A DNA stretch of 34,709 nt, taken from positions 1 to 34,709 of the forward strand of contig CALFCE010000287.1 of NCBI GenBank assembly GCA_937951215.1, in the 5' to 3' direction. Source of the stretch: an uncultured Granulosicoccaceae bacterium. GTDB lineage: Bacteria > Pseudomonadota > Gammaproteobacteria > Granulosicoccales > Granulosicoccaceae. The notes beneath the pieces were generated by a model, which searched no databases, had not been told where the DNA came from, and saw only the letters and a list, made by a program, of their open reading frames with translations. Below, in pieces: positions 1-34,709 of this stretch. Made by a program: the position numbers and the translations under genes. Position 1 is the first letter of the stretch; each line of letters opens with the position of its first letter.

Positions 1-599
1 TCGGCTTTCAGCTCTCGGTAGCGCAGGATATCATCGTCAAACTTGTCACCCAGCGTCTTGCGTTCAGCGGCTTTGGAATCGATCAATGACCACGCATTCT
101 CGATATTGCGCTGGATACTGAGCTGCTCGACATACATGGAATCTGGCGCATTGTCCGGCCCTTTTTCTTCTTCCATGCTGGCAATCCTTTTTTCCACCAC
201 TTCGAGGCGTTCTGAGAGGATACGGATACGATCATCGAGCCTGCTGATCAGGCCATCGATCATACCCATTCGGTCATCGCGAGTCCGGATCAGATCGTCT
301 TCGGTGGTAAAGGTGGCCAGCAACGCCCTGTCACGAATTTTTGACAAACGCGTTTCTTCAGCTTTTTTCCGCGCTTCACGTCGTTCTTCCCGGCTCAGGA
401 CCTGCTTCAGCACCACACCCTGCTTGTTGAGGATGGAATGTCCATTGTCCTGATTGGAGCTGGGCGCACGATCCTGATAGATCACCTCACCCTTTTCCTC
501 ATATCGGTAAACTGATTCAGCACTCGCCACTGATACACCACTGACGGCGACGATTGCCGAAACCACGGTACAAGTCAACGATTTAGCTACAGAGTTCAT
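1..599 (-). CDS. Secreted DUF4124-like coiled-coil protein (partial, 3' end outside window)
   Basis: An open frame starts with ATG at 599 on the minus strand and runs off the left edge without a stop, so only about 199 N-terminal residues are visible. Residues 1-27 form a signal peptide ending in a good AXA-type site (SVASA). Residues 30-60 (VYRYEEKGEVIYQDRAP) match the DUF4124 pattern of a short beta-rich periplasmic domain. From about residue 68 on, the protein is strongly charged and heptad-like, rich in E, K and R, consistent with a long coiled coil. The protein is therefore probably periplasmic. No enzymatic function can be assigned. It is divergent from xthA across about 260 bases. Confidence 0.75.
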   Translation of the reverse strand, partial: MNSVAKSLTCTVVSAIVAVSGVSVASAESVYRYEEKGEVIYQDRAPSSNQDNGHSILNKQGVVLKQVLSREERREARKKAEETRLSKIRDRALLATFTTEDDLIRTRDDRMGMIDGLISRLDDRIRILSERLEVVEKRIASMEEEKGPDNAPDSMYVEQLSIQRNIENAWSLIDSKAAERKTLGDKFDDDILRYRELKA

Positions 600-862
600 A
601 GTTTGCTCTATTGGTACAATGCAATACCCGCCAGGGTCAAGATTGCTACCGCTTCCGCGATCAACGAACTGTCCCGGCTATTCTCTACATACACCGATAT
701 CGACAGTTAAGACACAGGTCTGAATCCACACGGCATTTTTTGTGAACTGGCCAGAATCTGTGTCACATTCCGTATCGCATAATGGCAATCTGCAGTCTGG
801 GTTATCATGCTATCCGGGGATACTCGGACCCCGCAGCCGCCTCCATCCAGTCAGACACGACC

Positions 863-1642
863 ATGCGCATAATTACAGCAAACCTCAACGGCATTCGCTC
901 TGCCGCAAAAAAGGGTTTCTTTACCTGGCTGTCGAGACAACGGGCCGATTTTGTTTGTATCCAGGAAACAAAGGCTCAACGACACCAGCTCGAAGATCCG
1001 ATATTTACGCCCAATGGTTTTCACAGTTATTACCATGATGCAGAAAAAAAAGGCTATAGCGGGACAGCCCTGTACTCGCGCCTGAAACCGCGCGAGGTGG
1101 TAGCAGGAATCGGCATTGAAGCAATTGATCGTGAGGGCCGCTATCTGGAGGCCCGATTTGGCAATCTCTCGGTTGTCTCGGTGTATCTGCCTTCCGGTTC
1201 CTCAGGCGATTTGCGACAGGGCTTCAAAATGGAAGTACTGGATCATTTTTTAAAGCACCTCAAAAAACTGAAAAAACAGCAACGGGAGGTGATTTTATGC
1301 GGTGATTGGAATATTGCTCACCACAATGCTGATATCAGGAATTGGAAAGGCAACCAGAAAAACTCCGGTTTTTTACCGGAAGAGCGCCAATGGCTTACCC
1401 ACCTGTTCGATAATGTCGGGTTTATCGACGCGTTCAGGGAATTGCCGCAAAAAGAACATGAATATACCTGGTGGTCCAACCGCGGCGCTTCCTGGGAAAA
1501 AAACGTCGGCTGGCGGATTGATTATCAGGTGTGCAGCCCCGGCATGAAGGGCAAGGTGAAAAAAACACGCGTCTACCGGGAAAAACGCTTTTCTGACCAC
1601 GCCCCGCTGATTATTGATTATGACTTTGTAGTTGACGCCTGA
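863..1642 (+). CDS. xthA: Exodeoxyribonuclease III (AP endonuclease family)
   Basis: This 259-residue protein is of the exonuclease III/AP endonuclease type, which cuts DNA 5' to abasic sites and degrades 3' ends during base-excision repair. Family motifs are all present in order: NLNGIR at residues 7-12, the Mg-binding Glu in IQETK (E35), VYLPSG, GDWNIAHHNADI, SGFLPEERQW, WRIDY and the C-terminal catalytic SDHAP. I chose ATG 863 because the ORF extends upstream to 782 with residues unlike the family, while family members begin just before the NxNGxR motif. The length is close to the usual 255-270. No clear Shine-Dalgarno sequence precedes it. It belongs to the Neisseria-type ExoA branch by look, but this was not tested. 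Confidence 0.95.
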   Translation: MRIITANLNGIRSAAKKGFFTWLSRQRADFVCIQETKAQRHQLEDPIFTPNGFHSYYHDAEKKGYSGTALYSRLKPREVVAGIGIEAIDREGRYLEARFGNLSVVSVYLPSGSSGDLRQGFKMEVLDHFLKHLKKLKKQQREVILCGDWNIAHHNADIRNWKGNQKNSGFLPEERQWLTHLFDNVGFIDAFRELPQKEHEYTWWSNRGASWEKNVGWRIDYQVCSPGMKGKVKKTRVYREKRFSDHAPLIIDYDFVVDA

Positions 1643-1797
1643 CTAGCGCCCAAATATTGCTAAAGTTTGGTCACAAATTCCGGTAGCAAGCAGTAACAAG
1701 GCTCAGCAAATTGCGCTACAATGCGCGCGCTCGGCAGTTCCGCGCATCGGCGGATCCAGCCTGCTTTGAATCATCACCACATAGTCGTGGCATCAAC

Positions 1798-2343
1798 ATG
1801 AACAATCAATCAAACAATACGATAATGCAAAAATACCAGCATCTGTTGCTGCCGGTGCTGGCAATGGGCGTGATCATTGTAGCCTCGAATATTCTGGTGG
1901 AATACCCGATAAACGATTGGTTGGTATGGGGCGCGCTCACCTACCCCTTTGCCTTTCTGGTCACCGATCTAACCAATCGATTCCACGGTGCAAACGATGC
2001 GCGTAAGGTCGTATTGGTAGGATTTGCGATCGGCATACTGGCATCGTTGGTACTGGCTGATTTACGCATTGCGCTGGCCTCCGGCACCGCCTTTCTGATA
2101 GCACAGCTGTGTGATGTCAGTGTGTTTGATCGCCTGCGGCGACAGATCTGGTGGGTAGCACCGTTGTTGTCATCTGCATTGAGCACAATACTGGATACCG
2201 GCTTGTTCTTCGGCCTCGCATTTGGTGGCAGCGGTGAACCCTGGATGAGCTGGGCCGTGGGTGACTTGATGGTCAAATGGGGCGTAGCGCTGATCGCTCT
2301 GATTCCCTATCGCCTGTTTTCACTGAATCGGGTCGCGGCCTGA
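1798..2343 (+). CDS. VUT family / queuosine precursor transporter-like membrane protein
   Basis: This 181-residue hydrophobic protein has about six predicted membrane segments. The motif TYPFAFLVTDLTNRFHG (roughly residues 46-62) is typical of the DUF165/VUT family (YhhQ-like), whose studied members import queuosine precursors such as preQ0 or preQ1. The later segment SALSTILDTGLFFGLAF also matches the family. The start at ATG 1798 gives a short N-terminus; an upstream extension to 1711 is not family-like, and a start at 1825 is possible. It lies 155 bases after xthA on the same strand with no obvious terminator between. Substrate is inferred from the family only. Confidence 0.85.
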   Translation: MNNQSNNTIMQKYQHLLLPVLAMGVIIVASNILVEYPINDWLVWGALTYPFAFLVTDLTNRFHGANDARKVVLVGFAIGILASLVLADLRIALASGTAFLIAQLCDVSVFDRLRRQIWWVAPLLSSALSTILDTGLFFGLAFGGSGEPWMSWAVGDLMVKWGVALIALIPYRLFSLNRVAA

Positions 2344-2402
2344 ACCGAGACTGGATAACCGACAATCACCCGGCGAGAACAAGCTGGGGACAAGGCAGGA
2401 GC

Positions 2403-2897
2403 TCACACCAGTTCAGTCTCAGCGTCCAGTACCGTTGGCTGCGGGTGGTTGGTGGCCAGCGAGGTTGCAAGGGCCGCATGCACCTGATGAATAAAACGCT
2501 CGGAGGTGCTGTTAACCTGCACCAACTCGCCGCTGATCATTTTCAGATCCAGCGTATATTTTGAAGGGTCGAGCCAGTACACCGCAGCCCCGACCGTTAA
2601 TGCCAGTATGGCCAACAGCGCAAACACCAGAAAACTGCTGAAGGTCATTTTTCCCAGTATCAGATAGATCACAATTGCGATCAGCGCCAGCACTGACAAA
2701 CCGATGACTGTACGTGCTTCTTTTCGCGGAGGATGCAGTTCAGACAGAGTTACCGTGGCAATGTATTTGAGGGCGTAGGTTGTGTTGCTGATTTCAAGCC
2801 GGGAACTGGTGACGGTGATATTGCCCTCACGCAATAACACGTCATCAAAAGGTGCTGAATCTGAAACGACACTCTGCATCCCCTGAGTGTAGGACAT
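2403..2897 (-). CDS. DUF6232-like two-TM membrane protein
   Basis: The product has 164 residues. The N-terminal part (about 20-60) has a beta-rich stretch including ITVTSSRLEISNTTYAL and KYIATVTLSEL. Two adjacent hydrophobic segments follow at about 63-83 and 88-108, then a soluble C-terminal part with LKMISGELVQVNSTSERFIHQVHAAL. This layout, a PH-like fold interrupted by a two-helix hairpin, resembles DUF6232 proteins. No function is known for that family. A second ATG at codon 7 is a possible start. It is transcribed toward the VUT gene (convergent). Confidence 0.7.
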   Translation of the reverse strand: MSYTQGMQSVVSDSAPFDDVLLREGNITVTSSRLEISNTTYALKYIATVTLSELHPPRKEARTVIGLSVLALIAIVIYLILGKMTFSSFLVFALLAILALTVGAAVYWLDPSKYTLDLKMISGELVQVNSTSERFIHQVHAALATSLATNHPQPTVLDAETELV

Positions 2898-2939
2898 ATT
2901 GAGGAGTGCAGGCCATAACGTAGCCGCTAATGCAAAACC

Positions 2940-3380
2940 CTAATGCAGAACAATGGGTTCCGGGCTTTCGAAGGTGTAGTCCAGCTCGTCGAAGTCCATA
3001 TCCGGTTCCGGGGAAGCATGGTGCAACATCATGCGCCAACCTTGCCCGGTACGCTGGTAGATATTGGTTGCGAGCATCACACTGACCAACTGCCCATCAA
3101 CTTCAATTTCTTCCCGGACGGTATGAATCGCGAAGTTGTCCAACTGCTGGCAGCGCACATCAGTGATGGAAAAATCCATTGAAGGCGTGGGCTCTTCAAA
3201 CATCTGCATAAAGCCGGCGCGAACATCATGTTGCCCCTCCAGACGACTGGCACCCGGATGCACACAGACAATAGACTCGTCGGCCAGCCACACACTCATC
3301 ATCGCTTCGATATCGGATCGTTCGAGAGAGTCGTAGAAGGCAAGTTCAGCATCTTCCGGGGAAGCGTATAAAACAGACAT
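2940..3380 (-). CDS. NTF2/SnoaL-like fold protein
   Basis: This 146-residue soluble protein is of the nuclear transport factor 2-like (SnoaL_3/DUF4440) type. Seen features are the N-terminal helix with AELAFYDSLERSDIEAMMSVW, the conserved ESIVCVHPGASRLEG loop, the VRAGFMQMF helix and the C-terminal sheet with TNIYQRTGQGWRMMLHHAS. Such proteins are small cone-shaped domains used as enzymes or binding modules. The H and W residues near the C-terminus line the pocket in the family, but the ligand is unknown. The gene sits alone, 42 bases upstream of the DUF6232-like gene in the direction of transcription, so the two may be cotranscribed. Confidence 0.8.
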   Translation of the reverse strand: MSVLYASPEDAELAFYDSLERSDIEAMMSVWLADESIVCVHPGASRLEGQHDVRAGFMQMFEEPTPSMDFSITDVRCQQLDNFAIHTVREEIEVDGQLVSVMLATNIYQRTGQGWRMMLHHASPEPDMDFDELDYTFESPEPIVLH

Positions 3381-3505
3381 TTGGAAACGCCAGCGACTAA
3401 TAACACGGCCTCAAATGATACCCCATCGCGGCTATTACAGCATGCTTATTTGGTTTGTTTAACGGTACTGCAAGTCAACCGGTCAAGGCTGTGCAGTTGG
3501 ATGAA

Positions 3506-4399
3506 TCAGGCCGGATAGAGACCGATACCAGAGGGCAGGTAGTCAGACCAGTTTCGCCCACCCTGGCCGAAGACAAAAAAGTGCGGGTTTATCAATGACT
3601 CGCGAGTGTTATAGCGAAGATCTTTCATTTGTACATCGGTGATATGTCCACCCGCTTCTTCAACGATGCACTGTGCAGCGCCGGTATCCCACTCGGACGT
3701 GGGCCCAAGACGCGCATAGACGTCAGCAGCACCTTCGGCGACAAGGCACGACTTCAAAGCGCTCCCCATCGTCACTTCTTCATGATCCCCCAACTTTTCC
3801 AGAAAGCGCTTCATCATCGGACCGGTGACCGGTGAACGACTTCTGGCCACCACAACCGTGTCTTCGGGAGCTTTTCGTACGTGGATTTTCTCGGGAGTCT
3901 GGCTGTCATCATGCTGCTTCCAGGATTCACATCCACGTGCGGCATAGTAGGCAACTTTCATCACTGGAGCATAGACAACACCCAGTATCGGGCGACCGCG
4001 ATGAATCAGGCCAATATTGACGCTGAACTCACCATTGCGTGCAATAAATTCACGAGTACCATCCAGCGGATCTACCAGCCAATAGGTTTCCCAATCGGTA
4101 CGTTCACTGAAGGAGATGCCGCCGGACTCTTCCGACAGCACTGGAAACTTTTGACCATGAATATCAAGGTCTTGCAAGCTTCCTGTTATCACTCGATGTG
4201 CTTCGAGGTCAGCGGTGGTCAGAGGGGTTGAGTCAGATTTTTCGGTGACTTCGAAATCGTCGCGGTAAACTTCCAGAATACGATCCCCTGCCTGCCGGGA
4301 TATGGCTAGCACTGGATCGATCAACGCCTGCAGATTCTCTGGACTGAGCAAATCTGGGTCAGACGTTTCAGTGTTCGGGCTTTCAGGCTCGGGAAACAT
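3506..4399 (-). CDS. cysQ: 3'(2'),5'-bisphosphate nucleotidase CysQ
   Basis: The protein has 297 residues and belongs to the inositol monophosphatase superfamily. CysQ hydrolyses 3'-phosphoadenosine 5'-phosphate to AMP, which recycles a by-product of sulfate assimilation. Metal-binding motifs are intact: PLTTAD (59-64), LSEES (88-92), DPLDGTREF (110-118) and SEWDTGA (235-241). The body matches the usual 245-270 residue enzyme, but there are about 20-25 extra acidic, proline-rich residues at the N-terminus before SPENLQAL. The true start could lie inside these residues, yet no better ATG is available. No sulfur genes are nearby. Confidence 0.92.
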   Translation of the reverse strand: MFPEPESPNTETSDPDLLSPENLQALIDPVLAISRQAGDRILEVYRDDFEVTEKSDSTPLTTADLEAHRVITGSLQDLDIHGQKFPVLSEESGGISFSERTDWETYWLVDPLDGTREFIARNGEFSVNIGLIHRGRPILGVVYAPVMKVAYYAARGCESWKQHDDSQTPEKIHVRKAPEDTVVVARSRSPVTGPMMKRFLEKLGDHEEVTMGSALKSCLVAEGAADVYARLGPTSEWDTGAAQCIVEEAGGHITDVQMKDLRYNTRESLINPHFFVFGQGGRNWSDYLPSGIGLYPA

Positions 4400-4658
4400 T
4401 CCGGACTACACGCAACTCAATTATTATTTTTGGCTTTTAGTTCTACACAACAGCTTATACGCTGCGCTCTACAATCAAGGTATCGGTTGTAGCGACTAAA
4501 AATTTAATTTGACCAGCTAACATCCTACTGCAGAATTCAGACCGCCGAAGACCCTGCAACGCCGATGCAATAGTTGTTAACAGCTAAACTTGCGTTTGTT
4601 GCCTGTTTGTCACATCCACGCCCGGTTCCCTGCGGAACATCCTGCCAGGAACTGAAAA

Positions 4659-5432
4659 TTACATGAGCCGGTTCACATTTCCGTTGCGCTGAACCCGATA
4701 ACGACCATCTCTCTCCGGCCGCGCAAAGGTACGTATCGCATTGATTAATTCCGGAGTCGCTTTTTCAGTCGGGGTCACTAACACGTTGCTGCGAAAATCG
4801 CCATTCAACGCCAGCTCGATAGTGCCATCGATTTCTACCTCACCACCCTTGGCGACCAGGGTGCCTCGGTGATTGCTCTCACCTGCAGGCTCTATGGTCA
4901 ACGCGATATCGCCCAAAAAGGCTGCAATCGGGGACTCAAGCGTTGCGCTATTCCAGTTGATATCACCGCGAAAGGTTTGCAGCAGATCGTCACTGATGAC
5001 GAGTGAATCAATATCTGCATCGAGATTGCCGCTGAACTGTGCCACTGGTAACGGCAGCAAAGGTTCGAGACCTTTCGCAGGCCCGGCGTAGACCAGATCG
5101 GATACTTTCATATCGCCACTAAAATAGCGCGCGAAGTCACCGCTTCCAGAGCCGCCGTAGGCATCAAAAGAAAAATTTATTCCAGCCGCAGCCGCGAACA
5201 GCTTGCGCGGTACAAAGCGCCAGGCCACGTTTTGCAGCTCGACCGGTATCACATCATCGTCGTAGTTAACCTTTTCTACCTGCCCGTTGAAAAGCTTGCC
5301 ACTCACACCCGCCAGTTTCACAGGTTGAATATCAGGCCGGAGCTTCTCAACCACAGGTGCCGCCGGAAACAACCAGACGATCGAAACCACGTAAGCCAGC
5401 AACCCCAACAAAATCAGTTTGAATACCCTCAT
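4659..5432 (-). CDS. gspN: Type II secretion system protein N
   Basis: This 257-residue protein has an N-terminal membrane anchor (about residues 5-25, LILLGLLAYVVSIVWLFPAA) and a long periplasmic beta-rich region with repeated S/G-D patterns, as in GspN. GspN is an accessory inner-membrane protein of some type II secretion systems. The ATG at 5432 shares one base with the TGA stop of gspM, so the genes are translationally coupled. It is the last gene of the minus-strand gsp block; about 260 bases with no gene follow. I see only weak hairpins there and no clear T-run terminator. Confidence 0.85.
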   Translation of the reverse strand: MRVFKLILLGLLAYVVSIVWLFPAAPVVEKLRPDIQPVKLAGVSGKLFNGQVEKVNYDDDVIPVELQNVAWRFVPRKLFAAAAGINFSFDAYGGSGSGDFARYFSGDMKVSDLVYAGPAKGLEPLLPLPVAQFSGNLDADIDSLVISDDLLQTFRGDINWNSATLESPIAAFLGDIALTIEPAGESNHRGTLVAKGGEVEIDGTIELALNGDFRSNVLVTPTEKATPELINAIRTFARPERDGRYRVQRNGNVNRLM

Positions 5433-5911
5433 CAACTGCGCTCCATGTTGATTCTGGCGCTGACCATTCCGGTACTTTTTTTGGTGACATTCAGAGTCGT
5501 GACATTAAGCCCGTAGCGCTCGAGCTCCGCGATCACACCAATTAATTTGTCAAACTCGACTTCGGAGAATTGCACCCGGGCACCACTGCCCTGCTTTATC
5601 GGCTCGACGCGCTCCGGTAACTTGATACCTGCCTTGCGAATGACATCGTCCACCAGCAGATAAGGCGCCTTATCAGAGGTCAATGAATCGTTCTGGCTGA
5701 CACCACCTCCACTGGCCCTGATCCGGGCCTGCCCGTCACGCATAAATTGAAGGTTCTCGCGAGCAACGACAACACTTTGCTGACGATTGGCCAAACCACC
5801 TGCCAGCGGGCGCCAGATGCCGATATAGGCAACAGTCAGCAAGATCAGTGCGCCGACAATCAGGATAACCATTCGATCCTGGGCTGATTTAGCCAGATAC
5901 CAATCTTTCAT
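5432..5911 (-). CDS. gspM: Type II secretion system protein M
   Basis: The 159-residue product has the GspM layout: a short cytoplasmic N-terminus (KDWYLAKSAQDRMVI), one membrane helix at about 14-34 (ILIVGALILLTVAYIGIW), a coiled-coil linker beginning LAGGLANRQQSVVVARENL, and a C-terminal ferredoxin-like domain (about 80-159). GspM partners with GspL in the inner-membrane platform. Its ATG overlaps the stop of gspL by four bases and its own stop overlaps the gspN start, so the three are tightly coupled. Confidence 0.9.
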   Translation of the reverse strand: MKDWYLAKSAQDRMVILIVGALILLTVAYIGIWRPLAGGLANRQQSVVVARENLQFMRDGQARIRASGGGVSQNDSLTSDKAPYLLVDDVIRKAGIKLPERVEPIKQGSGARVQFSEVEFDKLIGVIAELERYGLNVTTLNVTKKSTGMVSARINMERS

Positions 5912-7128
5912 TGGCTGCTCTCCAGCCGAATGGTGCTGCGGACCATATCCTTCTGTCGCCGTGTAGATTGCACACTCATTCGCAGTGTGCCGTTTTTTTC
6001 AATCTCTTGTTTGAGCTTGTCCAGCGAAGGTAACTCATCAGTCGACATGTCGATGTCAAATCGACCGGGGCGATAGCCCAATGAGTTAATAGAGCTCTGC
6101 GGCTGGGTGCTGAAAGCGGCGGCAATAATCGCCATATCATTGGTAAACCCGGTGCTGCTGACCGGAGCTCCCAACGCTTTAAGCTGCTGTTTCATCTGCG
6201 CTATCGGTCGCCTGGCCCGGGTACCGGGGAAGGTTTCGGTATAGGTTTGAGTTATCTGTTGTTGCAGCCTTTCCTGTTGATCGCCAAGCCGCACATAATC
6301 GAACAGACTGGACGCAGCAAAAATACCCAGCAAGACCAGCCCCAATACTGCAGTCCAGATCCACGGCTTCCACGCCAGATCGAGCTGTTGCCGATAGCTG
6401 AAATCACCTTGCAGCAAGTTGATGCGCGGTGAATTGGCGAGCCCTGTGGCATAGAGACCCAGTCGACTCTCGCAATAGCGGGCATCGACATCGAGATTAT
6501 CAACGGCAAATTCACCCGTATCATGATTGGTGTGAAAAAGGACAATGCCGCGTGAGAATTCTTCTTCAAACTCCTGACGCGCACCGTCGAGCATGATTTC
6601 GGCTGTGTCTGGGTCCGTCGCAAAACCCTTGTAGCCGTTGAGCCTGACAACCGCATTGTGATCATCAATCAAGCCGGTCCACACCGGACCGCTGGTGGCC
6701 GGATCGAGTTTCGGTAGCGCCAGAATTTCGGGCACTACTTCTGTCGGACGCAGCCCCGCATCATCAAGCTGATCGCGCAGGGTTTCCATGGTGTCGCGAT
6801 TGATAACGGCGACCGGATAATGATTACCCTTGTCCTTTTTGCCAACAGCAAAATGAAGATTCTCGATATCGTCTGCCACCTGCTCTTCCAGAGCATAGGG
6901 TATGGCCTGTAACGCGCGAGCAGCTGAATTGCCAGGCACCTCAGCTTCTGCAAGTAACACATTGTCACCCGGCAGCACCACAATGGACTGTTTCCCAGCG
7001 ACACTGGCGGAAGCCTCGGACAATTTTCCACTCTGTGCGGCAGACACCAACTCACCGGACGCATTGGTCATTGCCCAATGCGCAAGATCTTCACCTACCT
7101 CCGGAATATAAATAATACAGTTAGCCAC
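5908..7128 (-). CDS. gspL: Type II secretion system protein L
   Basis: This 406-residue protein matches GspL. It has a cytoplasmic actin-like domain (about 1-245) ending in the family motif INLLQGDFS (236-244), one membrane helix at 256-276 and a periplasmic ferredoxin-like domain (about 320-406). GspL links the ATPase GspE (not in this window) to GspM and the pseudopilus. The start codon is GTG at 7128. It is separated from gspK by 121 bases, an unusual gap for this operon that could hold an internal promoter or a regulatory site; a small inverted repeat (CTGACA/TGTCAG) lies in it. Confidence 0.92.
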   Translation of the reverse strand: MANCIIYIPEVGEDLAHWAMTNASGELVSAAQSGKLSEASASVAGKQSIVVLPGDNVLLAEAEVPGNSAARALQAIPYALEEQVADDIENLHFAVGKKDKGNHYPVAVINRDTMETLRDQLDDAGLRPTEVVPEILALPKLDPATSGPVWTGLIDDHNAVVRLNGYKGFATDPDTAEIMLDGARQEFEEEFSRGIVLFHTNHDTGEFAVDNLDVDARYCESRLGLYATGLANSPRINLLQGDFSYRQQLDLAWKPWIWTAVLGLVLLGIFAASSLFDYVRLGDQQERLQQQITQTYTETFPGTRARRPIAQMKQQLKALGAPVSSTGFTNDMAIIAAAFSTQPQSSINSLGYRPGRFDIDMSTDELPSLDKLKQEIEKNGTLRMSVQSTRRQKDMVRSTIRLESSQ

Positions 7129-7249
7129 GGCTTATTTGCCTAATCAATCTCTTGCAGTCATTTCCGGCTGCCTGACAGTTGTCAGACTAGCCTGTGTAAA
7201 TCCACTCATCCACAGATAAGTGTAGTTTGTTTGTATATTTTTTAAGGCC

Positions 7250-8341
7250 TTACAGCGTATCGCGTGATCGATAAACGATTTGGGTCCTGCCTTCACTATC
7301 CCGCTCAAACAAGGTGTATTGCGACAGCGTGATGCCCTCCATCGCGATATCTATCCGCACCTGAAAGAAGTTCGATACCACATCGTAGCTTCCCGCTTCA
7401 CCAATATTGATGCCATTGCCGCCGCCGGGATCGGCCTCTTCCTCAAATTCGAGCGTGCTCTCATAAGGTGTCAGATCCCGATCTTCGGATAAAGTGCCAC
7501 TGAGATCTTCAGCTTCCAGATCAAAAATGTTTTCGCATACCGGGTAATCCTCATATGCCCCGGTTTCCCAGCGCGACAATTCAGCCCCCAGCGTCTTCAT
7601 ATCGTCAGACAGCGAGGCCAGCAGCTCCGGGGTGGCAGTATTCACATTCAAGGGCACAGGCCCGCCGACAGTTGGTAACGCCGAAATATGCGGCAATAAC
7701 AACTCGTAATCTGCCCTTTCTTCCTCAACGCCTGGATTGAATCCCTTTACTAACTGTAGTTCGCTTACGCTGAGAAAGCTTGAATTTGAGGTGCGGTAGG
7801 GCACTTCCAGACCGGTATAGAAGTCATCCTCAGCCCCGTCCGGTGTCATCGCATTGACATCTTCATCTATCCAGTCTACTACGGCCTGCGCTTTGGCCGC
7901 GGCAATATTGAGTTCTCGTAACAGCCGCTCAAACTGCTCAAAATACGGCTGACTCAGCTTCCCTTCGCGATCAGTCAGGTTATTAAGATTGAATTTACCC
8001 TGCATATCAACAACACAGCCGGACAAGGTCGCATCGTTTATCGGTACCGGGGGCAGGGTTTGTGCCCAATCATCATCCAGTGAATCCGAATTGTTTCGAT
8101 CAGCGGCAGCAAAATCCCGAAACAACACAGCTGCGGCGAAACGCTCACCGCTAATTGCCAGCGAGCGGGCCAGCTGAATACCCGCTTCATTCTGTTCGCG
8201 ACGGATATCAAGTTGTTGCTGACCTGTCATGCTGGTCACCATAATCGTCGACAGAGCGATGACCAGCAGGACGGTGATGACCGCGATACCGTGCTGCCGT
8301 TGTGTACTTTTATTTTGTGATTGCGAAGGCATAGCGATCAC
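7250..8341 (-). CDS. gspK: Type II secretion system minor pseudopilin GspK
   Basis: The 363-residue product is the large minor pseudopilin that caps the pseudopilus tip with GspI and GspJ. It has a short basic leader ending in QRQHG, followed by a hydrophobic helix (AVITVLLVIALSTIMVTSM), then a large globular part. As in other GspK proteins, the mature N-terminus lacks the Glu at position 5 used by the other pseudopilins. The GTG start at 8341 touches the last base of the gspJ stop; an ATG three codons in (8332) is an equally good start. Acidic loops such as DWIDEDVNAMTPDGAEDDFY fit the family's calcium-binding region. Confidence 0.92.
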   Translation of the reverse strand: MIAMPSQSQNKSTQRQHGIAVITVLLVIALSTIMVTSMTGQQQLDIRREQNEAGIQLARSLAISGERFAAAVLFRDFAAADRNNSDSLDDDWAQTLPPVPINDATLSGCVVDMQGKFNLNNLTDREGKLSQPYFEQFERLLRELNIAAAKAQAVVDWIDEDVNAMTPDGAEDDFYTGLEVPYRTSNSSFLSVSELQLVKGFNPGVEEERADYELLLPHISALPTVGGPVPLNVNTATPELLASLSDDMKTLGAELSRWETGAYEDYPVCENIFDLEAEDLSGTLSEDRDLTPYESTLEFEEEADPGGGNGINIGEAGSYDVVSNFFQVRIDIAMEGITLSQYTLFERDSEGRTQIVYRSRDTL

Positions 8342-8955
8342 TAGCCCGGCAATGAGAACAAACGTTTGATATTGCCCATTTCCTGAAGTTCCAATGAAAA
8401 CTCGATGGCCAGCGGCAAACTGCGTATATCGGGTTCGGCATTAGCTGGTGGCCAGGCATCGTGCCAGCCTCCTCCGCTATCCAGAAAGCGCATGCTCAGG
8501 GAATCGACTCCATTGAGCAGTCGCCTGCGTTTACCGGACGCATCTTCAACCTTGTCCAGATGATAGGCATAAAGGCGTATCAGCCTGTCACCTTCCAATT
8601 GATAACTGACCCGCTGCAAGTTTGAACGGGCCGGGGATACATCGGCTGCAGGATTGGTCCATCCGGCACGGGTAAATTGCAACAGATAATCCCCGGCCTG
8701 ACTGACAACCAGCGCAGGCTCAGGTGTGCCCAGCGCACCACGTACCGGACGGTCAACGATTTGAGCCATATCGTCAGACAGCCAGTAAAATGCACGCCGT
8801 AGTTCTGCCAGACGCTCACTCTGCGTCAGCACACCCTCTTTTATTCGTTGCGTTTGAAAAAGACCCTGATAAGCGACGGTGCCAAGCACAGCAAAAATCA
8901 CCATTGCGATCAGCAACTCAAAAAGAGTGAAGCCTTTTTCACTCCCCCTTTTCAT
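8341..8955 (-). CDS. gspJ: Type II secretion system minor pseudopilin GspJ
   Basis: This 204-residue pseudopilin has a class III leader (MKRGSEKG) cut before FTLFELLIAM by the prepilin peptidase. The Glu at mature position 5 is present and the N-terminal helix is followed by a beta-rich globular domain. GspJ forms the tip complex with GspI and GspK. The gene starts four bases inside the end of gspI and its stop meets the gspK start, showing one polycistronic unit. Confidence 0.92.
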   Translation of the reverse strand: MKRGSEKGFTLFELLIAMVIFAVLGTVAYQGLFQTQRIKEGVLTQSERLAELRRAFYWLSDDMAQIVDRPVRGALGTPEPALVVSQAGDYLLQFTRAGWTNPAADVSPARSNLQRVSYQLEGDRLIRLYAYHLDKVEDASGKRRRLLNGVDSLSMRFLDSGGGWHDAWPPANAEPDIRSLPLAIEFSLELQEMGNIKRLFSLPG

Positions 8956-9341
8956 AATTTCGAAATCAATTCCGGATTACCTATGAATCCGGTTACCGAG
9001 TAAATATAGGAGTCACTGTTCGGATCAAGCCGCACCTCGACATCAATTCTTCTGAGATCCGGATCTTCAACCTTGCGGATTCTGGCTTGCCAATACCAGC
9101 GCGTCTTCAACATTTCTACATCGCCCTTTTTGCCTTGGCTGCTCCACTCCTGCAGCACCTGCATCTCAGTGAGTTTATTCAGGGCGACCCACCGGGCAAC
9201 CTCTTTATTGCGCAACACCGACGCATTTCTGGCAGCACCTGCAGAAGCCTGAATGATCGCACCCATGCCCACAGCAAGGATGGTCATCGCAACCATCATT
9301 TCCATCAGGGTAAATCCGCGCTGACGTTTGCGGCGGATCAT
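8952..9341 (-). CDS. gspI: Type II secretion system minor pseudopilin GspI
   Basis: The 129-residue product has a short basic leader (MIRRKRQRG) and the mature helix FTLMEMMVAMTILAVGMGAI with Glu at position 5. The conserved segment VARWVALNKLTEMQVLQEW downstream of the helix is typical of GspI (the A..A.NKL.E pattern). It starts the tip complex assembly with GspJ and GspK. The start overlaps the end of gspH by four bases. Confidence 0.92.
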   Translation of the reverse strand: MIRRKRQRGFTLMEMMVAMTILAVGMGAIIQASAGAARNASVLRNKEVARWVALNKLTEMQVLQEWSSQGKKGDVEMLKTRWYWQARIRKVEDPDLRRIDVEVRLDPNSDSYIYSVTGFIGNPELISKL

Positions 9342-9958
9342 TCTATCTGCTCCACTTCGACAGGGTATTCTTCTCCACTATAAACACGATGACGATAGCG
9401 TTCATCAGTATCGGCAACGGTCACTTCAAAATCCGGCATAAACTCACCGTTGGATAAAAACATCACATGGGGTTTGAGTTGTTCATTCTCTCCCAGACCG
9501 GCTCTTTCTTCCTCCAGTGTTTCCAGAACAATGGGTGAGCCGGAAATATCTACCTGAAAAACCAACTGCTCCGAGGACTCGCGAAAAGCCAGTCTGTCAT
9601 CCGCCAGAATCTCCCAGACTCGCTCACCTTTGTCGTTTACGCTGAGAAAATAGAACTCGTAGGACTCGGGATGGAACCTGATTCCAAATTGCGAGCGCGA
9701 GTAGACTGCCTGATCCGATGCAAGCTCCATCAGCAGACCGATACGCAAAGCTTCTTCACGGATCGTTTTCGGCGTGTTTTTGATACTCAGATTAACCGTG
9801 ACAAACCCAGCCAGAATAGCAATGATCACTATGACCACCATCAGCTCCAGCAGGGTAAACCCGGAGATTTTCCTGACCGCGACCGGCGGGGTGCCAGCCG
9901 CGGGTTTACCAGTATCTGACCTCACGCGAGCTGCCGGTACAATGCACAAGGGTGGCAT
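9338..9958 (-). CDS. gspH: Type II secretion system minor pseudopilin GspH
   Basis: This 206-residue pseudopilin has the mature sequence FTLLELMVVIVIIAILAGF with Glu at position 5 and a GspH-type globular domain (EEALRIGLLMELASDQAVYSR). The residues before the cleavage site number 33 if the ATG at 9958 is used, far more than the usual 5-10. A GTG at codon 12 (9925) would still leave 22. No good Shine-Dalgarno is seen for either, so the start is uncertain. It lies 68 bases after gspG. Confidence 0.9.
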   Translation of the reverse strand: MPPLCIVPAARVRSDTGKPAAGTPPVAVRKISGFTLLELMVVIVIIAILAGFVTVNLSIKNTPKTIREEALRIGLLMELASDQAVYSRSQFGIRFHPESYEFYFLSVNDKGERVWEILADDRLAFRESSEQLVFQVDISGSPIVLETLEEERAGLGENEQLKPHVMFLSNGEFMPDFEVTVADTDERYRHRVYSGEEYPVEVEQIE

Positions 9959-10026
9959 GCAATGAACTGGTATGAGGTGACCAATACGATATCGACAAAG
10001 GTGTTGACTTGATCGTCAGCCAAGAA

Positions 10027-10524
10027 TCAGTTGGTTAAATCAGCATCGTAATCGGTGCCGCCTTCCTGCCCGTCTCTGGCAAGGGAAATAATGTCAAAAG
10101 CGCCAGCTTCACCGGGGCTCATATAGATGTAGTCTCGCCCCCAGGGATCTTTTGGCAGTTTTTGCAGGTAACCGGATGCATTCCAATTGGCAGGTTCCGG
10201 GTCACCCGTGGGCTTCTCCACCAGTGCCTCAAGACCCTGATCGGTCGACGGGTAGTTGAAATTATCCAGGCGATACAACTCCAGTGCCGATGCGATGGAC
10301 GCGATATCCTGTTCTGCCTTGACACGTCGCGCCTGCTCAGGACGATCCATGATCAGAGGCACCACTGCAGCTCCCAAAATGGCAATGATCGCGACCACCA
10401 CCATGATTTCTATCAAGGTGAAACCACGCTGCCCCGGCGAACTCTTGCGCCTTTGGGACTCCCCTTTTGTCCACCCGCTGGACTGGCTGTTGAACCGACT
10501 CCCGAATTGACCTTGGTAAAACAT
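10027..10524 (-). CDS. gspG: Type II secretion system major pseudopilin GspG
   Basis: This is the major pseudopilin that forms the shaft of the pseudopilus, 165 residues as encoded. The cleavage motif is QRG|FTLIEIMVVVAIIAILGA with Glu5. The family's C-terminal features follow: YPSTDQGLEALV, YLQKLPKDPWGRDYIY and the calcium-site residues near GGTDYDADLTN. The leader is about 34 residues, much longer than usual. The start is supported by GGAG six bases before the ATG, and no internal ATG, GTG or TTG precedes the cleavage site, so the long leader looks real. It is the first gsp gene of this block; gspC, D, E and F are not here. Confidence 0.95.
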   Translation of the reverse strand: MFYQGQFGSRFNSQSSGWTKGESQRRKSSPGQRGFTLIEIMVVVAIIAILGAAVVPLIMDRPEQARRVKAEQDIASIASALELYRLDNFNYPSTDQGLEALVEKPTGDPEPANWNASGYLQKLPKDPWGRDYIYMSPGEAGAFDIISLARDGQEGGTDYDADLTN

Positions 10525-10779
10525 GACTTGCTCCGATACTGTTACTTAGGCTTTGATAGGCTAAACCTATAAAGTTCTGTACCAACCTCTCCAGCCGTTA
10601 CGCTGACTGCTTCACTATGCTGTAAAATTCTGCCGGAAATTTGAACCCGTCAGGAATCCAGGAAAGTGGTTGCGGCGCTACCCGGCAACCCGGTACCACC
10701 GTTAAGGATAGCATGCAGGGCGGTTTCGACAGACTCTTCTGCTATGCTTGGTGCGGCTATACAAGTGTCCTCCTAGACC

Positions 10780-11373
10780 ATGCGCAGTTTGCTTTACAAT
10801 CCAGCCATATTATTGGCAATCGCGACAGCAACGCTGTGTCTGCTGCTACAAGCCCTCGGACTCGAGCAGGTGTTGCGATTCGATCGAAGCTCCATAGACA
10901 GCGGAAGCTGGTGGTTATTGCTCACTGGTAATTTTGTGCACCTGAACTGGAACCACCTGCTGCTCAACATGACCGGACTGGTGTTGGTCGTGTTGCTGGT
11001 CTGGTCCAATTTCACCGTACCTGAATGGCTGGTCATCATTGTTCTGTCATCGATTGGCGTAGGCTTGGGCCTGAAATGGCTGGATCCGGGTATCGAGTGG
11101 TATGTTGGATTCAGTGGCACGCTGCATGGACTGATCATGGCAGGCACCCTCGCTGATTTTCGCCGATTTCCGGTGCCCGCAGCGCTGCTGCTGTTGGTGG
11201 TCTGTGCAAAGCTTGCCTGGGAGCAGGTCTACGGGGCGTTGCCGGGCAGCGAGAGTGTGGCCGGGGGGACGGTGGTGGTGAACTCGCACCTCTACGGCGC
11301 CGTTGCCGGCAGTGTGATTGGACTACTGCTGTTACTGGGCGGTAGATTGTTCAGACGCTCAAAGCCAAACTAG
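10780..11373 (+). CDS. rrtA: Rhombosortase (GlyGly-CTERM processing rhomboid-family protease)
   Basis: This 197-residue polytopic membrane protein has the rhomboid-type catalytic elements in rhombosortase style. It has an N-terminal TGNFVHLNWNHLLLNMTGL segment (His/Asn-rich, about 48-66), the nucleophile Ser in GFSGTLHG (about 112-119) and the catalytic His in NSHLYGAVAG near the C-terminus. Rhombosortases cleave proteins with a GlyGly-CTERM tail after or during type II secretion. No protein in this window ends with such a tail, so substrates are elsewhere. The gene is divergent from gspG with 255 bases between, which supports a functional link with the T2SS. Confidence 0.88.
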   Translation: MRSLLYNPAILLAIATATLCLLLQALGLEQVLRFDRSSIDSGSWWLLLTGNFVHLNWNHLLLNMTGLVLVVLLVWSNFTVPEWLVIIVLSSIGVGLGLKWLDPGIEWYVGFSGTLHGLIMAGTLADFRRFPVPAALLLLVVCAKLAWEQVYGALPGSESVAGGTVVVNSHLYGAVAGSVIGLLLLLGGRLFRRSKPN

Positions 11374-11382
11374 CAGCCAGAT

Positions 11383-11769
11383 CTACAGTGCTCCTACGGT
11401 ATTAATGCTGTTCTCAATCTTGCCACACGGCAACAAGGCATGCGGCACCTGATCAAACGCCGCCACCGCAGGCCCCCCTCCCATTGCCTGCACCGGAAAC
11501 ACGACAATATCCAGCAACAGCGAACTGACCAAATCCAGCGCACTGTAAAGTGTTAACCCCAATGTTGGCAGGATTCTTTGTGCGGTTGTTTTATTTCCGG
11601 GTTTGTTTTGAAACCCATGATTTGACCAGTAAGCGGCACAGATCAACGAACTTGCTGCATGTACCGTCCCGTCAAAGGGTTTGCTGTGCCGTGTAAACGA
11701 CAGAGATGAACACCCGCAAAGAAGGAAAAAGAGAATGCAGAGTGTTAGCAGGCGATTCAGACTACTCAT
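11383..11769 (-). CDS. YceK/YidQ-like small lipoprotein
   Basis: The 128-residue product starts at ATG 11769; a TTG extension to 11787 adds six residues and looks unlikely. It has a lipoprotein signal with lipobox FLLCGC, placing the acylated Cys at about residue 19. The rest shows the pattern PFDGTVHAASSL and, later, LGLTLYSALDLVSSLLLDIVVFP, similar to the YceK/YidQ lipoproteins, which have a ...GT... start and a D-P-S...DT.L.P end. The match is by pattern only. It ends 10 bases from the convergent rrtA stop. Confidence 0.55.
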   Translation of the reverse strand: MSSLNRLLTLCILFFLLCGCSSLSFTRHSKPFDGTVHAASSLICAAYWSNHGFQNKPGNKTTAQRILPTLGLTLYSALDLVSSLLLDIVVFPVQAMGGGPAVAAFDQVPHALLPCGKIENSINTVGAL

Positions 11770-11816
11770 ATCGGTATCGTGTACCAACAGTTAACTTGAA
11801 TCAACTATACGATTAA

Positions 11817-11851
11817 AAAAGCCCGATACGACATTCGTCGTATCGGGCTTA
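11817..11851 (-). terminator. Strong rho-independent terminator after the CHRD-spondin gene
   Basis: A perfect 12-bp stem (GCCCGATACGAC / GTCGTATCGGGC) with a 4-base loop spans 11821-11848. It is followed on the minus strand by a run of six T (seen as AAAAAA at 11815-11820). It ends the minus-strand transcript of the CHRD-spondin lipoprotein. On the plus strand the tail is short (TTATT), so it could act weakly in both directions. Confidence 0.85.
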
Positions 11852-11869
11852 TTGCGGTACCACCTTTCC

Positions 11870-11910
11870 AACCCAGTGAGTGCTTCACCCGAAGGAACTC
11901 ACTCGGGTTG
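11870..11910. repeat. Inverted repeat between CHRD gene stop and terminator
   Basis: AACCCAGTGAGT and ACTCACTCGGGTT form an imperfect inverted repeat with one extra base in one arm and a loop of about 14 bases. It sits between the CHRD-spondin stop and the strong terminator, and probably forms a second hairpin in the 3' end of that mRNA. Neither arm has a T-run. Confidence 0.6.
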
Positions 11911-11919
11911 TGTTTTTAC

Positions 11920-13098
11920 TCAGGGTAGCGGAGTAATGGTGACGCGCAATACCGGGCCATTCAAGCTGACTGACTGACCACGAGCGCTCAAGCTACTCAC
12001 TCGTGTATCCGGATCAGGATCGCCTGTGTTGGGGCCAGCCTGACGCTGCACCTGATTCGGGCCTGCACCGGGTTCTTCATCGGCTTCAGTACCTGCGTCC
12101 CAGATGGCAATATCACTTGCCAATACCTCACCGGATACCGGCTGGCCGTTAACAAACAAATCCAGACTATTGTCTGCGTCAGTTGCGGTGTAGAACCAAT
12201 CATTTGAAGGTACAAACATGGTGACGAAATCGAGCTTGTCTCCATCTACTGCCTGGATGGTAAATTCATAAGCACCACCGGGCCCGATGGGACCGGGAGC
12301 ATCTGCACCTACAGGCGTGTTAAAAATCGTAGCACCGGAAACCGTGGTCGGGTAGGGCTCGGCATTGCCATCCTCTGCAACTCCTTCAAGACCTGCATTG
12401 GCAGCATCACGGGGAAGTAGAAGTGGGCTATCGGCAACTTCACGATGGACAACAAAAGCACCTGGAGACAAGGGAACCGCTTGAGTGCTGCCATCGGATG
12501 CCACGTTCAATGTCTCGGGAGTGGAAATATTTTCAAGACGAACGGCAAAAGAGGTCGCGTTTCCAGCATCAATCTGGCCACGGATTTCACCGGGCATGTT
12601 CGCATCCGTGTGGACATTAAAGTAGAGCTCACCTCTGTTGAATGCGCCGACTTCGTCAGCGGTCAATGCCCGGGCATCCGCGGGAACCGCCCAGGTTGCA
12701 CCACCATCAGCGCTTTCCAAACCAATCAATACCGGTCCGGTAGCACCGGCAAAGCCTCTGTGGATGTGCGCCATAACGGCAGGCCCGGACAAATTACTGA
12801 CAGCCAATGTCGCCGTCACAACACCATTTTCATCAACAGAAACATCTGCACTACCGGTAGCCCCATCTGGAACCCCCTGAGGAACAGGTAACTCCTGCGC
12901 TGCATCCAGTGATACCGAAACACTTTGGCCTGAACCAACTCCAGGCTGCTCCGTGGGTTGCTCGACGGGTTGCTCAACCGATTCGTCCGCATCGTTGTCA
13001 TCATTGTCGTCGTTACTGGAACAAGCGCCCAGCGCAAGCATAACGGAAAGTGCAACAGCAGTTTTTATTGGCATATTACTGCCATGTCTTTTCTTCAT
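11920..13098 (-). CDS. Lipoprotein with CHRD domain and spondin-like domain
   Basis: This 392-residue protein begins with a lipoprotein signal (lipobox ALGAC, Cys about residue 26), then a low-complexity acidic linker (NDDNDDNDADE, VEQPVEQPTEQP). A CHRD domain follows (about 55-178: HIHRGFAGATGPVLIGL, RGELYFNVHTDANMPGEIRGQI). A spondin-N-like domain comes next (about 180-365: FAVRLENIST, FVTMFVPSNDWFYT, IAIWDAGTEADEEPGAGPNQ). Both domains are extracellular adhesion or binding modules; the acidic residues in the spondin part are likely metal-binding. A good GGAG lies eight bases before the ATG. The gene stands alone, with a long upstream region and a strong terminator. Role unknown; a surface or periplasmic binding protein is likely. 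Confidence 0.85.
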   Translation of the reverse strand: MKKRHGSNMPIKTAVALSVMLALGACSSNDDNDDNDADESVEQPVEQPTEQPGVGSGQSVSVSLDAAQELPVPQGVPDGATGSADVSVDENGVVTATLAVSNLSGPAVMAHIHRGFAGATGPVLIGLESADGGATWAVPADARALTADEVGAFNRGELYFNVHTDANMPGEIRGQIDAGNATSFAVRLENISTPETLNVASDGSTQAVPLSPGAFVVHREVADSPLLLPRDAANAGLEGVAEDGNAEPYPTTVSGATIFNTPVGADAPGPIGPGGAYEFTIQAVDGDKLDFVTMFVPSNDWFYTATDADNSLDLFVNGQPVSGEVLASDIAIWDAGTEADEEPGAGPNQVQRQAGPNTGDPDPDTRVSSLSARGQSVSLNGPVLRVTITPLP

Positions 13099-13729
13099 AA
13101 GTGGTACTCCAGATTTTTTTTAAATCAAATTCGAAACAAAACCAAACATTATTTACCAGAACGATCAGAAGGCATTGCGTTGTCGCCGCTACTGCAAGTC
13201 ACCTTCCAGCTCATTTACAATACTCACGCCGAGCCGTCAGGCCATCGCGGTAAGTGCTTAGTTGAAGCTGCTTTAATTAAGTTCCAAACGTAAAAATCAC
13301 TTTTTCTTAACATTCGAAATCAGAACAATCCCATTCAGCAAAATCTGAACGCAAACACAGTCAACTCATCAAACTGAGCAACTGATTACAAAACAGCAGT
13401 TAACAATGCAGGATTCGAACTGATTTTGAACTTTCAGCGATAATTAAAATCAGTTCATGCAGCGACGTTATTCCCGGCAAAAGAGCATTGTCTCAGGACA
13501 GGCACCAGAGCCTGACCTGTCTTCAATCACTGGTCACAGCCTTGTCTGAATAATTTCTTTTTGGAAAATTTCTCTAACCTGGAAATGATCCATAACCATA
13601 AATCGAAGCCGAAGGCCTGGAATCAGCTCAGCTGAAATAATCCAGCGCAAAACTGTCTAATTGATCAGAAACAGAAGCTTCAGAGATTTGAACGCTTCAC
13701 TCAGGCAAGGGATCATGTTCTAATTCAGG

Positions 13730-13763
13730 CCACGGAAGTCAGGGCCACTCCTGACTGACGTGG
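13730..13763 (+). promoter_or_regulatory. Hairpin in the leader of the DoxX-like gene
   Basis: The stretch folds as CCACG-GAA-GTCAGG-GCCACT-CCTGAC-TGA-CGTGG: a 6-bp and a 5-bp perfect stem separated by a symmetric 3x3 internal loop. It ends about 40 bases before the likely start codon. It could be an operator dyad or an mRNA leader structure; there is no T-run for termination. Confidence 0.5.
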
Positions 13764-13768
13764 TCAGG

Positions 13769-13799
13769 ATTTTGGGAGTAGTGAATTTTGGGAGTAGTG
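13769..13799 (+). repeat. Tandem 16-base repeat that duplicates a ribosome-binding site
   Basis: ATTTTGGGAGTAGTG occurs twice, at 13769-13783 and 13785-13799. Each copy has a GGGAG core, so the DoxX-like gene has two potential ribosome-binding sites in tandem, the second 10 bases before GTG 13805. The exact repeat points to a recent slippage or duplication. Confidence 0.8.
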
Positions 13800-13804
13800 G
13801 AGAA

Positions 13805-14308
13805 GTGAAAAATACCGTCATAAGTATTATCAGTTGGGCAATTGCATTGTGGTCTTCCAATATTTTCCTGCAATCCTTACCCTATAAATTTACAGGTCAT
13901 CCTGATACTCAACACATCTTCGGAACCATAGGTGGGTGGTTGTCTGGTTTTCTGGGACAAACCATCGGCGGACTTTTCCAGAACTACGGAGCCTATCTGG
14001 TCGGGACCTTTGAGCTGTTAACCAGTATCATTTTGTTGCTGCCCGCTCTGTTATGGCTGATATCAAAAGCGCGCTCAACCTCATTTGTCGGGGTCAGAGC
14101 CAAATTTCACGCCATTGGCGGCCTGTTGGCATCGGCAGTGATGGCGGGTGCTGTTTTCTTCCATCTGTTCAGCCCACTGGGTATAGAAGTTTTGCACGAA
14201 GGCATGAGCGATGGTGGCTCTCTGTTCTATGCAGCACTCTCCATTTTGGTTCTCGGCATCGTTCTGTTTGTCATCAACATGTCACTGCTAAAGTCTGATA
14301 AGCAATAG
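13805..14308 (+). CDS. DoxX-like four-helix membrane protein
   Basis: The product, 167 residues from GTG 13805, has four predicted membrane helices and the DoxX pattern. After helix 1 comes LPYKFTGHPDTQHIFGTIGGWL, then YGAYLVGTFELLTSIILLLPALLWL with the conserved Glu in helix 2. A longer reading from GTG 13760 (182 residues) runs through the tandem repeat and is less likely. DoxX-family proteins are small membrane proteins linked to redox or thiol stress in some bacteria; the role here is unknown. It is convergent with a LysR gene (26 bases between stops). Confidence 0.75.
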   Translation: MKNTVISIISWAIALWSSNIFLQSLPYKFTGHPDTQHIFGTIGGWLSGFLGQTIGGLFQNYGAYLVGTFELLTSIILLLPALLWLISKARSTSFVGVRAKFHAIGGLLASAVMAGAVFFHLFSPLGIEVLHEGMSDGGSLFYAALSILVLGIVLFVINMSLLKSDKQ

Positions 14309-14334
14309 AAGCCAACTCAACATCAGGGCGAAGA

Positions 14335-15243
14335 CTAGCGCTCCCAAATGGGCGGCGAACCAATCTGCTCAACCAGAAAATCGATAAATACCCTCACCTT
14401 TGCGGTGAGCACATTTGATTTTGGATACACAAGCCAGATCGCAGCGCCATCATCCACTTCATAATCCGGAAGAACGCGTTTCAAGGATCCTTCATCCAGC
14501 TCGGTTCGTATTGTCCAGATAGAGCTCATGCATATGCCGACGCCAGCTTTTGCAGCGATACGCACACTTTGCCCGTCATCACAGGTTACTCGTGAGTGCG
14601 TGTTTGGTGGCGGAAACGTACACTCTCTATCTCCACCTCGGGTTGTCAGTTTTCGGGGTGTCGCGCTCGAAAAAGTGATGAGTTGATGCTCTTCAAGGTC
14701 TTCTGGCTCCAATGGCATTTTGTGAAGCTTTAAATAGTCAGGGGACGCACAGAGGATCCGTGTATCTTCCGCAATTTTTCGCCCTATCAGAGAACTGTCC
14801 TCTGCAACGTAGTTCCGCAACGCCAGGTCAAAACCACCTTCAATCAAGTTAAATTTCTTGTCTGAAAGTTTCAGTTCGAAATTCACGTCTGGATAGCGTG
14901 CCAGAAAAATCGGCAAGATGGGAATGACATACAGTTGCGCAAAGGTACTGGAGGCAGCAAATCTCAATGTGCCTTTAATCTCAGCACTGCCCTGCCCCAA
15001 CGCGGCGAGGGCCGCATCTTCCTGAGCAAGAATTTCGCGGGCATAGGGAAGGAACTCTTCACCCTCTAGCGACAGCGATACCTTTCGCGTCGTGCGATGC
15101 AACAAATCTGCTCCCACTTGCTTTTCCAGTTTTGCCAGACGTGCACTGGCAACAGCTGGTGCCAAGCCCAATTGCTGGCCAGCCGCGCTGATATTGAGCA
15201 TATCAGCAGCTATGACAAAGAGCTTGATTCCATCGGTATCCAT
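14335..15243 (-). CDS. LysR-family transcriptional regulator
   Basis: This 302-residue regulator has an N-terminal winged helix-turn-helix (about 3-60: LNISAAGQQLGLAPAVASARLAKLEKQ, read in two parts) and a two-lobed ligand-binding domain (about 90-295: STFAQLYVIPILPIFLARYP, FDLALRNYV, KAGVGICMSSIW). It resembles the CrgA/DsdC-type LysR group with the R-x-T-R-K motif after the recognition helix (LLHRTTRKVSLSLEG). The gene starts 20 bases after the recG stop on the same strand, so read-through from recG is likely. Target unknown; the convergent DoxX-like gene is a candidate by proximity only. Confidence 0.92.
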   Translation of the reverse strand: MDTDGIKLFVIAADMLNISAAGQQLGLAPAVASARLAKLEKQVGADLLHRTTRKVSLSLEGEEFLPYAREILAQEDAALAALGQGSAEIKGTLRFAASSTFAQLYVIPILPIFLARYPDVNFELKLSDKKFNLIEGGFDLALRNYVAEDSSLIGRKIAEDTRILCASPDYLKLHKMPLEPEDLEEHQLITFSSATPRKLTTRGGDRECTFPPPNTHSRVTCDDGQSVRIAAKAGVGICMSSIWTIRTELDEGSLKRVLPDYEVDDGAAIWLVYPKSNVLTAKVRVFIDFLVEQIGSPPIWER

Positions 15244-15263
15244 GCGCCTATTATATAGCTGCT

Positions 15264-17357
15264 TTATACCGAGCCGTACTCTCGCTTCTGCTCGCCAATC
15301 CAGCGCCTGATCAGTGCAGTAACGCAGTCAGGGTGTTCGCTTTGTAACTGATCAGCCACTACCGCGACGGTTGTCAGCAAGCCAGCATCACGACCCAGGT
15401 CGGCTATTTTGAACTCGGTAGCGCCGGTTTGCCTTGTGCCCAGCACCTCGCCGGCGCCCCTTATTTCAAGATCTTTTTCTGCAATCACGAAGCCATCGTT
15501 GGTTTCACGCATGATACCGATACGTTGCTTGGCATTATGAGACAGCGGCCCCTGATAAAGCAGGATGCAAGTACTCTGCGCCTGTCCGCGGCCGACCCGT
15601 CCTCGTAGTTGGTGTAGTTGCGACAGACCCAATCGCTCTGCATTTTCAATCACCATCAGCGAAGCGTTAGGCACATCGACCCCGACCTCAATGACGGTTG
15701 TGGCCACCAGCAATTCAAGTTCACGCTGTTTGAAAGCCTGCATGACCCGTTCTTTGTCTTTGGATTTGAGCCGGCCATGTACCAGACCAATACGGGTCTC
15801 AGGCATTGCTTCACTTAACTGATTGGCGGCATCCTCAGCTGCTTGTGCTTGAAGGGATTCTGATTCTTCGATCAATGTACAAACCCAATACACTTGTCGG
15901 CCTTCGGCGATAGCGGCAGCCACACGTTCAGCAACCTCGGCCCGACGGGCTGCCTCCAGAGCAATCGTTTGCACCGGTTTTCGACCCGGCGGTAATTCAT
16001 CGATAATGGAGCAATCAAGATCAGCGTAGGCAGTCATCGCCAAGGTTCTGGGAATGGGCGTGGCAGTCATGATCAATTGATGTGGAACAAAACCCGCTGT
16101 TGCGCCTTTGTTTCGCAATGCCATTCTTTGATGCACACCAAAACGATGCTGCTCATCGATGATGGCAAGCCCCAGTCGTTCGAACTCAACATCGTCCTGG
16201 AACAAGGCATGGGTTCCGACAACAATACGGCTTCTGCCCATCGCCACAGCTTCTATCGCCGAACGTCGCGCCTTGACGCCCAGCTTGCCGCTCAACCAGC
16301 CAATTTCTATCTGCATTGGCTCAAACCATTCAATAAAATTCAGCAAATGCTGTTCGGCCAGAATTTCGGTTGGTGCCATAATCGCCACCTGCATACCCGC
16401 CTCCACCGCATTGGCAGCAGCCAATGCAGCGACTACTGTTTTTCCCGCACCCACATCGCCTTGCAACAGCCTTAACATAGGCTGCGTACTTTGCATGCTC
16501 TCCACTATTTCCGAGACTACTCTCGACTGTGCTCGAGTTAGCTCGAAACCAAGATCGGCCAGTAACTGGCGACTTAACTTTCCCGCAGGTTGTATGCTGG
16601 GTGCCAGATCCTGCTGTCGCTGCAGGCGCTGCAATTGCAAACCCAGCCGATGAGCGATCAACTCCTCAATGGCCAACCGCTGTAAAGCCGGATGACTACC
16701 CTCAATCAAAGAAGGGATATCAATATCAGAGGGTGGCCGGTGAACCGTTTGCAGAGCTTCCGCTAAATCAGGGAAGCCGTATTGACTGAGCAGAGCAGGA
16801 GGAATCCAGTCCCTGACACGATCAGCCGTCAAAAGGTGGAGTGCCTGATCGGTTAATTTGCGCAAGGTGAGTTGGTGCACACCTTCAGTGGTCGGGTAAA
16901 TCGCGGTCAGGCTGTCTTCAAGCTCGGCGTCGGATTCGATAAACGAATATTCCGGGTGCACCATTTCAAGACCTGCCGGACCTCGCCTGACCTCGGAAAA
17001 GCAACGGATGCAAACGCCACGCTTTAAGGACTTGGCCTGAGCCTGACTGAAATGGAAAAAGCGCAGAGTCAGGGAGCCTGAATTATCTGATGCACGACAC
17101 AACAGAGTTCGACGACGCCTGAAAACAACATCGGCCGCATCGATGACCAGATCGACAACCGCCTCTTCACCGGCGCGTAGTGTTCCTACCTGACGTAGTC
17201 GCGTGCGATCCTGATAGCGAAGCGGCAAATGGAAAAGAACATCCTGCACATTGGATATACCCAAAGGCGCGAGTTTGTCTGCCACCTTGTCACCCACTCC
17301 CTTGAGTTTGGTAACCGGCATTCGGTCAAGCGGTGGCGGTGAGGTCACTACGGTCAT
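15264..17357 (-). CDS. recG: ATP-dependent DNA helicase RecG
   Basis: The 697-residue protein matches RecG, a double-stranded DNA translocase that remodels stalled forks, R-loops and Holliday junctions. It has an N-terminal wedge/OB region (about 60-160), helicase motif I GDVGAGKT (near residue 300), motif II DEQH in IIDEQHRFGVHQRM, motif III TATPIPRTLAMT, and later motifs including VATTVIEVGVDVPNASLMVI and QLRGRVGRG. The C-terminal TRG-like region contains ISLARDAG-like sequence (IADLGRDAGLLTTVAVVADQL). The length is normal (about 690). The gene lies 30 bases after spoT, so it is in one operon with it. Confidence 0.97.
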   Translation of the reverse strand: MTVVTSPPPLDRMPVTKLKGVGDKVADKLAPLGISNVQDVLFHLPLRYQDRTRLRQVGTLRAGEEAVVDLVIDAADVVFRRRRTLLCRASDNSGSLTLRFFHFSQAQAKSLKRGVCIRCFSEVRRGPAGLEMVHPEYSFIESDAELEDSLTAIYPTTEGVHQLTLRKLTDQALHLLTADRVRDWIPPALLSQYGFPDLAEALQTVHRPPSDIDIPSLIEGSHPALQRLAIEELIAHRLGLQLQRLQRQQDLAPSIQPAGKLSRQLLADLGFELTRAQSRVVSEIVESMQSTQPMLRLLQGDVGAGKTVVAALAAANAVEAGMQVAIMAPTEILAEQHLLNFIEWFEPMQIEIGWLSGKLGVKARRSAIEAVAMGRSRIVVGTHALFQDDVEFERLGLAIIDEQHRFGVHQRMALRNKGATAGFVPHQLIMTATPIPRTLAMTAYADLDCSIIDELPPGRKPVQTIALEAARRAEVAERVAAAIAEGRQVYWVCTLIEESESLQAQAAEDAANQLSEAMPETRIGLVHGRLKSKDKERVMQAFKQRELELLVATTVIEVGVDVPNASLMVIENAERLGLSQLHQLRGRVGRGQAQSTCILLYQGPLSHNAKQRIGIMRETNDGFVIAEKDLEIRGAGEVLGTRQTGATEFKIADLGRDAGLLTTVAVVADQLQSEHPDCVTALIRRWIGEQKREYGSV

Positions 17358-17387
17358 TAGAGGCAGACCAATAAATGAGAAGAATAG

Positions 17388-19553
17388 TCAGATTTCTCGC
17401 GACACTTTAACAACAACTTGCTGATTGCGCACACGTTTGATAATACGCGCCAGATGCTTGCGATTGCGCACACTGATAAGGAACTGTATTTCAATACAAT
17501 CCTCACCTTTGTTATCAAAATTCATCCCTTCAATATTACTTTTCATGCTGGAGAGTATCGTCGACACTCTGGCCAATGCACCCGGTTGGTTTTTTAGCAG
17601 CACGACGATGGACGACTGATAGTCACCTTGCGTCTCGGCTGCCCAATCTACCACCACCCATTCCTTGGCCCGGCGTTGTAGCCGCCGCCGGTTTCGGCAA
17701 ACCATGCGATGCACAACAACACCCTTGCCAGCACTGATCAAGCCGTGGACTACATCGCCTGGAATTGGTTTGCAACAGGTAGCCAGCGTCAGCACCGAGC
17801 CCTCTTCACCTTCGATTATCAGCGGTGCAGTTTCTTCTGCAGGCTCGCTCACTCTTGAAGATTCGCCACCATGAAATTTTTCAATCAGCCGCTCGGCGAT
17901 CTGGCTGGGCCAGTGATTGCCGAGGCCGACATCAGTGTAGAGCTGCTCTTGTGATTCAAAGTGAAACTCCGAACAGATCGCATTCAAAACCGACTGCGGC
18001 ATCGCATCCAGAGTCATCTCGTAACGCTCCAGTGCACGATTGACCAATCGACGACCGAATTGCTCTGCCTGTTGCAGATCGAGATTACGCAAATAATGCC
18101 GTATCGATGAGCGGGCTTTGGCTGACACCACAAAATTCAGCCACATCGGATTCGGCTTGGCAGTAGATGAGGTCATGATTTCTACCGTCTGCCCGGATTG
18201 CAAGGTCGTACTCAAGGGACTCAACTTGCGATCAATCATTGCCGACACACAGGAGCTGCCAACCTGCGAATGCACCGCGTAGGCAAAGTCTACCGGCGTC
18301 GCGCCCACCGGCAACTGAATCACTTCGCGTTTGGGTGTAAATACATATATCTCTTTCGGAAACAGATCGATCTTGACCTGTTCAACGAAATCGTGAATAT
18401 CGGAAGCGCTATTCTCAAGTTCAACCAACCCAGTGACCCAGGAGCGGGTTCTGTGCTCGGCAGAGTTGGCCTTGCCATCCCGATAAATCCAGTGGGCCGC
18501 GATACCGGACTGTGCCAGCTCGTGCATATCGCGGGTTCTTATTTGAACTTCAATCGGGATGCCATCGGTATTGGTACACACAGTGTGCAAGGATTGATAA
18601 CCGTTGTCTTTTGGAACCGCGATAAAATCTTTAAAACGTCGCGGACGGGGGGCATACAAATGATGGCAAACCCCCAAGGATCGATAACACTGATCCACCG
18701 TCTCGACAATAATCCTGACCGCAAAAAGATCGGTTATTTCGTTAAACGGTACACCTTTGTCACGCATCTTGCGGTACAGGCTGTAAAGGCTTTTCTCCCG
18801 CCCGTACACCTCTGCCTCAATACCCAGCTCGGCCAGATTCTTCTGCAGCTTTTCAATCAGTTGCCGCAGCGCATGGCTGCGATTTTTATGTGCTGTTGAG
18901 CTGGCAGACTCGATAACTTTCTTGCGCGCCGGGTGCAATGCCTCAAAACCCAGCTGCTCCAGCTCGACCTTGACGCTGTAAATACCGAGCCTGTTGGCAA
19001 TCGGTGCATAGACATCCAGCGTTTCACGCGCAATGCGCCGCATCTTCTTGGGTGCCAAAGCACCCAGGGTGCGCATATTGTGGAGCCGGTCAGCCAGCTT
19101 GATCAGAATCACACGGATATCAGATACCATCGCCAGCAGCATCTTGCGCAAGCTCTCGGCCTGCGCTTCTTCCTTGCTGCCAAAATCCATATGGTTCAGT
19201 TTGCTGAGGCCGTCCACAATATCGGTGATTTCGATGCCAAACTCGTCTTCGAGACTCTCACGTGAGGTGTCGGTATCCTCCAGAACATCATGCAGCAGCG
19301 CACAGGCCACGCTTTGATAGTCCAGATTCATATCGGCCACGATCATCGCCACCGCGACAGGGTGGGTGATGTAGGGCAAACCGGAACTGCGTTTTTGCCC
19401 GCGATGGGCAATCTCGGCGTGCTGGTAGGCACGCTCGACGATCTCCACCTGCTCAGGCGGAAAAACAGCGCTGATTTTTTCTAATAAGGCCTCAACGCCA
19501 ACAACGTCAGGCTGACCTGGTGAATAATCTGGAAGAAGGCTCGCTTCAGTCAT
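17388..19553 (-). CDS. spoT: Bifunctional (p)ppGpp synthetase/hydrolase SpoT
   Basis: The protein has 721 residues from ATG 19553 (a TTG two codons earlier is less likely). It has an HD hydrolase domain (about 45-200) with intact metal ligands (LPYITHP and LLHDVLEDTD), so hydrolysis should be active. The synthetase domain (about 230-350) has YGREKSLYSLYRKM, DLFAVRIIV and VPKDNGYQSLHT with IPIEVQIRTRDMHELAQ. A TGS domain (about 385-450) and a C-terminal ACT domain (about 645-721) follow. This is a SpoT-type bifunctional enzyme controlling the stringent response. It lies 207 bases after rpoZ, a common gammaproteobacterial pairing, and just before recG. Confidence 0.97.
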   Translation of the reverse strand: MTEASLLPDYSPGQPDVVGVEALLEKISAVFPPEQVEIVERAYQHAEIAHRGQKRSSGLPYITHPVAVAMIVADMNLDYQSVACALLHDVLEDTDTSRESLEDEFGIEITDIVDGLSKLNHMDFGSKEEAQAESLRKMLLAMVSDIRVILIKLADRLHNMRTLGALAPKKMRRIARETLDVYAPIANRLGIYSVKVELEQLGFEALHPARKKVIESASSTAHKNRSHALRQLIEKLQKNLAELGIEAEVYGREKSLYSLYRKMRDKGVPFNEITDLFAVRIIVETVDQCYRSLGVCHHLYAPRPRRFKDFIAVPKDNGYQSLHTVCTNTDGIPIEVQIRTRDMHELAQSGIAAHWIYRDGKANSAEHRTRSWVTGLVELENSASDIHDFVEQVKIDLFPKEIYVFTPKREVIQLPVGATPVDFAYAVHSQVGSSCVSAMIDRKLSPLSTTLQSGQTVEIMTSSTAKPNPMWLNFVVSAKARSSIRHYLRNLDLQQAEQFGRRLVNRALERYEMTLDAMPQSVLNAICSEFHFESQEQLYTDVGLGNHWPSQIAERLIEKFHGGESSRVSEPAEETAPLIIEGEEGSVLTLATCCKPIPGDVVHGLISAGKGVVVHRMVCRNRRRLQRRAKEWVVVDWAAETQGDYQSSIVVLLKNQPGALARVSTILSSMKSNIEGMNFDNKGEDCIEIQFLISVRNRKHLARIIKRVRNQQVVVKVSREI

Positions 19554-19760
19554 CGACAACGAAGGCGCACCAGACAGCTACAAGCCCACAAGTGGCATAC
19601 CAGAGCGGTTGGGAGACTGGAAACAGAGCGCCTGTGGCCGGGAACGAGCAAACGAACCAGGCGCTGAATCAAGCAGATAGGTTGTATAACGTCGACTACT
19701 TTATAGCCAATTGCGGTAATCCCTGCCGCAACGAATAGGGCAACAGGCATATCAGCAGGG

Positions 19761-20024
19761 TCAGAAATCTTCTCTGAGGTCTTTGTCATAGATTACCGGC
19801 TCTACCGGCGCCGGAGGTGGGGGTGGGGCCTCGTTGAGGATTTCCTCGCCGACCAGGCCCTCGGCAATCTCGCGCAAAGCAATAACCGATGGCTTGTCAT
19901 TATCCGCGGGCAACAACGGCTCAGCCCCCATGGAAATATTACGAGCACGTTTCGACGCGATCAGGACAAGATCGAACCGATTGGCCACATTGGCCAGACT
20001 GTCTTCTACGGTAACTCGTGCCAT
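19761..20024 (-). CDS. rpoZ: RNA polymerase omega subunit
   Basis: This 87-residue protein starts with [17 protein letters not shown] and contains [12 protein letters not shown] and [15 protein letters not shown], the omega-subunit signature. Omega binds the beta' subunit, helps assembly and forms one ppGpp site. The ATG at 20024 is preceded by GGAGAG; a TTG three codons upstream is not needed. The C-terminal tail is proline-rich ([11 protein letters not shown]) and acidic. gmk, often upstream of rpoZ, is absent. Confidence 0.96.
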
Positions 20025-20264
20025 GGCAGGCAACTCTCCACAAATACTGTTCAGTAACTCTATAGTCTATGCAAATACTGTACAAGAGTCCACCACCCGG
20101 CCGCAGAGGCACAGGCTCAGCTGCGCTTTTGGACCAGGTTCAGCAAAGCGGCCCTGCCCGACCCCGTCGAGGGCTCGGTATCCCGGTTCGCCAGCCAGTA
20201 CGTGGGGCTCTCTGAGCCCAATCCACCGGGCTTTCAATCCACTGGACTTGTGGCGATCCAGTTT

Positions 20265-21452
20265 CTACCCGTTTTGTGGTACCAATTCTTTAATAACCGG
20301 ACGACGACGGCGGCGCGTTTTCGACGGGATCATGTCCCTCATCGATTCCAGTTTGCCGAAACAAAGCAATTTATCTTCTGGCTCAAGAATACGATCAGGC
20401 CTTGGATTGGGGATGACTTTGTTTCCACGATACAGGGTGAGCACATTGATATCTTTTTCCGACAACATGCTGTCCTTTATCGTCACCCCAATAAAATTCG
20501 ATCCCTCTGGAACATAGACCTCAGTCACACCGTATCCTTTGCTGACAGTTAGCCGCTGACGAATATCGATCTCTGGGAAGTCTACCTGGGCAGAGATATA
20601 ATCGATCACTGATCCAGCCACGTCCATTCCGGTAGAGGTCTCTATGCCTTCCAGACCGGGTGAAGAATTAACTTCCATTATCTGGGGGCCTTTTTTACCT
20701 TCCAGCATATCGACGCCCGCAACCCGCAAGCCCAAAATCTGGGAAGCACGGACAGCAGTTTCCTGGTATCTCTCATCCAATTCAACCGCCTCGGCAATAC
20801 CACCCCGATGTACGTTACTGCGAAATTCCTGTCCCTGGGCCGTACGGCGCATTGCCGCCACCACTCGATCCCCAACCACAAAAGCACGAATATCCTTACC
20901 CTTACTCTCGGCAACGAATTTTTGTATCAATACATTCTGTTTCTGGCTCTGCAGCAATTCAATAATTGACTCCGCAGCGCTGACAGTTTCGGCTAACAAC
21001 ACCCCGATACCCTGGGTGCCTTCAATCAACTTGATCACCACCGGTGCTCCACCGACGCGTTCGATGGCAGGCAGGACGTCTTTCTTATCTCTGACAAAGG
21101 TGGTCCTGGGAATACCGATGTGATGTCGGCTTAATATTTGTAAACTCCGCAATTTATCCCGTGAGTTAATGATGCCGTGAGCGGTATTTGCACAGAAAAT
21201 ATCCATTTCCTGAAATTGCCGAACAACAGCTGTGCCATAGTAGGTGATCGATGCGCCGATGCGCGGCAGTACTGCATCGTAAGTACTTAGCGGTTTTTGT
21301 CGAAAATACAGATCGGGGATACCCTCCTGCAGATCGATAGCGAATTTGAGCGTATCGAGCACTTTGACAGTATGACCTCTCTGCAAAGCCGCTTCCTTGA
21401 AACGCCTGGTGCTGTACGACTTTGGACCTCGAGACAGGATTGCCAGTTTCAA
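20265..21452 (-). CDS. rimK: RimK-like ATP-grasp glutamate ligase with C-terminal RCK_C/TrkA_C domain
   Basis: The product has 395 residues, about 95 more than typical RimK (about 300). Residues 1-290 are RimK: preATP-grasp domain (LPRIGASITYYGTAVVRQF), INSRDKLRSLQIL, the ATP-grasp glycine-rich region GTQGIGV, DIRAFVVGDRVVAAM, and metal ligands D248 (VAGVDML), E260 and N262 (IMEVNSSPGLEGIE). RimK adds glutamates to the C-terminus of ribosomal protein S6. Residues about 297-376 look like an RCK_C (TrkA_C) domain (VTEVYVPEGSNFIG, ITVLTL-like NVLTLYRGNKVIP, EDKLLCFGKLESM), a regulatory ligand-binding fold known from ion channels. The start codon is TTG after a GGGAG at a long spacing. The gene is divergent from rimB. 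Confidence 0.9.
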   Translation of the reverse strand: MKLAILSRGPKSYSTRRFKEAALQRGHTVKVLDTLKFAIDLQEGIPDLYFRQKPLSTYDAVLPRIGASITYYGTAVVRQFQEMDIFCANTAHGIINSRDKLRSLQILSRHHIGIPRTTFVRDKKDVLPAIERVGGAPVVIKLIEGTQGIGVLLAETVSAAESIIELLQSQKQNVLIQKFVAESKGKDIRAFVVGDRVVAAMRRTAQGQEFRSNVHRGGIAEAVELDERYQETAVRASQILGLRVAGVDMLEGKKGPQIMEVNSSPGLEGIETSTGMDVAGSVIDYISAQVDFPEIDIRQRLTVSKGYGVTEVYVPEGSNFIGVTIKDSMLSEKDINVLTLYRGNKVIPNPRPDRILEPEDKLLCFGKLESMRDMIPSKTRRRRRPVIKELVPQNG

Positions 21453-21479
21453 ATTAAGTCAAACTCCCTGAATTTTCAA

Positions 21480-21509
21480 ATGCCAGAAATAGTCATTTGG
21501 TATTATAAT
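21480..21509 (+). promoter_or_regulatory. Candidate sigma-70 promoter for rimB
   Basis: ATGCCA (21480-21485, 4 of 6 against TTGACA) and a perfect TATAAT (21504-21509) are spaced by 18 bases, 33 bases upstream of the rimB ATG. TATAAT lies in the palindrome ATTATAAT, so a minus-strand -10 for rimK overlaps it. Confidence 0.5.
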
Positions 21510-21541
21510 TCCCATCAGCAATTCTACACGAGCATCGATCG

Positions 21542-22003
21542 ATGGAAAATTTTTTGACTGTCGGGTGGCGAGAATGGGTTTCATTACCCGAACTCGACAT
21601 TCCTCGTATTAAAACAAAAGTTGATACAGGAGCACGCACATCAGCCCTACACGCATTTGACTTACACCCTTTTACAGAAAACGATGTGCAACGTATACGG
21701 TTCCGCATCCACCCAAAACAACGTGACCGACAAAAAGAACTGGTTTGCATCGCTGATGTTGCTGACAGACGAACGGTAACCAACTCGGGCGGACAAAGTG
21801 AGGTGCGATGGGTAGTATCGACGCTTCTATCCATCGGCATGCACTCATGGCCCATAGAGCTAACACTCACCAATCGAGAAGATATGAAATTTCGTATGCT
21901 ACTGGGCCGTACCGCACTTAACAATCACGCTCTGGTAAATTCATCTGCATCATATTTGATCGGCAAAAAACGCATCAAGCGAAAGCAAGGAACTGGAGAA
22001 TAA
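21542..22003 (+). CDS. rimB: RimB-like retropepsin-type protease (ATP-dependent zinc protease family)
   Basis: This 153-residue protein has the COG4067 hallmark KVDTGARTSALHA (about 26-38), an Asp-Thr-Gly-Ala aspartic-protease-like active site, and later NREDMKFRMLLGRTALNNHALVNSSASYL (read in two parts), matching the second conserved block LLGR.AL. Proteins of this family are annotated as ATP-dependent zinc proteases. In Pseudomonas a member (RimB) works with RimK to trim or control S6 glutamylation. Position next to rimK, divergently, supports that link here. The exact activity is inferred. Confidence 0.85.
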   Translation: MENFLTVGWREWVSLPELDIPRIKTKVDTGARTSALHAFDLHPFTENDVQRIRFRIHPKQRDRQKELVCIADVADRRTVTNSGGQSEVRWVVSTLLSIGMHSWPIELTLTNREDMKFRMLLGRTALNNHALVNSSASYLIGKKRIKRKQGTGE

Positions 22004-22035
22004 CTGCCAACGAATCAAAACCCCAAGTCCAAGGA

Positions 22036-23394
22036 TTACGTCAAAAACAGGCTGGCCAGTCCCAGGAAACTAAAGAAACCGACGACGTCAGTGACCGTTG
22101 TCAGTATTACAGCCCCCGATAAAGCTGGATCGGCCCCTGCCCGTTTTAGTATGAGCGGTATACCCACCCCACACAATGCCGCAACGAAAAGATTTAACAT
22201 CAGAGCTGCGGCGATAACAAGTGCTAATCCAGCATTCTCAAACCATAAATAAACCAGCACTGAAACTACCAATGCCCACACAGCACCATTAAGAATACCG
22301 ACTGTTACTTCCTTACGGGTCAACCAGCGCACATTGCCAGAAGCAATTTGATCAAGTGCCATACCACGAATGGTCAACGTTAACGTTTGGCTGCCGGCAA
22401 TACCTCCCATACTGGCAACCACCGGCATCAGTATCGCTAGAGCCACCAACTGCCCAAGAACAGCCTCAAATTGTGATACCACCCAGGCCGCCAGAAAAAC
22501 TGTCACTAAATTGATACCCAGCCAAATTCCCCGTCGCTTTGCACTGGGTAAGGCAGCAGCAAACAAATCTTCGTCTTCAGTTAAACCTGCACTTTTCAAT
22601 AGGGCATGGTCTGCTTCTTCTTTTAATACATCGATGACATCGTCAAATGTAATACGTCCAATCAACAACCCCGCCTCATCCACTACCGCGATTGAAATGA
22701 GTTCACGTCGATCAAATATCCCGATAACATCATGTTCCGCCGTATTGACCGATATAGCACCCGTGTCCTCATCCATCCGCTGCTCAACAAGTAAGGCAGG
22801 GTCTCCGGTAACAATCGCACTTATCATCAGCTTCCCTAGATATCTACCCTCATCGTTCACTACCATCAAGGCATCTGTGTTTATCGGAAGAGCATTCTGT
22901 CTGCGAAGCCAGCGAAGTACATCGCCAAGTGTCACCTTCGGCCCTACACTCAGTACATTCAAGCTCATCAGTCGACCAGCGGTACCATGTTCATAGGCAA
23001 GTACACGTTCTACTCGTGCTCGGTTGTCAGCATCGAGGGAATCAAGAATAGTTTCGGATACATCGGCCGGCAATTCATCTATAACCTCAGCCATATCTTC
23101 AGCAGGCATAGCTTGCACCACTGAGACAATATTTTCCTCAGCCATGGTGTCGATGATGCTGGCACGAACTTCGTCATGCAGATGCGTCAAGAGGCCCGCC
23201 TTGCGAGGTTCAGGAAACCAGTTCCACAGAATAGCTCTCTGTTCAGGGGGCAGGGATTCAAGCAGATTAGCCAGATCAGTATCACTTAACGACGATAGGT
23301 CGTTTTCCAACTCATGAAGGCACTCTCGCTCGATAGCAGAAAGTGCCAAGGAGACCCACTCCTCACCACGACGAAATTCAGAATTTTGAACCAT
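22036..23394 (-). CDS. mgtE: Magnesium transporter MgtE
   Basis: This 452-residue protein has the MgtE domain order. An N-terminal superhelical Mg-sensing domain (about 25-130: PPEQRAILWNWF, MPAEDMAEVIDELPADV) comes first. Two CBS domains follow (about 135-255: SLNVLSVGPKVTLGDVLRWL; DLISIAVVDEAG-like LISIAVVDEAGLLIGRITFDDV), then five membrane helices (about 285-450). The pore region shows MPVVASMGGIAGSQTLTLTIRG and the DVVGFF motif near the C-terminus, whose Asp binds Mg in the pore. It imports Mg2+ and closes when cytoplasmic Mg is high. It faces rimB convergently, 32 bases apart. Confidence 0.95.
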   Translation of the reverse strand: MVQNSEFRRGEEWVSLALSAIERECLHELENDLSSLSDTDLANLLESLPPEQRAILWNWFPEPRKAGLLTHLHDEVRASIIDTMAEENIVSVVQAMPAEDMAEVIDELPADVSETILDSLDADNRARVERVLAYEHGTAGRLMSLNVLSVGPKVTLGDVLRWLRRQNALPINTDALMVVNDEGRYLGKLMISAIVTGDPALLVEQRMDEDTGAISVNTAEHDVIGIFDRRELISIAVVDEAGLLIGRITFDDVIDVLKEEADHALLKSAGLTEDEDLFAAALPSAKRRGIWLGINLVTVFLAAWVVSQFEAVLGQLVALAILMPVVASMGGIAGSQTLTLTIRGMALDQIASGNVRWLTRKEVTVGILNGAVWALVVSVLVYLWFENAGLALVIAAALMLNLFVAALCGVGIPLILKRAGADPALSGAVILTTVTDVVGFFSFLGLASLFLT

Positions 23395-23483
23395 GATGTT
23401 CTCAATAAATGGACACGGAACTCTGTCCGAATCTGCAAGTTACCTCAGGCTGCGAGGAAGCGACGCAATGATATAGATGAGTG

Positions 23484-23517
23484 GTAAAAAAGGCGATACC
23501 CTGAGTTGGGATTCGCT
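23484..23517 (-). terminator. Candidate rho-independent terminator
   Basis: Read on the minus strand, GCGAAT-CCC-AACTCA-GGG-TATCGC forms a stem with two internal mismatches (23493-23516), followed by CC and a TTTTTT run (23486-23491). It would end the transcript of the upstream STN-like gene after a 3' untranslated part of about 200 bases. Confidence 0.55.
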
Positions 23518-23689
23518 CGATACAAGACTGTTGCTAATCCGCAGAAACGGTGGCGGGTGGCAAGACCCAGCCTCGAGGGGACTTGGAAGAGCGACTTAGC
23601 AAGTTTTCATTCACCTGCTCTTGGGTCAGATCCAACACCACGCGTGCAGAGAACTTACAGGTTTTTGGCTAGTGGCGCGCAAAGAGAAA

Positions 23690-24199
23690 CTATTGACTAA
23701 CAATTGTTGGCTGCTGTTCAACTGACTCAATAAATTCCGTACTGGCAGGTTGAGTATCAGTTTGAATTCCCGCCGATTGATCCGGCTCGACACCCTGATC
23801 GTCACTGATAATTTCGTCGGCTGGTTCACCGGAAGGGAGATTGGGATTCGCACCACCCGAGCTGTCGTCGTCGAGTAGAAAGACGATCTCGACGATTTCT
23901 TCAACATCACCCAGTTTTTTTCGCACCAACACTGAATTCTGTGTAATTTTGGGTATGGCTGTTTCAAGCGATTCCTGAAAAATACTCAGGCTCAATGGCT
24001 TATCCTGACCATCAGTTGTCGTCACCGGTATCCCGAGAACTCTGGATAATTCAGCTGCCAGCTGAATTATTGGCACCCCTACAGCTTCAACGGAGAGTTG
24101 CTTATTCTGATACTCCAGAGTCGAGATCCCATTAGCGTGGGTTGTTACTGACACCATAGCGAAAGCAACAGGAACATACCATCGATTGAGATGAAACAT
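23690..24199 (-). CDS. Small secreted protein with STN-like domain (unknown function)
   Basis: The product has 169 residues from ATG 24199, which has AAGG nine bases upstream (a GTG three codons before lacks one). Residues 1-23 are a signal peptide ending near THA. Residues about 33-92 resemble a secretin/TonB short N-terminal (STN) domain: LSVEAVGVPIIQLAAELSRV, IPVTTTDGQDKPLSL and SLETAIPKI. The rest is acidic, Ser/Pro/Asp/Glu-rich and probably disordered. STN domains normally sit at the N-terminus of secretins or TonB receptors; a free-standing one is unusual. No secretin is next to it. The family match is by pattern only. Confidence 0.6.
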   Translation of the reverse strand: MFHLNRWYVPVAFAMVSVTTHANGISTLEYQNKQLSVEAVGVPIIQLAAELSRVLGIPVTTTDGQDKPLSLSIFQESLETAIPKITQNSVLVRKKLGDVEEIVEIVFLLDDDSSGGANPNLPSGEPADEIISDDQGVEPDQSAGIQTDTQPASTEFIESVEQQPTIVSQ

Positions 24200-24517
24200 T
24201 GAACACACCTTGAGAAGAGCCGATCGATTGAGCCGCGGCGGAAATCCCGGCCCACCAATTTTGGATCATGGAACAAATGGGCAAAACCCTCATACAACTA
24301 TTGCTGACCACTTAGCTTGATACCGAACCCTCGGAATCGATTTTAGCCAAAGGTGTCATAACCAGTGCAAAAGCACCTGAAAGTACTTATAAGTAAACTC
24401 AGTAGCCCTGTCATCCTAAAGAATCATATTATGTGCAATCCGTAATTGAATCATAGTAACGGGTTCAAGTTAGGGTGCTGGGCCAAAAATACAAGACTTT
24501 AATCATCGGAGCCTCTA
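24200..24517. other. Divergent intergenic region upstream of the STN-like and HdfR-like genes
   Basis: No gene is seen. It should contain both divergent promoters. The 11-base near-repeat GAATCATATTA / GAATCATAGTA (around 24421 and 24450) lies about 70 bases before the LysR start. It could be part of an autoregulatory LysR site, but no T-N11-A dyad is clear. Confidence 0.4.
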
Positions 24518-25375
24518 TTGGATATCGATACATTAAGAACGTTTCTCGAGCTGGTAAAGCATCGGCATTTTGGCAAAACTGCTGAAACATTATGCGTCAC
24601 CCAATCTGCAGTCAGCACTCGGATTCGCCAGATAGAACAAATTCTGGGAGTGCAGCTTTTTCTACGAGAACCCCGCAACATTCAGCTAACCGATGCCGCC
24701 CGCAAACTTATCCCCTACGCGGAAACCATCGTGACTACCTGGGAACGAGCGACCCAGCAGGTAGTCGATACCGAGGGCGACATATTTACAGTGAGCCTGG
24801 GCTCGGTCGGGAGCTTTTGGGATTCTGTAATGCAACACTGGTTCAACGAGTTTGTGGCATCCACCACCACCACTCGATTTCTGGTCGAACTGGAATCAAA
24901 CAAAACTCTCTCAGACAAAATCATTGCGCGCACTTTAGATGTCGCTTTTCTTTACGATCCACCCGAAGTCGCTCCCGTGAAAATCCTGAAAATTCACGAT
25001 CTTGCTCTCAGGCTATATACAACCTACGACAAACATCTCACGCTTACGGAAATTCTCAACAAACGGTATATCCTTGTGGATTGGGGTAATCGCTTCTTGT
25101 CTGAACATCATCGTCTGCTTAACGAAACCGTCTCACCAGTCGCCAAAGTGGGGCAGGGTCGAATTGCACTGAACACAATGCTACACACTGAGGGTTCTGC
25201 TTATTTACCTGAACCTCTGGCCACATCACATGATCTCAACGGCAGGTGCAGGCTTGTAGAGGATGCCCCGGTATTCAGACGTGAAGCATTTGCCATTTAT
25301 CGTGATGACAATGTTGATAGAGAAGTCATAGAGCAGGTAGTCTGCAGACTGAGAGCCTATCTCGAAAAGCCCTGA
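24518..25375 (+). CDS. HdfR-like LysR-family regulator
   Basis: This 285-residue regulator resembles HdfR. The N-terminus MDIDTLRTFLELVKHRHFG, AAETL-like KTAETLCVTQSAVSTRIRQ and LIPYAETIVTTWERA follow HdfR closely, including the length of the linker helix. HdfR in enterics controls flhDC and other genes, but no motility genes are near. The start codon is TTG 24518, with GGAG six bases upstream (24508-24511). It stands apart from the minus-strand STN gene by a 318-base divergent region. Target genes are unknown. Confidence 0.85.
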   Translation: MDIDTLRTFLELVKHRHFGKTAETLCVTQSAVSTRIRQIEQILGVQLFLREPRNIQLTDAARKLIPYAETIVTTWERATQQVVDTEGDIFTVSLGSVGSFWDSVMQHWFNEFVASTTTTRFLVELESNKTLSDKIIARTLDVAFLYDPPEVAPVKILKIHDLALRLYTTYDKHLTLTEILNKRYILVDWGNRFLSEHHRLLNETVSPVAKVGQGRIALNTMLHTEGSAYLPEPLATSHDLNGRCRLVEDAPVFRREAFAIYRDDNVDREVIEQVVCRLRAYLEKP

Positions 25376-25608
25376 CAGTTGGTGTCAGCTCTAGCGGCTG
25401 CGTCAACCTCGCTGGTATCACCACGATTTTCCTCCTCGACAGGCGTGACCCAGGCTACTTGCCCTGGAAGCCCTAGATTCAGGTAGGGTTTCTTGCGATA
25501 CAACGCGGTGGAGGAACGCTTTCTGACTAAAACAATCGACGTCAGGTTTTTAAAAATCTGTTCGAAATCAAAACGATAAAAAGACACTTCAATAGAGATG
25601 CTGTTCAT
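25357..25608 (-). CDS. Doubtful small ORF convergent with the HdfR-like gene
   Basis: An 83-codon ATG frame overlaps the 3' end of the HdfR-like gene by 19 bases. The sequence contains YLNLGLPGQVAWVTPVEEE, a protein-like stretch, but I recognise no family. No Shine-Dalgarno precedes the ATG (TAATAAG only). It could be a small protein or chance. Confidence 0.25.
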   Translation of the reverse strand: MNSISIEVSFYRFDFEQIFKNLTSIVLVRKRSSTALYRKKPYLNLGLPGQVAWVTPVEEENRGDTSEVDAAARADTNCQGFSR

Positions 25609-26016
25609 CTTATTACAATAACTCGATACCTAAAGATAATCAGTAATTCCGCAGAAACAAAAGCTGTCGATCTTGCACCGTACAAGAACAAATGTCATCG
25701 CGAGCCGTTGCTGATTATTGATCTTATGGGTTACTCAAACGGCATGGGAATAATGCTGGTTTAAAGCAATTTTTTCAATCCGTTTTACTGATCAATTCGA
25801 TCAAAATATATCATCGCAAACACTGATTTTCGACTCTATAGTGCCTTAAGGGAGCGTATCCTTACGCACCTCGCTGCAATGCTTCTGGTGCTGCTTCATA
25901 TGAAGTAATTATTGTTTACTTCTGCTGCCCCGTTAACAATTTGTAGTGAAAAAAAACAATTGCGTAGCCGAAAAAAGAAGCGGCAGGCATAGTAAACCTG
26001 TGTGGAGAAAGAGATC
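25609..26016 (+). other. Intergenic region upstream of the small charged protein
   Basis: About 400 bases carry no gene I can support. They are AT-rich in the middle, with a small perfect dyad TGATC-AATTC-GATCA at 25789-25803 and a TATAGT hexamer at 25837-25842 that may be a -10 element, though no good -35 lies before it. If that promoter is used, the next gene has a leader of about 170 bases. Confidence 0.35.
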
Positions 26017-26274
26017 ATGGGTAACTCGATTAAAAGACAAAGAACAGACAACTACGATTCTATTTACGACGACTATTTTTCTGAAGAGGATATACCCGAT
26101 TTAGAACTGGACGAACTCTTGAATGGTAATCAGCGAACAAAAAAGTCACGTAAGAAGAAAGGCGGGAACGTTTTGAACAACAAACGAAACAACCGCACAA
26201 GTTCAATGAAATTGCCTCACGGATGGGAGGATTTTGACTATGGACACGCTGAAGATTACAGATACGACGATTGA
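26017..26274 (+). CDS. Small highly charged protein of unknown function
   Basis: The product has 85 residues from ATG 26017 (GAGAAAGAG upstream; a GTG at 26002 is the longer option). It is acidic at both ends (YDSIYDDYFSEEDIPDLELD and EDFDYGHAEDYRYDD) with a lysine/arginine-rich middle (KKSRKKKGG, NNKRNNRTS). It has no signal peptide or membrane segment and is likely disordered. A good terminator follows at once, which supports a real transcribed gene. I do not recognise the family. Confidence 0.65.
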   Translation: MGNSIKRQRTDNYDSIYDDYFSEEDIPDLELDELLNGNQRTKKSRKKKGGNVLNNKRNNRTSSMKLPHGWEDFDYGHAEDYRYDD

Positions 26275-26290
26275 CTCCATATAGGGCGAC

Positions 26291-26333
26291 AGGCAACTTA
26301 CTCACCGCTGCGTGGGTAAGTTGCCTTTACACA
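26291..26333 (+). terminator. Hairpin terminator after the small charged protein
   Basis: AGGCAACTTAC and GTAAGTTGCCT form a perfect 11-bp stem (26291-26301 and 26316-26326) with a 14-base loop that can extend the stem (CTCAC/GTGGG). A short TTAC follows, so the T-run is weak on the plus strand. On the minus strand the tail is also weak. Confidence 0.6.
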
Positions 26334-26479
26334 TTGCGGTAGGCGGCAATAGTCAACCAAATATTATTTTGATTTACTTTCTCGCATCATCCGCTGTGGG
26401 CTCTTGCAACCTCGCAAGCTAACAACCCGGTTCGCATACACTTAATCGGGCCAGGACATACTAGATTCTCCCGATAAAT

Positions 26480-27721
26480 CTATCGAGCAGGTTCTCCATC
26501 ATCTGGTGTAATAACAACTGTCTCGGTGGTAGTACGCAAAGGTGTTGCGATCACGAAAGAAGTCTTCTCCTCTTCAACAACACTGGCTCGCCGCGTCATG
26601 CGCCAGGCGGTGAAAATGATCAGACAGGTGTGCGGTACAATAGTGGTTAAAAACAATCCCGACGGCCCCAGAGTAGACATCGCTCCACCGGCAAAAATTG
26701 GGCCCACCATACTCCCTATACCAAACAAAAGAAGCAACCCGCCACTGGTACGTACGAAGTCATTTGGAGGAGCGTGGTCATTGGCATGCGCAACCGCCAC
26801 TGGATACAGAGCAAAAATAGCCGCACCGAACAGAGAAATTGCCGGTATCGCAGATTGCATCGTTTGAGGCTGATGAAGAATAAATACAAGATCACCGGCG
26901 ACTGCAACGAGCGCGACACCTATCAGAACCAGTCGACGATCACTCCGGTCTGAAACGAAACCGACCGGGAGCTGGGCAAGAGCCCCTGCCAGTATCGGCA
27001 AACTCATAAACAGGGATACCGATGCGAGGGTGAAACCGGAATTTTTAGCATAAACGGCACCGAGCGTGCCGAAGGCACTATTTGATACGCCGATAAGAAA
27101 TACTGCCACGACGGACACTGGTGAGTTTAGCCAAAGCGCACGAATATCAAGCCTGGCTCTCACTAGGGGTTGCGGCTGGCTTGAAGTTGAAATAGCGGTG
27201 GGGACAAGCGCCAAACAGTAAAAAACTGCTGCAATGACAAAAAAATGATAGCTGTTGGTATCTCCCAGATTGAGTGACAACTGACCAATAGTGCTCGCAG
27301 CAAGATTTACCATCGTGTAAACGCCAAACACCATGCCTCGAGTGTTGGCCTCGCTGCGCTCATTCAGCCAGCTTTCAACAATCATGGCCGCACCAGCGAA
27401 AGCAAAACCCGCGAACGCGCGAAACAGTATCCACGAGACCGGAGTCATGATGAGTAATGACATGAGGACAGACAATGCCGCCAGAGCTGCCATCGCGCCA
27501 AAAGAACGCACGTGACCAACCCGCGACACCAGAACAGGAACCCATATACACCCAAGAACGTAACCCAAAGCCCAGCCGGTACCCAGCAGACCCAGAGACA
27601 GCGCAGAATATCCTTCAGCAGCACCCCTGACAGGCAGAATAAGCCCGTTCACTCCACCTGCTAACAGCAGGAAGGCCGACCCTGCCAAAAGAGCCCCGAT
27701 GGGCATGAGATGCCTGGTCAT
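26480..27721 (-). CDS. MFS transporter, YcaD/UMF2-like
   Basis: This 413-residue protein has 12 predicted membrane helices and the MFS layout. The conserved loop 2-3 is VPVLVSRVGHVRSFG and the second-half equivalent is GFVSDRSDRRLVLIG. The stretch FRAFAGFAFAGAAMIVESWL with LNERSEANTRG fits the YcaD-like (UMF2) group. The C-terminal 40 residues are hydrophilic and Thr/Val/Glu-rich. Substrate cannot be predicted. The ATG at 27721 is used; another ATG at 27706 has a slightly better upstream AGG. Confidence 0.88.
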   Translation of the reverse strand: MTRHLMPIGALLAGSAFLLLAGGVNGLILPVRGAAEGYSALSLGLLGTGWALGYVLGCIWVPVLVSRVGHVRSFGAMAALAALSVLMSLLIMTPVSWILFRAFAGFAFAGAAMIVESWLNERSEANTRGMVFGVYTMVNLAASTIGQLSLNLGDTNSYHFFVIAAVFYCLALVPTAISTSSQPQPLVRARLDIRALWLNSPVSVVAVFLIGVSNSAFGTLGAVYAKNSGFTLASVSLFMSLPILAGALAQLPVGFVSDRSDRRLVLIGVALVAVAGDLVFILHQPQTMQSAIPAISLFGAAIFALYPVAVAHANDHAPPNDFVRTSGGLLLLFGIGSMVGPIFAGGAMSTLGPSGLFLTTIVPHTCLIIFTAWRMTRRASVVEEEKTSFVIATPLRTTTETVVITPDDGEPAR

Positions 27722-27947
27722 GATATGTACTTAGTTGGTCGATTGGACGCGATTTTCGCATTCATCAAAGAATTGGGACAAGCCTTAAGTTGCGCAAACT
27801 CTTCAAACACATCCATTAATCAAGTAACACAACCTCAATCAAAGGCTATTGCTCGAAAAATTAACGGATACCCCAAAATGGATGAACAGAAGTTTAGTCT
27901 TTACAATCAGTCACCACGGTTCGCCCCCAACACACCCCGCCATTTGC

Positions 27948-28403
27948 TTAAGCGCTAGCGCAGCTGTCGCAGAGGCAATTGAACTCCAGCTGCTCGCTGA
28001 CCAGATGAAAACACGCTGCCGTCACCTGGCGCTTGAGAGAATTCATGGTTGAGCGACTGATACTGAACTCCTTGACGCTCTGACAATCCGTGCAAATCAG
28101 AAACTGTGGTACCTTATGCTCATGATCACAGGTGATATGCCTGCAGGCTACGTAACGCTTGGCCAAGTTGAGTTTGTGCACCAGCTGCTGCTGCTCCAGA
28201 AACTCCAGGATGCGATAAACCGACATGGCGGCAAACTTCTCGTCATAGGTTTCATTGCAGTAGTCAACCAGCTCATAGGCTGACAGCGCACGATCTGATT
28301 GCAGCAAACCACTTAACACTTGTTTTCGTTTCTCCGTCAGCCGACTTCCATTAGCACGGCATTGCTCGTCAGCAGCTTTTAACACGTGTTGCAGATTGGC
28401 CAT
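27948..28403 (-). CDS. zur: Zur-like Fur-family zinc-responsive regulator
   Basis: This 151-residue Fur-family protein starts at ATG 28403, with AAGG eight bases upstream (the frame extends three codons to a GTG). An N-terminal winged helix (about 20-85: RLTEKRKQVLSGLLQSD, MSVYRILEFLEQQQLVHKL) is followed by a metal-binding dimer domain. The structural zinc site has CTDC (FLICTDCQSVKEF) and CLCDSC near the C-terminus, and HITCDHEHK supplies His/Cys ligands of the regulatory site. FLIC..C...KE and the C-terminal C..C arrangement favour Zur over Fur or PerR. No zinc-uptake genes are nearby. Confidence 0.85.
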   Translation of the reverse strand: MANLQHVLKAADEQCRANGSRLTEKRKQVLSGLLQSDRALSAYELVDYCNETYDEKFAAMSVYRILEFLEQQQLVHKLNLAKRYVACRHITCDHEHKVPQFLICTDCQSVKEFSISRSTMNSLKRQVTAACFHLVSEQLEFNCLCDSCASA

Positions 28404-28432
28404 TGCCATCACCTTAAAAAAACAGCTTCATA

Positions 28433-28454
28433 ATGATATGTTGTATCATATCAT
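28433..28454 (-). promoter_or_regulatory. Perfect dyad upstream of zur (candidate Zur operator)
   Basis: ATGATATG-TTGTAT-CATATCAT is a perfect 8+8 inverted repeat with a 6-base spacer, 30 bases before the zur ATG. AT-rich dyads of about 20 bases are the usual Zur targets, so autorepression is likely. The consensus here differs from the enteric one (GTTATA core), so this is inference. Confidence 0.5.
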
Positions 28455-28513
28455 ATCAGTTCAGTACTCCCCGCTAACGGGGGCGTATTCCCTCAATACC
28501 CGATGAAAACCGA

Positions 28514-28555
28514 GGTGATTTTTGCATTAACTCATCTGCAACCTCCCCTTCAGCC
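28514..28555 (+). mobile_element. Solo end of an IS6-like element
   Basis: This 42-base stretch matches 34077-34118 with four mismatches and the same orientation. At 34077 the sequence leads into a broken IS6-family transposase, so this copy is a left-over IS end. No transposase follows here; 10 bases later comes the stop of the copper-cluster cupredoxin gene. It marks one border of the copper cluster. Confidence 0.65.
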
Positions 28556-28565
28556 TAGTACGTTG

Positions 28566-29078
28566 CTATAAAACTTTTATGATGCCTTTCATTCCCGCTT
28601 CAAAGTGACCGGGTTGCAAACACGCGAAATCCACATTTCCGCTCTCTGTGAATTTCCAGATCAACTCTCCGCTTTCTGAAGCATCAAGCTGCAACATATT
28701 GGGTTCTTCGTGCTCCATGCCAGGAAACTTTTGCATCATCTTGGCATGCTCCATCAGGTATTCAGATTTCCCAATAACCATCTCATGTTTAAGCACGCCA
28801 TCGTTAGCCAATTCAAACCGTATTGTTTCGCCTGCTTTTACATCGATGTTACCCGGCATAAAGCTCATATCGTCACTCATGGTTACGGTAACTGTTCTGT
28901 CAACCTCATGTGCAAGGCCTGGCTTACCGACAAGATCCTCTGAGTGATGTCCATCGCCTGAATCATGTTGATGATCATCATGGGTCATATGCCCGTTGCA
29001 AGACACAAGTAAACTTGCAAGAATCAAAGTTACGGAGGGTCGGAAAGGGTATTTTGGTATAGATCTATATTTACTCAT
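28566..29078 (-). CDS. Cupredoxin-domain lipoprotein, Met/His-rich
   Basis: The product has 170 residues from ATG 29078 (upstream ATG 29093 or TTG 29123 possible; none has a clear ribosome site). Lipobox LLVSC sets the acylated Cys at 27. A His-rich linker follows (GHMTHDDHQHDSGDGHH). The cupredoxin domain (about 65-170) has type 1 copper ligands: His in LKHEMVIG, and Cys, His and Met in CLQPGHFEAGM. Between them is an insert rich in Met, His and Glu (EHAKMMQKFPGMEHEEP) that could bind more copper. It is a periplasm-facing copper-binding or electron-transfer protein. It is the last gene of the copper operon. Confidence 0.85.
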   Translation of the reverse strand: MSKYRSIPKYPFRPSVTLILASLLVSCNGHMTHDDHQHDSGDGHHSEDLVGKPGLAHEVDRTVTVTMSDDMSFMPGNIDVKAGETIRFELANDGVLKHEMVIGKSEYLMEHAKMMQKFPGMEHEEPNMLQLDASESGELIWKFTESGNVDFACLQPGHFEAGMKGIIKVL

Positions 29079-29125
29079 GATGCTTGTTCTCATATTGATT
29101 GTATTAAGCCACTGATCTGTCAAAA

Positions 29126-29620
29126 TCAGTTAACGACAACCGAACCTTTCATACCGGCATCAAAATGCCCCGGCAACAAACATCCAAACTCGAAAGATCC
29201 ACTTTCGGAAAACTGCCACAGGATTTCCATAGTCTTGCCAGGATCAACGTGGGCCATATAGGGCTCTTCATGTTCCATATTGGGAAATTTCAGCATCATC
29301 TCGGCGTGTTCTTTGAGCAAATCAGCCGTACCAAGAACGAACTCATGCTGGAGTTGCCCGCTATTGGTTACAAGAAACTTGATCGTTTCACCCGCAGAGA
29401 CCTCAATAGTACTTGGCGTAAAACGCATGCTGTCAGCCATATCCACTTCTATGGTTCTATCTGCCTTAAGCGCTGGGTCATAGGATCCAAATTCTGTACT
29501 TACCGCATCGTACTCGAGAGTTTCCGAATCCTTATCGTGTTTCTTTTCTCCATGCGCGTGAGCGTTTGTAGCCATTGATACGACGAATAAGAACGCAATA
29601 GCTTTCTGAATGGTATTCAT
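29126..29620 (-). CDS. Periplasmic cupredoxin-domain protein, paralogue of the next gene
   Basis: The product has 164 residues from ATG 29620, chosen because GAGGAA lies eight bases upstream (an ATG five codons earlier overlaps that site). A signal peptide ends at NAHA. The mature part starts His-rich (HGEKKHDKD). The domain mirrors that of the downstream gene: ligands in LQHEFVLG and CLLPGHFDAGM, and an insert EHAEMMLKFPNMEHEEP. The two arose by tandem duplication; this one is soluble while the other is a lipoprotein. It is probably a periplasmic copper carrier. Confidence 0.87.
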   Translation of the reverse strand: MNTIQKAIAFLFVVSMATNAHAHGEKKHDKDSETLEYDAVSTEFGSYDPALKADRTIEVDMADSMRFTPSTIEVSAGETIKFLVTNSGQLQHEFVLGTADLLKEHAEMMLKFPNMEHEEPYMAHVDPGKTMEILWQFSESGSFEFGCLLPGHFDAGMKGSVVVN

Positions 29621-29643
29621 TGGAAATTTCCTCATCTAAAGTG

Positions 29644-29952
29644 TTATTCAGCTTTCTCTATGCTGACGATCATCATTTTTCCGTCTTTCTCTATGACAGT
29701 GAATGCCACTTTGTCTCCTTTTTTGTACTGACTGATGTCCGTACCTTCTTCAGTCCGGAAAACCATCGTCATTCCCGGCATGTCGAGGTTCGGGATGGGG
29801 TCGTGCTTGATGGTTATTTTCCCTGAATCCGGCTTTACACGTTTTACCTCTCCAGTCACTTGTGGCAGTTCACTGTCAGACAGCACAGGGAACGAAAACA
29901 GTAGCGATACAATGAGAAAAAGCTTAGAAATAGATTTTTTTGCAAAAGACAT
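29644..29952 (-). CDS. CusF-like periplasmic copper-binding protein
   Basis: This 102-residue protein has a signal peptide (about 1-25, ending PVLSDS) and a CusF/CusB-C type small beta barrel: TGEVKRVKPDSGKITIKHDPIPNL, then the copper-binding core DMPGMTMVFR with the Met residues and the upstream His that bind Cu(I) in CusF, and GDKVAFTVIEKDGKMMI. CusF normally hands Cu(I) to the CusCBA pump, but no CusA or CusB gene is here; the likely partners are the TolC protein and the oxidase of this operon. It lies 38 bases after the oxidase gene. Confidence 0.9.
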   Translation of the reverse strand: MSFAKKSISKLFLIVSLLFSFPVLSDSELPQVTGEVKRVKPDSGKITIKHDPIPNLDMPGMTMVFRTEEGTDISQYKKGDKVAFTVIEKDGKMMIVSIEKAE

Positions 29953-29990
29953 TGATTAACTCCAGTTATGTAGTGGTGATTGTATGGAGG

Positions 29991-31547
29991 CTACAGAGCC
30001 TCCAGAAGATTAGTGCTGATGTAACCGACAATTCCCCGGGAATTCACTTGTGTCCATTTTCCTGATCGGTTTAACACACTAACGGCTTCACCTTTCGGTA
30101 TAGCGTGAATAATGTCGGCACCTACGGAGGGGCCTGAACGAATATTGCTCCAATAACTTCTGGCTTTCATTCTGGTCTTACCGACAGCACCTGTCGGTGT
30201 TTTATCTGCAAGAGGCATTGATTTTCCATTCGATCCTGAAGATCTGCTGACAATGGGTACATCATGGCCTTCATACTCGAACGAAACGGTTCTTTCCGGA
30301 TGGTCGTACCACCCAGGATCGGAGTAGTCACCCGGCTTTTGATCTTTACGGACTTTCACAATCGACAACATGCCACCCATTTCAATGGAGCCGAAGGGCC
30401 CATCACCTGTCATCATCGGGGCAGTATTGTCAGGCAAGGGCATTTCCATCTCGGTCATGTCTGCCATCCCTCGTTCACTCATAACCATGTAATCGGGTAT
30501 AAGATCGGTTATTTGTTTAGCGACCTTGCTGTGATCTACACCAATCAGCGTGGGAACATTGTGTCCCATGGCATTCATTGTGTGATGACTTTTGTGGCAA
30601 TGAAATGCCCAGTCGCCCTCCTCATCTGCCAGAAATTCAATCTGTCGCATTTGCCCTACGGCGATATCAGTTGTGACTTCAGGCCAACGTGAACCAGGTT
30701 TAGTCGGACCTCCATCGGTGCCGGTCACTTCAAATTCATGGCCGTGAAGATGTATCGGATGATTGGTCATTGTAAGATTGCCAATCCGAACGCGAACGCG
30801 ATCATTGTGTCTGACGTTCAATGTGTCAATGCCAGGAAAAATACGGCTGTTCCACGCCCACAAATTAAAATCGAGCATGGTCATGATTTTGGGAGTGGCG
30901 CTACCCGGATCGATGTCAAAACCGGCAAGCAAAATACAATAATCACGATCGACTCTGGCAATCTCGTCATATTTTCGGGGATGGGTCACCCATGAACCCA
31001 TCATGCCCATCGCCATCTGGGTCATCTCGTCACCATGAGGGTGATACATAAACGTTCCAGGTCGCCTGGCAGTAAATTCATACACGTATGTTTTACCGGA
31101 AGGGATAGCAGGTTGATTTAATCCTGATACCCCGTCCATCCCGTTCGGCAGGCGCTGTCCATGCCAATGAATACTGGTGTGCTCCGGCAAACGATTGGTG
31201 ACAAATATACGTACTTTGTCGCCTTCAACTACCTCGATAGTCGGCCCCGGTGATTGGCCGTTGTATCCCCACAAGTGTGCAGTGAAGTCCTCAGCCATCT
31301 CCCGAACCACTGGCTCGGCCACAAGATGGAATTCCTTTACGCCATTATTCATGCGCCATGGCAAAGTCCACCCGTTGAGCGTAACCACAGGATCGTATGG
31401 CCGTCCGTTGGGTGGTACCAGCGGCGGCATAGTATCAACTGAATCCTGGTGAACAAGCTCCGGTAAATGAGCTAAAGAATTTTTTGATACGGCGGTAGCT
31501 GCACCGGCAATACCGGCCAGGGCTAAAAATTCTCTACGCGATTTCAT
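29991..31547 (-). CDS. Multicopper oxidase with C-terminal SH3-like domain
   Basis: The product has 518 residues from ATG 31547, preceded by GGGGAAAG; the ORF extends 18 codons further, overlapping the TolC gene, without need. A twin-arginine signal (SRREFLALAGIAG) directs export. Copper motifs are complete: IHWHG, MYHPHGDE, HPIHLHGHEFEVTG and HCHKSHHTMNAMGH, where the Cys, two His and Met form the type 1 site. A His/Met-rich stretch (MVMSERGMADMTEMEMPL) follows. The last 59 residues (about 460-518: NIRSGPSVGADIIHAIPKG, VGYISTNLL) are a bacterial SH3 domain, unusual for this enzyme class. It probably oxidises Cu(I) in the periplasm. Confidence 0.9.
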   Translation of the reverse strand: MKSRREFLALAGIAGAATAVSKNSLAHLPELVHQDSVDTMPPLVPPNGRPYDPVVTLNGWTLPWRMNNGVKEFHLVAEPVVREMAEDFTAHLWGYNGQSPGPTIEVVEGDKVRIFVTNRLPEHTSIHWHGQRLPNGMDGVSGLNQPAIPSGKTYVYEFTARRPGTFMYHPHGDEMTQMAMGMMGSWVTHPRKYDEIARVDRDYCILLAGFDIDPGSATPKIMTMLDFNLWAWNSRIFPGIDTLNVRHNDRVRVRIGNLTMTNHPIHLHGHEFEVTGTDGGPTKPGSRWPEVTTDIAVGQMRQIEFLADEEGDWAFHCHKSHHTMNAMGHNVPTLIGVDHSKVAKQITDLIPDYMVMSERGMADMTEMEMPLPDNTAPMMTGDGPFGSIEMGGMLSIVKVRKDQKPGDYSDPGWYDHPERTVSFEYEGHDVPIVSRSSGSNGKSMPLADKTPTGAVGKTRMKARSYWSNIRSGPSVGADIIHAIPKGEAVSVLNRSGKWTQVNSRGIVGYISTNLLEAL

Positions 31548-31575
31548 ATCTTTCCCCGAAACGATAAATTGATCA

Positions 31576-32982
31576 TTAGTGACCTGCTCCGCCTTCATCA
31601 CCGCCGGAAGCAGCCATCATGACCTCGGTGCTTGCGGGCCGTCCCACCAGCGATGCTCGAAGCGCCGCATCAGCGAGCCAGAACTGACCGCTAGCTTCAA
31701 TCGACGATTGGACTGTCTGAATCTGTGCCCTGGAATCTGCCAGTAGCTCAAATACACCGATCAGCATACCGTTGTATTGCAATACACTTTCTTCCGAGAT
31801 GAGCTGTTGTAGCGGTACCACTTCGTCACGATAATGCTTCGCGATTTCGTAATTGGAACGATAGGCGGAATACGCTTCCCGCAAGTGTGATATCGCGGAG
31901 CGGACGACATTCTCGAACGTATTGGATGCCATAAGCGATTTGGCATTTAGACGGTTGCGAACCTGCCCAATGCTTCTGAACAGGGGTAGCTCAATACCCA
32001 ACTCATAGCCACGAGCCGACTCACGCTCGTCGTCGCTCCACACAGTCTCACTGATTGCAGCTATCTCAATATCAGTTATATCACCAAGCAGTTTCAAGCC
32101 TTGGTGCATTGTTGCCAGCCTGAGGCCTGCCTTTGCCATGTTCACATCCAGACGACTGGACATTGCTGCTCCTGTCGCATCAGGAGCAGCAATGGGTTCT
32201 CCGGGTAAATCAGGCAGTCGAGAAGGTAACTGGAGTTTTGCGGTTTGATCATTATTCAAACCCAATAACCTGATCAACGCTTCACGACTCGCCAAAGCCC
32301 GATGTCGGGCAGCGGTCAGATTGGTTGCGGCATCCGCGTAATACACCTGTTGTCTGGAGCGAGATAAAGCACTGAAGTTTCCGATGGCCTGCATATTGGC
32401 AGCGAGATCCGCGCTAGCTTCTGCACTGGAAAAAACCTGCTCCGCATAGATTGCAAGTTGCTGGGAAACAATAGCGTCAACCCAGGCTTGCCGAACTTGT
32501 GTGACGAGATCAACGGTGTCTGCTGCGAGCGCGACCTGATTGGCCTCAAGCTGTATGGATGCGCCACGTGCCAGCATGGGAAGTCGTAACAGGTCCAATA
32601 ACCCGATAGAGAGTATTCGTGAAATCTCCAGCTCGTGATCAGCACTGACGCGTTCAAAATGGAAAACCGGATTCGGAATACTGCCACTCAATGCAGCACT
32701 TGACGACTCACTCCAGTGATTCGCCAGCATAACTTGAACAGCCGGGCTATTTATCATTGCCAGTTCAACTGCCGCTGTCTGATCCAGCGGCTTACTGAGT
32801 ATCAGCTCAGCCCGCGCATTCGCTAGTTCACGTTGCTTCTGCGTACGCTGCAACTGCAAATTACCGGCGGTGAAGTCTTCCAGATCGTCATTAGCCGTAG
32901 ACAGGGAATCCTGCAGGTTGAAACTCACACAACCAGAAAGCATAAAACCTGTCAGGGCAATTAACCAAAACCGGATAATCAC
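31576..32982 (-). CDS. TolC-family outer-membrane efflux lipoprotein (CusC-like)
   Basis: This 468-residue protein has a lipoprotein signal with lipobox LSGC (Cys 18) and two repeats of TolC-type helical/beta structure (about 70-260 and 280-450), with LAMINSPAVQVMLANHW and LGIELPLFRSIGQVRNRL as conserved anchor regions. The closest pattern is CusC-type outer-membrane channels of metal efflux systems. The C-terminus is rich in Gly and acidic residues (GGDEGGAGH). Its start overlaps the end of the 127-residue unknown gene by four bases; the oxidase begins 28 bases after its stop. No inner-membrane pump or adaptor is encoded beside it. Confidence 0.88.
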   Translation of the reverse strand: MIIRFWLIALTGFMLSGCVSFNLQDSLSTANDDLEDFTAGNLQLQRTQKQRELANARAELILSKPLDQTAAVELAMINSPAVQVMLANHWSESSSAALSGSIPNPVFHFERVSADHELEISRILSIGLLDLLRLPMLARGASIQLEANQVALAADTVDLVTQVRQAWVDAIVSQQLAIYAEQVFSSAEASADLAANMQAIGNFSALSRSRQQVYYADAATNLTAARHRALASREALIRLLGLNNDQTAKLQLPSRLPDLPGEPIAAPDATGAAMSSRLDVNMAKAGLRLATMHQGLKLLGDITDIEIAAISETVWSDDERESARGYELGIELPLFRSIGQVRNRLNAKSLMASNTFENVVRSAISHLREAYSAYRSNYEIAKHYRDEVVPLQQLISEESVLQYNGMLIGVFELLADSRAQIQTVQSSIEASGQFWLADAALRASLVGRPASTEVMMAASGGDEGGAGH

Positions 32983-33362
32983 TCATTATCTCCCGATTGG
33001 ACCGTTGAATCAGGTGTTGCCGCATTCTGGACAAGTTCAAGATAGGCACGCCATCCACCAATCTCACCAACCCTGTCGTTGGCTTCACGCCAGCCGATAT
33101 CCGGCACATGATCGAACGGCACATATTGATTGAATATTGATGAATAACCAATCGGGACAGGCGGGGAAGCAGCGCCTGTTGATTCTTGCTTTTCGGATTC
33201 TGCAACTATGGCACGGTATTCGGCTATATCTTGTTCAGACCACCCCGCCTTTTCTAATTCCTGATCGGTCAAACCCCCAGTCTGTGGGGTTTGAGCAAAT
33301 GTACTGGTTGCCAATAAAAGTAATAATGTCCCCGTAAGAACCGGGGCGGTGTAACGGAACAT
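32979..33362 (-). CDS. Periplasmic protein of unknown function in the copper operon
   Basis: The 127-residue protein has a signal peptide (about 1-23, ending TFA) and a GGAG seven bases before the ATG. A central part rich in E and Q (LTDQELEKAGWSEQDIAEYR) is followed by a compact motif, VPFDHVPDIGWREANDRVGEIGGWRAYLE (residues about 80-109, read as PDIGWREANDRVGEIGGW and RAYLE). I believe this W-R-x-A-N-x-x-V-x-x-I-G-G-W pattern recurs in proteins next to TolC genes of copper clusters, but I cannot check it. It lacks clear metal-binding motifs. It is the first gene of the unit coupled to tolC. Confidence 0.7.
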   Translation of the reverse strand: MFRYTAPVLTGTLLLLLATSTFAQTPQTGGLTDQELEKAGWSEQDIAEYRAIVAESEKQESTGAASPPVPIGYSSIFNQYVPFDHVPDIGWREANDRVGEIGGWRAYLELVQNAATPDSTVQSGDNE

Positions 33363-33551
33363 AAATTATCTCCACGCGGGGGAAACCTTGCAAATCTGAC
33401 TCACTATCGATACCAAACAGGAGCGCCCAAAGGTGTTGCTCTTTGCTGATGAATAGCGTCAAGTTTTTCTGCACACCAATCGGCACTGTTGCCAAACCTG
33501 ATCTGGTAGCGCAATGCTCAACCAGGCACTGATGAACTATCGAAAAAGAAT

Positions 33552-33962
33552 CTAAACAAGACGTGGAGGTTTGAACCGTTTCGTTGGTTCAACAGATGCT
33601 TCATCATCAGCGGTAGCCAGATCTATCTTGTAGCTTAGGTATAGCTGGACGTGATGCTGTCGCACAATGGAGGGAACGGGTTGACTGCAATGTGTTTTAC
33701 AAGCGTCGTGCGCATCACAGAACTCGTTGGAGGGTGTTTCACAACAATCCATGTTGTCAGAAGCTACTTCAAAAACAGGTTGATGCACCATGGTACCGTG
33801 TACATGGTGCGAATTTTCACCCTGCTGATGCGTATGTGTAGATGCCGTAGCCATACCAACAGCTGCTACTAGTGCATTAAGTATCAGTATTGCACAAACC
33901 GATACCAAAACGCATTTGCGCTTCGGGCCTGGTTTTTCCATATTGATATGGCAGTCTCTCAT
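33552..33962 (-). CDS. Cys/His-rich membrane-anchored protein, probably copper-binding
   Basis: The 136-residue product (or 129 from an ATG at 33941) has a basic N-terminus and one hydrophobic segment (about 16-38: VLVSVCAILILNALVAAVG), then a region rich in His and Cys: THTHQQGENSHHVHG, DCCETPSNEFCDAHDACKTHC. This looks like an exported metal-binding protein, and the copper operon downstream supports copper. It may resemble DUF2946-like small proteins, but the pattern is weak. It lies 189 bases before the next gene, so it may be separately transcribed. It has a clear promoter at 33971-33999. Confidence 0.65.
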   Translation of the reverse strand: MRDCHINMEKPGPKRKCVLVSVCAILILNALVAAVGMATASTHTHQQGENSHHVHGTMVHQPVFEVASDNMDCCETPSNEFCDAHDACKTHCSQPVPSIVRQHHVQLYLSYKIDLATADDEASVEPTKRFKPPRLV

Positions 33963-33970
33963 ATAGGTTT

Positions 33971-33999
33971 ATGATAGGCTGGTGTTGGATTAAGTTCAA
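33971..33999 (-). promoter_or_regulatory. Sigma-70-like promoter for the Cys/His-rich gene
   Basis: On the minus strand, TTGAAC (-35, 33994-33999), a 17-base spacer and TATCAT (-10, 33971-33976) end about 10 bases before the ATG at 33962. The optimal spacing and good hexamers support it. No CueR-type dyad lies between the hexamers. Confidence 0.6.
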
Positions 34000-34076
34000 T
34001 AGAAACCGGGAATGTAACCTTATTCTGTCGATCAGATTCAGTGCCAACACTATGACGCGAGAATCAGTAGTTTATT

Positions 34077-34118
34077 GGAGATTGTTGCATTAACCCATCA
34101 GCAACCTCCCCTTCAGCC
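34077..34118 (+). mobile_element. Left end of the IS6-like element
   Basis: This copy of the 42-base repeat (four mismatches to 28514-28555) lies 27 bases before the broken transposase frame. The sequence GGAGATTGTTGCATT resembles the TGTTGCA core of IS6-family terminal repeats. The right end is outside the window. Confidence 0.65.
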
Positions 34119-34144
34119 GACTACAACCAATTGGTTGAACTCTC

Positions 34145-34709
34145 ATGGCTGGATTTCCCTTTAAGCACCACCGCTTCAATCCTGCCACCATGCTCATTGT
34201 TGTGCGATGGTATTGTCGCTTTCCCCTATCTTGTTGAGATGTCTCTGACCTGCTCGCTGAACGCCGTATTCATGTCAGCCCCTCTACCATTAACCGATGG
34301 ATTATCAAGTTTGGCCCTGAAATAGCCACGCGCATTCGAAGGGTACACTACCCCGCGCCAAGCTGAGGCACATCGATGAAACCTATATCCAAGTAACCGT
34401 ATATGGTGCCTCCCACACTTACTCACTGATAAAGAGCTCACCTACCATGCCCTCGTAGAGTCTCTTGAATTCATCCACACTCCAATAGCCTCCTTGAGCA
34501 CATCGTTTCGAAATGGAACAACAATCGCATCGAATCCGACTATACCGCACTCAAACGCATCATCAAACCAACGAAAGGTTTTAAAAAATCTATCCGCTGC
34601 CAAAGCGACAATTCTGGCTATCGAGGCATTCCGAACGATTCAGCGAGGAGGTCTTTTTGAGCTCGCAAACAGCCCGACTGCAGAGGTCGACTTATTAAAT
34701 GAACTTTTT
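34145..34709 (+). pseudogene. IS6-family transposase, broken (partial at right edge)
   Basis: Starting at ATG 34145, translation gives FKHHRFNPATMLIVVRWYCRF, typical of the IS6 N-terminus. An in-frame TGA (34235-34237) lies where the family has an Arg codon (CGA). The same frame continues with DVSDLLAERRIHVSPSTINRW. Then a frameshift leads to HIDETYIQV, which holds the first catalytic Asp. A large part with the second Asp is missing. NNNRIESDYTALKRIIKP follows with the third catalytic residue (Glu), and after another frameshift FRTIQRGGLFELA and EVDLLNELF end the visible part. At least one stop, two frameshifts and a deletion make it inactive. The C-terminus runs to the edge. Confidence 0.9.

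Follow-up and report, generated by a model that had tools for sequence, protein, structure and literature searches.

A copper-resistance operon between two directly oriented IS6-family left ends in an uncultured Granulosicoccaceae bacterium

Toward the right end of the window (the whole 34,709-nucleotide stretch of contig CALFCE010000287.1 that was analysed) lie seven minus-strand open reading frames, five of them with copper or efflux domains, exactly between two copies of a short sequence, as the initial annotation had described. A regulator gene adjoins the left-hand copy (copy 1), and a broken transposase gene follows the right-hand one (copy 2). The features are, from left to right:

27948-28412, minus strand: Fur-family regulator, Zur-like, adjoining copy 1 (PF01475; NF008646, 73 bits with a cut-off of 167)
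28515-28561, plus strand: copy 1, stump of an IS6-family left end, the first 47 bp (88% identity to copy 2 over 48 bases; terminal repeat at 28515-28531)
28566-29123, minus strand: cupredoxin (CopI-like), last gene of the cluster (PF00127; CopI models below cut-off)
29126-29635, minus strand: cupredoxin (CopI-like) (PF00127 and PF13473; CopI models below cut-off)
29644-29952, minus strand: CusF-type periplasmic copper-binding protein (PF11604, 1.3e-25)
29991-31601, minus strand: multicopper oxidase with a C-terminal SH3 domain (PF07732, PF07731, PF08239)
31576-32982, minus strand: TolC/CusC-type outer-membrane efflux protein (PF02321)
32979-33362, minus strand: small protein with no Pfam match, conserved in the copper module (36-58% homologues at the same position in relatives)
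33552-33962, minus strand: small His/Cys-rich protein, first gene of the cluster (no Pfam or NCBIfam match)
34078-34709, plus strand: copy 2, decayed IS6-family element (left end at 34078-34094; right end past the contig end at 34709)
34146-34709, plus strand: broken IS6/IS240 transposase (from translations, PF13610 matches and alignment to the element of genome G038)

The last copper ORF ends at 28566, which reproduces the 10 bases originally reported between it and position 28555, and its protein is homologous to those of relatives almost to its end. At the other end of the cluster, the His/Cys-rich protein was found neither at the relatives' copper loci examined nor on plasmids. The closest relatives of the multicopper oxidase are in genomes G029 (87%), G023 (85%) and G027 (79%), nearly full length; these three matches also cover its SH3 domain, and most other matches in the family stop before it. 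The G+C content of the copper segment is 48%, with no contrast to the rest of the mosaic region in which it lies.

The two copies of the repeat, at 28514-28555 and 34077-34118, have the same orientation and are identical at 38 of 42 bases; the coordinates and the four mismatches given in the initial annotation were thus confirmed, and with 88% identity the match can be followed over 48 bases (28514-28561 and 34077-34124). Against these 38 identities, the best match for the 42-mer in 40 Markov-1 resamples of the window was 25 of 42, and the pair has an E value of 1.4e-9 against the whole genome. The useful relatives for comparison within the family were G038 and G044, which carry IS6-family elements of 815 and 779 bp with inverted ends GGGATTGTTGCATTAAC and GTTAATGCAACAATCCC (one mismatch in G044). 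Positions 34078-34094 match this terminal repeat at 16 of 17 bases and positions 28515-28531 at 15 of 17, and the next best sites in the window (14 and 13 of 17) are located elsewhere. The similarity between the copies starts, to within one base, at the element tip. The transposase after copy 2, which had been called broken and IS6-family, indeed contains frameshifts and in-frame stops and has an internal gap of ~124 bp relative to the G038 element, and the IS240/IS6 DDE domain (PF13610) scored above its cut-off in the genome search as well as in a masked read-through of the broken frame. Given the tip matches to G038 and G044 and the transposase homology after copy 2, we read both repeats as the left ends of one IS6-family element in the same orientation, copy 1 being a stump separated by 4 bases from the stop codon at the end of the copper cluster. 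The reading of the repeats as IS6 ends is well supported.

The element is rare. Searching the whole 4.44 Mb, 414-contig genome with copy 2 and its downstream DNA returned two repeat sites, both in the window, although at ~85% completeness the assembly could be missing further IS copies. A 34-base core of the repeat, allowing at most 3 mismatches, was absent from all 47 other family genomes; the scan covered 48 family genomes including the bacterium's own, and its two sites in total were copy 1 and copy 2. With two copies only in genome and family, a common intergenic repeat unrelated to the IS, which the initial annotation had named as a finding that would overturn its reading, is ruled out as the identity of the 42-mer. 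Exact-pattern scans for the IS end in a genome collection and a viral contig collection gave no match, a transposase-based scan of genome contigs gave no confirmed relative of the element, and a search for the IS DNA in plasmids and 369 class genomes gave no further copy. Tip-like sites on contigs C29 and C116, with 2 mismatches each, were set aside because they occur at about the chance rate by our own estimate and their flanks look, by eye, unlike the IS. The site on C116, at ~7563-7579 (locus L135) and ~70 bases from the contig end, is a possible IS6-like tip, and may be chance.

What is observed, then, is two IS6-family left ends in the same orientation, an operon exactly between them, and a visible transposase that is broken. 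IS6 elements move via cointegrate formation, compound structures formed by them carry the IS in direct repeat, and IS6 pseudo-compound transposons consist of cargo between directly oriented ends (PMC7986276), which agrees with the rule on which the initial annotation had drawn. We consider it somewhat more probable than the alternatives taken together that an IS6-family pseudo-compound transposon or translocatable unit, since decayed, gave rise to the region from 28.5 to 34.7 kb. On this view the copper-resistance operon would once have been flanked by two copies of a single IS6-family element pointing the same way; the left copy would have lost all but its first 47 bp, and with it the DNA immediately beyond the end of the operon, and the right copy would have kept its left end while its transposase was ruined by deletion and frameshifts. 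The IS pair would have delivered the operon to this place, through cointegrate formation or insertion of a translocatable unit, rather than settling around it later. Of the fossil unit first proposed to have brought copper resistance next to zur, the IS6 ends and their direct orientation have held; the acquisition step, delivery of the operon by the IS pair, is one that we infer. Also in favour of this explanation, the copper module is mobile and stands beside this Fur/Zur-like gene in no relative examined, and DNA homology upstream of that gene breaks off shortly before the IS tip, as described below. Against it, the left IS survives as 47 bp only, the right end of copy 2 and any target duplication lie past the end of the contig, similar IS ends are missing from the relatives' copper loci, and the surrounding region is not syntenic with same-genus genomes.

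The arrangement resembles Tn2680, Tn4003 and Tn610 (PMC7986276) in having cargo between what would be two direct copies of one IS6-family element, from a family with terminal inverted repeats and a single DDE transposase. Unlike in those transposons, the cargo here is copper resistance, both copies are degenerate, with the left one reduced to a 47-bp stump, and the flanks that would carry 8-bp target duplications lie outside the readable sequence, the right flank of copy 2 being beyond the contig end and the right part of copy 1 deleted. The case would be an ordinary, old instance of the scar that an IS6-type mobile unit usually leaves.

Alternatively, one could envision two separate insertions of the same IS around a copper operon that was already here, with the same direction arising by chance. 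The copper module, from the small protein at 32979-33362 to the cupredoxins, is present in other surroundings in many genomes of the family, and plasmids carry a similar module. Its neighbours vary among most relatives, although G027 and G031 share theirs and G033 and G003 do so partly, and an IS end matching at least 13 of 17 bases was absent from 11 of 11 relative copper loci. Since the module is found in differing places in many family genomes, with a similar one on plasmids, it is mobile, and since no such IS end occurs at the 11 relative loci, it also moves without this IS, and usually does so. A plasmid of Pseudoalteromonas donghaensis (NZ_CP032092.1) carries genes for an outer-membrane protein, a multicopper oxidase and a cupredoxin in the same order as here; in the window, the order continues with CusF and two cupredoxins and the oxidase carries an SH3 domain at its C terminus, and whereas the plasmid module adjoins an ISL3 transposase, that of the window adjoins IS6 ends. 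The occurrence of the module in varied places without this IS is what two insertions would lead one to expect, a shared orientation is a one-in-two chance, and the copies are not linked by target-duplication evidence. However, no other copy of the element was found in the genome (~85% complete) or the family, and because the element is so rare, a single event is more likely than two hits that happened to bracket one operon exactly. We regard two insertions as unlikely.

The surroundings suggest another possibility. From position 1 to ~20.05 kb the window is collinear with both same-genus genomes, and this synteny is lost from about 20.1 kb rightward (20055-34709). Within the latter part, a RimK-like gene is 92% identical to that of another genus compared with ~55% to the same-genus genomes, and the best match of an MFS gene to the rest of the family does not exceed 39%. 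Because same-genus synteny is lacking from about 20.1 kb, the copper segment is no simple insert in an otherwise known backbone, and its arrival next to the regulator may have been part of the making of a larger patchwork. Under such circumstances a single IS could have sufficed, an IS6-mediated event and later deletions having fused the operon to the IS end by the Fur/Zur-like gene in the course of the patchwork region's build-up. The mosaic would suit such a local rearrangement, as would the left IS stump, which lies right against the end of the last copper gene and marks a deletion junction. Simple adjacent deletions made by IS6 elements leave an intact IS at their junction. This route therefore requires one more deletion, and we hold it to be doubtful to the same degree as two insertions. 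Most improbable of all is a chimeric or misbinned contig whose arrangement is not real, for although the assembly has 414 contigs at 85% completeness and the right side of the contig is in part similar to another genus, gene order over the left 20 kb agrees with that of both same-genus genomes, and the 48-base match between the IS copies, at 88%, is too short and too divergent to confuse an assembler.

IS6-borne gene units are familiar chiefly as carriers of antibiotic resistance in clinical bacteria. A decayed IS6-family unit carrying copper resistance would add an environmental metal-resistance example, would show the decay of such units until a terminal stump alone marks them, and suggests that old transfers missed by transposase searches can be recognised by short IS ends.

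The regulator beside the stump had been called zur. Its membership of the Fur family is borne out by PF01475, and its best NCBIfam match is indeed Zur, but at 73 bits that match is below the model's cut-off, and we have filed it as Fur family, Zur-like. Close homologues (77-81%) are found in other genera; within the genus, G001 has a distant match and G002 has none. A divergent gene for a family 5 extracellular solute-binding protein lies upstream of the homologue in G004 and G021, followed in G004 by ABC-transporter genes, and in the window the IS stump and copper genes occupy this side. DNA homology to G021 upstream of the Fur/Zur-like gene ends at 28456, ~58 bp before the IS tip. Neither the MFS gene nor copper genes were found beside the regulator among the relative loci examined, and no relative examined had the copper module next to this Fur/Zur-like gene; an orthologous cluster in the same place but free of the repeat, which would have argued against the original reading, was therefore not seen in these genomes. 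No empty site was found, and none can be read because no relative examined shares the Fur/Zur-like-MFS neighbourhood.

The minus-strand interval separating the Fur/Zur-like gene from the last copper gene has no listed intrinsic terminator, and its fold z-score of -1.7 is not notable; no promoter-like sites are listed at the IS tips toward the operon, totals being those expected by chance. Because no terminator is listed and both genes are on the minus strand, read-through from the copper operon into the Fur/Zur-like gene is possible. It is conceivable, if distinctly improbable, that, the deletion at the IS end having removed the 3' flank of the operon, copper transcripts cross the stump into the Fur/Zur-like gene and couple the control of zinc genes to copper exposure. 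Upstream of this gene, at 28433-28460, lies an AT-rich palindrome-like sequence (minus strand TGATATGATACAACATATCA), possibly a Zur-type operator, and similar sequences precede the Fur/Zur-like homologues in G032, G004 and G021.
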